Assembly (NCBI RefSeq): GCF_003171515.1
Contig: NC_089392.1
Coordinates: forward strand, 2,046,001-2,110,000
DNA length: 64,000 bases
Direction of reading: 5' to 3'
Source: Pyrenophora tritici-repentis
Lineage: Eukaryota > Ascomycota > Dothideomycetes > Pleosporales > Pleosporaceae
A program made the translations under genes and the position numbers. Positions 1 to 64,000 of this stretch are shown here, piece by piece (the first letter of the stretch is position 1; the number at the start of each line of letters is the position of its first letter). Under the pieces are notes generated by a model. It was not told the DNA's origin. It did no database searches and saw only the letters and a list, made by a program, of their open reading frames with translations.

Positions 1-3000
1 TTAAATGCATATGCTCCCTGGGTACTTATAAGCGATTTGTTCCATCGATATTGCCGCCCCACCACCTCTTCGTTCGAGATTTGGCCATGTGAGGTGTTCC
101 CCGGAAAACTGTGGGCCAGCCTCAGAGCATCGTGCGCTTGTTGACAAGACCTCGATACGAACCCGGTACGAGGTACGCTCTCATCCTCCTATTGGGTACC
201 TGAGTTCCGGTATTGTTTTTGTTCCGTAGGGTGGGTAGATAATGAACATTCGGACCACTTTCTCTGAAAGTAGATTGTCACACCGACGCTACCAGACGGG
301 AAGATGCCAAGCTTCACTCTGAAACCACGCGAATATCCACATCAACACCACCAACCTGGTATGCTAAGATGAGTCGAATTTCCGCCCCTTAGTTACAACG
401 CCTGACCAGTGAAATAATTTTCCAGAAGTCGTGCCAAGCGACGATTGCGAGTGATGACTGCGGGGCGGGCCTTGCGCTACAACCTCTGATTGATGAGGCT
501 GTTTCAACCCCTCTCTTGTGTGGTTCCTAATAGCAGCATCTTTAGGTACAAGATCTGCGGTAACTTGGCATGCTTGAGCTTGCGGGCGAATTCTTCCGCT
601 CTTTCATTCTTGTACGCTAATAGGCAGCCTACTTGACTACTCATATGTGAGATGAGTTCCGGAGTGGAGTAAATCCAGCAGTGGTTTGAGTGTTATTGTA
701 TGCGCGTGACATACAGAGAGATGATGGACTATTGCTGCACGCCACATCCTCAGTGTCACCTGGGTAACTTGCAATACTTGACACCCTGGTATACCAAGGC
801 TACTATATGTAGGCGCTAGATATGCCCAAGTGTTAGGAAGAATGGGATCTACCCACATTGTCAAGTGTCTTGCGTCACCCAGTGTTGGGCATCTTGGTTG
901 TGGTCCAAGAAGCTAACAACTCATCACGCGACTGAACGTGCTACCCACAACCGTGTCGCGCGTAAGTACAAGCAATGTTGTCTTGAGATAACAGATACGA
1001 GAATCCTTATTCGCAATGACGTAGGACTGCAGATCATGGTAAGAAGGTCCGAAGCAGAGTGGACGCGTCGCCTGTCGAAATTGATATTTCCAATGGACCT
1101 AGCGGTGTGCCGACAGAGTGAGGTAATCGCGCTCCGTAATCGGATACATACAGTAGGTGCCCACAGGAACTTGCTAGTGGTGTGTGACGACTCGATAAGT
1201 TGGTATGGGGTTCAAGAAGGCGATTCTCGCGATGTCGGTGTAATTACACAGTTCCCCTGCGCTTACCTGTTCTGGACGGAATGCGGGGTTGGACACACCA
1301 ACTTCTTTCTCCTCCAACAGAACAAGCAATATGATTGCATCAAACCCACCTTCTGTTCATTAGATGACTCGTAGCGCCGCGATGATACTACTGATTTGGT
1401 ATAATCCTAAGACGCGACTGGTACCCATGAGAATTTCTTTGCTAGCAGTTTTATCATCCAACCTGTAATCAAAGATCCATAGTTTAAGATTGGATCCGCG
1501 TATGCACCGACCATGCAAATTTCTACCCAACGTATCTATGATAGCCAAGCAATCATTTGGTTTGATGTATACTATCTACCTACTCTTTAATGGCACCTCT
1601 TATACACAACATTGACTCCGCCCCTCGCCCTGCATTCTACCAAATCTCCTGCTTAACCTTTACCTTGGCAAGCGCATGTCAGATTCAAAGGTTGATGATT
1701 GTACTAAGAGGACAATATATCAAGACAATAGCATAATATTCTACCTGCGAAGGATAGACAAATTGCTACTAATTCACGATAGCGTATTTTAATACTAAAT
1801 ACCCTATGCTAACTTATCTCGGCCTATTCAGGGCGGAGTCCTAACAGCGCAGCTGTCACAATTTTTTATTGCGCTCAGGCCAATAAGTCTAATCTTCAAC
1901 CAACTTCTCGCAACCCCCCTCGATCTCTCAACATAAAATACGTGCCCCCGAGGGATCTACGATCGAACCTTGGAAGAGTTCTTATACCAACTGTGCACGG
2001 CCAGGGTAGGAGAAGCAGAAAGCAGACAGCCACTCTTCCGAAAGGCCGAACAGATGCAAGGGTAACGAATGGGTAGATGTATCATTCGTAAGGTCTGCCG
2101 AGTAGAGTACTCAGTAGGTATCATTTACCTATATAGGCTAGGCAGGGTCCGTCCTAGGATATCATGTGACAACAGACATACAAAAATCGTGTTCTACGTT
2201 TACTCCCAGTCTACACGGTGGGTCAAGGTATCCGTTTCTGGGACGCGACTTTACCAGTCGAATACGCATCTCAGATCTCTGAGATATACATCGAACCTCT
2301 AATGCGTACGCAGAAAGTGTTGAATACTTGCAACGTCGTATACGATGATCCAACAGCTTACGCGTGTTGTCTCGCGAGAATGGGTAAGCCGGTTGCTCGT
2401 TACCGGCCAATCCATCGGGATAACAAATATCACTGCCTCTCAAACGCGCAATTGTTTACATCTCCAACACTAGTATTACCGTTCTTCTCCGTATCTTGCT
2501 TCCTGTCCCCCCGCGATGAGCCGGTTATCACCGCTTCGCAGTATGTAGGCCTGGTAGTTGGGAATACTACATAGTGGCAGTCAGACTAGGTCAGTCAGTG
2601 CAAATTCACCAATAGGTCTCCCGCAGCAGATACATATCTGACTCGTTGAAGACTGTCAGCACTATAAGAAAAATGCCGCATCAGCTCAGCGAATGGGCTA
2701 GGAACGGGCTCACCCAGCTACGCAGCTCACCTCCAAATACCTCTCTAGCTCAGCGCTATAATACATAAGACATACTGTAAACTTCTTGGTAACAGTCAGC
2801 TCGTGTGAATCTTTTTTTGTATATAATGATGTCTGCGCATTCCATGGAGTCGCAGTCTCACGCAGCTCTACTTGGGTACTCAACAAACAAATTGTCACCT
2901 ACTGCCGATTGAACCCCCCTAACAGCTCTGTGCTGTCGACCCTATACGCTCCTGGCCCAGCCAGCCAGCCAAAACTATCTCAACCAAACGACTTTGAACG

Positions 3001-3136
3001 ATTACAACGACGCGCCAACTCTATAATCACAAGACAGCTCTCACTCCAAAACACCTGCACTCAACGTCTACCTCGACTCCCCCCGCAGTTCTTACGTCCA
3101 CCACTAGCATCGTAGGTGCACTCTAGGTTTCAGAAA
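1..3136. other. Long stretch without a supportable gene
   Basis: About 3.1 kb with only short open frames on both strands. The longest (865-1374, plus) begins at a GTG rather than an ATG, shows no domain or signal peptide I recognise, and has no splice-site support. I see no terminal repeats, tandem arrays or tRNA genes here. It could be a degenerate repeat or an intergenic region. Confidence 0.5.
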
Positions 3137-3147
3137 ATGAGCTCTAG

Positions 3148-3726
3148 CTTGTGTTGGGCAGCGCCGCTGTGCTTGCTGCACCAAGCAGGGAAAACGAAGT
3201 CGCAAACCAAATCGTCGATCGCGCTGTTGGTTCTGTGTCCACTGATTCTCATCACGGGACGCCGGTACTCAACGTCCCAAACAAAATCGTCGATCGCAAG
3301 GCTACGAGATTTCTCGATGCACCTCTTGGTAGTTTGTTTTCAAGCGGTAGCTTCAAGTGTCCCAGCGGGGCCACCATATTCAACTGGTTGTCAGCAACCG
3401 TAGACGTGAAGAAGGTTGGGAGCCAAACAATTGTAACCTGGTCGCCCATACCCGGGGCCGGCACCATTACCGGCACTGCTATCGCCGGTAACAACGAAGT
3501 TGTCGTAAATCAGTCAATAACGACGAAAGAAGTATTCAAGCACTATACTGAGGGAGATTGCATTTACCGTCCATCGAGCACGTTCGTGGCGCATGTCGAC
3601 TTGCAAAAGAGTACCCTCCTGCTCGCTGAAGGTAGTGAACAGGTATTGACCGAACAGTGCAAGACCAACGGCGTATTTTCACCGGCTACGGCATGTGAGA
3701 AGTTATATAGCACATGGACAGGATGA
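3148..3726 (+). CDS. Candidate small secreted protein, 5' end unresolved
   Basis: An open frame of about 190 residues ending in TGA at 3724-3726. It opens with a hydrophobic LVLGSAAVLAAPS stretch typical of the core and cleavage site of a signal peptide. The rest is small, polar and Thr/Val-rich, with four cysteines (contexts FKCPSG, GDCIYR, EQCKTN, TACEKL), enough for two disulfides. The motif QIVDRA/KIVDRK occurs twice about 25 residues apart. No in-frame ATG exists: an in-frame TAG at 3145-3147 precedes it, and the nearest ATG (3137) lies in another frame. Either a short first exon joins at the AG ending at 3147, or the start has been lost by a small indel. I recognise no family. A secreted effector-like protein is an inference from the signal-like start and size only. 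Confidence 0.4.
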   Translation, partial: LVLGSAAVLAAPSRENEVANQIVDRAVGSVSTDSHHGTPVLNVPNKIVDRKATRFLDAPLGSLFSSGSFKCPSGATIFNWLSATVDVKKVGSQTIVTWSPIPGAGTITGTAIAGNNEVVVNQSITTKEVFKHYTEGDCIYRPSSTFVAHVDLQKSTLLLAEGSEQVLTEQCKTNGVFSPATACEKLYSTWTG

Positions 3727-4119
3727 TGAAAGTTGTTTGTCTTGACCATCTGGTTCCAATCCCTCGCTTATCGATGTTCGTCTCCAGTCACTCGTTTAAA
3801 CTTGGTTTTGTAAATAATCACAACACGCAATTCGGGAAAACATCACTAGCTCGTGCAAATCATGTGAAGTATGAAGGTTTATCAATCTAGCTCCCAATAT
3901 CTTCTACTCTTTTGTCTAACTCATAATCACTCTATTCATTGCGCTGTGCGACTTGTACACAGAGGCCGCGGACCAGGAATTGACTCGATCGGATGGGGGC
4001 GCGATTGGCGGGAATAATCTCGGTACGAGCAAGGTGTACTTACCACATGTAGTCAGATTCGATCCTGGGGTACGTCGTGGAAGCTCACCACCTTACTGTC
4101 GCTGGCCCTCGATCGACTC
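3727..4119. other. Intergenic, nothing recognised
   Basis: About 390 bp between the 3' ends of two convergent reading frames. I see no repeat, RNA gene or conserved motif in it. Confidence 0.5.
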
Positions 4120-6266
4120 TCAGTAATTGTCACTGGAAATCGTAGATCTGTGTCTGCGGCCACTCTTCGGTAATTTCGACAATCTATGCCGGTCAGAACA
4201 GTAACCTAACGTCAAGAATATGTGTTTGACATGGAAGAAAGTGCTAGTTTGAAAAGATGCACGTCGCAAGACTTTAGGGTCGGTATAACCTACTTCACTC
4301 TCTATCCCTGGAGAGGGAATATATGGCCCCCCAGATGGAGGAAGGTACTGCGGACAAATGCTAAGCCCTACAGCGCCTTCATTCGCCAATCGCCTCTTGA
4401 CCAAGAGCGCATCTGACAGCACCTTTGCTTGATTGATGCCGAATTCTCGCACGATGCGCGTCATACAGTTGTGCACAAAGTCTTGACTTTCAGGCGAGGC
4501 TGTTTGCATAACGGCGGCGACATAGAGTGCCCATACGGTGGAATAGCCGCCTGCGACACGAACAATGGGAAGCCGAGACTCTGTCGATCCATTTCCAACA
4601 AGACTTCCAAAGGTACTGATTGCGTCACCGCGGAAGTTCCGATCGAGTGATTTGAGGACGGTCTGATAGCCTCCAGACGGTGTGGAAGATGGTCTTGGTT
4701 CCCCGGAAGTGGGCACATGTACAGGTGCGTCACCCATCCGGTCCGTTGTCGTATTCGGTACAACACCGGGAACGTCGTGCAAGAACTGCGGCATACTTGC
4801 TATAATGTCGGACTGCAGCTTGTATAGTGTACGTGTGCTGATCTCTAGCTGCTTGTGATACTTGCATCCAACGAGCGTCGGTGGAGTGGCTGCGAAGCCT
4901 GCCAAGATACCATTTCGAATGATGTCGTGGAAGTAGATTCTGTTGTAACGCACCCAGTTCCATGTCTGAGCTGTCGTAGCGGTCGGGTAGACATGGTAAA
5001 AGTCTTCAAATACGTCTTCTCGTTTCGCACAACGGATCACATCGTAAGTCCATTCTGGCCCTTGGTCTTTGAATATATCGGCTGCAACAGTATCCAGCTC
5101 AAGGGCCGACTCTATGATTTCCGTCAACGAGAATGTTTCTTTGCTCAGTATTCGAGCTCGCAGGTCGATGGTTCTGATATGGAGAAAAAAGAAGCGATTC
5201 CTAGGGTCGTCTCTATCCACGTGCTTTATCACTTCCGTATTAAAATCGTGTATATACTGTGGAAGAGAGATATTTTTCCCCATGCAGTTCATAGTGAGGA
5301 GCCCAACTGTATGGAGATACATGCGCATCCCAGCCGGAGTTTTGAATTGTTCCATGCCACGCAACCTAATGAGAGAGGCGGCACCATCGACGTGATTACT
5401 CCAGCCTTCCAACGTACTGTCGTTAAATGTAGCCTCGAACACCCCGAGGAGGTTCACGGAGGTAAGGGTGCTGTCTGATTTGGCATCACTAGGACACGAA
5501 AGCGCCTTGTTGATCATCTTGATGGCATTTAGGTACCATCGTGTGGCCTCGCGCTTGAGCCCTGGATCCATATGCAGGTTTGCAACTCCAGCGATACCCA
5601 GGGCTGTCATGGACGTGGCGACAAGTGGATGGAAGCCGTGTGTAGAGAGATGCTTTTGGAAAGCGTCCGATTGTACAGGAGGCTGGTCTATACCAGTGCA
5701 GTAGTAGGACATGAAGAAAGACAAGCCCTGGTCGATAAGTGTCGCCGTCATCCCTATCTGCGGAACTTGTTTGGCCATGATCTGGAGATATGTTTCTCGC
5801 GGATCGCGTGGACTCTGTGCATCAAGAGCTGCAATAGCTTTTGCTTTAGATCGCTTTGCTTTTGCTTGAACATGTGCAGTCTCATCGTGAAAGATAGCGT
5901 CTACGTTTCGATCGTATCCTGGGCATTGGTATTTCCTTTCTGCACATTTAATGCAGCCACCAGGCCGTTCGTCGCACTACAAAAGTGTCAGCATGTTGGT
6001 CCCGATAGCCGTAGTGGAGATCATTTTGTGTACTTGTAATGGGACTATTACATGTGTAGACAAAACTGCCTCGCAGAGGTATCCAAGTTAGGCAACAATT
6101 AAACGCTGATTGCATCAAGGTGTCAACCTCCACGCGATACGTGATCTGGAGGGAAGCCAAGGCAAGACGCATGAATGATGTGTATAAAGTGGCGCTCACC
6201 ACTTACTTTGATTTTTCGTTCGCGACATTTCTTGCAACCCGTCGAGGGTCGCCCTCGATACACCAT
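4120..6266 (-). CDS. Zn2Cys6 fungal transcription factor, two exons
   Basis: A binuclear zinc cluster regulator of 638 residues, expected to bind DNA in the nucleus. Exon 1 (6266-6207) encodes the start and the first half of the zinc cluster, GCKKCRERKIK. A 230-bp intron follows (GTAAGT at 6206, AG ending at 5977). Exon 2 (5976-4120) begins exactly at the third cysteine with CDERPGGCIKC. The joined cluster has the canonical spacing C-x2-C-x6-C-x6-C-x2-C-x6-C. A basic Lys/Ala-rich linker follows, then a long helical region of the fungal-specific regulatory type (MTALGIAGVANL, NHVDGAASLIRLRG) close to residue 200. An intron inside the zinc cluster is common in this family. The last 40 or so residues look unlike a folded domain, so a small 3' intron may have been missed. 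The target genes are unknown. Confidence 0.85.
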
Positions 6267-6971
6267 GCTGAAGAATATTAAAGGGTTTTGCTATCAAAGA
6301 GGATAAGAACTGTTTATAAGGTCACAGCTTATCGCGAAGAATTGCTGATTCGTGCAGTCTGGCCGTTTCTAAGATGCTTAACTCTCAATATGAGGGCGAA
6401 CAATTCTTTCCTTTGAACATGAAACCTCGTCACAAGCGCGATAAGCAAATGGATGAGTGCGATTCATGAAACCATCGCGGCAAGAATGAGGCATGCTATC
6501 TGGCCTACGTAGGCGCCGACGTGTGGCTGAGTAAATCGCCTTGATCGAAGCGAAGAGAACCTGGCACTCCGGGAGACGGCACGACAACAGAACGGGAGGC
6601 CTGAAGTAAGCTCGTCGCAGAAAGGAGCCGCTCGAGGCAATACGAAAACATACGACGACAAACCGCGCCGCTAGTTTCTTGTAGAGTTGGCTGCATGAGT
6701 CGTTGTTGCGTACCCGTACGCTGCTAAGGTGGGGGGGGGGATCGAACAGCACGTTACGGTATCGGTAGCCATAGTTAGACCCGAGAAACCAAAAAAAAAC
6801 ACTTGCTATCAGCAGCCCCACCCCAACTTGACCCAACATGACACCGTGCATCTTTCAGTCTGGGATTCGTAGCCAACTCATCTCAAGTATAGCCGTGTAG
6901 GTACTCTCTCCAAATGGACTATAGATTTTAGTAAATTAGAGCTTACGTCATCAATCAGCAACTCAACACCA
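6267..6971. other. Intergenic region upstream of the Zn2Cys6 gene
   Basis: About 700 bp that should contain the promoter of the minus-strand regulator. It has a run of ten G residues near 6728-6737 and an A-run near 6790. I find no convincing coding frame or repeat. Confidence 0.45.
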
Positions 6972-7109
6972 GGCGTTGTGGCGGGTAAGCAACATTCCAT
7001 CTCCTCACACACGAAAGCATCTTACTAACAGTACCTCGCAGAGTGGTTATCGCGCAAGACTAGAAATCTTGTTCCTTCGGGAGCGTCAGTTCGAATCTGG
7101 CCAACGTCG
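6972..7109 (+). tRNA. tRNA-Ser(AGA) with a GT-AG intron in the D-loop
   Basis: Joining 6972-6984 to 7042-7109 gives a complete type II serine tRNA. Acceptor stem: GGCGTTG (6972-6978) pairs with CAACGTC (7102-7108) over 7 bp with one G-U. D-stem: GCG (6981-6983) pairs with CGC (7051-7053) around the loop GAGTGGTTAT. Anticodon stem: CAAGA/TCTTG, loop CTAGAAA, anticodon AGA at 7062-7064. Variable arm: 7072-7084 with a TTCG loop. T-arm: GTCAG-TTCGAAT-CTGGC. Discriminator: G at 7109, as expected for Ser. A T-run ends the gene. The 57-nt insert (6985-7041) starts GTAAGC, has the consensus branch site ACTAAC at 7024-7029 and ends CAG, so it looks like a spliceosomal intron rather than the usual tRNA intron at position 37/38. 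It also splits the A box. A tRNA relic is the main alternative, but every stem is intact. Confidence 0.75.
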
Positions 7110-7111
7110 TC

Positions 7112-7118
7112 TTTTTTT
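7112..7118 (+). terminator. Pol III oligo-T terminator of tRNA-Ser
   Basis: Seven consecutive T residues begin three bases after the discriminator base, the normal position for RNA polymerase III termination. Confidence 0.8.
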
Positions 7119-7379
7119 GCCTTTCTTTCTCCCTACACAGAGCATGGTCAACTTATACGAGATTCTGAAAGCTTCTGGCCAACAGAGTTGTGCTCTTTTT
7201 TGAGAACAGATGAAACTTCCGTTATTGGTGTACAAGACCATGTCATGAATAAGTTGTCTAAATCAACTCTTGTTGCCTACCACGCACCATGCAAATTGCC
7301 CCATGATCCAAATACATAAAACAAGGCCCACCACTCCCTAATCTACCAAACCCCCACCTAACCTTACCTCATCACCTCA

Positions 7380-7939
7380 TCACATCTCAGTCCTCTCCCC
7401 CTCATCCCCATCCTGCCCATCACAAACCCCACCATGACAATACTTGCCGCAGCCACCAACCCACCTCCACCTCCTCTTCTTCGCTCGCTCTGCCATACCA
7501 GCAGCAGTACTAACACTTGTTTTACCCTTCTCCTCTTCACACATCCAAACCCCATTCCCGCATTCAAGAATACAAGTGCAGTATTCAGTGCCGTTTGGCT
7601 GGGGAGTGCAGAGGGAGCGGTCGTGGGTTTGGTGCGCGTACCAGGATCCGAGGGTGGAGATGGGGATTTCTGTGTGGTCGGCGGGTTAGGCTGGGGAGGA
7701 AGGGAGGGGATGTTGGAGATGGGGAAGATGGACGTACCTTGCTTTTCCATGAGTTCCCAACCACATCGTTCGGTTTTGACATCGCAATCTACCTCCATCC
7801 CCATTTGCGTCTGCAAACCAGGCATCACCGTCGCAAGAGCCGGCGCTTGCAGTGGAAATAACAGTACCATCACCACAGCCACAGCTGGCGTAGTAATCTT
7901 GGATCCACACGTCATCCTGAACCCCCTATTCACACGCAT
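7380..7939 (-). CDS. Cysteine-rich secreted protein, two exons
   Basis: Exon 1 (7939-7738) starts with a signal peptide (hydrophobic core AVAVVMVLLFPLQAPALA). A second ATG at 7915 would give a shorter, more typical leader. The intron 7737-7670 (68 bp) has GTACGT, a CCTAACC branch site 18 nt before the end, and CACAG. Exon 2 (7669-7380) restores an open frame containing SWYAHQTHD, YCTCILECGNGVWMCEEE and GGCGKYCHGGVCDG. The product is about 163 residues with roughly ten cysteines in the mature part, so it should be secreted and disulfide-bonded. I do not recognise the family. An effector or cell-surface role is only inferred from size and cysteine content. A Lys/Arg-rich stretch near the C-terminus (AKKRRWRW) is unusual and could mark a missed intron. 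Confidence 0.6.
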
Positions 7940-8492
7940 GTCAGAGAAACAGTGACGAAAACGATGTGTTCGTTATCTCCAACTTTTTTGAAAGATACAA
8001 TGGTTGAGTAATTTGTATAATATAACTTTGCTACTTCCGCTGGGAAGAAGCAATATAGGGGACCGTTCTTGATGGGAGAAAGTAAAAGAAAGTATGGTTA
8101 CACGGATACACGGGCGACGGATTACATGCACACGTGGCTAGCTGCACACCGTGCCACAAGGTGCGGCAGCGGTGTGTGGAATCCCTTGGCCGCCGTTCAA
8201 AGTTGGCTGGCCGATGGTTTGTAGTGCGCGTCACAGTTTGGCGATCATGGGGACAACTAAGGGCGCGAACTTAACCGTTTAATGGGAAGATGGACTGGAA
8301 GATATGACATTTCAAGATCGATAGAAATATTCGTGGTATTCGTGATCATCATTATCTGATTGGTAGACTCATTGATTGAGAGGAAACGATAACCCGGAAA
8401 CGCCTCGCTATGCAAAATGGGTATCAGAAGCCGTTGTGTACCAGGCTTGTAAAAAAAAAGAGAAAACGCCCTGATGAAACCAGTGAGTGTAA
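7940..8492. other. Intergenic, 5' side of the cysteine-rich protein gene
   Basis: About 550 bp between the start of the cysteine-rich gene and the stop of the Ssu72 gene. No repeat or RNA gene is recognised. It should hold the promoter of the minus-strand secreted protein. Confidence 0.45.
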
Positions 8493-9385
8493 TCAAACCC
8501 AAGCCAGACTCCAGAGCGCCGGCATGTTGGGCCACCTTTCCTGCCAAGCAGCAAGGAGCTCAGGGACGCGCTCGTCGAAACCAGAGCGAGCAGCACCACC
8601 GCCTGACTGCCAACCGCTGTCACCATGTATGTCTCGCTCTTTAGCGGCGGCTTCATTTAGAGTGAGCGCGAGGTCGAGGATCGCCTTACCACCAACAAGA
8701 GCCTCCTCGTGATTATCCTTGATGTCGACATTAAAGACGTGAACAGGTCGGTTGAGCTTGCCACCCTTGTTGTGTAAATCTTCTAGGACGGCATCGAAAC
8801 AGCGCTCTTCACAGGTGATGACCACATCGACTACACCAGACTCTGTACCTTGCGAGCCTTTGTCTTCGGCATGGTCGAGACGCGGCTTGCCCGGGACCCA
8901 ATCTTGAAAGCGTTCGGGGTAGCCCTTGATGTTCAAGTTGCGACCAAGCATGTTCAACAAGCCATTATGGGTATACAAGGCAGCGTTTTGCTCAGTAAGT
9001 TCGTCATGAATAGCGCGGTATGTGGTATCATTGAAGCGGTAGACATTAGGCTGTGTGATAGTAGGGCCGGGCAGGCGCACGAGGGAGCCGGTGCCGAAGC
9101 TGATGGTCGGGAGGTGGGCAGAGGCAAGTTGGAGGTGGGCTTCCATAGATCTTTTCGAATTAGCTTGAGTCAGCAGACAGTAGGACTGACAACAAACCTG
9201 TTTTGATTACTCGCGCACACAGTGCAAAACTTGAGCTTGAAGCTGTCGTCGGGCACCATGTTTTGCTTGGCATGCGTATCGTTGGCACCGTCCATGGTCA
9301 TGGGTTGGGAGTCTACTGGTGGCGGAGGCGGTGGAGGAGGTGCAGGCTGTTGTTGTCGCCCGCGCAGGCGAGGGTCGGCGGACAT
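8493..9385 (-). CDS. SSU72: RNA polymerase II CTD phosphatase Ssu72
   Basis: Ssu72 removes phosphate from Ser5/Ser7 of the RNA polymerase II C-terminal repeat and belongs to the cleavage/polyadenylation machinery in the nucleus. Exon 1 (9385-9198) has a proline-rich start and ends with [13 protein letters not shown] 47-bp intron (9197-9151, GTTTGT to AAAAG) interrupts the catalytic loop, and exon 2 (9150-8493) resumes with SMEAHL. The joined CASNQNRS is the Cys-x5-Arg phosphatase signature. Further hallmarks are [28 protein letters not shown] and [14 protein letters not shown], the last carrying the general acid aspartate. The product is about 281 residues, longer than the yeast protein because of the proline-rich N-terminus and an insert near residue 235. 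The C-terminus ([10 protein letters not shown]) lacks the usual aromatic ending, so one more intron is possible. Confidence 0.93.
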
Positions 9386-11130
9386 GGCGGCGGTGGAGGG
9401 TCTGGTTCAGGTGCAGCTCTGCAAATTCTTCACGGACGTTAGTTACGGCTCCGCAAGCTTGTAGGTAAATAACAGAAGAATTTCACGCGAGTATCAGAAT
9501 TTTCAGTGTATATTATTATTGAGAGTCCTCAAAGGCTAGTGCCTAGGACAGCTCCAATATGTGTTCATCATCTCACAGAAGGCATGGGGAGGTGGCGTCA
9601 GTACGTACATTATGACAGGCGACTATTCAAGGTCATGGCCCTGATGCATAGAGGGAATGAGCTTGAATAGAAGACTGGGGTTGCTGGTGGTTGGTGGTTG
9701 TCAAGGCGCGAAGCCTGTGGAAGAAGCGCAAGCTTTGTTAAGCTCGGAAGGAAAATCATTGTTGGCGTGTGATGACTAAGCGGGGCCGGGACAACGATTT
9801 AGCGGGACTAAACAAACCATGGTACCGTACCAGAACGGTAGAACGGGCCCCAATATCGATAGCAGATACGGGCTACTATGTCCCCCCCGGGTCATTTCCT
9901 GTTCCTGAAGCGCTTGGATGCTATAGCATTACGCCATATAAATGACGTTGAGAAAGCGCCAGGCCTGGTGTGGTATTGCGCAAGCATGTGCGCCCAAACA
10001 GGACACGACCCGGCTCGGGCTGCCTGCCAGGCCAGGACGTGGCTCCAAGTATGTACTACTTACTTACAGCGACATGGCTGGCAGACCCAAAGGCGCGCCC
10101 ACGACTTGTGCGTTTGGCCGCGTGACGGGACGCGGTGAAGGCTCGTCCAGGACATTCCTCGTCGACGGCACGGTCATGTTGATGGATTCGACCAGCCGAG
10201 GGCGACGTGGCCGTATCGCGTTAGCTGCGTGCATCTGAAACGATCTAGGGTGAAAGAGGACTAAGTCGGTGTTGGAGCGGTTTGCAAGCATCGTAGGCAG
10301 AGAAGAGCCGCCAGAACACACATAGCCCCTCGTCAGTGCTAGTCAGGCCTCATGTCATGAACGGCTGTTGTTCCGATTCTGCTGTATATTTCTCTCCATC
10401 GCAGGTCTCGGTCTCGTACCAGATGTCGTACCACGCTGACGGTACATTCGACATATTCTGAAACACAAAGCCGGCGTCTAGCATGTCCCCCGCCGCCGTG
10501 TGCCAAAAATAGAGTGTCTTCACTCGGCCTTCTTCCACGACGCGCGCTGGGAGTCTACACCATCCAGAACTGTCGAGACCTTTGCCAGCGTCGCCTGGCC
10601 CAATAACACACCCAGTGCCGAGTCTTTGCTTTGCCGATACCCTTTCAAACGCTCCGGGACCGCTCCCTCGGGCGCCCACTTCACCACCGTTCACCGGCTG
10701 AGTGTTAGCGCCAGGCTTGACCCCCACAACCCCAGCGAGCGCTTCTCCAGCCGCCTCGCACTGCAAATATCTTCACGCCCACTGCCAGACGTCCCAATCG
10801 CCGGGCGCATAACCCTAGCCGACCACGCTCTTCCAGAAGCCCTCACGCGACCCCGCCGACCCATTGGCCGTCGCTGCCGTCCAAACATCGAGACAAACAT
10901 TCGACTCGCTGCGCCATCAGCCACAGCCGTTCCCGCGCCCGCTGCAGACGTCGACGACTGACTGTGATTCGGACGCTGCGTGTGCGCCTTGCGCGCTGGC
11001 AAGACGCTACACTCTGATCTCAAAACTCGTTTGCTCCTTCCCATATCCACACCCTACTGGGTCGCGCCTGCCCCCACCACAACCGCACTTGGTCATATCT
11101 GCGTACCTGCGCACATCGCACTTACCGCGC
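9386..11130. other. Intergenic/5' leader region of the Nbp2-like gene
   Basis: About 1.7 kb between two divergently oriented starts. Several overlapping open frames on both strands (for example 10350-10766 minus and 10500-10961 plus) reflect high GC and show no domain. The last few hundred bases are cytosine-rich and probably promoter or 5' UTR of the SH3 gene. Confidence 0.45.
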
Positions 11131-12645
11131 ATGACCGACACGCTCCCTGCACGAGAGACGGCCGCCGACTCGCAACGGCTGCGCGACATTACTGAGGGTC
11201 AGATTCAGGACCACAACATGGCTGCCGACGTATTATCACCGCGGAGCGATCCGGGCTCTGCAGCACAGGCGGGTCCAAACCGCACTTCATTGCCCCCGCT
11301 CGTCACTTCCCCGCCGTCCAAGGCCAGATTGGAGCGCGCAAGTTCCTACATAAACAAGCGCCTGTCCACCTTTTCAAACACTTCCAACACACATCAGTCA
11401 GTACGCTCACGGCCGCAATCGACTGCGTTTCCCGTTTTCCACTCGAGTCTGCCCTACTCGCTTGTCCGCGACTTCGCCTACGACCCACTACACCCACTGT
11501 TCTACGGGCCACTCCCAGAACAGCCGTCTGATTTGTCTACACCAGCAAGTGAGCATAGCAGAAGGCTCTCAGACCCGCCCCCAGTGGCATGGCGCAGTGA
11601 CCGAGGCGGTTGGTCTGCGGGGTCTTGGGACGAGAATGGCGAGCAACTCCCGCAAACGTCATACGACGGGGGTCCGCCTTACAGCGAGGACGATGATATC
11701 TCGAGTCCGGTAGTTACCAGCCACCACGGCATACGCCACAAGAAGCACAAGTCGAACATTGTCAACTTTGACCATACGCGCGGCCGGAAAGGGTACCCAG
11801 AAGAGCCCCGGCGGGGCTCAGTAGCGCCCATGAACGGCGAGAGCAGCCACTTTCTTGGCGACGATGCCGTCAACGGACCCGGTAGCGAGTACATTACATA
11901 TCCACCTGACTCTTCGCGACTAGGCGTACCAGAAGGCGCCTCTCGCCGGGACTCGCATTTTGCAACAACCCTACCGCAACGTGCCTACGAAGATGCCGAT
12001 GCCGACCTCGAGGGCCCGCCTTACGATTCAGACGATGATCTATCCGAACCTGAAGACTATATCCACGATGACAACCGCTTCTCGCGCGACTATCAGTTTA
12101 CCATTGCTTCGCCAGACGAGGAGATGCACGGCAAGGCAGTTGCCTTGTTCGATTTCGCCCGAGAGAACGACAACGAGCTACCTCTAGTAGAAGGCCAAGT
12201 GATTCTGGTTTCATACAGACATGGTCAAGGTTGGCTCGTAGCCCAAGACCCCAAGACAGGTGAGAGTGGGCTAGTTCCCGAAGAATATGTGCGTCTACTA
12301 CGCGATATTGAAGGGGGCCTAAACGGCTTAGTCGGTGCCATCCAATCGCAGCCCGTGCTACAGCCTCCAGAGGTCCACAACGGACCCGAGAGCTTGTTGA
12401 GCCCCATCTCTGCTGGACCAGAAGCAAGGACACCCACGCAGGCCGACCACCCACAAAATTACACTCCCGTCATATCAACCTTCTCCACAAGCCACAAGGA
12501 CCTTGAAAAGTATCCTACGGACAGGCTTGGCACGCCAACCACGACCGAAGGCGGCCCTTTCTCAAGAAACAGAGAGAGCGTACCAATGGCAATGGAAGGT
12601 GTCGAGACCACCCCCGAGCACCCGTCTCACGACCGCAAACCATGA
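11131..12645 (+). CDS. SH3-domain protein, Nbp2-like
   Basis: Single-exon gene of 504 residues. The open frame extends upstream, but the ATG at 11131 (MTDTLPARETAADS) is preferred because the upstream part is cytosine-rich leader. Residues 1-325 are low-complexity, acidic and Ser/Pro-rich, probably disordered. One SH3 domain follows near residues 332-393: KAVALFDFARENDNELPLVE, VSYRHGQGWLVAQDP, SGLVPEEYVRLL. The ALFDF, GW and PEEYV positions form the peptide-binding face. This domain closely matches Nbp2, a cytoplasmic adaptor that recruits the PP2C phosphatase Ptc1 to the HOG and cell-wall-integrity MAP kinase pathways. The adaptor role here is inferred from the SH3 type alone. The tail after the SH3 domain is Ser/Thr/Pro-rich. 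Confidence 0.8.
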   Translation: MTDTLPARETAADSQRLRDITEGQIQDHNMAADVLSPRSDPGSAAQAGPNRTSLPPLVTSPPSKARLERASSYINKRLSTFSNTSNTHQSVRSRPQSTAFPVFHSSLPYSLVRDFAYDPLHPLFYGPLPEQPSDLSTPASEHSRRLSDPPPVAWRSDRGGWSAGSWDENGEQLPQTSYDGGPPYSEDDDISSPVVTSHHGIRHKKHKSNIVNFDHTRGRKGYPEEPRRGSVAPMNGESSHFLGDDAVNGPGSEYITYPPDSSRLGVPEGASRRDSHFATTLPQRAYEDADADLEGPPYDSDDDLSEPEDYIHDDNRFSRDYQFTIASPDEEMHGKAVALFDFARENDNELPLVEGQVILVSYRHGQGWLVAQDPKTGESGLVPEEYVRLLRDIEGGLNGLVGAIQSQPVLQPPEVHNGPESLLSPISAGPEARTPTQADHPQNYTPVISTFSTSHKDLEKYPTDRLGTPTTTEGGPFSRNRESVPMAMEGVETTPEHPSHDRKP

Positions 12646-13765
12646 GCACTAGAAGTTGAACTCGTCTCAGATTACGAGCTCACTTATTTTGGCATCCATT
12701 CCCAATCATATCAATCATGGCATCAACGGGGCTACAACAAAGCCCCCAAGCAGTAACAATACTTGACACACATACATGTCCGACTGCTAGAATGAGGCAA
12801 CACTTTCTCTCACCCACAAGGTGAAGCAGATGGGGCCCTCACATTACTCTTGAACGCCCTTTTCACGACATTCGCTTCAACCCAATGTCTTACCCAAACC
12901 ACCACTTTAACGACATGCATTTACACAGGCGTCGATGATTATCGATTGTTTTTTTTCCTTTTACCTTGGCAACCATTTTTTCTGTTTTCTTTGCGCGAGG
13001 ACATTAGGGATGGTGGGGTGGCATGATGTGGGTGGCGGACATATATCATGGACAGTTGCCCAAGGCATGGCGGCAGGATACGGTAGATCTGGATGTTGAT
13101 GAGGGTTGGTATGTTTTGCAAAAATCGGGAGTGATGTGGAATGAATGGGAATACAGGAAGGGGGTCATGATGTATGGATGAGTGCGTGTGTTGGCAATGG
13201 AAATGGCAACTGTAATTGTACTTTTCTTTATCTCTCTTTATCTCTCTCTATATTCTTTTTGTCAAGGACATGTTTCTTTCTCTTCTTCTTCTTCTTCTTC
13301 TTCTTCTTAATGAATGGAAAGAAATGGGATGGGATATGGCAATATAATATTTAGCTATCTATATTCGCTATCAGCTTTGGCTTTTGGCTTCGGCCTATGG
13401 TCTTTGTTTGTTTACGAGTGATTGCAATGGCTAGATTAGCTTGAGTGGGATTGTAATTGAACCATTGAATGAAAACACGGTATAATCGATTGAGAGTGCC
13501 AAATTAAAGAAATACAGTATGATTGAGACAGCTTCATCCAACCTTGGTATTATTACTTGTGGAGATGACGCTCGAAAGTAAAAGTCCATGATGATCCACA
13601 ACGGAAGTGACTGCTAATGAAACCTGGCTATGCCGACACCGTGTGTATACCCAATACTCCATGCCAACCACAGTACCCAAACATCCTAGAAGAGAGAGAA
13701 AAAAGATAATGGAAAAAGAACACTATACAAGAAACCCCCCCGCCTGCTTCCCTCCCTCAAAACAC
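12646..13765. other. Intergenic between convergent genes, with a TTC microsatellite
   Basis: About 1.1 kb of 3' flanking sequence for the SH3 gene and the hydrolase-phosphatase gene. A pyrimidine tract with roughly nine TTC units lies at about 13276-13308. No gene is recognised. Confidence 0.5.
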
Positions 13766-16101
13766 CTAAAGCGTAGGTGCCCTCTTCAACCCCTTACAAT
13801 ACCGAACATACAACGCATCAATAAAATGACTATGCCTAATCCCGGGACTCCTCTTCTTTGCAAACTCGTCCAACGCAGCCTCGACACTATACCCCTCCCT
13901 CTCGACCAGATAACTGACGAGAAAGAACCCCGTGCGATTGAACCCATAATGGCAATGAACCCCAATCAACCCGGGCCTGCCCTCTTTCCTAATCTGGTCA
14001 ACCAGCTGGACAAACTCGGCCACTTCCGCCGGCTGCGGCGGCTGCTTCGATACAGTAGGGAACTTGTGATATGGAATGCCTCCCTCCTCCAAGCCTTTGG
14101 GATCATACACGGGGTTATCATGGCTGATGTCAACAACAGCGCAGAGTCTACCTTTCCAATTACGCGTGAGGGCGCTGGGGGTATGTTCCTCGTCGACCTG
14201 ACGGAGTGTTTTCATGGCCCGGAAGATACCGGCGATGGGGTCGGAGACGGGGGTTACGGCTTTCCATTTTGCGAGATTCTTGACGTCCCATTTGCCTTCG
14301 GTGGAGAGGTAGGAGAGCTGCCAGGCAAGAGACAGACGCGGGTCGATGTAATCGGCGAAGAAGGTACCTATTAGACCGGCGATAATGCGGGAGGTGGAGG
14401 GCGCGAAGAGGAGGGCATGGGAGGCGGGTTTGGGCGTGATGGCCGTTTTTACGACGAGCCGGCGGGGATGAAGATGGAGGATTGTGGAGGAGGAGGATGT
14501 GGAGGCGGTGGGGGAGCTGAGCGGGCCGTCGGCGGTGGTTATGCTGCCCTCTGATGAGGTTGCTGCGTCTGTTGATGCGGTGCTTGAGTCGACAGAGAAT
14601 ACGGAGGTTGAAGTGGTGGTTTTGGTGTCATCATCGGATTTCGGTAGATCTTCAGTGTCTATACTGGAGTCTTGGTGCTCCTCTGGCTGTTGTTCTGGCA
14701 TGATAGTAGAGGGGACGAAGGGCGCTGCAGCGATAGGGAGACTGGCTTTCTCGCTGGGTGGCTGAATGGCGGATACGTCTCGTCCGAGAAATTCGACGAT
14801 CTGTTTGACGTTGGAGGGAGGCGTGACCGAGTCGGTCTCACCGGCAGCCAAGAACACGGGGATGTCCAGGCAGCTCCATACGTCTTTTCTGGGTAGCCCC
14901 CCCTTGGGTGAGCCGCTGGAATAGTCGGGACACATGCCTCGTGCCATCCTCAACCATACTGCACTTCGGCTCTGTTGATTGAACCGAAGTTGCATCTTCT
15001 TGGTCTCATCATCAGCATCCGCGCCTGCCATGCGTAGGACACTCTTGCTATTGATACCGCCTCGTCGATCCCAGCGCCGCAAAAGGTCGAATAGCGCAGC
15101 AGGTGCTGATGAAACAGAGCGTAGTGTTTTCGCTTCCTCCATCGAAGGAGGCTCGGCTTTGGGACAGATGGCAATCAACCCGCTGACGTGCTTTGACAAG
15201 AGATGCGCCTGTGGGGATGATGGGGAAGCAAGAAGTGCGGCCAGTGAGCAGCCCATGCTGTGACCAACCAAGACGACTGTCTGTCCTTCATCGGCTGCAC
15301 GATGTGCTTCGATAACAACAGCTAAGAGCTGCACCAGAGCTTCTGTAGTATAGGCTTCCCATGCCTTTGGCTCAAAACTCGACACGCCACACCCGGGTAA
15401 ATCAATAGCCAAACATGGTGCGAGGTTGGAAAGACTGATGAGAATGGGGCTGAACTGAGCGATGGATCCTCCCAGACCATGTATAAAGACTAGAAGTGGA
15501 ATTGGGCTTGGAACTTTGGGAAGCTTATCTTGCTGGTGGTGTGGCCTAAAGAACGTGCGAAGTCTGGGGTAGGTGAAACCAGTTAATGGGACGGTATATG
15601 ACCGGAAGGAGGAGTACTTCTTCAATAGTCCCGGATCTGTAGTGGCGGCATCATCTGGGGAGCGTTAGCAGGACAAGGCTAGGCAGAGGTATCACTAGCT
15701 GGGCCACGTGACCGGCTGTCTTTCGCTAACTCTTTTGAAATCAACTCACCAGCCGCCGTATCAGATGTATGTTGAGGGTCGACAGCCTTTCCTTTCCCAG
15801 ATGGCTTGTTCCATATCCAGAGCACAGATGCAATTCCACAGAGTGCAGTCAACTTGATCATGCCCACAAAGCTCAATGTCCACCGGCCTTGACTAAAGAC
15901 AAAGGGGTTGAAGAGTTGAATCAGATGATATGTCGTGGATTTTATATCCCGCAAGTACCAGCTTGCCAGATCGGAATCGGTTTGTGTCACTCGATCGCTG
16001 GTGGAGCCTGCGAGGGTGGACCTTAGCAGTAGCAGCAGAGCCTGTGGAAGACGCAACGTGCCATTATGGGAAGTGGAGCAGGAACGCGAATGAGGCTCCA
16101 T
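13766..16101 (-). CDS. Alpha/beta hydrolase fused to a cysteine phosphatase
   Basis: Two exons, 16101-15750 and 15654-13766, joined by a GTGAGT-CCCCAG intron of 95 bp, encode about 746 residues. The N-terminus holds a hydrophobic segment (MIKLTALCGIASVLWIW) that could anchor it in a membrane. Next comes an alpha/beta hydrolase domain with FIHGLGGS (oxyanion turn), the nucleophile elbow GHSMGCS and PVFLAAGETDSVTPP near the acid residue. After an acidic Ser/Thr-rich linker, the last 200 residues form a dual-specificity-type phosphatase ending in GVHCHYGFNRTGF, the Cys-x5-Arg loop, which resembles RNA triphosphatase/DSP enzymes. Similar fusions are annotated in other ascomycetes. The substrate of either domain is unknown. 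The exact start is uncertain: the ATG of MIKLT would give a shorter protein beginning at the membrane segment. Confidence 0.85.
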
Positions 16102-17601
16102 CGTCCTTTGCGTGCTGCAGCGCTGAATGTATATTCAACGGGGCGTCGGGGTTGCTGGCGTGTGGGATAAGACGGTCGCACGGGGCGCAGCCAATCGATG
16201 CAGATTAAATCTCTCGTGCCCGGATTGCTGGCGGGAAAGAGCCGGTGCCTGGAAACGTCTATTACGGGGGGATGCGCGCACGTTTGGATCAACAGCGAAT
16301 GTGCTGCTACGGCCTAATCTGCAAGGCGAAGACTTGTGCAATGGCTGATGCGACCATGTTCAAAGCAATAACTTTGAGAGAGACGAGTGGTGGGTGAGAG
16401 ACGCGGGAATGCACAAAAAAAGGACAGGCGATAACGCGAAAGATGGCACGGGCAATCGAGGACAAGGGATGTGTTGTATGCTAGAAGGTGCGGTGATGAT
16501 CTGGAAATTGCCATGTCGAGTTTGTGTAGTTTTACCATGAAGATTCGGTTTGCTCGGGTAATGACGTTCGTTGGGCTCCGGCGAGCCGCAAGGCTCTTCA
16601 TCGTGAAACTTGGCAGGATGCCCTCGCCATAAGCTCGCCTCCAACAGCTTCCCCTGACTGTTTTTCAGTTTGACCTTGTCCTTCTCTTTAATTATCGGCT
16701 TTCTTCTTCGGCTATTAGCGCTGTCCGCGTATCCGGGGTCTTGTCACATGTGCCGTGTGCGACTCCCCTGACTCAATCCGCCTTTTGCTACTTTCCTTTG
16801 ATACAGATGGAAGCCTCTGCTACGTGCGATAAGATCGTAGGACACGATGATCGACAGCGGGGTTGATTGTTGAGGCCACTTGCGCACTCAAAGGATGCCC
16901 GCTCGAATTCACGTGCAATGTCAAGAGCTGGAGCCTCGGAGCCGCACTTTCACCATCTCGGTACAGGAAAGCCCAGCGACCCGGCAACTGTCATCCCAAA
17001 CATTCGTCTAATAACTACCGGCAAGGCCATCGCTTCCAGAAGACGTGCTAGAATTCGCCGTTGGAGGCGCCGTAATCGGTCCACATGTCAAGCCCAGGCC
17101 CCGGTTTTAGCAGTACCTAGCCGGCGCACATCGGACTGTGGCCGCGAACCAAAAGCCTACGCCATGCCAACACTCACCCGACAACATCGTCGGGTCGCGC
17201 TACCTACTCCTCGCGCCCCTAGTCGTCATGACTCGGCTCGTGTTTGTATTGGTCACTCAGGAGCGTTTATCAGCTCTAATCTAGGTAGACCTAGCACCGC
17301 GGGAGCTGCGCCTGTCCCATGGCACCCCTCCACCGCTCATCATGGCGTCTTCGGAGATTCTAAATGCAATGCTCATAGACCGCTAGACTAGACTGCATAT
17401 GCACGCCTTCTTGGTGCGGGAGTACCTGGGTACACACGGTAAACGATAGCTGTCCATATCTAATCCCCGGTTTACTACCTCATCTTTTGACAATCTTTGA
17501 CTCACTTCCTCGTTGTGTACCCTCACTTAAGTCCATCCTGCACCGAACCCATTGACTACTCTAATTGACCCTCCCTACCTAACCGCCAGCACCTGTCTAC
17601 C
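16102..17601. other. Intergenic region between divergent genes
   Basis: About 1.5 kb that should contain promoters for the hydrolase-phosphatase gene (minus) and the dihydroxy-acid dehydratase gene (plus). Open frames such as 16867-17391 have no ATG start or recognisable domain. No repeats are seen. Confidence 0.45.
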
Positions 17602-19834
17602 ATGGATCCACACAACCTCCAAAAACAACGGGAGCCGGAAGAACCGCGTTTCCTCACCTTCCCCCACCTACCCGATGACGCGAAGCTCGAAGATGCCAGA
17701 CCAGCGTTGAACAAATACTCATCTACACTGACCGCCGGTCATAACTTTCCAGGAGCCCAGGTTTGCTATTCCAAGCATCTCATTTCAAGCTACGTTAGTA
17801 GCTAATAAGAGTGCAATCTGTTAGGCCATGTTATACGGTGCCGGTGTACCTTCGCGAGAAGCAATGAAGACATATCCCCACGTGGGCATAGCCAGGTGAT
17901 TTTGATCCATAGTAGGTTACATGTTCCGACACTGATGCTTTGAAAAAATTAGCGTCTGGTGGGAGGGTAATCCTTGCAAGTTAGTATGCCCCCACGCAGA
18001 CTTCGTCATCGTACTGATACCGTTGCAGTATGCACTGTAAGTCGACGTCTACCAGTCACATGACGATGCCTACACCCTGTCAAAACGACTTACATGGCGC
18101 ATGAACAACATTACTCGCGATGTTCTTGAGATGTTCATATGACTAATGTACTGACACCTGCATAGTGCTTGATTTGGGCAAGGAGATCAAGAAGCACGTT
18201 CAAAATGACAACATGCTGGCATGGCAGTACAATACCATTGGCGTGAGCGATGGAATTACCATGGGTGGAGAAGGTAACTCCTTTTTCTGATGAACTTCCC
18301 AGAGGCAATCAGCTGACCACGTCTATCCAGGAATGCGCTTTTCTCTCCAGACCCGCGAGATAATAGCTGACAGTATCGAAACTGTAACATGCGCCCAACA
18401 TCACGACGCCTGCGTAGCCATACCGGGATGTGACAAGAACATGCCTGGTGTCATCATGGCATTCGCTCGGCATAATCGTCCATCTATAATGGTCTATGGT
18501 GGCTCTATCATGCCGGGATATTCGCAGACACTGAGGAAGAACATCAATGTATCGACTTGCTATGAGAGCCACGGCGCATACATCTACAAGAACCTGAAGA
18601 GTGCAACTGAAGGAGAGTTCTCACCGGATGAGATCATGGAGGATATTGAGAAGAATGCTTGTCCTGGGGCTGGAGCTTGTGGTGGCATGTATACAGCAAA
18701 CACCATGTCTACTTCGATTGAAGGTATGATGCTCGTTCACTGGTCGGGTACGATACCACGATACACCTACTAATTTAAACAGCAATGGGCCTTACCCTCC
18801 CCGGTTCATCGACCACTCCCGCAACATCCCCAGCTAAAATGCGAGAATGCGCCAAAGCAGCAGCCGCCATCCGCGTCTGTATGGAAAAAAACATCACACC
18901 ACGCAAACTCCTCACCAAAGCCTCGTTTGAAAATGCCCTCGTAATCATGATGGCCCTAGGCGGCTCCACAAACGCCGTCCTGCACCTCCTCGCCATGGCC
19001 GGCACTGCAGGCGTACCCCTTACCCTCTCCGACTTCCAACGCGTAAGCGACAAGATTCCCTTCCTCGCCGACCTTGCTCCATCCGGTAAATATCTCGCGG
19101 CCGACCTCTTCGACATCGGCGGCATGCCCTCAGTAATGAAACTACTCGTAGCCGCCAGCCTCCTCGATGGCAGCATCCCCACGGTAACAGGGAAAACACT
19201 CGCCGAGAACATCGCATCCTACCCGTCTCTCCCCCAGGACCAAGTCATAATTCGCCCACTTTCCAACCCTATCAAACCCACCGGCCACATCGAGATCCTA
19301 CACGGCAACCTTGCGCCCTCCGGTGCCGTCGCCAAGATCACCGGAAAAGAAGGCTTGAAATTCACTGGCAAAGCCCTCGTCTTCAACAAGGAATACCAAC
19401 TCGACCGCGCGCTAAACCTAGGACAGATCCCCCATGGCGAAAACGTCGTCGTAGTCGTGCGCTACGAGGGCCCTAAAGGCGGTCCGGGTATGCCTGAACA
19501 ACTCAAAGCCAGCGCTGCAATCATGGGCGCCAGACTCACAAATGTAGCCCTCATCACCGATGGACGTTATTCCGGTGCCAGTCATGGCTTCATCGTCGGA
19601 CACATCACGCCAGAGGCCGCGGTGGGAGGACCCATTGCTGTGGTGCAAAACGGCGATTTGATAACCATTGACGCGGAGAAGAATAGGATTGATATGCATG
19701 TTGATCAAGGGGAGATTGAAAAGAGATTGCAAGGGTGGAACCCACCGAGCATGCCGGTGACGAGGGGTGTGTTGGCGAAGTATGCTAGGCTGGTCGGAGA
19801 TGCGAGTCATGGGGCTATGACGGATCTTTTCTAA
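17602..19834 (+). CDS. Dihydroxy-acid dehydratase, seven exons
   Basis: Catalyses dehydration of 2,3-dihydroxy acids to 2-oxo acids, the third common step of branched-chain amino acid synthesis, with an iron-sulfur cluster. Exons: 17602-17760, 17825-17895, 17953-17979, 18029-18036, 18166-18273, 18331-18723 and 18783-19834, giving 605 residues. Cluster cysteines appear in EGNPCNMHLLDLG, IPGCDKNMPG and GACGGMYTANTM. The C-terminal DGRYSGASHGFIVGHITPEA is the substrate-binding signature. The fourth exon is only 8 nt and completes the codons right after the first cluster cysteine. The protein starts MDPHNLQKQREPEE with no obvious mitochondrial presequence, and the catalytic region (QHHDACVAIPGCDK) differs from the usual housekeeping form. 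It may therefore be a paralogue rather than the main ILV3 enzyme. Whether it is cytosolic, or self-protecting like known resistance paralogues, is not shown here. Confidence 0.9.
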
Positions 19835-20382
19835 TGGGGGGCATGAGTGTGTGTGAAGGGATAGGCAGGGAAATGGGGACAGATAAATACTGAGGGATGG
19901 AGAGAAAGAGTAATGAATTCGTCATATCAAAGATGGTTTTGGTAAAATGCATGATAGCTTCTTCCTCAATCGTGGTTTGCAGGAAACTGTTTAGATACCT
20001 CAACGAGTGCCACACTTCAATACTACTCACGACTAGTCTTTGGAAAGTCAAACCTAACGCATATTGTCCAGGCGTGAGAGACCACAATCATAAGAGCAAA
20101 TCCTTACTTCAAAATTAGAACCGTCAAATCACATCACATCACAACCACATGTCGCACCAAACACAAGCGATGGAGGGGTATCATGTTGCTTTTTAGGCCC
20201 AAGCCCAGTGTCATTGCAATGTCCTAGGCTACCGTCCGGCCCAGCACAGTTTCCATCTTCAACGCCCATAAGCCGTAAAACCGTGTTTCAGATGCGAAAG
20301 AAAAGCCCGTCCCCCCACTCAAGTACAAGAGGGGAACAAAAAGCTTATTTTGTCCGCGACATCGTCTAAGTCGTGAACGCGT
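19835..20382. other. 3' flanking region between convergent genes
   Basis: About 550 bp separating the stop codons of the dehydratase and S19 genes. It holds 3' UTRs only, as far as I can see. Confidence 0.5.
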
Positions 20383-21147
20383 CTACTCGTCATCCTCCTC
20401 CTCCTCAGCCTCGAGGGTGGTTTGCGCAATACGGTCCAAGTCACGCTGGCCGGATTGTGTGATGCGGCGGCCACCCTTGTCCTCGTCGTGCTCAACGACA
20501 CCGATCTTCTCAAGCGCCTGCATGACCTTGCGGTCGACGGAACCGGAAGCGTCGACGTGGTGAGAGGGGCGGGAGCCGCGGTTCTTGGTGGAGCCGTGGA
20601 CCTTGCGGAGACGGCCGATACCGACGGTCTTGCGCTGTTTGCATTTGTCAGTCCATCTTCCCTATATTGCATCTCTTTCAGCGGTAAAGTGAGCGTACCA
20701 TATAGACGTGACGGGCGACGGCAGCGGCGCGGACGTAGAACCAGTCAATGTCCTGGGGAGGGAGCTCGTTGGAGTCTATTTCAATTGTCAGCCCACAAAC
20801 AACAACCAGGAAGGGGGAATTGATAACATACGGCTCGTCTTGACAGTGTCAACCCAGCCTGTAGATAAGTGGTCAGCGAACTGAGGTTATCCCCCATTTA
20901 CGGGATTCAGGCTTCTAACGTCCTTCACCCGCTAGATAGACACGAACCTGGACTTTTTATGTTGTCAGCAAAAGAATCGCAATTGTGTTGCAAACGTCAA
21001 AACTTACATGGGCAATTTTCCTTGGCGCTTCAGAACTGTTCATCTAGTCAGTCGCTAGAACTGTGCACTCGGGTTTGGAAACTTACACGCCGCATAGGCT
21101 TGTACGAACTTGTGAGACTCAATGTCCTTGACGGTAACACCACCCAT
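20383..21147 (-). CDS. RPS19: 40S ribosomal protein S19, six exons
   Basis: A component of the small ribosomal subunit head, needed for 18S rRNA maturation. Exons on the minus strand: 21147-21087, 21035-21008, 20952-20948, 20858-20832, 20775-20699 and 20634-20383, for 149 residues, the normal family length. Family sequence is continuous: GGVTVKDIESHKFVQAYA, FLKRQGKLP, GWVDTVKTS, ELPPQDIDWFYVRAAAVARH, RKTVGIGRLRKVHGS and SHHVDASGSVDRKVMQALEK. The reading frame and the conserved IPGW segment require a 5-nt exon, TCCAG (20952-20948), preceded by a CTGAC branch site and AAAAAG. Without it the frame is lost. High intron density near the 5' end is common in fungal ribosomal protein genes. The C-terminus is a run of acidic residues. 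Confidence 0.93.
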
Positions 21148-21677
21148 TTTGTCGGTATTTTCGAGTTTTCTGGTCGGGAGGACGGTTATGGGTGAGGGCG
21201 GTCGGAAGGGCTTGTCGTTGCTGCGATATTCGAAATCAGAAGGTGCGAGCCTATGACACGGAATTTGCGCCCTCGGTGGTGTCTCGCTAAGGAAGATTGG
21301 TCGGCCCGGTGCTAGTGGGGCGCTAGTGACATCTGAAGTCGGGCCCACCATCACCATCTGCACTTCGGATGCAGCAACGCCGAACTTGGAGGCTGAACTG
21401 GAGAGTCTAAGCGTCATAAGCTCGTGTGCGAGCTTGTCGCGGTGTCATGGAACCGGTGATTCTGACACGAATAATGTTGGAGTCACGACCACGCGTCGAG
21501 CGACTATCCGGTCAGTACCGGTTAGCAGCACTGTTTATCTTGAAATCTACGCGCAAGTCCATCAATAGAGCTGAAATCACGAATTTTGTCAAGATTTTAA
21601 GGGATCAGAAGCTCAGTTAATTCATAATATTGATTCTATGCGTGCCATATACTGCATCAAACATCCACTACCTTCGT
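21148..21677. other. Intergenic, S19 promoter side
   Basis: About 530 bp upstream of RPS19 and downstream of the GH93 gene. No further gene or repeat is recognised. Confidence 0.45.
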
Positions 21678-22823
21678 CTACCACGAGCTGATATCAACAA
21701 CAGTGACCGTGACACTGTTGGCGTTGGCAGGCGGCAGGTTTCCACCACCCATGATCAACAACTTGGTTGGGTCGCTAAGGACACGGAGATGCCTGGTGTA
21801 TGAGGTCGCTTCAGGTGTGGCAACCTTGATCCAGGGACCCTGTCCAAGACCTCTGTTGATGAAAACCTCCGAGTTGCTGTGTGCGCTGGCGATGATGGTG
21901 CCATTGACTCCTCCAAAGCTGCTCCAAGCCACATGAGGAGAACCACTGGGAATCGTGCCATCAGTAGCCTTGAGACTGATACCGGTAGCTTCGCCGAACT
22001 TGGTGGGGTCGGAAACAATCTTGTAGTATACGGGGAATTGGTAGGAGTTGGGAATGGCAGGGCCACCACCGTACTCGTAGGTCATGATGTATTGCCCGTT
22101 TGGCAGCTCAGCGACAGTGGGCATACCAGGACGGTCGGTGTAGGTAGGGTAAGTCACGTCGTTGACGACGGCGCCCCAAGTCTTCAGATCCGTAGTAGAC
22201 TGGTGTACCATCTTCTGACCGTAAGTCGCATTTTCGCGTTGGTCGGAGTAGTAGCAGATGAGCGTGTTTTGGTACATCATCAAGAATGGCTCCCACACCG
22301 GGGTGAGGCCGTTGTTAGGAACAGCCCTACCGCCCTTTGCGATGTGCGATACAAATTCCCAGGTAACGCCATCGTCTTTTGAGGCGTACAGTTCAATCTC
22401 CGTGCTGGAGAGGTCGGTGGGGATCGAGGACCCGGAGATCAGAACGGTACCAGCTGGGTAGCCACCGATAGCCTGTGGCAGAACGTAGAGGGTGGGTTGG
22501 TAACGCAGACCAAAGCCGTTTTGCGTATCCTGCACGCGCGAGATCTCCTTCCATGTCAACCCACCGTCGCTAGACTTGTAGATGGGGAAGTAGACAATGG
22601 GTGGCTCAGGTGAGTAGTTCTCCCATGTTGCAAGAATGGAGCCGTCACTAAGTTGTGCACTGCGGGCGTAGAGAACACCAGGGTCGGTCCAACCGGCATT
22701 GCGTGGCGGCGAGAAGATGACATTGCGGGAGAAAGTCGGCTGTTGTGTCTGGCGTTTAGGATGTGCCGACACCGTGGTGGAGACCACGCTGATCAATGAC
22801 AGGAACAAGGTAGAGAGACGCAT
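21678..22823 (-). CDS. Secreted GH93-type exo-arabinanase-like enzyme
   Basis: Single-exon gene of 381 residues. The ATG at 22823 is chosen because it starts a clean signal peptide (MRLSTLFLSLISVVSTTVSA) with a TATA-like box about 60 bp upstream. The open frame extends 25 codons further but would bury the signal. The mature protein has sialidase-like propeller blades: NAGWTDPGVLYARSAQLSDG, SSDGGLTWKEISRV, ASKDDGVTWEFVSHI, GLTPVWEPFLMMY, DRPGMPTVAELPNGQYIMTY and SGSPHVAWSSFGG. These Asp-box-like repeats and the order of motifs match fungal GH93 exo-1,5-alpha-L-arabinanases, which release arabinobiose from the arabinan of plant pectin. Catalytic acids are probably among the conserved Glu/Asp of the WEPF and YEYGGG blades. 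Other sialidase-fold families cannot be wholly excluded. Confidence 0.85.
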   Translation of the reverse strand: MRLSTLFLSLISVVSTTVSAHPKRQTQQPTFSRNVIFSPPRNAGWTDPGVLYARSAQLSDGSILATWENYSPEPPIVYFPIYKSSDGGLTWKEISRVQDTQNGFGLRYQPTLYVLPQAIGGYPAGTVLISGSSIPTDLSSTEIELYASKDDGVTWEFVSHIAKGGRAVPNNGLTPVWEPFLMMYQNTLICYYSDQRENATYGQKMVHQSTTDLKTWGAVVNDVTYPTYTDRPGMPTVAELPNGQYIMTYEYGGGPAIPNSYQFPVYYKIVSDPTKFGEATGISLKATDGTIPSGSPHVAWSSFGGVNGTIIASAHSNSEVFINRGLGQGPWIKVATPEATSYTRHLRVLSDPTKLLIMGGGNLPPANANSVTVTVVDISSW

Positions 22824-22880
22824 CTTGTTGGATTGAGAAAAGAGCAAGATGATGACGATCAAGCTTGACGGGCAGGGTCG

Positions 22881-22887
22881 TATATAA
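22881..22887 (-). promoter_or_regulatory. TATA-like box of the GH93 gene
   Basis: TTATATA on the minus strand, 58-64 bp upstream of the chosen start codon, consistent with a core promoter of an inducible secreted enzyme gene. Confidence 0.45.
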
Positions 22888-23960
22888 GCAAACGCCAACC
22901 CAAATACCGTACCTCATCTTACTATTTTACCATGTACCTTTTGCCGGATGCCACCATCATGCCATCCACCCTAGGTATAGTTCGCCATTGCTATTCGAAG
23001 CCAGGTCTTTCTCGGAGACAGTCCGTTCACGTCGTGTCACCCTGGCCCACATTCTGTAGTCAGTATCCTTGCTCTCCGCTCAAACATCCTATCCGAATGG
23101 CGGGGAATCTCGTGGCCGTGTCCGGAGAAACTGTGGGGGTAAAGATCTGCGCGTCATGCGGGGGAAACGGTGGTTTCTACACCGAGGTATCGGTGCTACT
23201 ACCCCTAGCCTGCTTGACGAAGTTTATTGCCGAGCCGCGGAGAACAAGCTCGGAACAGATTGGAGGGCGGGTTCCTGAGAACACATGACGCTACAAATCT
23301 CGGCATTCCAGGGGCCAAGTCCTTGTAGGTATGCATGATGGGGAAGGTGCATTGTTATGGTGCAGTTGTGGTGGATGGGGTTGGGGGTTAGGGCATGGGA
23401 AAGATGAGAGGTGGCTTGGTGCATGACGCACGGCATTTGCGAGGGAAGGCACGAGCGGTGAAACATGACCGCTCGCTACCCCAACACCCACCCGATACGC
23501 GACTCGTCTCCAACCTCTAGAGACCCATTGCGCATCTATTGTCCAGTGTCGCGGCGTTCTTATTGAGAGAATCAGTTTGTCATCCTCTTCCTTTGTGTGC
23601 GCGTTGAGGCTTGTTTGCCGTAGTTAAGAGTAGGTCATCAGGGGGCCAAAAGTATGGTTGCACACAGAGGCTGCGCATCTCGTTGAACGCATGAAAGCAC
23701 TCTAGGGGGGCAGAGCAGGTTTAAGAGGACCAGAATGAACGAGGCAGCCTGTGCCTCACATGGGAGATTTGCCCAAGGCTGAAGTTTGCCAATCAGCGAT
23801 ATAGTCGGCGGCCTCATTGATTAGCCTGCAGGAGTGGCAGTGCATGAACTACCGCAGCAGCCATCTTTGATCTTGTCGATAGACAGCTGACTGCAGCCTG
23901 GAACGGTCAGGAACTCGGTCAAAAACTCAATCATGCCTGCCTCTTATCCACATCTCAGCT
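22888..23960. other. Intergenic between divergent genes
   Basis: About 1.07 kb containing upstream regions of the GH93 gene and the next plus-strand gene. I see no supportable coding frame, repeat or RNA gene. Confidence 0.45.
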
Positions 23961-26900
23961 ATGCCTGTGACGCCTATACTATGCGAAAATGGTAAGCCAT
24001 TATGTCTTCCTCAGGCTCAGAAGGAATCGATTGATGTGCGTTCAAGTAGCGTGGATGATGTGGCTGACCGTGTGATAGACTTCCAACATAGCATCCCCAT
24101 TTCCGATTCGCTCGAACTTGAATCAGCAGTTGAACAACGATTTAAAGACACCCAATACGGGGCGCGACACGCCTCTTCCACAATATGAGAAGACCCAATC
24201 AGTGCCTTTCACACTGAATCTTCAGGAAGATGCAAGAAATCCTGGCCAATTTCAGCTAGTCTTCAACATCGGGTCCAAGCCGCAAGCGCCCCACGGAATA
24301 CCCCTAGGCGAAACAGTAACTCATGGCGTCCTAGGGGTTGATCGAGATGACCCGAAACCCAACACGGAGCGGCCAGTACTCTATCAAACTCAAAAGTCGA
24401 GCCCACCTACTACACCAGTGAAAGATCAACAAGGCTGGGCTGATTTGGATCACGTGCCTCCCGAATTCCTCAAGAAAGTCGTACCGGACTGGAACGTGTC
24501 GTTCTCGCGGAGCGATTCAGCAGCATCAACACAATCAAAACGCCTTTCCAATATCGGAGCTAAGATCAAGAAAACGGGAAAGGGTTATGTAGTACGGTTA
24601 TTGAAGCGTTCTGCCGCAGACACCGACCAAATTGCTGAGGTAGACCTGGGTCAACATGCCTTGACCAAACAGGATTTACCCGAACAGGCCCTGGATGAAT
24701 TGGCGCTTGAACCCCATGAGTTGGGTGACACATGTAAGCCAGCCGAGTTATATGCTCCTTCTGCTCTTCCGTCAGACATCGACATAGAGCATCACTCTGC
24801 CCCGGGAACAGAATCAAATAGCGACAGCCAACTAACACGAACTGATGTATTCGAGATTGGTACTTCGAACGAAGATGGCATGCAAAGACCACAACAGTCT
24901 CCAACGCCCATACAGGCTCCTCCTGTTGTGCCATCTCCAAGGGTCCTGACAAGGAACAGTTTGGCCAGATACTCTATCGCGGAGGATAGTCTAAGCGATG
25001 CGGAGACGTTGATACCAGAAGTTCGTATCCATAATGAACAAACCGATTTCGAGCGTTTCTTCGGAAGTACATCAGTTGTTCCTACAAGATCAGGCTCGGT
25101 TTCTAGCATCATGAAAACACCTACACGCGGCTTGTCCATCCGCGCAGTGCATAAGAGGGTGGAGAAAAGGCCACGCTATGGTATGAAGGGTCGGGTAACG
25201 AGCCTGGACCTTAGAAGATCAGATGCCCATAAGTCTATCAAGCGTCGCCCTTCCCCAACGATCTTTGCAGAAACTTCCGTGTTGCGAGAGCGCCGGTTGA
25301 CTCCTACCAAGTCCACCGACTACGATGACAACTTGAAGGCAGACGAATATAGTACCTGGCAACACTCCGTCCGTAACACTGGTGTGGTGAACACCCGGCA
25401 TCTGCGTCACGTATCTGCAGATGACCTACAAGTGCCAGCGGTTTCGAAAGGAAAACTTCGTTTGCAAACCAATATCCCCCAAGCTAAATCTGCGCAAGTA
25501 TCGCCCATGACTCGACGGAGGAAATCTCCCAGGATACGTAAATCGATCTCGTCTTCCGCATCGCCAGTCGAACCAGAACATGTGAGAGTTAGCTGTTCAC
25601 CCGAGTGGACAGAAGTGAATCATTCAGATAAACTCCGCGAAGCTTTGAAGGAGGTCTTGGGTTCAACTATTCCAAAACTCGAAGATGATCATGCAGAAGG
25701 AGTAACCCCGAGGCAAACCCTACCAGAGATTATTGAGCCGGTAGAGGACGAACATATTGGTGAAATACCATTACCATCTGAGGTTGAGATACGCTCCGCT
25801 CCGACCAACGTTCGTAGTCCGACGTTGTTGTACTGGGGCCTTGCTTTGAGCGCATTGTCTGACAAGGCGTACGAAGGCTTCAAGCTGCTTCGGGACGCGT
25901 TCGGCACAGAGCCTCCTGTACCGCGAGGGCACGTTCGTGTCCGGTGGACTTGCGTAAGTGCACCTCTGAATCACTCTCCTATACCTTGCTGACCAACTGC
26001 AGTCTTGTGGTGAGTCGCTGTATGATGATTTCATCGAGCAACGACCCAATGCCGCCCGACTTCTGGAAGCCTTCCTTAACCGCCCAAGGGCTCATACTCC
26101 TAGGGATCCAAATAGCCAAGGGAGCTCAGCGTCATCAATGGCGTCTATCTTCGAGGCCTCCAGTAGAGCTTCGACATTAGCAACACCAGTATCAGCACAC
26201 GGCAGTTCAGCCTCGTGGGCTAGAGGCAGTGATCCATCCAAATACAGCCCTTCTCGCACACGTGCCAATAACCCGTTCAGTTTCTCTATGCGCCCATTCG
26301 ATACGGAATCCTGGTTATTGACATGCGCAAACGAAGGGCGTCTTACACCCAAGATCGTCCACCTCGATGTCAATCAAGGCAGAATCAGAAGCGACAAGGA
26401 CCTAGCAATGGTGTTACGAGAGCACTACAACCAGCTGAACCACCGATGGTTCAACTGGGCTCGTCTCCGCGGTCTGACAACCATTGAATTCGTTCAATTC
26501 GAAATCCACCGCAACCGCTTCGCTGATATCCGTGCCGCGCCGTCCATGCCCCCTAGGTCTGCAACCTCGTCAGCATCAACAGCTGACCCCGAGAAATCCG
26601 CAGGACTGTCTCTGCATCCATATTCTTTTGAGCCCAATGACCTGCTCCCGCCAGTGGGTAGCACATATCTAGTCCACCTCTTCAAGCACCCGAACGATTA
26701 TGACGGCGAGATGATAACGTATTTGCGTAGTCCGAAGCGTCGCGAGCGACTCGAGTTTGGAATGGGTTGGGGTGTCCATCTTGTGGAAGGATTTCTTGCG
26801 CAGCGCGTGTGGGCAGTTACGATGGCGATATTTGGGCTCGGTAGCATGGCGTTTGCGATTCTGTGGACGCTGAAGAAGGGAGATGTACAGGGCGCATTCG

Positions 26901-26968
26901 GTGTCGCGCAATGGGTGCTCGGTATTGCAGTGTTGTTGGTCGGGGGTCTGCAGGCATGGCTGGAGTAA
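23961..26968 (+). CDS. Large membrane-anchored protein of unknown function
   Basis: Three exons (23961-23991, 24092-25953, 26003-26968) give 952 residues. The second intron is clear (GTAAGT to CTGCAG with a CTGAC branch site). The first (100 bp, GTAAGC to ACATAG) is inferred because the main frame has no upstream ATG. Residues 1-600 are low-complexity, Ser/Pro/charged and probably disordered, with a basic patch near residue 160 (KIKKTGKGYVVRLLK). A conserved segment follows, VPRGHVRVRWTCSCGESLYDDF, which spans the second splice junction and recurs in many ascomycete proteins of unknown function. The last 60 residues form two hydrophobic helices (FLAQRVWAVTMAIFGLGS and GVAQWVLGIAVLLVGGLQAW), so the C-terminus is likely anchored in a membrane. 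I know no biochemical role for the family. Confidence 0.7.
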
Positions 26969-27244
26969 TTAGATAGATGAGTGATACCAAGCGCGCTACT
27001 TTTGGTTTCTGCTATTGAGGTATTTACTTGGACAGGCTGGGACTGGGAAAGCAAAGATGCTGTGTATTGGGCGTTTGCGTAGAGCTCAGGGTCAAGACAC
27101 AAGTTCTTTCTGCCTGGCGGTAATTTCAAACTCCGTCACTTGTGATTTTCGTTACTGCGCCCCTTCTTGTCACGCTGTTTGCTGTTTAACTAGTTATATT
27201 GTTAGTGCGGAGAAGTCTTCCATCAACACCAATAATAATTCGAA

Positions 27245-27401
27245 GGCTTCTTGGTCCAGTGGTCAGGACGGCACCGATAATCCGCCTCGAATGTGTCCTC
27301 GTTAAGGCCTCCTCATCTACGAGTTGAGATGTGCGGGCCTTGAGAAGGATTCATTCGAGGCTGGCTGTCATGCAGACTGAGGTTCAAATCCTTGAGAGGC
27401 C
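27245..27401 (+). ncRNA. tRNA-like gene A with a hairpin insert
   Basis: The ends fold as a type I tRNA. Acceptor GGCTTCT (27245-27251) pairs with AGAGGCC (27395-27401). The D-arm is GTC-loop-GAC with A box TGGTCCAGTGG. The T-arm is TGAGG-TTCAAAT-CCTTG with a B box. The variable loop is AGAC. Between the D-arm and variable loop lies about 100 nt that forms a long imperfect hairpin. It includes a perfect 10-bp stem (27284-27293 with 27352-27361) and an inner CATCT/AGATG. The first three pairs of an anticodon stem (GCA/TGC) continue into this hairpin. Position 33 is not T, so ordinary tRNA function is doubtful. Pol III transcription is inferred from the boxes and the following T-run. Confidence 0.6.
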
Positions 27402-27412
27402 AATTTCTTTTC

Positions 27413-27419
27413 TTTTTTT
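27413..27419 (+). terminator. Pol III oligo-T terminator of tRNA-like gene A
   Basis: A run of seven T residues starts 12 bases after the acceptor stem, preceded by shorter T-runs. Confidence 0.65.
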
Positions 27420-28324
27420 AACCCATGTTTTTTTGGCAGTCTTGCTTAGATATTTTTGCAGGGTGAGTGAAAGTAAAGGTTAAATCTTCTATACTCTCTC
27501 TCATAGTGATATATTTCTCTATCTCTCTTCTATGCTTTTTTTACTACCTTTGTCTACTACTAAGATGATTGGCATTGATTCATGGCAATGCAATGGCGTG
27601 TTTGACGCACACAAAGACAGCAAAAACCTTGTAGAGCACTCAAATCGTGGCATAAGGCAGGATAGGGCACAGGATACCAGTACCCTATCTTTGGCAACGT
27701 TAAAGCGTCTTCTTCAGATTCAGCGTTATAGTGAGTTATGTAGAGGGCAAATCCATGTGTCTGCTCCAAGCAGTAGCCTGTATGCGGTGATGGCAGTGTC
27801 CCCAAGTAATTTGAGGCGCGCATGTACAAAGTGGGAGTGGAGGCGCGTTTGCTGTGAGACACCTTCGCGTAAATCTCTACAATACCGAGTTTCAAGCATC
27901 GTGAGCTTGGAATGCGCGGTGAACGCGGCTTTTGTCTGTTGGCATGGTGGTACATCGTGAAGAAACGCAGTGTGTAGCTGCATTTGCACTAAGTTAATCT
28001 GGCATGGACATAGCTATTGCCTGGGATAACTGCAGATAGTGACTTCAGAGTACTCAGTATGCGCTGGAAACGGGTCATTCATGGACACAACATGGTCGAT
28101 CATCATGCCACGTGCACGTGCTTGCAACTCGAAGTCCTCGCGTAACCCCCACAAGCACCCTAAACCATCGCACACGGTGCCCCCAAAATGCCTCATAGAC
28201 GTCACACCACCCCCACCCCCACCTTTGCCCTAGTCTAGTAAGTCTCACAAGTTATGCCCGCTATCCTAATAATCTTCTATACGTATCAACTGAGAACCTC
28301 TGTATTTATCAAAACAAAACAATA
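27420..28324. other. Spacer between tRNA-like genes A and B
   Basis: About 900 bp. The open frames here (27532-27960 plus and its antisense) show no domain, signal or splice support. A short A/C-rich block, ATCAAAACAAAAC, ends just before gene B. A similar block precedes genes A and C. Confidence 0.4.
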
Positions 28325-28491
28325 GGCCCATTGGTCCAGTGGTTAAGACGCTCCAGTCAAATACCCACTTCGGTAGCAGTCTCACGGGGGTGGATGGTAG
28401 TGCACGCCTACGCTTCGGCGATTACCACCCCTTCTGTTACTGGGTGGGTGGACAACTTGGAGAGACCGAGGTTTAAGCCATTGAGGGGCCA
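28325..28491 (+). ncRNA. tRNA-like gene B with a hairpin insert
   Basis: The tRNA-like frame comprises acceptor GGCCCAT with AGGGGCC (one mismatch), D-arm GTC-CAGTGGTTAA-GAC, a perfect 5-bp anticodon stem CTCCA/TGGAG (28351-28355 with 28458-28462), variable loop AGAC and a T-arm with one mismatch. The B box (GGTTTAAGCC) is degenerate. The 102-nt anticodon-loop insert forms a long hairpin: ACCCAC pairs with GTGGGT, GTAGCAG with CTGTTAC, and GGGGTGG with CCACCCC. If processed like a normal tRNA intron the anticodon would read CAA. A T-run at 28496-28499 could end transcription. Confidence 0.55.
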
Positions 28492-28643
28492 TTCTGTTTT
28501 CATGTCTTTGTTTTCGGTCAGGAAAGATAGCTTTGATTCTCTCTCTCGCCACTCATGCTTAGCACTTGAGAAAGTGAAGGGGGGCTAGAAAAAAATTAGA
28601 TAGGGGGATGAGTGCAATTGAAGCCAGCTTCACTGTTGCTACG

Positions 28644-28852
28644 TGTAACGGGCTGAGCCCTAGGTCACATGACTAGGCCGCTGGCCTAGTCGCTTCCTTC
28701 CTTCTATCACTCCTTCCCCCAGCAGCCCGTGCGCCGTGCGCCAACCCAAACAAAGTGGGATGGCCGCCCACTTTCCTCTTCTTCTCTTCATCTCGACTGT
28801 AAACAGCATCTGGATTAGGTAGCTGGAATACAGTACCTACAGACCGTTCACA
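28644..28852 (+). mobile_element. Solo LTR, 209 bp, with CTACG target duplication
   Basis: Begins TGTAACGGGCTGAGCCC and ends ACCGTTCACA, so it has the TG...CA ends of a retrotransposon LTR. It is flanked on both sides by CTACG (28639-28643 and 28853-28857). A clearly homologous copy lies in opposite orientation at 54719-54934. No internal retrotransposon genes adjoin it, so it is a solo LTR left by recombination. Superfamily cannot be assigned from the LTR alone. Confidence 0.85.
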
Positions 28853-28983
28853 CTACGTGTGTGCCATGGCGAGTTTTTCTTGGTGGCCTGAAATCGCTAT
28901 TTTTAAGTAGATAATCAGAACTTCAATGTCCTATATGTATTACGTAGCCGAGCTATTCTTTCATCAAAACAACATAAGCAAAA

Positions 28984-29123
28984 GGTCTCTTGGTCTAGTG
29001 GTTATGACGCTCACTCAGCCCAGTTGTATAACGTCTGTAAGATGTCGAAAGGCATTCTGACCAGACTTGTTGTACGATGTGGTGGAATTGTGAGAGACCG
29101 GCGTTCAAATCGTCGAGAGGCTG
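28984..29123 (+). ncRNA. tRNA-like gene C with a hairpin insert
   Basis: The best preserved of the three. Acceptor GGTCTCT (28984-28990) pairs with AGAGGCT (29116-29122) over 7 bp with two G-U. The D-arm is GTC-TAGTGGTTAT-GAC. The anticodon stem CTCAC/GTGAG is perfect (29010-29014 with 29090-29094). The variable loop is AGAC, the T-arm is CGGCG-TTCAAAT-CGTCG, and the discriminator is G. The 75-nt insert folds into a hairpin with GTCTG/CAGAC, GATGTC/GGCATT and a GAAA tetraloop (29047-29050). The base at position 33 would be C, not T. The D-arm and variable loop resemble Gln/Glu tRNAs. Nine T residues follow. Confidence 0.65.
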
Positions 29124-29126
29124 ATC

Positions 29127-29135
29127 TTTTTTTTT
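29127..29135 (+). terminator. Pol III oligo-T terminator of tRNA-like gene C
   Basis: Nine consecutive T residues begin four bases after the discriminator position, as expected for a Pol III gene. Confidence 0.75.
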
Positions 29136-30129
29136 CTTTTTTGACTTGGTGTAGTGCTAGTTTATGGAAGGAGCACGCTTTTTTTTTCTAGTTGGAGAAT
29201 ACAGCGCTCACACTACGTATGCACTGCATAAGTAATACCTAACCTAGGCAAATACCGACATCTTCAACTCCAAAGACAGTGTCGTATATACATGCAGTGG
29301 GGATGCTTCAGTGCGCTCGTATTGGTGGTACGATGTTTCATGCAGTTTGAAACAAGCTTATGCACGAGCCGGACCACGTGGAACGGATACTATGCAACTA
29401 ATATGCATATGTGGGGGATGTACAACGGTTGCGCACAGGCGGCAACTGTCGAGCTGGAGAAATGCTCGGTAATTTTTCCCAAGGATCGATGCATGGTTTG
29501 GTGTTGATGTGCGACAGGGAGCACAGGGTGGAATAGGCCGGACCTGGAGTTTGGGTGGATCCCGCTTTATGGTTCTCCCACACCAAACATGATCAGTGAC
29601 ATGCTGCCCAACTACTACGCGCATTAATACCGGCCTTCTAGTTCATTAACTATACATTGCTGTACCCACGCAATCCGACCTACACATTCCACAGATACCA
29701 GGATATGTCGCTCAACAGCGAAAACGAAGGGTTCGACGGCCTCGATTCGCGAAACGAGAGTTCAGAGCTTTCGAGATATATCTATGAACGCCATATTTCA
29801 CTCTGTGCCCCACTCGCCATGTCGCTTCATACATAAATACCTCCAATCGGCACTATACCGAGACTACCTGCGCGTATGATGAATACGGCCGACACGAGTC
29901 GGGCGCTTCACATTGCGAAGTATTCCCGAAGCGGCGTTTCGATACTGCAGATACGGAACATCCAGTACCCTGACAATGTCGCTTGTCTCTTCAATCCCGA
30001 GAATAAGGTAATTCAAACATACCGCTATGTGTGCTTGGATCTGCATGCGGCAGGAACCATCCGTTCCAGGCTCTCCTTATACGAATCGCTTAGTGGCATG
30101 ACCAGAGACCGGGCAGCAGCTATTGACTG
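29136..30129. other. Upstream region of the AA9 gene
   Basis: About 1 kb with no convincing gene. The frame 29876-30319 overlaps the TATA box and leader of the AA9 gene and is not credible as coding sequence. Confidence 0.4.
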
Positions 30130-30137
30130 TATAAATA
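30130..30137 (+). promoter_or_regulatory. TATA box of the AA9 gene
   Basis: TATAAATA, about 209 bp upstream of the start codon at 30346, followed by a pyrimidine-rich leader. It is a near-consensus core promoter element. Confidence 0.55.
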
Positions 30138-30345
30138 GGGCTCCTGAAGCCTCGAAGAAGGACACCATCGCTACAGTTCGCTCTTTGGTTCTTTACCAGT
30201 CCTTTCTTTTCCTACCTACTTTCATTCTATCGTCACTTCACTGTGTGAAGCAGGCAGACACTCTTTCAAAAACAACAACGATACACATTCGCTTCCATCG
30301 AACAGCTTCAGTCTTTTGATCGGCAATCCGAGTTACGACTTTGAG

Positions 30346-32220
30346 ATGTACAAGACTCTCTCCTCTCTCGGCGCCATCGCGGCCTTAGCAGCCACCGCCA
30401 CCGCCCACGGCACTGTAACGGGCGTCACCATCAACAACCAGTTCATGACAGGCTTCAAGCTCGACTTCTACTACCTCAAGAAGAACAATGGTCAGATCCC
30501 CGAACACATCGGCTGGTATGCCGAAGACACCGACAACGGCTTCGTTGGACCCAGCGACTACGGCAGCCCAGACATCATCTGCCATAAGAACGCCAGTCCG
30601 GATCTTAGCTCTGACAAACTTGCCAAGGTTGAGGCTGGTGGCACTATAACCTTCGATTGGACTCAGTGGCCCCAGTCTCACGTGGGTCCTCTCCTTACCT
30701 ATGTTGCTTCTTACACTGGCGACATCAGCGCAGTCAAGAAGGAGACTCTAGAATGGGTAAAGATCGACGAGGCCGGCTATGAGGGCGGCCAGTGGGCTGC
30801 AATCAAGATGATCAGTCAGAACAACTCTTGGCCTGTCACTGTGCCCAAGAATCTCGCTCCCGGCAAGTACGTCTTCCGCCATGAGGCTATCGCCCTGCAT
30901 AGTGCTGGCCAGGCCAATGGTGCGCAGAACTACCCACAATGTAAGTCATGCAAGGGCATAATAGAAGAGAACCTGGAAGGCTAACTCAGACATTCAGGCC
31001 TGAACATCGAAGTCACTGGCAGCGGAACTGAGAAGCCAAAGGGCGTTGTCGGCACCAAGCTATACACTGCCACCGATCCCGGAATTCTCTTCAACGTTTA
31101 CACTCAGAGCATTAACTACAAGATCCCCGGTCCTCCTCTGTTTGGATCAGGTAGCTCCGGCAGCTCTGGCTCCAGCTCCGGTTCCGGTTCGCCTAAACCA
31201 AGTCCTTCCCCGCCGGCCGCCGGCCCTTTCACTCACGAGAAGCCCGCCGTGACTCCCACTCCTGCTTCTCAGAACGGAGGTTCTTCTACCAACAATGGCA
31301 AAACTCCCAAGGGCAACTCTGGCGCACCCTCCAACGGCAAAGGCGGCGCTAAGGGCAATGCTGGCACCCCCTCTAACGGTAACGGCGCTCCTTCCAACGG
31401 CAATGGCGGTACCCCTACAAACGGTGGAACTCCTACAAGCGGTGACAATGGCGACGAGCCTTCTTACAGCGGCAACGGCGGCAACCCCTGGGGTGGTAAC
31501 GGTGGCAACCCATTTGGTGGCTCACCTCCCAGCGGCTTTCCTGGTTTCCCCAGTGGCTTCCCCGGCGGCGTACCTCCCAACGGCGGCGGCTTTCCTTTCC
31601 CCAGCGGCGCTTCTTTCCCCGGTGGTTTCCCAGGCGGTGCTCCTCCCAACGGCGCTCCTTTCCCCGACGGTTTCCCCGGCGGTAAACCTTGCCCGAGCGA
31701 TGCTCCCTCAAACGGTGGAAAGGCTCCTTCCAGCGGCGGCAAGCCCCCATCGAACGGTGCTCCCAGCAACAACAAACCCACCCCAGGCTCCGGTTCAACT
31801 CCTCCTAAAGGCTCTTCTCCCGGAAAGAACACTCCTTCCAACGGTGCTCCCGCCAACGGTGCTCCCGCCAGCGGCTCATCTTCCGACTCAAACAACCCGT
31901 TCCAAGGCGGTTTCAGTTTCCCTGATGGCAGGCCGGCCAACGATGGCAATCCTAATGCTGGTACCCCTACCAACGGTAAGGGTCAGGCTGCCTCTCCTTC
32001 TCCTACGCCTGCTGTCGCCGCGTCTGGCAAAGATGGTGCTTCTTCTGGTACTGGTTCGTCTTCCTCTTCCGGCACCGGTAGTGCAGCTCCCTCGGGTGGT
32101 AGTGGCTTGCCCAAGACCTTCACTGTGGATGAGTTCATCAAGTGGCTGGAGAAGGTTGCTGGACAAACTGATGATGGCAAGAAGAGACGACGACACGCAA
32201 GGGCTTTCAGTGGGTTCTAG
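30346..32220 (+). CDS. AA9 lytic polysaccharide monooxygenase with a long tail
   Basis: A secreted copper enzyme that oxidatively cleaves cellulose or related glucans. Exons 30346-30940 and 30998-32220 (GTAAGT to TTCAG) encode 605 residues. The signal peptide ends at TATA, exposing His as the first mature residue ([10 protein letters not shown]), one half of the copper-binding histidine brace. The second brace His is in [12 protein letters not shown], and the axial Tyr is in QNYPQC, split by the intron. The catalytic domain ends near residue 235. The remaining 370 residues are an unusually long Gly/Asn/Pro/Ser-rich spacer with NGGTP-, SNGNGAP- and GGFPGG-like repeats. It ends in a conserved-looking C-terminal helix and basic end ([22 protein letters not shown]). 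No CBM1 is present. The tail could act as a wall- or surface-directed linker, but this is inference. Confidence 0.92.
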
Positions 32221-32502
32221 AGGATCGAGACTCTGATGGATGGGTTACGAGGGCTGGTGTGTAAGATAGAATGTCTGGGCAGGAAGGTGTGATGAGATGC
32301 GGGATGAGAACATGGTCGTTTGCACAGATGTCAATGAGCAAGCTGAGCGAGCTCAGCCAATTGGCTTGCTCAGCCAATTGAGCGGAGGCCAGCAGCTCGC
32401 TCGGCTCGCTCGGATTGGCTGAAACAGGGCTGTCAGCTCGCTCGGCTTGATGGGCTCAGTCCCGATTAGGAAAGTTATATAGAAACCTTGGTGTTGAGTT
32501 TC

Positions 32503-35072
32503 TCAGCTAATATCCCACTTATGTACACCGTATTTCGCGTCCATCTCCTCATCGCTGATAGCCTCCTTTACAGGCACCTCACCACTGCCAAATCCAGCTC
32601 TTATCCATCGTCGATCGCACTGTATTGCTGCTAGAAGTTGCGGAGAAATGCTGCGCCGACGGGGCTCGAGGAGGTCACCCAGCTCGCTGAATAAGCGCTC
32701 ACACTCACAGCTTGAGCCTGGGATTGATAGCATGTCGATAGCAAATTTGCTAAGGCTGGGGTAGCGATCGCGGAGTCCTACCCAGTATTTTATAGGGTCG
32801 ACGCCCTCGCTAGCGATCGGTTCGCTGCGTTTCCAAGCCTCATATTCATCCTCCTCGTTCTCCGTAAGCCCTGCAGGCTCAATAAAGCTGTTGATAGCGT
32901 CGTCTATATCATTGTGCCTGACTTTGGGGCGTAAGCGCGGCTTCGGTAAGCTTTTGTACTCCGCCCACAAATGTTGAAACTTGCGGTTGCTGCTCTCTAG
33001 CCAATCAGGCTTATCCGCCCACGCTGCGTCAAGGTAGCTTTTGTAGCGAGGATGAAGGATTGTAGCAGCATAGTAAGCTGGCGAGAGGTCGAGCTTGTTG
33101 TAGTACTCGCGGGCTTTAACTAGGGCAGCGCGGAGGTTGATAGCAAGGTGGTCTTCGGGTGACTCTGTATGCTCATCGTGAATGACGTCTTCATAGCTTT
33201 GCAAGCGGTCCTCATAGACTCCAAGTAAGTATTCAAATACTGGAATAACCTCAGCGATTGCTCCAAAAGCACCGCTTTTGCCGCGGCCTTCAAGCCGTTT
33301 TGTAGCTTGTTTCAGTGGCCTGAGCACATCAATATACTCAGCAATCACCTGCCAGTCATGGGCATTGATCCCATCAGACCTCATCCAATCCGGCGCTGCA
33401 GGCAGCTTGTTGTTACGACTTCGGGCGTACGCGTCTTCAGTTTCAATCTTCTGAATATGGTAGTTGGCGTACCCATTAACCGCTAATTGCAACTCAACAG
33501 CGCGCTCAAAACACGAAACGTAAGAGTTCCAGCGAGTAACAACTGGCTTGACGGGCTCCTTGATTTTGTGCTGTTCTGTTGGCGCGTTGACAGGCTGGTC
33601 CCTAATAGCGAGCTTCTGATACTTCTCAAAAAGAGCGTACTGTTGTGGTGTTTTGATGTAGTTGATAACCGCGAGAAGCACTCCTAATGGTCCATCGCCT
33701 CGCCAAGTAGCCATGTTCTCAGCTTCGTTCACGCGCTCAGTCTCCTCGTTATCGTAGGACTCTTTCTCCTCACCCCAGAGTAGCATCTGGCCAATGAGAT
33801 TAAGCGTATGAGGACCGCAGCGAAGGCGACGCTCGGTAGCGCTGAAGCCCATCTGCAAGGCGAGAGTGTTGATCGTGGTGTTGTTGTTATGTGCGTTGTC
33901 GAGGACGAAGTAACCGAGCTTGCCCACAGTGATTTCGAACTGCTTGAATATTGCCATCACGACCTCAGCCATGGCCTCGCCGGTGTGGGCACCTGTCAGT
34001 TGTGGGAGCGCAATAGGCAAGTCCCTGAGCTCGCCAGAGCTATCAACGTAGTGGGCGACGATACCTAAGTAACCGCGCTTGCCACCTTTTGTCGTCCATC
34101 CGTCAAAGCTTATATGGACTTTGCTCATTGATTCTGAAAGGCTTGCGACAACCTTTGGTAACAGGTAGTTGTACAGGCGTATAACGTATCGTGAGACGCT
34201 GTTATGAGATGCCCACAGGGCTCGTTCTGCCTCTACGCTAGCTAATTGTATCATATTGCGAAAAGACGATGATTCGAATTGTGAGAGTGGGAGGTTGTTT
34301 TCGACGAGCCAGGTGACGGCCGCAAGCCTAAACTCTTGTATATTGAAGTTGGTAAGCTCGTTGGCAACAGCCTGAGAGCAGCCCTTCTGAAGGGCGCGTT
34401 CGAGGAGAGTTTCTTTCCGAGGAGCGACGGTAGTGCGCTTACTTGGAGGCTTCAAGCCATGACCTTTCTTGTCTTCTCCGAGATGACGTGCTGGCGCTGA
34501 TGGAGACTGCGAGACGTCATGTATGCCACGGCCAACAGTAGTGAACTTGTGCTTATAGCAATAGTGGCAGATCCACGTGACTTTTGCGACGTTGCTGCGC
34601 AAGGCGATGCGATAGCCATGGCTGTATACCCAGCTTGCTCGGTTCGAAAGTGATGTGGGCGGCTTGCAGTGCTTTGGGTAGCGACTCCAATTAAAGCCGT
34701 CGTATTTGTCCTCTACCCATACGAAACCCTCGTCGACAGCCTCGCTAGCTGCTCCTGAAGCTGCAACAGTGGCATGCTCGCTGCCCTCAGGTGGTGGGAT
34801 GATTGTCTCTTCGGCGCGCGACTCTCGGAGGGTCGCTTCAAAATTTGGTGCTTGTGGCGCGGCGACGAGAGCTTGACGCGGCGACGAGAGCTTGACGCGG
34901 CGACGAGAGCTTGACGCGGCGACAGCGGTGGAGGAGGTGGAGATGGTGAGAATGGCCGAGTATCGACTAGCACAGGTTGGCTGGCAGTCCCGCGATGACG
35001 CGCTGCGACTCTAGGGCGCTTCGAAGTTGTCGCGATTTCTAGAGCATTAACGCGTGTTCTTTTTGCTGGCAT
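32503..35072 (-). pseudogene. hAT transposase, frameshifted by a 19-bp triplication
   Basis: The likely start is the ATG at 35072 (MPAKRTRVNALEIATTSKRP). The first frame stops near 34713, while the transposase body is in another frame down to the stop at 32503. The switch falls in a tandem triplication of a 19-bp unit (34859-34915). With one unit the frame would run straight through, giving the same order as the related protein at 56408-58972. The body has a BED-like zinc finger (ICHYCYKH), catalytic-core motifs HISFDGWTTKGGKRG and GYFVLDNAHNNNTT, and CGPHTLNLIGQ. The C-terminal hAT dimerisation region is FAIDMLSIPGSSCECERLFS. As it stands, no full-length transposase can be made unless translation starts after the repeat. 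Confidence 0.85.
34859..34915. repeat. Three tandem copies of a 19-bp unit
   Basis: Three exact copies of GCGGCGACGAGAGCTTGAC (34859-34877, 34878-34896, 34897-34915). They lie inside the N-terminal coding part of the hAT transposase. Because 19 is not a multiple of three, the copy number sets the reading frame. Confidence 0.95.
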
Positions 35073-35509
35073 TATAGCAACGGCGAGGTAGATAATAGCT
35101 GCAAATAGAGACGCGTTGATGGAGTATAGGTGAGTGTGGTGGGTGATAAGTAGTAAGTGAAGTGTCGCAGAAGGAGAATATTGTTGCCAGGCCGTTAGCC
35201 GGAAATTTAGTAGCTTATTTGCTAGAAATATAGCAAAAAAGAGTGTATTTTAGGTTATAACTAGGTTTCGAACTTACGCACTACACCTAAAAATCATCGT
35301 GAGATTGCCCCTCCACCAAGTCCTTCAGCCCCAAGTTTCCAACCGCCCCATCCAACCAAGCTAAGCAAGCTGACTGAGCGAGCGCCTATCCCTAAGCTCG
35401 CTCGGCTTGCAAGCGCGCACTGCGCGCTCAGCTCATTCGGCTTGGTCAAAACGTCCAAGCCGAGCGAGCTGAGCGAGCCGGCTCGCTCGTTGACAAGTAT
35501 GGTCGTTTG

Positions 35510-35979
35510 AGACGGCTCGATGGAATTCTTCTGTGTATATATATAACATTCTTTGATGTAGCATAGCAAACCACATTCGTTTGATCATCTTAGGGTTTGA
35601 GAACTTTTATGGGTGTATGTAATGTCTTTTGGTATGTTCTATAGGTTATTGAGTGGGCGATCTGCGACTAACTAGTATCGAGTGTCTTCCTAGGTGAGAT
35701 AACTTCTGATTTGTTAGTGCGATGTGATGGCAGGATATCGGAAATAAGTGTAGGCCAGAGCACATACAAGACTCCAGCTACTTCACGCAAGAGCACAGTT
35801 CAGAGAAAGTAGAGTTAAGTCAGTCTTGATTCGGAAGATACGGGGTAGACCATCTATATGGTTGCCGATGGGGTATCATCAAAGACCCAGTGCAGCAAAG
35901 ACACAGCAAACGCAATCTACCCAAAACCCGGTGTCTTACACATCGGAACAAACAAATAGATACCGAATATAATCAATCG
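35510..35979. other. Intergenic, nothing recognised
   Basis: About 470 bp between the hAT element and the stop codon of the RING-like gene. No repeat or gene is seen. Confidence 0.45.
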
Positions 35980-36816
35980 TTAACAGCACCCACTCACATC
36001 CGCAACATCCCACTGATTCTCCACCCTAAACCCATCCCACCACCACTTCGCAAGCACCGCACCCCACCGATTCAAGCATTCCTCCCACTTGCAATACGTA
36101 AGCTCAAGCAAAGGATCGGCCTTCAGCATCGCCATGATCAATAGGTGCCGTCCCCTAAACTCAGCCGCTTGGTTGTCCCCAAACATGCCGTCAAGGTGGT
36201 GGTACCGCGCTCCCGGCACGCGTACCATGTGTGTCCAAAACGTATCCTGGAGACAGTTGTGGAGTCCAGATATAGCTAGAAGGGGGGTGATCAAGAAGTG
36301 GGGCTCCCAGCTGTTGATGCAGATGCGGATTTGGCTGGCTAGGTACTCTGCGGGTATGTTGTCTAGGGAGAGAGCGACGGTTTCGAGGGTTGGGGTGTAG
36401 ATGGCGTCGAAGACTGCCAAGGCGACTGCGGTGTCGATGCTTATAGCGGTGTTGCCTGCGAAGAGGGCGGAGTCGACGTTGAAGATCTCGAGGAGGTCGA
36501 TGTACAATAGGTAGGCCGGTGACAGGTAGGGGTTGATGTCTTGGACGATGAGCACATCGGCTGGGTTGCCGCATACGCAGGAGGTTTGTACGTCGCCGGC
36601 TTGCGTGTATTGTGCGGTGAGGCAACTACGGCACATGTAGTGGTTGCAGCCTCGAATGGCGTAGAGTGGTCCGGGGTGGGCAAAAGGAAATTCGGGAAGG
36701 TTCTGCAACTTGGTAATGCAGCCGTGACATTGCTGTGGGGGGTTGAGGATGTCGCTCTGCTGCTCGCGTGACAGTGTGGTATTCTCCATGTTTGGAGGTT
36801 GGGGGGGGGGAGGCAT
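35980..36816 (-). CDS. RING-like zinc-binding protein
   Basis: Single-exon gene of 278 residues. The ATG at 36816 (MPPPPQPPNMENTT) is preferred over the longer open frame because the upstream part is basic low-complexity leader. Near residues 30-85 there is a cross-brace zinc pattern: CHGC, about 23 residues, then C-N-H-Y-M-C-R-S-C, then CVC. This fits a RING-HC-like finger except that the last pair has one residue between cysteines instead of two. The remainder is helical with no recognised domain (DTAVALAVFDAIYTP, WTHMVRVPGARYHHLDGM). RING proteins usually act as ubiquitin ligases, but the atypical last pair makes that uncertain. Restriction to fungi is my impression only. Confidence 0.6.
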   Translation of the reverse strand: MPPPPQPPNMENTTLSREQQSDILNPPQQCHGCITKLQNLPEFPFAHPGPLYAIRGCNHYMCRSCLTAQYTQAGDVQTSCVCGNPADVLIVQDINPYLSPAYLLYIDLLEIFNVDSALFAGNTAISIDTAVALAVFDAIYTPTLETVALSLDNIPAEYLASQIRICINSWEPHFLITPLLAISGLHNCLQDTFWTHMVRVPGARYHHLDGMFGDNQAAEFRGRHLLIMAMLKADPLLELTYCKWEECLNRWGAVLAKWWWDGFRVENQWDVADVSGCC

Positions 36817-37100
36817 GTGGTTGAGCTCGGGAGTTGCGTTGATTATGGGAATATATGGCCAGGAGAAGAATGTCTTGAGTAGTAGGCAGGCACGGAGGAT
36901 CCGCGCCTTGGCGGTGGGAAGGGCTTGTCGGTTCGTTCGGGGGTGGGGTAAGGGTGAAAGAAGAGGCGGGCGAGTGCGGGAAAAGAAAGGTCTTGATCTT
37001 GAAGAAAACACAGGGGAACTGGCTACTACCACTGCTGTGCGCGAACTGTGCTTCGCGGACCGTCACTCAAGTGAGCGGTAAGGCAGCCAGCAGTAGCAAC

Positions 37101-37496
37101 TCAATTCCCCTCCGTCTGGTCGCGCTTCTCGGCCCACCAGATGGCGTCAAGCTCCTTCTCTTCGTCGAACGCCGCCTCAATCTTGCTCTTGTATCGCTCC
37201 AGCGCACGCTGGACACGAACAACTTCCTTGACGCACTCGTGGAGAAGCTTGTACTTGATATCCTTGAGAAATTGCTCGTTCAGGTCCAGCGATTGCTCAG
37301 CGAAGAAGGCAGTGCGAGTACACTCCTTCAGAGAGATGAGGCGGTGGCATTGGCGGAACCAACCCTTGGTAGCCTTCTGGGCGAGCTTTTCTTGCTTTCG
37401 GCACTCGACGCGGAGAAACCAAAGATTAAAAGCACGACCGTACATAACAATTCTTGGCGCAACTGTGGTGCTCGTATTTTCGGTAGCGGAAGACAT
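37101..37496 (-). CDS. Small conserved-looking protein of unknown function
   Basis: A 131-residue single-exon frame starting at the ATG at 37496 (MSSATENTSTTVAPR). It is helical and charged, with many Lys/Glu and aromatic residues (RAFNLWFLRVECRKQEKLAQ, DIKYKLLHECVKEVVRVQRA). It has one signal-free N-terminus and no membrane segment, so a cytosolic or nuclear location is likely. Heptad-like spacing in the second half suggests a coiled coil. I do not recognise the family. It lies tandem to, and 284 bp upstream of, the RING-like gene on the same strand. Confidence 0.5.
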   Translation of the reverse strand: MSSATENTSTTVAPRIVMYGRAFNLWFLRVECRKQEKLAQKATKGWFRQCHRLISLKECTRTAFFAEQSLDLNEQFLKDIKYKLLHECVKEVVRVQRALERYKSKIEAAFDEEKELDAIWWAEKRDQTEGN

Positions 37497-39814
37497 CTCT
37501 ATTCGTATTGTAGTTTGCTGAATTTGGGGGCGTCTAGTGTGTTGTGTTGTAAGTAGTTGGTGTCGAGGTGAGCGAGGTGGAGGGAAGGTCAATATGTAGT
37601 GCGGATTAGCGCGCCTTGAAAATTGACGCTTCGCCTCACATTTGCTAGAATCGGAGCAAACAGGTTGAAGAGCCGCAGAACACATTGTTCAGAATACGTC
37701 GGGAAAAAAAACTACGAGCATTAGTGGAATACAATAGCATACTTACCTGTGCTGTCAATGCAATGGAACTAAATTTCAGTTCAAGATGCAGCAAGTCATA
37801 CCTTTCACAACGTTCCCTACGTTGAAATACATGCCCTGTGATCATGCTGAGCCCATAATGGCCCATAAAGGATAATATAGAGGACAAGCCTGGAGCTCCG
37901 CATCACCACTATTAGGCAATGCAAGACACTCCAGGTGTCGCCAAGTAAACAGCTCGACCCACTTTGGAAAGATTGAGTCCCAATTACACTTGATGTCATT
38001 GAAAGGTCTATAGTTCTCTAGGACCGCATCCAGATCTACGGCCTCGTCAGCCATGTCGATACTAAATCGAGAGAGCTCGTTGTGAGGGTACGTTTACATT
38101 TAGGAAAAGGCGCTGACCGAGGCAGTGAAGATGTATCTCAAGCTTATCAGGCATGGTCAACATCTTGTGCTTATTCTTTATCTCGCGAAAAAAGCCACAC
38201 ACAATAAGGTTGAGAGAAAGGTTAGCCTGAAGAGACTGTTCAGTACTCTTAGCAATGCCTGCACAGAAACCATAAAGGACGAGGGAATCCAGCAGCTGAT
38301 CGGCATGCATGCTGTAAATGTGCTGCGAGGTAACTCCTGCATGTACACCGATGAAGACGACCAAATTGTTCATAATCTTGTGCTGCTCGCGGATCTCGTT
38401 AATATGCTCTTGGGAGTAGAAGCCATTGTCGAGGTGGATTCATTTTGCAAGAGGAGCAAGTGGTCTGAAGCCAACATTCTGGTTGCATTCGAGAACAGAA
38501 CATGGAACAGCATCATTGTTCTTGATCTCACAGTAAGATTCCAGTAAACAGTTGCGACAATGAAAGTCTTCGCTCTCAAGCATGATAGATCACAAAGCAG
38601 AAAGATCATGAATTGAGAAGTCATGCATTTGTCGCCAGTGACGCCCATGAGTAGAGGAGCTTCGAATGTGGAATGATACATGTCGGTTGGTCGTTTGATA
38701 TGCTATGAGTTTCGGACTCAAATGTATCTGTGGATGTGTAGAGAAATGGGTAGACTTACAAAGAGATTTATATGCATTAATAGAGGCCATCAACCCGATA
38801 TGATAGTCGGCATTAATGACTGGATACATAACCCAATGGCCACTGTGCATAATTCACGATATAGCCCCTTAAAAAGTAGCGCAATGCGAAAAGAGGCAAA
38901 TTATGACTGTGTTACTCTGACGATCTTGTGTATTGGAGTGTCAACTTATTCGAAAGTTCCAGAGGGGTAATCGCAGAACCAAGGACCATGAGGCTTTCTA
39001 AATGGAGAAGAGTGGAACTCTACATTCAGCTTGGCTAGAAAGAACATGATAGGATCGCTCTGGATGCCTTGTGTGGGATGAGGTCGTGGAATGTGGCAGG
39101 CTTTTTACTTTTTTGTTGCCCCTCTCAGCTTCCATACTGCTTGAGGCACAGCTATGACTATGTAATGCAAATCTCAGGTTCAAAATCGAAATAAACGAAG
39201 AATCGGAGAGAGTGAGTGAGGACGGTTGTTTCTTGAAGGGGGCGATACATTGTGTGGAGAGATGGAACATGATGGATTGCTCAACGAGAGGAAATACGGG
39301 GATATGGCAAGCTAGAGATGCGTAAAATCATCTGAAGGAAGTCAATGAGATAAGAATCATGCAGATATAGAACTCCAAGCATGTGCGCGGTGTCGAAGGC
39401 ATTGGTTTGGCTTGTTCGGATGGGGCGAGGGATGGGTTATTCTTTGCGCAGACTGGGTCCCTACCTCGTAAGTTAAAAGAGTAGTAACTTGGATACCGAA
39501 AGACAGGTCAAAGATCATGCGACGACAATTAACAGCCACCTAACTAAGACGCGAGATGGAATGACGTTCGATTTGGCACATCATTTTTGTGGTTCTTCCC
39601 GCCCCTGACACGGCAGACGGCATACGCGCTAACGTAACCGACGCGAATCTGATAAGATACCGCGGCTTCTGTGACGACATCGGACCGAGCCCGCACCTCA
39701 TAGCTCAAGCTATCCGGCCTTGTCTGTCAGTTCAAGTGCCTCTGGTTAGGCATCTGTCAGATTACTATTAGTTCGCATATGCAGCTCCTGGCGAGTAACG
39801 AGAAACCATCAACC
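37497..39814. other. Gene-poor region with a possible decayed gene
   Basis: About 2.3 kb of overlapping short frames on both strands. A minus-strand segment at 37842-38054 (MADEAVDLDAVLENYRPFND, CNWDSIFPKWVELFTWRHLE) looks coding-like, and more such patches lie up to 38681 in other frames, broken by stops. This could be a decayed minus-strand gene, but I cannot connect the pieces or name a family. Confidence 0.35.
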
Positions 39815-42275
39815 ATGGCCGACGAAAGAACGCCGCTGATCCAGCGCGTCGACGTGAGACCTCATCGCGACCGTTATCCACATCATCGCCTGCGGTTCTT
39901 TTGCACCACACTCTTGAGCGCAACGATAATTGCCGGTGGATTTGCTGCAGTCTACATCTTCAGTTTTGCGCCATCAAGTCAAGAACAAGCATCTCCCATA
40001 TCGCGGTTCTCCCTACCGTCGTCCTTGTCTACATTACAGATACCGGAAGGATGGGCGCGCAAGACAGCCCTAGATTTCGACCTTTTACAGAGTACCCTCC
40101 TTGAGACACCCAACGCAGCAAAGGCAGAAGAATGGAGCAAGTACTACACCAGTGGGCCGCATCTTGCGGGAAAGAATCTCAGCCAGGCGCTGTGGACCAG
40201 GGAACGATGGCAAGAATGGGGCGTCGCAAGCGACATTGTCGATTATGAAGTGTACATCAACTACCCCAAAGGCCATCGACTAGCTTTGATGCAGTCATCT
40301 GGAAATAGCGATGGACAGGAGAAGAACGGCGTTCAATGGGCGATCAAGTACGAAGCGCGACTGGAAGAAGACGTGCTGGACGAAGATAAGTCCAGCCAAC
40401 TTGCAGACCGCGTGCCTACTTTCCACGGATACAGCGCTTCAGGCAATGTCACAGCACCATACGTCTTCGTCAACTATGGAACATACAGGGACTTTGAAGA
40501 ACTCCAGACTGCCGATGTCACCCTCAAGGGCAAGATAGCATTGGCCAAGTATGGTGGTGTATTCCGTGGTCTAAAGGTCAAGCGCGCTCAAGAGCTGGGC
40601 ATGGTTGGTGTAGTAATGTACTCAGACCCTGGTGATGATGGCGAAGTCACCGAGAAGAATGGAATGGCGACATATCCCGATGGACCAGCCAGAGAGCCTA
40701 GCAGTGTCCAGCGAGGCAGCGTTCAGTTCTTGAGTAAGATATCATTGATAAATACATCTATGCTCATGCTAACAAACTACAGGCTTCGCGCCAGGTGATC
40801 CAACAACACCAGGATATCCTTCGAAACCCGGCTGCCCTCGTCAACCCGTTGACCACGCCATGCCCCACATCCCTTCGTTACCCATATCCTACCTTGACGC
40901 CCTTCCTCTCCTCCGGGCACTCAATGGCCACGGCCCGAAAGCATCTTCTTTCGATAAACACTGGCATGGTGGTGGCTTGGACTACAAGGGTGTGGATTAC
41001 AATATCGGACCGTCACCAGACGATCTTGTCCTGAACCTGGTCAATGAACAAGAATATGTCACCACGCCATTATGGAACGTGATAGGAATCATCAACGGTA
41101 CCCTCGCGGATGAGGTAGTTGTTTTGGGTAACCACAGAGACGCCTGGATCGCTGGTGGTGCCGGCGATCCCAATAGCGGCTCTGCAGCGCTTAATGAGGT
41201 TATCCGAAGTTTCGGTGTTGCTATGCAGGCGGGTTGGAAGCCCATGAGAACGATTGTTTTCGCGAGCTGGGACGGCGAAGAGTATGGCCTGGTTGGAAGC
41301 ACCGAGTGGGTCGAGGAATACTTACCTTGGCTTTCTGCATCCACTGTTGCATATTTGAATGTCGATGTTGGCTCAGTCGGGGCGGCTTTCAAGCTCTCGG
41401 CCGCACCGTTGTTAAGTAGGGTAGTCGAGGAAACCGGTAAGCATACTGTTCTCTCCTAAGTAGTGAGTCACTAACATCTTCCAGTCAAAATAGTCCCGTC
41501 CCCCAACCAAACCTTACCCGGACAATCAGTGTACGATACATGGGACAAGCAAATCGAAACCATGGGCTCTGGCAGCGACTTCACTGCCTTCCAAGACTTT
41601 GCCGGCATCTCATCCATCGACATGGGCTTCGGTGGTGACTCCAAGTCCGCGGTGTACCACTACCACAGCAACTATGATTCTTTCGACTGGATGAAGAACT
41701 ACGGCGATGCGAATTTTGAATACCACGCTACCATAGCCAAGGTCTGGGCTCTTCTCGCCGCAAAGCTCATCGAGACACCTGTTTTGCAGCTCAACGCTAC
41801 AGACTATGCGCTTGGCCTCCAAAACTACGTGCAGGCTGTCAAGCATAGCGCTCGCACCAGTCCCGTAAACAAAGACCTTTCCATCTGGCAACCCCTGGAC
41901 GTAGCAGTATCCCACTTCATCTCTGCATCCGCCGCACACGAAGACAATGCAGCCTCTCTTACCGAGCAATTCGCCAACATTGGCGACATACCTTGGTGGC
42001 AGCCTTGGAAGAGAGTCCAACTTTACCTCGCCATCCGCGCCATCAACACAAAGTACAAGTACCTCGAGCGCAAATTCTTGTTCCCTGAGGGCCTGGATGG
42101 AAGGTCATGGTTCAAGCATGTCGTCTTCGCTCCTGGAAAGTGGACTGGATATGCCGGCGCCACCTTCCCTGGCATCGTCGAAGCCTTCGAGGAGGGCGAT
42201 GAAGCAGCAGCTAAGAGATGGGTGTCGATAGTCAGCAGGGCCATTGACGGTGCTGCAGACTGGTTGGAAGAGTAA
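39815..42275 (+). CDS. M28 glutamate carboxypeptidase-like membrane protease
   Basis: Exons 39815-40733, 40783-41436 and 41485-42275 encode 787 residues of the PSMA/transferrin-receptor-like family. A short cytoplasmic tail (MADERTPLIQRV, with an acidic-dileucine-like sorting sequence) is followed by one membrane helix near residues 35-57, so it is a type II membrane protein, probably vacuolar. A PA domain follows (YVFVNYGTYRDFEELQ, GKIALAKYGGVFRGLKVKRA). The M28 zinc peptidase core comes next: GNHRDAWIAGGAGDPNSGSA, FASWDGEEYGLVGSTEW, AYLNVDVG and YHYHSNYDSFDWM, which carry the metal-binding His/Asp/Glu. A C-terminal dimerisation domain ends the protein. The ATG at 39779 would add 12 residues; 39815 gives the usual short tail. 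The likely role is removal of C-terminal acidic residues from peptides. Confidence 0.9.
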
Positions 42276-42632
42276 GCAGGGACGTACACAGTGTCCAATA
42301 TTCAGTGTATATCAGATTCAATGTATTGTGTTGAGGTATACAAGGTGTTCGTGATGACGTTATGTGTGACTGTGCTGGCGCCGTGAGGTATTCCAAGTGG
42401 GTGATTAGAAGACAGTGATGCTGGGGTACATGGCATAGCATGAAGTATCACAGTGCATAATTATGGCAAGGTCACTAAGGCAATAGTATGTTGGAAGGGC
42501 AGGTATCATTATTGCACAAAAGAATCTATGTCCGCAGGCCCTTCTTCTTCTTCCTCATCATCATCATCATCCTCCCCCTCATTGTCGGCGGCAACAGGCG
42601 GCGGACGGACGGACAGGCGGGCACGACCATCT
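42276..42632. other. Intergenic 3' region of the M28 gene
   Basis: About 360 bp with a short CTT/CAT microsatellite-like tract at 42541-42575. No gene is recognised. Confidence 0.45.
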
Positions 42633-42785
42633 CTATCTTGTCTCCCGCTCGATCGCGGCGCGATACTGGTCGGAGAGGTGGTCGCGCCACGCCTGCCACA
42701 TGCGGAACTCGCGCCTCAGGCGAGCCATTTCACCGGGAAAAGTATCCGCGGTGCCAGCTTGACGATGTCGGCGGATGGCAGCCAT
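42633..42785 (-). CDS. Small basic protein or 3' exon, uncertain
   Basis: A 50-residue frame from the ATG at 42785 with a regular amphipathic helix (MARLRREFRMWQAWRDHLSD). The frame stays open upstream to an acceptor-like TTTCAG near 42809. Coding-like sequence lies further upstream (around 42870-42960, MMARNRFFPRRFHPRRRL), but I could not join the two in one frame. It may be the last exon of a small spliced gene. No family is recognised. Confidence 0.3.
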   Translation of the reverse strand: MAAIRRHRQAGTADTFPGEMARLRREFRMWQAWRDHLSDQYRAAIERETR

Positions 42786-42809
42786 AGTGCTCAAGATCTT
42801 TTCATGCTG

Positions 42810-45800
42810 AAATTAGCCACTGAATACTTTGAGGATGAATGGATTTTAGCTTACGTCCTATGTAGCCCGATGGATCTGGGCGGCCAAAAAGTCCGGCATA
42901 AGTCGTCGGCGGGGGTGAAAACGACGGGGAAAGAAGCGGTTGCGGGCCATCATGATGGCGGTGGTGGCGGTGGTGGTTGCGATCGTGGTTTGTTTAGCTG
43001 CAGAAAAAGTCTTGTTAGCTATGAATTGATTGAATTGAAGCAGAATAGAGGCTTTGAATTGGCCACTTACTTTGTGGAGTGGAGTGGGCGCGTTGGGGTT
43101 GAAGAGTAAGTGAGCAGGCGGGGTATGAAGTCTTTAAGTACCAGTGCCCCCGATGGCAAAGCACGGCCTTACAGTCACTTTAACCTTCACCTTGTAATTG
43201 TGCAAACTGCGCGCGGAAAATGTGGGGCATTAGGTAGACACAGGCTCACTTAATTTGCACTTCACGGGCACGATGGCATGACTGTCTTGGCTTAGTCTTG
43301 CGCTTACTGCTGGTTTTGTGCAGGTTCGTTCGACTGGAGAGGAATTGGGCTGCAGAGCATTTCAGAATTTTAGCTATCTAGAGCTATGCCTAGGAGCAGA
43401 GGTGAACGGGGACTCAAATTCTGTGGCAGTGATTTTTGGAGGCTTTTTTCATAGATGGCTACAGAGGGATTTGAGGCTATAGATGCTACTTTTGTCTCCA
43501 GGTGTCTGGAAGATAAAGAAATTCAAGATAGATATAGAAGTTGAGAGTATACGGACTACCGCGGTAGATAAGAATGCAGGCAGACAAGGCACTCCTGCAG
43601 TCAAGTAACGGGTTCCACCAACTACCACAATGATACCACAAACCAAAGTCTCAGCCCAAATGTCTATTGAAGCTGCCATGGCTAGCTTGATACTAGAGAA
43701 AAGACGCACGAGCATGACAACAGAGGTCATTACTGTTCGACAGACTGCACCATCGATGGCACAGCGTTTCCGGGCAATCACACGAGCTGACAGCCAGGCT
43801 GAGAAGACTCAGTGAATCTGTCCTTCGACTAGTCTGTACGAGTGTCATCGCGGGACGATATGGAGCTCCGATTGTATCTTCAATTGAGGAGGGGGGAGGG
43901 AAAGATGCTGCTGTGGGTGACTGACCTCATGGATTCGGTCTCGAGGCGCAAGACTGGAGACCAGGCGATGCGATGTTCCGGAGATCGTATGGCTCGAATG
44001 CCAGAGAGGCTGTTGAAGATGGCAAAGAAAATGACCTAAACGTACGTCTCAGCAATTTATCCATCACTCGCACTCTGAGGTAATGTATCCGCGACGCCTT
44101 GTTGTCAAGTCTGTAGAGCAGTTCAAGACAACACTTAAGTCACGATCACCCTGACTGTCCATTACCATCAGAGGACGGAAGGATAGCCCAGGGTTTGATG
44201 TTGCGTTCATGTAGTGTGCCGCCAAACTATGGGGAGAGTATGCCGGGCACAGGTCTAAACGCGATGGGAGAGGAGGATCGGAAAGCTGAACGTACCTTGA
44301 GAAGAGAAGCGCTGGTGCGCGAGACATCGGGGATGTGGTGGTTATCGCTAGATATCTGTGCACTTTGAAATTAGCTGATGACCAAGGGTATGTCAATTGG
44401 ATTGTAGGGCTTAGCTGTGAATGTATGTTGAGTTCCAGTGTCGCGAAGCCAGACGCAGAAGCGGTGCAGATAGGACTAGAAAGTTACAAGCTCCTACTAT
44501 AAGCTGAAAATGCGTTTCTCTGTGTCCTGGACACCAATCTTGTTCAAGCAAAGAAATGTGTTCTTCTCTGTTCCGAGCAATGCAAGAATCCCAGCAAGGC
44601 CCATTAGTATATGGGACACGATACGACTCAGCCGCGATACGCAACATAACCACAGAGGATAAACACCCAACGGGCTAGTTTGCGACGCTGATATGAGCTT
44701 TCTCGTTTGATCTTCGACATCCCCAAGTGTTGGGGGTGGGCAGCAGTGGCATAGAAAGATCCAAAGCTATCACCGGGTGTAGATTCCATGTCGTGAAGTT
44801 CCCTTGATCCCACTGGTACCGAGAGTCAACGTTGGTTCCCCCCTTCCTCTCGCGGAAGAGACGATGAAGAGTTGTCGGTTGCCTTATGCGATGTTAGCAA
44901 GGCTCCGCGAGAAAATTGAGGAAGAGTGACAACTTACCTGGTACCCGGAGCCACATAAGCTTGTGTGATGTCCGCTCTGAGGTCAATGAGCCTAGACACT
45001 AGTCTACTCGAATACCAGAGGTATTAGGAACTCTTACCAACCTAGAGCACGCCCAGTGCCGTTACTTGGGACTAGTATAGTCCTGACGGTCTTCTGAGTC
45101 GCTTGTTTAATCTTCGACGTCGATGAGCCACGATCTCAGATAAGCTGGATGTGCTCGGCACACAGCAGCGCCGTTGGAGAGGCAAAAGCTGCATGCCTAC
45201 GTCGTGGTGGTGTAGAAGCCTCCGCGAGGTCTACGACCAATGCAAGAATAGGTATTCAATGCTCTGGCTGTCCAACTCTTTCTTGTATGGTCTGCTCGCA
45301 GGCAGTGTTCGTATTGTTCGGACGGTCGCGAGGGAGCGGAGGGAGGGAGGATAACGACGAGAATGCGGGAACTGGGAGATGATATTTCAAGTTAGCATGG
45401 TTGAAAGACAGTAGAAGAGAGGACAAGGAGGAACAAGAAGGCAAATATCAGAAGGATGACGAGGTTGTGGATAGGTTGTAGACGAAGAATCAGTGATGCT
45501 TGTCTCGACCGAGATCTCATCACTGCCAGGGGTGACAAAGAGGAATAGGTACATACTTTTTCTCGTCCGTTGCTTGACTGAGACTCCAAGCATGAATGTC
45601 TTTTGGGGCGTCACGGGCCTCGTGTTAACTTGTTCGGCTGACTTGAAGCGCTTCCGTTGATATTGGCGAGTGGAAGATGCCAGGTGGTGAAAATTTCGAT
45701 TGGAAGGCGGGATTGCTAGAACTAAACAAGCCATAGAATTTCAGTGTTGCTTGGTTGAAACGTGGAGAGAAGTAAGGAATAAGACAGCAGCCCGTCAGAA

Positions 45801-46902
45801 CCAAAGATTCGTCAAATGTGAAGTCTGTTTGGAATGAATATGGAATGATCATCACGAAGGCTGTCGGAAGAGAAAGAAAGTGCACTTACCTGAGTTTGCA
45901 AGGACGGGGTGCCATGGGTGAGCCGCTGTATCGTTTGGGTCGTGGTAGCTCATGAACGTCGGGGATGTTGTAGTTGTAGCTGGTTCTTGGTACTCGATGA
46001 CTCCTGCGGGCAGAGATGGCAATGATGGTAGTGTCTTCTGCAAGCGCAGAACTGGTTCTTTTGATCTGACTCGCTTTTTCTGCCAGGAAGTACTCAGCAA
46101 ATTTCTGTGAAGGCTAGGTATGACAACGTCTTTGAAGCACGCAAGACTCAGAGAAGATTGGCATTTAACAGTCGTCCTTGAACCAGCTATCTTGGTTTTA
46201 CCCTCAATGCGGTTGCTTGGCGGGTTTCGAGAAGCAGATGAAACGAATACCAGGGTTCTCATCATCTTCGTGGAGAGGAAATAGAAAACGGGGAGACTTG
46301 GACTTGTGAGAATAAGGCGGAAGCTGTAACTTAGCATCCCAAGAATGCAAGTTGTCGGAAGGCTGAAACAGCGGAGGTCGTGCGGGCGTGTTCGCTACGA
46401 ATGATCCGATGATACTCTTCAAAATGCTTGTCTGTGGTGTCAGCCTGTTCTTGGATGTGAAAGGATACGTGGCGACGGGGTTGGCTCAGAGCTGAAAACT
46501 ACATGGAAGCCTCATAGCACATCGATATCTCTGACTAACATGATGGCGTTAGGGAGGAAGAAGGCCTTCATCATAGCCATTGTGGTCAAGAATGTACAGG
46601 AAGGGAGACTTAGCTTTGGTTTGTGTGACGAAACCTTCTTCGGCAGAAGGTGACGGCATAGGCGACATAGAGTTGTTGAAGGGACTCTAGTTGGCGGTCT
46701 TGTGTGTCGACTGGCTTCCGGTCGCTAATGGGTGTCGTGTTGCTTGACGAAAAGTGTTTTTACGGTGGACTCGAAAAGCTAGACCATCGCGACGATCGCG
46801 AATCCTGACTCACAACAGTTAGCGGCTGTCTCCATTGGCAGTATAGACGCAATCTTCGTGCCATTGATGCTCAGTGTCTTCGACACGGTTCTGGCAAAGC
46901 AA
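42810..46902. other. Unresolved accessory region, possible spliced minus-strand genes
   Basis: About 4 kb without a gene I can assemble. Minus-strand patches look coding-like. One is a hydrophobic stretch at 43449-43781 (SSIKLAMAASIDIWAETLVC). Another is 44628-44813, with KLARWVFILCGYVAY. A third is a frame at 45892-46337 ending in a good GTAAGT donor. A further patch at 46204-46422 contains HEDDENPGIRFICFS. The segments could be exons of one or two membrane or secreted proteins, or relics. I see no transposon ends here. Confidence 0.3.
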
Positions 46903-47406
46903 CTACCCAGAGGCTATCAAGGTAACCGTGTTCCACTTTGCGAGGTTTCCGAAGAAATCATCTGCCAGTGCGGCTACCAGAGTGACATAGATAGCCCACT
47001 GCCACGAGTGGGAAGGACGTGTAGGAAAGAGATACTTGCTTGGAGTATGGCGCTTGCGTGTAACAAATTGCAGCATGCGGGGCCATTGTGAGCGGCCATC
47101 TGTCGATTTTGCGGTCCGCGTAGGTACGCGGGGTATCTGTTGCAGCGAAAGCCTTTTCTGAAGTGTTAGACTCCGTTCAATCTTCTTAATAAATGATTGA
47201 AAAGACCGTAGGATACTTACGAATGGGTGGAGTCGAATGGACATAGCGGTGACTGCCACTGTCGTGGGTTGTGCTGTCACTGAAGCGTAGACTCTGTGGG
47301 CAAAGCACGAGACAACCGTGAAAGGCGACTTGGAACTACTGTTGGAGGAAAGAGAATAAAGATTGAGGTAGCGGACAGGAAGGAAGGCATTTGGCGTTGT
47401 AGGCAT
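46903..47406 (-). CDS. Weakly supported two-exon protein, unknown
   Basis: Exons 47406-47221 and 47157-46903 are joined by a 63-bp intron with GTAAGT, a TCTAAC branch site and TTCAG. They give 146 residues. The N-terminal half is Ser/Thr/Pro-rich, and the C-terminal part has one hydrophobic helix (WAIYVTLVAALADDFFGNL). The intron is convincing, but because its length is a multiple of three with no stop inside, splicing is not required to keep the frame. No domain is recognised. Confidence 0.3.
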   Translation of the reverse strand: MPTTPNAFLPVRYLNLYSLSSNSSSKSPFTVVSCFAHRVYASVTAQPTTVAVTAMSIRLHPFVSILRSFQSFIKKIERSLTLQKRLSLQQIPRVPTRTAKSTDGRSQWPRMLQFVTRKRHTPSKYLFPTRPSHSWQWAIYVTLVAALADDFFGNLAKWNTVTLIASG

Positions 47407-49753
47407 TGACAATTGGGTGTGGTTGGTGCAGGTTGGGGAGAGTAGAGGCAATGATATTAGAGAAGGAAATCTGTTGGGCTAAGCGAGACCGACGCGTCGA
47501 CAAAGATGTTTGTTGATAGTGACGGTAACGGTGACAGTGGCGCGCCCTTGAAAGTGAAGCGCAAGACTGCACGCGCAATATCGCCGTGCAAGAGGAACCA
47601 GGACAAGTGCTCATGTCTTGAGTTACAGGTGTATAAGATGTATTGCTAGAGCTCTTTGAGTCTTACAGGAGGATCTGAAGAAGAAACTGCTTGAAATTGG
47701 AGTGTGTTGTGATCCTGGAAGCCGTGCAGCTGGCTTTACGGCTTTTTACACACCGCGGCCTGCCTCTGATCTGAGTGCATACAGGCTATCCAAATGGAGC
47801 CAAAAATTTTCAAAATGCTTCATTGCACGAAATTCTATCATCCAAGATTTGGTTGGTTCTGTGCAGTCCCGAGGTTCAGCTTGCCTACCTAGGTACCTGA
47901 CGCATCGATCACAACACTCACTATAATTCTTACAGTAACCTTGAAAATGTAGAAGTGATGGCGGCTTTTCGGCATCCAGAAATTTCTAATCTCTAAGCAA
48001 TGCGGACTTTGCGTTACAAGCCATTGATGGGCAGAGTTGCTCGCGGTAGCAGGTGCACAAGCCACTTATAACCATCGCGCCTTCAACAGCCTTGGCAATA
48101 CAGCTCGAAAGCCTAATCCACAGACTTTGCATTGATGGCTGCCATACCCAGCATCCAGATCACACCATAAACTCAAGATAGAGATTATTTCAGAACCTTG
48201 ATAACATTGGTATTGCATATACCAAGGCGCGAGGAGCCTCTCAACTGACCTAAGTCCTTACGTCAAGCTTCTGCGTCTTCTCATCCTACACCCTGCCATT
48301 CTAACACAGCCTGGATATCCAAATTTGATCAACTCTACCAGATTGCGCGCGTGTGGTAGACAGTTGTTGGTAGGCTTGCAATGCGGAGGTCTCATCTACC
48401 AAAGTGCCGTAGGTAGGTGCTGCCATGGTCCTATTTCGGGAGATACGACCGAGTGACCTGTTGTGACGGCAATATGACTAAACAAACAGCATAGTACAGT
48501 TGACCTGAGGCACCATTCCCAGAACTACAGCATCCAAAAGTCTTCAAATGGTTACATCGATGCAGCAAATTTGCGATCGAGGAGAACTACCAGCCTAAAC
48601 AAACAGCCAAAACAGAAAGGATCTCCTTCCTCAAGCAACTCGCAAGCGAGAAGAGTCAATGAAAAAGTCACGTCAACTGGAGATGGTGCAATACCAGTGA
48701 CACTGTGGCAATAAGTATGAGCAAGCCCAGTGACTGATCGCCTAGTTGCAAAAATGTTTTGTCGGGTGATATTTCTATCAGCCAATGCGAGATGACTCTA
48801 TTAAATCCCTCAAAGAGATAAATCAGCAGACTGCTGGAGGAAAAAAGAGAAGGAGGGGAAGTAGTGGGAAGGGGTTATATGCTCCCCAATAGCTTGGCAC
48901 GCTAGGCCTACACGTGACCTGACTATGTTGTTCTGACGGGTCGGCATGGGTATTCTTCGGGAGAACTGCGGCTCCCAGAGGTGAGCGGAGCAATACCGGG
49001 TTTGGGCTGGCTTTCATGCCATATCAAGCTAGCACATACAGGCACATGTGAGACACTTGTAGTGTCCGCGCCCTTGCTTCAGACATACGAATATGAGCTT
49101 CCTGTCTAGCTCTTTGATAGCTTGTGCTTTTGCTCTATGTGGTAACGGGGCAAGGAAATGTATCCACACCCACTGATACTCGGTACGTCTTCTCGCGCTT
49201 GGAATATATCATCTGTTGTTTACAGCATTTGTGGATGGCACTTGCTGAGTTCTTGAAGGCTCTTCCTCCTGTCTCCATTCAGGATGTACATCGAAAAGGA
49301 AACCTTCAAGTCACTCCCTTAGGCCTACAAACTTAGCCATTACATAGGCTGGAGACCGAAGTGCTAGATCATACGGTACAGGGCAAGCAACAACGCCCCG
49401 GAAGCATACAAGGTGGTAGCAAATGGTTGCCTAGTGAGGAATACTGTGTGTTGCAGAGGATAGACTTAGGGATCACTGTTTGGCAAGGGGACATAGAGGC
49501 ATGAGGAGGATACATAGGAAAATTCATTGCCGCAACGGCTCGTGTCTACTACCAAATCCCCTCTTACTCTCCCTTCCACCTCTTCATCTTCCCCCAATTT
49601 TCCTATGTATGCTTCACGCGGAGCTTGTCCCAACTCTATAGAAAATGTAAGGATGCATTCCAAACATCTTGATTAGGGAGAAGAAGGACTCACGGCTGTT
49701 GATTCTGAAGAGCAAGCCCGGAGGCGTGCTTGCTTGCTGAGATTTCACCGGTT
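47407..49753. other. Gene-poor region, nothing recognised
   Basis: About 2.3 kb with only short frames on both strands. I see no transposon ends, tandem arrays or RNA genes. Confidence 0.4.
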
Positions 49754-49954
49754 TCATGTTCTGGCGAGGCGTCGCTCTATGCGGAGTGCCGCCACGCGGA
49801 CCCTGATTAGGAGAGATTTCTCCTGGGGAGAGTCTCTCAACGCGTCCAAGATTTGTTCGGAGCGTGCTGCGGCTTGTTCCATAGCACTTTGCGTGGCTGT
49901 TTGGCGTTGGAGGAGACGTTGCTTGTTCCTACGGTTCCGGCTTCGAAGACTCAT
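49754..49954 (-). CDS. Short basic coiled-coil frame, uncertain
   Basis: A 66-residue frame from an ATG at 49954 (MSLRSRNRRNKQRLLQRQTA), rich in Arg/Gln/Ala and predicted to be one long helix. An acceptor-like CACAG lies immediately upstream of the ATG, so it might be the last exon of a longer gene, but no upstream exon was found. The basic start followed by a helix faintly recalls a bZIP, but the leucine spacing does not support it. Confidence 0.25.
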   Translation of the reverse strand: MSLRSRNRRNKQRLLQRQTATQSAMEQAAARSEQILDALRDSPQEKSLLIRVRVAALRIERRLART

Positions 49955-50229
49955 GACTGTGCTTTCGCAGCTTTGTGTTAGTTATTGCTCATATCCTGTT
50001 CAACAGAGACTAGTAGTTACGTACATTGGATTTGGGATTTCAAGAAGAGACGTGTATTAGGTGAGGATGGTTGTAAAGGCTAGCATGCGGACAGGCTGTG
50101 AAGGCTAGCACACTGACATGTTTTGAACGCTAGTACGCGTAGCGGGTACACGGGCCCCACATACGGTCACCTACAATACAGCTTCTTCCCAAATTACCTC
50201 GCCTTATGGAAGAAGCTACAGCTGACCAT

Positions 50230-50357
50230 CAGACTCCGCAACAATCAATCGGATCGGCATGATTGATTCCTATCTAGGTTAAAGGCTGCCTAATGAAGTA
50301 ATTCTTTAACCTATATAGGAATCAATCATGTCAATCGATTGATTGTTGCGGAGTCTG
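50230..50357. mobile_element. Foldback MITE, 128 bp, hAT type
   Basis: A nearly palindromic element with long terminal inverted repeats starting CAGACTCCGCAACAATCAAT and paired almost to the centre through CATGATTGATTCCTAT and AGGTTAAAG. It is flanked on both sides by the exact 8-bp direct repeat CTGACCAT (50222-50229 and 50358-50365), the hAT target size. No coding capacity. Its ends share only CAGACT with the hAT element at 56232, so its mobilising partner is unknown. Confidence 0.92.
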
Positions 50358-50365
50358 CTGACCAT

Positions 50366-52451
50366 GAACTCCCTCAATTGTTCACGACACTTCACCACAC
50401 CACCAATATCGCAAAGGTCAGCGTGTACCCTCTCTCTATCCATTAGCAACGCGCTGAAGGTTCTCCCAAGACTTCGACACCCGGCTTGACAGCACGCTGT
50501 CACCAGCGCCTGCCACCAGCTTCAATTGCCAGCATCATCTCCAAAACAAAGCTAAGTTACATACTTGTCTTTCAGACAAGCACAGTGGAGCGGCAATACA
50601 CCAAGATGAGAAAACGGTTTTCAACGCGTAGCTGGAAGACCCCATCGCCGCTGTTCGTCATTTTTGGCGCCGGCACATATGGGTGTCCTAGCGTGACGAT
50701 AAAATACTGAGCACTACTCTGACGTGTCTAACAAGCAAAGCTTGATTTGTTTTTACTCGTTCGCAATCATTTTGTTCATTAGTAACACACGCAGGAATTC
50801 TGGGTTGGCAACTGGGTGGACGGTGGACGGAATACACTGGCAATCTGGGATGGCAACTGGGTGGAGGATGGACAGGATATGGTGGGAAGGTAGCTTGAGG
50901 GTACCTGGGTTTGCGTTTCTGTAGTTAACACCTGGTCGACGATCATGTTGCTGGATTGCGGCTCTTCATTGCCGGCATGTCCGATCATACGACCTAGATC
51001 AAAGTGCTTATGGATAAAGAGCTTAGCACTATGGCTATGCTCTAATCCAAATGGCTACATAGTTACATGCAACAATCACATTGTGTCTGCTCCAAGTACT
51101 GCTTGACATCTCTGCCTCCTGCAACGCACTGCCATGAATGTTTCACCATTGTCTTTACTGTCTTTAATCACATAGATCTGTCACTCGCATACCACCGGAT
51201 GCAGGTGCACCTAAGAAGGTTACATCGCACAGGAATCACAAAGGAAACGCATGATACAGTGTCTTGATCACCGACCAAGCTTGCACCAGCAGAAGATCCG
51301 GTGACCAAGGCAGCAGTCATACTGAAGTTGAGCATCTCCACTGCGTTCAGAAGTCTTGCTTTGTAAAGAAATTGGTATTTACATCGACTACTTGACTCTA
51401 CTTGCTGCCAGGAAACTCTGCCACTACCATAGCCTCGAGTCATCACTATTGCCCCGTGGTCATGTTGTCTAACCGGTTCAAAACAAGAGTGTCCCGGACC
51501 ATGAAACCTCTCTCGTCACAATTTCAGATACAATTAAAGCCTCCGGAGTGGCCATCTTTGACGAGAATGCCTGGGTCATCCACCAATCGCGCAATTTGTG
51601 TCTCCCAGTCTTCAAGCCGCTGCGCCGACCTATGCTTCCAGCACCCTGTATCTGTCCAAGAATCCCCAAAATTGCTGCAAAGTGTGCATGTGTATGCTCG
51701 GTAGCTGCCATTGCAGGCCGGTAGCGTAGGATATGCGTCGGCGATATGGCCTGAATTCGTTCAGTTGCGTCCTGAAAAAAATCGAGTTCGAAAATATTCA
51801 GGGTTGGCCGGAATAATGAGATTGGCGAAACAAGCTGAGCGCGCATACCCAAAGACTCCAGATATCATCCCATAGATGCCCTGGCCCCGCGCACAACACG
51901 AGGTGGATGTTCCCATTGTATGTCGATCTTAGCGCATCCCCTGCGACATTCGTGCTGGCGGCCCCACCGAAGATGGGGGCGGCAGGCGTCCTCCGATTAC
52001 GCTTCGGTCCGACTCAGAACATCGGCTTTCCAATGTCGCGTCGTTGTTTTCCAGTAACCAACACCAGCATCATCTCTTCTAGTATTGCTGGGTTGTGTTG
52101 GCTATACGACGGGAGCTCGTGTGTTGTTGCAGATGCGTTGGGGGCGAAGGTATGGTGGTTCTACCGGGAGAGAGGTACTTGTTTCGAACACGCAAGCCTT
52201 TAGACGGGCGTGTATTTCTGTTTTCGCCTGTCTATTGTAGGAGTATGGGTGTCATTGAAACGAGATTGTGATAGTGCGTGAGAATAATGCGTAGAGCTGG
52301 TGGGGCTTGGATATCGAGTGTGTGCAATGTTTGGCGTTCAGATTCGAGTTCAAGCGCGCGTGAGGTGATTTGCTCAAAGCAGAAGCTAATCGCGATGCTA
52401 GTTTCCTACTCTACAAGCGCATTGCAAAGCTGCTGGAGCAGGTGAGGGCTC
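50366..52451. other. Gene-poor region with a weak tandem duplication
   Basis: About 2.1 kb. A roughly 40-45-bp imperfect direct duplication is seen at about 50800-50885 (GGCAACTGGGTGGA occurs twice, followed by related GGATGGAC-type sequence). No coding frame shows a domain or signal. Confidence 0.4.
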
Positions 52452-53280
52452 TTAGCGCCAGTTGAATGAATCCAACTGGTGAGCAACCGACCCTACGTCA
52501 CGGGGGCCCTCCTCTCGGTCGTACTCCCAGACAGGCGATAGACCTGATTTCCACCCCCAGAAGAAGACACAGAGACAATTCTGAACGACTTTGAAAGGTG
52601 GAAGGCGAGGAATATCTGCATGCCCGCTAGGAGCGAACGTCTTACCTTCTCGCATTCTCCTCCGCGCTCACAGAGTCTTTGTTCGACCCTAATGAGTACC
52701 ACCGCAAGTCGGTCAAATGATGCTGTCCATCTTCTTTCATTATGCCGTTTTTCTGAACTTACGTTTCCCATGGAGTAAGAAGGCCCCAGTCTGCCCCGAA
52801 CTGGACTCCTGTGGGGTCAAAGAAGAAGCCTTGCCGGTCCTGTGATGCGATCAACCAGGCGCAGTGGGTGACTCTATGTTGTTCGCTCCAAAATTTCACC
52901 TCGGCAATAGTAAAGATCTCAGGCTGCTTTGCAAGCCGCTTAATCCGGTCCAAGAGGAGAATAAGAGCCACCTCGCATTTTTCGCGAGTTATCGTTGTTC
53001 TCCGGGCTAGTTTCTTGACAGTCAACTTTTCCTTGGCATGTGGCCATCGTTCTGGAACTTGAGGTTCTCCGTATTGGCACAGGAGCATTGTGATAAGATC
53101 TTCTTGGAATTCGACACAGTAGTCCCCCAACTATTCCTCAAAATTGTAATCTCCTTGACCGTGCATCTCGCAGAAACCTTCTTGGTCGAGGTGTGTTCCT
53201 AGGACTTGCTTCGCACACACGCGGCATCGACGTCCCGATTCAAACCCTGTTATCATCTTTCTGGAAAAGCAGGAATCCAT
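52452..53280 (-). pseudogene. Three-exon gene of unknown function with one in-frame amber
   Basis: Exons 53280-52763, 52688-52646 and 52580-52452 join in frame through two clean GT-AG introns (GTAAGT to ATTAG, GTAAGA to TTCAG) to give about 229 codons. The start (MDSCFSRKMITGF) leads into a possible zinc-binding knuckle, RRCRVCAKQV, followed by GFCEMHG. A well-behaved helical domain (KCEVALILLLDRIKRLAKQ) and QGFFFDPTGVQFGADWGLLT come next. Codon 50 is TAG (53133-53131) in an otherwise open exon. A change from CAG would produce it. It is therefore either a recent pseudogene or the gene starts downstream. I do not recognise the family. Exon structure and codon content say it was functional recently. 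Confidence 0.55.
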
Positions 53281-54718
53281 GTTTGAAGATATATAATTAA
53301 AGAGGGATAGTATATGGTATAGTAGTAATTGAGGTAATATAGATCAAGAATCAAGAGATCCAGTGCAGTATGTAAAGGATATAATCGGGGCCCAATCTAC
53401 GTCTACAATGGCTGAACTAGAATGACGGCTTTAGGAAAACAATAGATGTCTCTAACTGATATGACTCCGAAGCCCTAATAGAAATGCTGTGGTGAAGGGG
53501 AGTTCTTACTCACATTTACATTCAACATACGTCACTACTCTTAAGGGCTAACTAGATGCCTTTTCAGTGTCCCTTTTAGAACTAGACCTCTTGATTATAG
53601 CCCGTAATCAAGTCCGTTCGAAACTCAAACATTCACTGTTGTTCCGGGTACTGCAGTGTGCGCTCAATTCATATTTCTCGAGCAAAGACATCCATAGGGA
53701 AGGCAGTAGGCAATTCGCTCATCCATACAATTTACAATGATAACAACGGCGTGTAATCTGCATTGTAAGACGTTTGTACATATTCTCCGCTTTGGGAGAT
53801 AACTATGTTCGTTGAGTTCTTTAGTTTATACTCTGGCTGGCATTTTGGTGGACTACTCTAGTCGAACGCCACATATTCGCTAGTGAGCGTCCGATCACCA
53901 ACTCATACAACTCGCGCAGTCGCCAACAACCACAGACACCATATGTTCTCAATGGCACTAGTTCTGTGTATCCTTCTCGATCTATACTCAGCTCACTTAT
54001 TCTATAACCCTCACGCTTCGTAGCTGCTCGCGCGCTAGTTTTTCCCCGGCGAATAGTACACGAATGCGCTTGGATCAGGTTTACAATGACCATAGCGCTC
54101 ACAGCCTTCGATATTTCAGTGCTGCCATGGGATATAACAATATAATTTACATGGGTGTCCTCTCTGCCCACATTACCTCTTCTTTATCCGCTGTTCAGAG
54201 AAAGAGCCACTGCGAGGAAGCTGAATTCAAGGCCTCATGAGAGCATCATAACAACGATGCACTATCTTAAACAACTCTCAAATTCAAATTGGTCAGAAGA
54301 GTGGACATGCTCAGAAGGCAACGCGTAATACTCGTTGCGTGGGTTGTGCGGATGGTCGTTTGTCGCCGCGTAAACTGCATTTAGGGGAGACACAAAATCT
54401 CAGCAATACAGGCCATCATACCGACAGATGTGGCATTAGAATGGTACTTCATAACCCTAAAAATCGATTGCGCGCATCGAATTGTGGCTGGGACATTGTG
54501 TTGCCGATCTACACGCCGTCGCGCAAGTCAACTCTACGGAGGCAGGCACATATCCTATATGCAACGGCACAAGAACGTCAAAGAACCATACCAAATCACT
54601 CTACGCATCTACAAGACCAGCATGGAGTATGAATTTGTCAACTACAGACCCCGTCGTTGATGATACAAAGCGTCGCGCAACTGGCCATAAAGGAACGGGC
54701 GGATTGCCAACGAACAAC
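53281..54718. other. Gene-poor region, nothing recognised
   Basis: About 1.4 kb between the amber-containing gene and the second solo LTR. Overlapping plus-strand frames at 54339-54802 run into the LTR and show no domain. Confidence 0.4.
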
Positions 54719-54934
54719 TGTGAACGGTCTGTAGGTACTGTATTCCAGCTACCTAATCCAGAAGCTATTTACAGTCGAGATAAAGAGAAAGAGAGAAGGT
54801 AGTTGCCATCTCTTGTTGTTTGTATTTGCGCCCGGTCCACGCGCTGCTGAGGCAAGGTGAGGGACCGCTGCCGAGGGAAGGAAGCGACTAGGCCAGCAGC
54901 CTAGTCATGTGACCTCGGGCTCAGCCCGTTACAA
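54719..54934 (-). mobile_element. Solo LTR, 216 bp, with ACAAC target duplication
   Basis: Read on the minus strand it starts TGTAACGGGCTGAGCCC and ends ACCGTTCACA, the same ends as the copy at 28644-28852. The first 55 and last 65 or so bases are closely similar and the middle is diverged. It is flanked on both sides by ACAAC (54714-54718 and 54935-54939). No internal domain remains. Confidence 0.85.
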
Positions 54935-54939
54935 CAACA

Positions 54940-56231
54940 ACACCAATGCGACAAAGCCAAGTGCCAAGTTCAAGAGCATCATCGAAAACCTATAATTGCA
55001 CTCAGAATCGTCAGTTGCAGACACTGTTGCAGAGGAGAGGCACAGTCGCGCAAACCACCAGGAAGACTTTGGGCATCATCGGACGAACGACACCAGCTAT
55101 GGGCCCATAAACTGCATGGTGAGATTCAGCAGTATCCAGACTATATCTGTATTCTCGCTGAAGACTACTCGTGCTCTCTTTGATATGTTTCGCTGAACAG
55201 TTGCGAGATGCAGGCAAGACACCAAAGAGTGTAGACGAGGGATGAGACTACTGCACCTACATCTGACTTACGATCCGGCTTTACACCTCTCAAAAGCATG
55301 TAAGCGAATGCGTCACTTTCTTAAAGATGATGGGCTCTCATCGGACAGCCGCACCGGCCAGTGCATCGGGCAGCGATTCGGACCACATGACCAGGAATCA
55401 CAAACATCAACATCATAGTCGTCATAGCGAAACCTCGCCCGGAAGGAGACAATGTAAGGTTTCTGGGGATCACAGGAAAGGGTCAAGGCGGGACTGGCCA
55501 GGTCTGTCGCAGCGCTCAAAGTCTTATCCGGACGAAGACCAAGGAGTCTGAGTTTCTGCAACCTTGAACGAACTACAGGCTCATTCCCAAATTCATAGAC
55601 CAACGAATTCAATACGAGCACACCGAGTATGTCTACGAGAACTGCATATCACCTACGATTAGTCCCTTCCTGCCCCGATGGCGTCGAATCGAACGACAAG
55701 AACGCGGCTGGACATCTGGTTAGTGACTGGTATACACGAGACATGGGTTCATGGAGAAAGAATATAAAGCAAAAATATCGGAGCATACATAGCGAGGGAC
55801 AACGGAAAAGTAACAAATAATGAGAGGCGGAGGGAGAGCAACGCTTAGACGAGAGGGGCGATTCTGAACAAGTGCTTGGACAACGGGAACAAGGGAAGGA
55901 GGTGCGGGGACAACGCGAACAATGTAAGGAGGTGCTAGGACAACAGGGAAAGGGGAAGAAGGTGCTGTAGAGAGCTGGGAACCAGGAGAGAGGATGCAAC
56001 CCGCAAGCAAGCCATCAGACAAGCAGACCAGGAAACAGAAAGAGCATCCCAAACTAACACAACCCAGACCGCCACACCACCTCTTCGTCCCTCCCACCCC
56101 GCTCACACTCTCGCCGTTTCCTCCCGCGCCCCTATTCCTCCCTCATCCTCCGTCTCGCGACCTTCGCCCCGTGCACCTCTCGACCCGCCACCCCCAGCCC
56201 ACAAAACTCTAAGCCATACACAGCGCGGACC
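54940..56231. other. Gene-poor region left of the hAT pair
   Basis: About 1.3 kb. The main feature is a 30-bp tandem repeat listed separately. The last 200 bp before the transposon are cytosine-rich. No supportable gene. Confidence 0.4.
55872..55970. repeat. 30-bp tandem repeat, three units plus a partial
   Basis: Units at 55872-55901, 55902-55931 and 55932-55961 share GTGC..GGACAAC.GGAACAA..GAAGGAG-like sequence, followed by a partial fourth (GTGCTGTAG). The unit length is a multiple of three, so a translated repeat is possible, but no credible coding frame surrounds it. Confidence 0.75.
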
Positions 56232-59200
56232 CAGACTTTCCAACAAGCAAGTAAAGCAAGTCACCGCTCTAAACTTGACTTGCTTGGTTCAAACATAGGC
56301 TTTACTTGACTTGCTTGGGGTGATTTTTTTACTTGCTTGACTTGCTTGTATTACTTGCAAGTACTTGGATTACTTGACTACTACAAAGAGATTAAGCTAC
56401 ATACAAATTACCAAAACTCAGTGTTCCACTCTAGTATGTTGTAATCTCCTACAAGCTGCTCATCTGAAAGCTTAGCCTCGCTACAGTTGTACGGTTTATA
56501 ACCAGCTCGCACCCATGACCTTACTAATTGAAGAGCTGCGAGTAGCTCACTGCCCAGAGCACGTCGTTTAGGTTCAAGAAGGTCGCCAAGCTCACTGAAG
56601 AGGCGCTCACAGTCGCTGCTTGATGCTGGGATAGTCATGATATCGATTGCAAACTGCGCTAAATGCGGGTATTTCGGCAGTAGTTGTATCCAGTATTGGA
56701 CAGGATTTCCATCTGCGTTGTACTGCTCCTGCGTCCACTGCGGCTCTTGTGTTTTCCAGCGCTCAAACTCGTCAAGTGGAGCCTCTCGGTCATTGTTGCG
56801 GCTAAGTATAGCAATAATTGCCTCGTCTATGTTGTTGCTACTCGGCGCAGTTGTATACCGCTGGCGTGCTCGTTGAGGTTTGTATGCCGCCCAAAGCTGT
56901 TGGAACGACGCGTTGGCACTAGTAAGCCAATCAGCTTTGTCTGCCCACGCCACATCGCAGTAGTTCTTGTAGTACGGGTGTAGGCAAACAGCGGCGTAGT
57001 AAGCGGGCGAGTCGTCGAGCTTGTTGTAGTAGTCGTTGGCTTTGCTCCACGCGGCGCGGAGGTTGACGTTGAGGTGATCCTCTGGAGCCTCGGCATGAGC
57101 GTTGAAGTCGACGTGCTCGAACGGGCGCGCCCGGGCCTCAAGCTTGCTGAGTACGTACTCAAAAACGGGTATAACCTCATAGATTGCGCCGTATTTGCCA
57201 TCCTTAGAGCGTCCCTCGAGGCGTTTTGTGGCGTACTTGAGCGGCTCTAAGCAGTCCTGGTACTCTGCAATCACCGCCCAGTCAGCAGCTCGGAGCCCAG
57301 TTGATCTCATCCAGTTTGGGGCGTCGGGCCGCTTATTATTCCGCTGCGCAGCGTGCGCATCTTCAAGGATAACCCTATTGATATGATGCTCAGCGTACAA
57401 GTTATACGCGGCTTGAAGCTTGGTAGCGCGCTCAAAAGCAGCATAGTATGAGTTCCAGCGAGTGACGACAGGCTTGACTGGCTCGAGTACTTTGAGACGC
57501 CCTTCAGCAGGCAGGTTGTTGTTGGCAAGGCGCTGGTAGCCACGAAAAAGCTCGTACTGTTGCGGCGTTTTGATATAGTTGATGACGTCAACTAGCACTC
57601 CAATAGGGCCATCTTTCCGCCACTCTCGCATATACTGCTCCTCGGTATTGTACTGCTCTTGAGTGTTGCCGTAGGCGTCTTTGTTGGTGCCAAATATAAT
57701 AGCCTGGCCGATGAGGTTAAGCGTGTGACAACTGCAGCGGAGGCGCCGGTGAGCGGACTCAAATTCGTACTCGCGCGCGAGCGCGGCGATCGCAGTGTCG
57801 TTGTTGGTAGCGTTGTCGAGTACAAAATAGCCTAATCGGTCGCTTGTTATTCCGTATGCTGAGAGCGTCGTCGAGATAGCTTTGGCAATAGCCTCACCGG
57901 TGTGGGCGCCAGCGAGCTCAGGCAGATCGATTGGTAAGTCTCGTATTATTCCAGCTGCGTCGGCAAAGTGAGCGACTACTCCAAAGAAGCCACGTTTACC
58001 ACCCTTTGTTGTCCAGCCATCAAAGCTTACGTGTATTTTGCTTACTGAGCCTGACAGGGTGTCGATAACTTGCGGTCGTATAGACCGGAACAACCTCATC
58101 ACAAAGGTAGAAACGCTGGTATTACTTACCCACAACGCTGCCTCTGCCTCTGGGTTGGCAAATCTCATCATCTCTCTAAAATCAGGCGTCGTAAGTTCGC
58201 TGAGCGGGTGGTTTCGGTTAACAAGCCACATGACAGTGGCTGTTCGAAAGCCCTCTACGTCGAAGTTTCCAAACGCGTTAGCAGTGTTTTGTTGTACGTC
58301 TAAACCAGCGTCAAAAGCTTGCCGCAACGACAGCTGGCCTCGAGCTCTCTGCGCTAACTTTGGGCCATCTTTCGTAAGGTTGTGGCCAGGCTTTGGTTGG
58401 CTGAGATGGGTGGCTGCTGAGGTTGTAGCCTGAGTAATGTTAAACAAACCACCACGGCCAGCGTCGATAGTTTTGTGTACATGGCAGTACTTGCACACAA
58501 ACCAGATTCGAGATGTAGCATGGCGCTCAACAACGCGGTAGCCATACTGAAAGATCCAACTTTTTGGGCGCTTAGAACGCGCCAATGGCTTGATAAAATC
58601 AGGTAAACGTGCCCAGTCAATGCCGTCAAAGTTCTCAACTAGTGCGCTGTTTGTCTCATCCTGACCACCCTCTCCAGCCTCAGTTGTAGCCACCGTGCCA
58701 GCTCGGCTGCCCTCGGTGGGCGCGACAATCTCAGCCTCCGCCTGCGACTCTAAGAACTGCAACTCGAAGGTAGGTATTGGCGGCGAGGCGTTAGCCTGGC
58801 TTGCGGCAGCTAGGGTTTTGCGAGGTGATCGACGCTGAGGTCTAGGCTTAGATGCAGGCTTAGATGCAGGCTCAGGTGAAGCCTCAGGAGTTGAGGCGAC
58901 GTTGTTGGTGGCAGCGGCTACTTTCGTACGTTTGCTCCGAGCAGAAGTTTGTGGTAGGCGACGTTTGGCCATATTGGGGGTATCAGGGCAGTATAAATCA
59001 CTGGAAAACGCGTTGCTATAGGGGATACTGCATTGCGATAGGCTTCTAGACAGGCGTACGTCGAGATTGGAGCAATGCGCTAGACTAAGGCTAACGTTAT
59101 TTGATAGCCGCTTAGCCTGTTTGGGACTCAACCGAGGCAACTGCAACACTTCAAAACCATCGCGACATCTACCGTACAGCAGTTTTAGCACCCTCATCAC

Positions 59201-59363
59201 AGTAACGCTAAAACAACCAAGTAAACCAAGTAAGCCAAGCAAGCAAAGTATCTTGACTTGACTTGCTTGCTTAGCTGCCCAGCTCTTACTTGACTTGCTT
59301 GCTTGGTTTAAACCAAGCAAGTCAAGCAAGTAATCCAAGTCAACTTGCTTTTTGGAAAGTCTG
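56232..59363 (-). mobile_element. hAT transposon 2, complete and intact
   Basis: A 3,132-bp element with 8-bp target duplications CGCGGACC (56224-56231 and 59364-59371). Its terminal inverted repeats CAGACTTTCCAA-AAGCAAG differ at only one position. Subterminal regions are filled with ACTTGCTTG motifs in both orientations. The transposase frame is open, so it may be active. Confidence 0.95.
56408..58972 (-). CDS. hAT transposase, intact
   Basis: An 854-residue transposase starting at the ATG at 58972 (MAKRRLPQTSARSKRTKV). The frame is open even further upstream, through the terminal repeat, but those codons lie in the element's subterminal region. A basic, Ala/Pro-rich N-terminus precedes a BED-like zinc finger (IWFVCKYCHVHKT with a distal His). 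The RNase-H-like core has HVSFDGWTTKGGKRGFFG and GYFVLDNATNNDTA with catalytic aspartates, then CSCHTLNLIGQ. The C-terminal hAT dimerisation region (FAIDIMTIPASSSDCERLFS, ELGDLLEPKRRALG) includes the last acidic residue. It is homologous along its whole length to the broken copy at 32503-35072 but clearly diverged, so they are different families of one lineage. Confidence 0.92.
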   Translation of the reverse strand: MAKRRLPQTSARSKRTKVAAATNNVASTPEASPEPASKPASKPRPQRRSPRKTLAAASQANASPPIPTFELQFLESQAEAEIVAPTEGSRAGTVATTEAGEGGQDETNSALVENFDGIDWARLPDFIKPLARSKRPKSWIFQYGYRVVERHATSRIWFVCKYCHVHKTIDAGRGGLFNITQATTSAATHLSQPKPGHNLTKDGPKLAQRARGQLSLRQAFDAGLDVQQNTANAFGNFDVEGFRTATVMWLVNRNHPLSELTTPDFREMMRFANPEAEAALWVSNTSVSTFVMRLFRSIRPQVIDTLSGSVSKIHVSFDGWTTKGGKRGFFGVVAHFADAAGIIRDLPIDLPELAGAHTGEAIAKAISTTLSAYGITSDRLGYFVLDNATNNDTAIAALAREYEFESAHRRLRCSCHTLNLIGQAIIFGTNKDAYGNTQEQYNTEEQYMREWRKDGPIGVLVDVINYIKTPQQYELFRGYQRLANNNLPAEGRLKVLEPVKPVVTRWNSYYAAFERATKLQAAYNLYAEHHINRVILEDAHAAQRNNKRPDAPNWMRSTGLRAADWAVIAEYQDCLEPLKYATKRLEGRSKDGKYGAIYEVIPVFEYVLSKLEARARPFEHVDFNAHAEAPEDHLNVNLRAAWSKANDYYNKLDDSPAYYAAVCLHPYYKNYCDVAWADKADWLTSANASFQQLWAAYKPQRARQRYTTAPSSNNIDEAIIAILSRNNDREAPLDEFERWKTQEPQWTQEQYNADGNPVQYWIQLLPKYPHLAQFAIDIMTIPASSSDCERLFSELGDLLEPKRRALGSELLAALQLVRSWVRAGYKPYNCSEAKLSDEQLVGDYNILEWNTEFW

Positions 59364-59371
59364 CGCGGACC

Positions 59372-59480
59372 CAGCATAGCCAAACCACCCCGCCCTCAGC
59401 ACACAACAACAAAAACGTTCCTGGCTCCTTCCCGAAAGAAGGAGTGGAAGGGTGTGTGTGGCTGTTAGAGCTAGCAGACC
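59372..59480. other. Short spacer between two hAT elements
   Basis: Only 117 bp separates the two elements (59364-59480), including one target-duplication copy from each. It contains no coding frame. Both insertions keep their own intact duplications, so they are independent events rather than a nested insertion. Confidence 0.8.
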
Positions 59481-59603
59481 CAGTGATCGGAATGGTCTGG
59501 TCTGACTTGGTCTTGGTCTGGTCTAGACCGCCAAGACTTGGTCTGGTCTGGCGATTTTTTGAGACCGTGGTCGGACCGGTCTAGATGATCGGACCGGTCC
59601 GGC

Positions 59604-59611
59604 TATAAATA
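59604..59611 (+). promoter_or_regulatory. TATA box of hAT 3
   Basis: TATAAATA, 132 bp upstream of the transposase ATG, just inside the left subterminal repeats. It is probably the element's own promoter. Confidence 0.55.
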
Positions 59612-59742
59612 GGTCCACGTGACTAGATCTTAGACTAATCTAGCCAGAAAATTTAGCACAATATGAGTCATTAAGATCAAGGTAAGTCTTCTACTTACAT
59701 AGAACAATCAAGTCCTTAACAACCTACTTATATACTATTGTT

Positions 59743-62198
59743 ATGGAGCCTTCAACACCAACCTCACCGTCCCCATCGAATATTATAAGACTAGATTTAA
59801 CGTCTCTTACTCCATCTCCTATCCCCACGTCATCACCCACCCCTATACTATCACCCACTCCTATTCAATATCACGAATCTCCAGATGAGTTCGTGCAGGG
59901 CGGTATCACGTACGTGAAACGTGCAATAATTGCAAGGAAGGATTTCCGTCAAGGTACATCACACATCTGGAAGTACGGACTCCAATACATTCGAGATAGC
60001 GATAAGAAAGAGGTGTATTACTGCCATGAGTGCAGGGTTGGGAAGAGCAAGCAAGAGTTGTTTGTCATCAATGGCACTTCTAGGATCCGGAATCACCTGG
60101 AACAGAAGCACCAGATTGATCCCCAGAGTGGCATCAAGCGAAAGGGTTCTGTACGGAAGTCTATAATCGACCAGCAAAAGGATGGGGCTGCTTCCAGCAC
60201 CTTTTTCTAGAAGGAGTCAGTAGAGAAGTTTAAAGAGCTTCTAATTCGTTGGATTGTGTACTGCCATATCGCCTTCTTTCAATTAGAGAACCAGTACTTT
60301 CGTGAACTACTCCTCTTTTTAAATCCGGCACTACTCAACCACCTCCCGAAGGCTGCGAAGACTATCCGAAGCTGGGTAATAAATGCATTCATATCGAAGA
60401 AGCAACAGCTTAGGGAGGACCTACACCATTCACGGAGTAGGATCTCTATCTCCTTTGATCTCTGGACTTCACCAAACCCTTACGCTATCCTAGGCGTCGT
60501 CGCTATGTGGATTAATACTACCGGCATGCGACGTGTTACCGCTTTAGGTATGCGACGTATATACGGCGAACATACTAGAGAGAATCTTGGATCGGTGGTC
60601 CTTGAATTGCTGGAAGAATACGACATTAGCGGAGATCAGATTGGATACTTTATGCTGGATAATGCCTCGGCAAATGATACCGCTGTTGAGTTTATACTCA
60701 AGGATCTCTGCCCATGGATGAAGTCAAAACAACGTCGTCATCGCCGGCTGCGTTGCTTGGGCCATGTCATCAACCTCTGTTGCCAGGCGTTCCTTATGGG
60801 GCGAAACTGTGAGAAGTATCTTGCGAAGCTGGAGAAGCATCATCAACGTGGCGACTATACGAAGGTGGAAGAGCTCTGGAAGAAGTTCGGATGTTTGGGT
60901 CGTCTTCACAACCTGGTGCGATACATCAGGCTTACTCCACAACGGCGTAAGGAGTTTGCTACAATTATTATCGGCGGAGATCTTTCGCAATTCGACGGGC
61001 TTGAGCTTATCCAGAACAACTCGACCCGCTGGAACTCATGGTTTTATTCGATTACACGTGCATTAAATGTTCGAGAACGTTTAGAGCTCTTCTGTAACGG
61101 TTTGGGACTTGCCAAGACCGACTTGGGTGAGAGTTGGGTACGGCCATCGCTACCACACTTTCTCATCACACACACCTATATAGCTGCAGTTCCTCCATAG
61201 CTACACAATGCAACGCAGTCCTCCTCCTCTCCTCACACCGTTACATCTTCTCGGCTCGTCATGTACCTGGAAAGGGCTCCGTAGGGATCGCGAACTTTAA
61301 GCTTGATGGACAGCACTGGTTTGAGCTTAAAAAGATTGAACTCGCTCTCAAAGACTTCTATGCTACAACTTTGCTTTCTGAAGGTAAGAAGACGTCACTT
61401 GCGGACTGGTTTTCAACTTTGGACTGCCTTCTCCGGGAGATAAGCGAGACGAAGGATCACTACCACGACATCCAGACTGAGGACGATAACAACTTTACAT
61501 GGAAGTACCTTCAAGGCTGCGCTGATGCTGCTTAGTTAAAGTGCGTTGAGTACTATAACAATCAGCAGCTGAATTGGCAAAATCGATTCCCTGAAGATAC
61601 TGACCTTCCACCGGCATATTATGCGGCTCAAATCCTTAATCCATATCGCAAGTGGGGATGGTTCAGGCAAGAGTGGGTTCTTCATGGCGACGAAGAGAAG
61701 AAGAGGTGGTTTGAAAACGCACAATTAGCGGTGAAGCATCTCTGGGAGACAGAGTATAAGGGAAGGTACCCTGTCGAGATGCTGCCACCACCAGCCAGGA
61801 AGGAGAGAGATCCTGACCCAGCATTTGATCGCCAGCGGGAACATAAGCGCATTCGAATAGACGCTCCAGTTTCTACAACTGATTTGTATGAACAATACAT
61901 CTCTACTGACCGGCTTCATAACGAAGAGGCAGGTTGCAATGAGGCTATTGCGTACTGGCTATCTCGCTACGACTCCCAACGAGATCTCGCTCGCTTCGCT
62001 CTAGACATGTTTGCGATCTCGCCTATGTCGGATGAATGCGAACGTCTTTTTAGTAGCGCGAAGCTTACTATCGTCGATCGCCGTGGTAGGCTGAAGGCAG
62101 ATATTATAGAAGCGTGCGAGTGTCTCCGGGCCTGGTATGGAAAGCCCCAAGCTGAGGGGAACAGCGATATCGAGGATAGTGAGAACGAAGACTACTAG
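59743..62198 (+). pseudogene. hAT transposase with two in-frame amber codons
   Basis: Starts MEPSTPTSPSPSN and contains a BED finger (VYYCHECRVGK, then RNHLEQKH). The catalytic motifs are ISISFDLWTSPNPYAILG and GYFMLDNASANDTA, followed by RLRCLGHVINLCCQAF. The C-terminal dimerisation region is FALDMFAISPMSDECERLFS. Stops TAG occur at 60208-60210 and 61533-61535 in otherwise continuous homology. A frame change between 61126 and 61285 is best explained by one intron (GTGAGA at 61127, AG at 61284, 158 bp), after which the protein continues ANFKLDGQHWFELKKIELAL. Both ambers would arise from CAG by C-to-T change at CpA, the preferred site of repeat-induced point mutation. The copy is therefore inactive by itself. 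Confidence 0.85.
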
Positions 62199-62377
62199 AT
62201 TGACAGTCAGTAGTAAAACACATTTCCTCGGCTTCCTTCTTTGCTTCAGCCTCATTCTTGGCGGTCTTGTTGGTCGGACCGGTCTGGTCGGACCGGTCCT
62301 TATGTAAGCACCTGGTCTGGTCTGGTCTGAGGGTACAGACCAGACCAGACCAGACCATTCCGATCACTGAGCAGACC

Positions 62378-62697
62378 CCTCGTGCTAGGGTCTGCTCAAG
62401 GGTTGTGAGGTGTGGATCTGAACACTTTTCGGCTTTATGAGTTTGGAGGGGGGTTGGGACATTACTGTGAGAGAGTGATGGAGTTTGGGGTAGGGAGGGG
62501 AGTTTGAAGGTGGGCTGGAAGGTTGGAAAGATGGGGTTTGGATGGATAGAGGTTTGGGATTGGGATAGTATGTGGTTTTTGGATGTGATGATGAGAATAA
62601 AGATAAGAAGGAGTACTAGGGATGGGGCAGGATAGGAGGTGTAGAGGAGGGATAGGAGGATACCGGTGCTGGGTTGGAGAGAGGGTTGGGAACGACT
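62378..62697. other. Purine-rich intergenic stretch
   Basis: About 320 bp, strongly G/A-biased on the plus strand. The long minus-strand open frame across it is a product of this composition and has no domain. Confidence 0.45.
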
Positions 62698-62910
62698 GAA
62701 TACACGGCGCCATAGACGACCGGCCTCGCAGGGGATATAAAAAGAAATTTGTAGAAAAGGAGGAAGACGGTGCTGTGAGAAAGATAGAATACACAGCGCC
62801 ATAGGCGACCGGCCTCACGAAGGATACAAGAAGAGAGCGGATGATGCCGTGAGAAAGGCAGGAAGCACAGGGCCATAGACGGCTGGCCTGTTACAAAGGA
62901 TGATGCTGGA
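62698..62910. repeat. Imperfect tandem repeat, three copies of about 75-89 bp
   Basis: Copies start at 62698, 62787 and 62862, each with GAA-CACAGCGCCATAG-CGACCGGCCT-like sequence and a GTGAGAAAG segment near its end. The third copy is truncated and more diverged. No gene is associated. Confidence 0.75.
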
Positions 62911-64000
62911 GGAATTCCGGGGGCAAGGGGACGTGCGGCATGGCCAAGAGTAAAGTCGTTGAAGGATAATGAATACGGACCGCGGGCAGAGATATTGGAT
63001 AGGAGGAAAGCGCACATGGTAGCAATAGGCATCGCAGAACCTACCTGTTCTTCTACGAAATAGCATGAATCAGACCCTGCCCTTTCAAGTTTATACGCCT
63101 TCTTTCAGCCATGCTGGAGGTCAGTGGAGATTAAGAACGATATGACTGTCTGATCGACAGCCTCGGAGACAGTACTCTTGGACATATAGATATGGTCTTC
63201 GAAATCTCAGGGATAATTTTGGAAGGTGTTGCCGGCGTAGGAGGTATAATGTAATGTCCAGTTTATGCCGGAAGTTTAACACTAATAATTTCTGAAATTA
63301 CCGTAAAGTATAGCTGTTTATTAGTTGCCTACCTTCTCAGCACCAAGGTTCTTACATTGTTCTAAGAAGATTTCTGGCTGTGTTATAATGTTTCTTAGCA
63401 TATTACTTTGTCGTTAAGATGTCAGTGGTGTCATAGATGTCAACTAGTTAATACCCGTGTCACTGACAACATGCCACAACATGCCAGATATGTCAAAAAT
63501 GCTACAGATCGACGTCTAGCCATCTCCTCGCTACCGCCATCTTGTCGTCGTTCTCCGCCATATTTCCCAAATGACAAAGCCTGCGGACAAAGGGGGCATC
63601 TTTGACAGTGACAAACTTGGTCTCAGGGAAGTTTGCTCTATACAGATAGGAGTGTATCGTCTCAGGAGTCGTTCATGTGTTATGTTGTAATTCGGATTTC
63701 ATTCCGTTTCCACAGAAGCGGTTAGAAATATTACAGACGAAATTGTAGTCGTTGTCGTAGATAGTTTCGTCTCACAGCATGCTCACCATGCTTTCAAAGC
63801 AGAAGTCATGTCAGACGAATCGTGCTGTTGTGCTATCTCTTCGAGGATATCTGCGAGTATCACATTCCAATCTTGATCCGGCTCTCTATGCTTTCCATGG
63901 TCTTTCATGTGCATGCTGACGCGCCTCAAGACACCTGAGCATGCTTAAGGGGCTGAAAAGGGTCAAGCAGACGTCTGGGCTCTCGGGGAGTGCAATATTC
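62911..64000. other. Right end of window, nothing recognised
   Basis: About 1.1 kb with no frame longer than about 80 codons that shows a domain, and no repeat ends or RNA genes. A gene could begin beyond the window edge. Confidence 0.4.

Follow-up and report, generated by a model that had tools for sequence, protein, structure and literature searches.

Can a nuclear tRNA gene be interrupted by an intron of the kind that the spliceosome removes from mRNA precursors, and, if so, which machinery restores the tRNA? The question is raised by a serine tRNA gene of Pyrenophora tritici-repentis that lies at positions 6972 to 7109 of the window, which is the 64-kb stretch of DNA analyzed here (G000:C3:2046001-2110000, from an assembly of 40.9 Mb in 41 contigs). 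One protein encoded in the window shares 93% identity with an Alternaria protein and 91% with a Stemphylium protein, which fits a pleosporalean ascomycete.

A split tRNA-Ser(AGA) gene

The gene is read on the plus strand and consists of two exons. Exon 1 (6972..6984, +) contributes the acceptor 5' strand and tRNA positions 8 to 13, and exon 2 (7042..7109, +) contributes the remainder of the D-arm, the anticodon arm, the long variable arm, the T-arm, the acceptor 3' strand, which pairs 7/7 with its partner in exon 1, and the discriminator G. Between positions 13 and 14 of the tRNA sits a 57-nt intron of mRNA type (6985..7041, +) that begins with GTAAGC and ends with CAG. Its branch-site motif, CTAAC (7025..7029, +), is separated from the end of the insert by 12 nt, which puts the A that presumably serves as branch point at 7028, at a distance of 13 nt from the intron end. 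The gene is preceded by a CATCAA element (6949..6954, +), which is common upstream of both split and unsplit tRNA genes. A B box, GTTCGAATC, lies in the T-loop (7089..7097, +), inside a segment that matches the T-arm pattern (C3:2053081-2053097; window 7081-7097), and a run of seven T's, read from the sequence as a Pol III-type terminator, follows at 7112..7118 (+).

A first-pass annotation of this DNA had claimed that excision of 6985-7041 produces a complete tRNA-Ser(AGA), and two lines of evidence bear this out. ARAGORN recognizes the joined sequence (6972-6984 plus 7042-7109) as tRNA-Ser(AGA) with four arms and a long variable arm, and an intronless gene at C2:3225860-3225940 is identical to the joined sequence at 81/81 nt. 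Because this intronless twin exists, the insert can be described as an exact filled site. Shifting the insert leftward by one base yields an identical product, and GT-AG boundaries occur only in the placement given above. Left unspliced, the interval 6972-7109 drew no call from ARAGORN at default settings. Rfam returned zero matches within the 64-kb window at the gathering score and, at a relaxed threshold, a partial tRNA match at 7038-7101 that scored 25.3 bits versus a cut-off of 29. The same annotation had held that neither the acceptor stem nor the D-stem could form locally before splicing. That is correct for the D-arm but not for the acceptor stem, which still pairs when the unspliced RNA is folded to minimum energy, and so the D-arm is the part that the insert disrupts.

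A second tRNA-like gene was seen in the window at 27245-27402. In the best trial, its acceptor stem pairs 7/7, its D-stem 4/4, and its T-stem 5/5; it has CATCAA upstream, a T-run downstream, and a long hairpin insert in the anticodon arm. Inspection of this sequence revealed neither a clear anticodon nor an mRNA-type intron.

Split tRNA genes across the genome

The phenomenon extends beyond the single locus of the earlier annotation and affects seven isotypes. At least 12 nuclear tRNA-type genes carry an insert of 51 to 63 nt outside position 37/38, among 46 genes found with T-arm patterns: Ser(AGA) twice, Ser(TGA), Ser(GCT), Leu(CAA), Glu(TTC), Glu(CTC), Pro(CGG), Ala(CGC) twice, Asp(GTC), and Gln(CTG). 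The patterns contain no intron motif and recovered all 12 split genes; the census is confined to the T-arm sequences used, such that genes with other T-arms, or with inserts in the T-arm itself, would escape it. Contig C41 (about 183 kb) was taken to be mitochondrial and was excluded.

By pattern, the 12 split genes comprise 4/7 found with the Ser T-arm, 7/31 with GGGTTCRANYCCC, 1/7 with HGGTTCGANYCCD, and 0/1 with MGGTTCAANYCCK. The Ser T-arm search gave 16 matches: nine with one mismatch, which are not tRNAs, and seven exact, all of which belong to Ser genes. Split among these are one of three GCT genes, two of three AGA genes, and the single TGA gene. With GGGTTCRANYCCC there were 35 matches, three of them in C41; of the 32 elsewhere, 31 belong to tRNA genes, seven of which are split, namely, Leu(CAA), Glu(TTC), Glu(CTC), Pro(CGG), both Ala(CGC), and Asp(GTC). 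HGGTTCGANYCCD gave 90 matches, and the 20 examined include seven tRNAs, split Gln(CTG) among them; the other 13 (six SINE-like copies, one unclear sequence [L187], and six others) were left out, and the remaining 70 matches, mostly one of two repeated T-arm sequences, lie outside the census. Finally, MGGTTCAANYCCK has 17 matches outside C41, one of which is a tRNA-like gene in which no insert was resolved.

A D-arm pattern had 36 matches, 28 of which were covered (8 already in the set plus 20 new loci), and one split Leu(CAA) gene was present among the 20 new loci. Intron-motif patterns had 38 and 30 matches, all of which were tested, and only the four Ser genes possess a T-arm. The Rfam tRNA search yielded 63 matches, and 63 of 1172 first-look candidates were scored. 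The SINE-like repeat is an observation in its own right: dispersed 84-nt tRNA-Arg(TCT)-like elements and related forms share their 3' flank but not their 5' flank (e.g., C1:458516-458599 [L026], C1:1888456 [L027], and L192-L197).

Isotypes are those that ARAGORN assigns to the spliced forms, Gln excepted. The spliced Gln gene (L179) is called Lys(ctt) by ARAGORN, and its sister L181 is called Gln(ctg); L179 was named Gln(CTG) because 39 of the first 40 nucleotides are common to the two.

According to hand numbering, the inserts occupy seven positions, from 8/9 to 30/31, and every one is in the 5' half of the tRNA. Three other Ser genes have inserts that differ from that of the window gene yet contain the same motifs at the same 13/14 point: Ser(GCT) and Ser(AGA), which are arranged in tandem at about C1:8051450-8051760, and Ser(TGA) at C2:2046695 (L012), all on the minus strand. 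Glu(TTC) is likewise split at 13/14, Leu(CAA) at 15/16, Glu(CTC) at 8/9, both Ala(CGC) genes at 10/11, Gln(CTG) at 11/12, and Pro(CGG) at about 20/21, while Asp(GTC) is split at 30/31, in the anticodon stem. None of the 12 inserts is at the canonical position 37/38, where an endonuclease intron is expected, and 9 of the 12 split genes additionally have an ordinary anticodon intron at 37/38. Such 37/38 introns are common among the genes examined. In the tandem Ser(GCT)-Ser(AGA) pair (L011; G000:C1:8049952-8053020), the two genes are 16 nt apart. Because this spacer has no T-run, the two genes may be transcribed together, as one RNA that carries three introns of two kinds.

Splice grammar and the route of removal

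All 12 inserts start with GT, have a G at +5, and end with AG, and in 10 of them there is an A at +3; the 5' splice sites are mostly GTAAGY or GTACGT. The 3' ends are CAG in eight inserts, TAG in three, and AAG in one. A branch motif is present in each, as CTAAC in nine and CTAAT in three, with its A 10 to 17 nt from the end. Most inserts can be slid by 1 to 3 bases without a change in the product, and the GT-AG placement was chosen. When inserts were shuffled, GT, AG, and a placed CTAAY coincided in 13/200,000 cases for a fixed placement and in 25/200,000 for any equivalent placement; with +5 G added, the latter count fell to 2/200,000.

The first-pass annotation had likened GTAAGC, ACTAAC, CAG, and a length of 57 nt to the local grammar of mRNA introns, and a protein-coding gene of the window agrees. 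The dihydroxy-acid dehydratase gene (17602-19834) has six mRNA introns of 49, 57, 57, 59, 64, and 129 nt, whose excision leaves a single open frame; all six have GT, AG, and CTRAY, with the branch motif 9 to 19 nt from the end. The 12 tRNA inserts have three sequence features of U2-type introns, namely, GT-AG with +5 G, CTRAY near the 3' end, and a length within the range of local mRNA introns. Comparison of inserts with one another in seven pairs gave five scores like those of shuffles; for the other two pairs, the shuffle counts were low, at 2 and 24 of 500. Self-splicing was rejected on the basis of insert size, since the inserts span only 51 to 63 nt and the catalytic core of group I or group II introns far exceeds 63 nt.

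Canonical introns of the same genome look different. Among 25 examined at 37/38, as placed by ARAGORN, lengths range from 7 to 37 nt; three start with GT, three contain CTAAY, none ends with AG, and none has all three. Separately, three 35-nt Lys(CTT) introns (L147, L164, and L021, on G000:C1 and C6) include CCTAACAG and, as placed by ARAGORN, have no AG end.

An alternative is that the inserts are ectopic tRNA introns of the kind found in archaea and Cyanidioschyzon, which the tRNA splicing endonuclease cuts out. Noncanonical positions, including D-arm introns, are described in the accessible text of two papers (PMC9602550, PMC3978253), and many ectopic introns in the Guillardia theta nucleomorph are said, in the portions available, to have no defined bulge-helix-bulge motif (BHB). 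Moreover, split Gln (L179) can form a complete BHB in one of four equivalent placements, with the junction 3 nt to the right, which is matched in 4/20,000 shuffles; an endonuclease could remove the insert of that one gene. Nevertheless, a complete BHB is absent from 11 of the 12 genes over all equivalent placements, and at the GT-AG junctions an average of 3.17/8 pairs form versus 3.54/8 in shuffled introns. The endonuclease route also leaves the presence of GT/CTAAY/AG in 12/12 inserts, versus 0/25 canonical introns, without an explanation, and we know of no role for this grammar in that pathway. We therefore consider removal by the endonuclease to be improbable for the set.

The earlier annotation had proposed either the spliceosome or an endonuclease that acts through an unusual fold. 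Genome-wide, the three counts (grammar in every insert, no complete BHB in 11 of 12 genes, and grammar in none of the canonical introns) argue for the spliceosome, and spliceosomal removal appears, on the basis of these sequence comparisons, to be by far the best explanation.

Gene integrity and the proposed maturation route

The split genes retain much of the structure expected of working tRNA genes. In all 12, the acceptor 3' strand pairs 7/7 with exon 1; the 7-mer that would replace exon 1 in the absence of splicing makes 1 to 4 of 7 pairs in eleven genes, but for Glu(CTC) the count is 6 of 7. Glu(CTC) (L153) is therefore a weaker case. With the insert removed, ARAGORN calls a tRNA in 12/12 genes and the expected isotype in 11/12. 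With the insert kept and introns of up to 60 nt allowed, it makes no call in eight of the 12; for Ser(tga) (L012) and Glu(ctc) (L153), it reads the anticodon correctly but starts the gene within the insert, and for L160 and L168 it calls the wrong gene. Unspliced Ser(TGA) (L012) scores 30.1 bits with the Rfam tRNA model, above the cut-off of 29.

Empty sites within the same genome add to this picture. Without its 53-nt insert, split Ser(GCT) equals an unsplit sister at C1:4529844, with 98 nt identical, including the canonical intron. Glu(CTC) agrees with its unsplit sister at 37 of the first 40 nucleotides and Gln(CTG) at 39 of 40, with all mismatches at or after the 37/38 intron. Empty sites for Asp and Glu(TTC) were sought and rejected, since the same-anticodon genes are too divergent (31 and 28 matches, respectively, over the first 40 nucleotides).

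Could these be dead copies, that is, formerly functional genes that are now split and silent, while intact paralogues do the work? An intact, identical Ser(AGA) gene and the insert-free sisters of Ser(GCT), Glu(CTC), and Gln(CTG) would fit this idea, as would the state of the A box, an internal element expected to be intact in a tRNA gene, which is interrupted or displaced in 10/12: beside the insert, it is perfect in two genes (Pro and Asp), has one mismatch in seven, and has two mismatches in three; in the mature (joined) sequence it is perfect in 11/12. The first-pass annotation had itself counted abundant normal AGA genes elsewhere, together with missing mature RNA across the junction, as evidence against its reading, and normal AGA genes do exist in part, since one of the three AGA genes lacks the intron, and so the window gene is dispensable on gene count. 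However, acceptor pairing is intact in every split gene, and the exons of the AGA genes are identical even though their inserts differ, as is also true of the two Ala genes. Furthermore, unsplit Ser(TGA), Leu(CAA), Pro(CGG), and Ala(CGC) genes were not found with the T-arm patterns used, which genes with other T-arms would escape; the only Ser(TGA) gene found is split. Because exons are preserved despite differing inserts and unsplit copies were not found for these four isoacceptors, pseudogenes seem quite unlikely, marginally more so than endonuclease removal.

The flanks resemble those of other tRNA genes. A T-run of at least 5 follows 11/12 split genes, the exception being the first of the two tandem Ser genes. 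CATCAA occurs within 60 nt upstream of 9/12 split genes and 26/42 other nuclear tRNA genes examined, versus 29/1065 60-mers of the window. With a cloverleaf after splicing in 12/12, a B box, and these T-runs, the genes have several of the attributes expected of functional tRNA genes. The flanks also bear on the idea that the loci lie within longer Pol II transcripts, whose splicing serves that RNA and not tRNA production. GT-AG grammar is indeed typical of Pol II transcripts, but T-runs after 11 of the 12 genes, an upstream CATCAA that is common to ordinary tRNA genes, and joined exons that amount to precisely the tRNA make this the most improbable of the alternatives weighed here.

We conclude that these are very probably functional nuclear tRNA genes whose 5' halves carry spliceosomal introns of the U2 type. 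What the analysis establishes directly is the sequences, the occurrence of filled and empty sites, the cloverleaf regained on joining, and the splice-site motifs; Pol III transcription, spliceosomal removal, and an order of steps are what we infer. RNA polymerase III would transcribe the split gene; the spliceosome would recognize the GT 5' splice site, CTAAY, and AG and excise the intron of 51 to 63 nt, which would restore the D-arm (the anticodon stem in the case of Asp); RNase P and 3' processing enzymes would complete the tRNA; and tRNA endonuclease and ligase would act on those genes that have a 37/38 intron as well. In broader terms, we think it likely that spliceosomal introns have become widespread among nuclear tRNA genes in this fungal lineage as a third class of tRNA intron, next to those cut by the endonuclease and those that splice themselves, that Ser-UGA, Leu-CAA, Pro-CGG, and Ala-CGC tRNAs are made only with a working spliceosome, and that two splicing machines act on one and the same molecule in a set order.

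If the split genes are used, then the rule that the spliceosome plays no part in tRNA making would not be universal, and the decoding of particular codons would depend on pre-mRNA splicing. What would be new is the class of gene that hosts the spliceosomal introns, and the finding suggests that some tRNAs may need the mRNA splicing machinery, contrary to textbooks. Gaps in fungal tRNA sets may also be artifacts, since gene finders miss or misplace split genes, as evidenced by ARAGORN's treatment of the unspliced forms (nothing for eight, shifted for two, and wrong for two of the 12). The genes offer a natural system in which the spliceosome would handle a tRNA precursor whose first exon contains as little as 8 nt of tRNA, and they bear on how introns enter structured RNA genes and on how two splicing systems are ordered. 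Such questions are directly testable with intron-plus and intron-minus copies of one tRNA in the same genome.

Relation to known systems

Reviews, in the sections available, give the opposite as the rule, against spliceosomal introns in nuclear tRNA genes (PMC13149111, PMC3400036). Among the open-access papers listed, no description of such introns was found. The tRNA introns of Cyanidioschyzon merolae and the G. theta nucleomorph resemble the present ones in lying outside 37/38, including in the D-arm (PMC9602550, PMC3978253). In the available text, however, those ectopic introns are treated together with BHB and endonuclease, and no GT-AG or branch-site grammar is described. Canonical eukaryotic 37/38 introns differ in position and co-occur with the new introns in most of the split genes. 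The accessible text on tRNAscan-SE 2.0 indicates that noncanonical introns are handled for archaea only (PMC8450103).

A search of viral contigs for the D-arm intron pattern gave 18 loci, which were rejected as chance matches because none has the tested forms of the tRNA B box downstream. A Ser exon search found 0 loci in viral contigs and 13 in genome contigs, all titled archaeal.

Genes for other structural RNAs provide parallels as well. rRNA genes are transcribed by Pol I. Spliceosomal introns are present in ascomycete 18S rDNA, according to the available part of one paper (PMC11889510), where the host is an rRNA gene and not a tRNA gene as here. The precedent for a Pol III transcript that is cut by the spliceosome is U6 of Schizosaccharomyces pombe, as the accessible text has it (PMC8917221). 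That case, from Tani and Ohshima, concerns an mRNA-type intron in one snRNA gene of fission yeast, whereas here twelve tRNA genes of seven isotypes are involved. The best U6 copy in the genome of P. tritici-repentis has no intron. A match to U2 snRNA at window 48662-48819 was low scoring and was rejected on viewing. A partial second U6 lies near the first in the opposite orientation, and the U6 copies L211 and L212 have GTTCGAATC or GGTTCGAAC shortly downstream, which resembles an extragenic B box.
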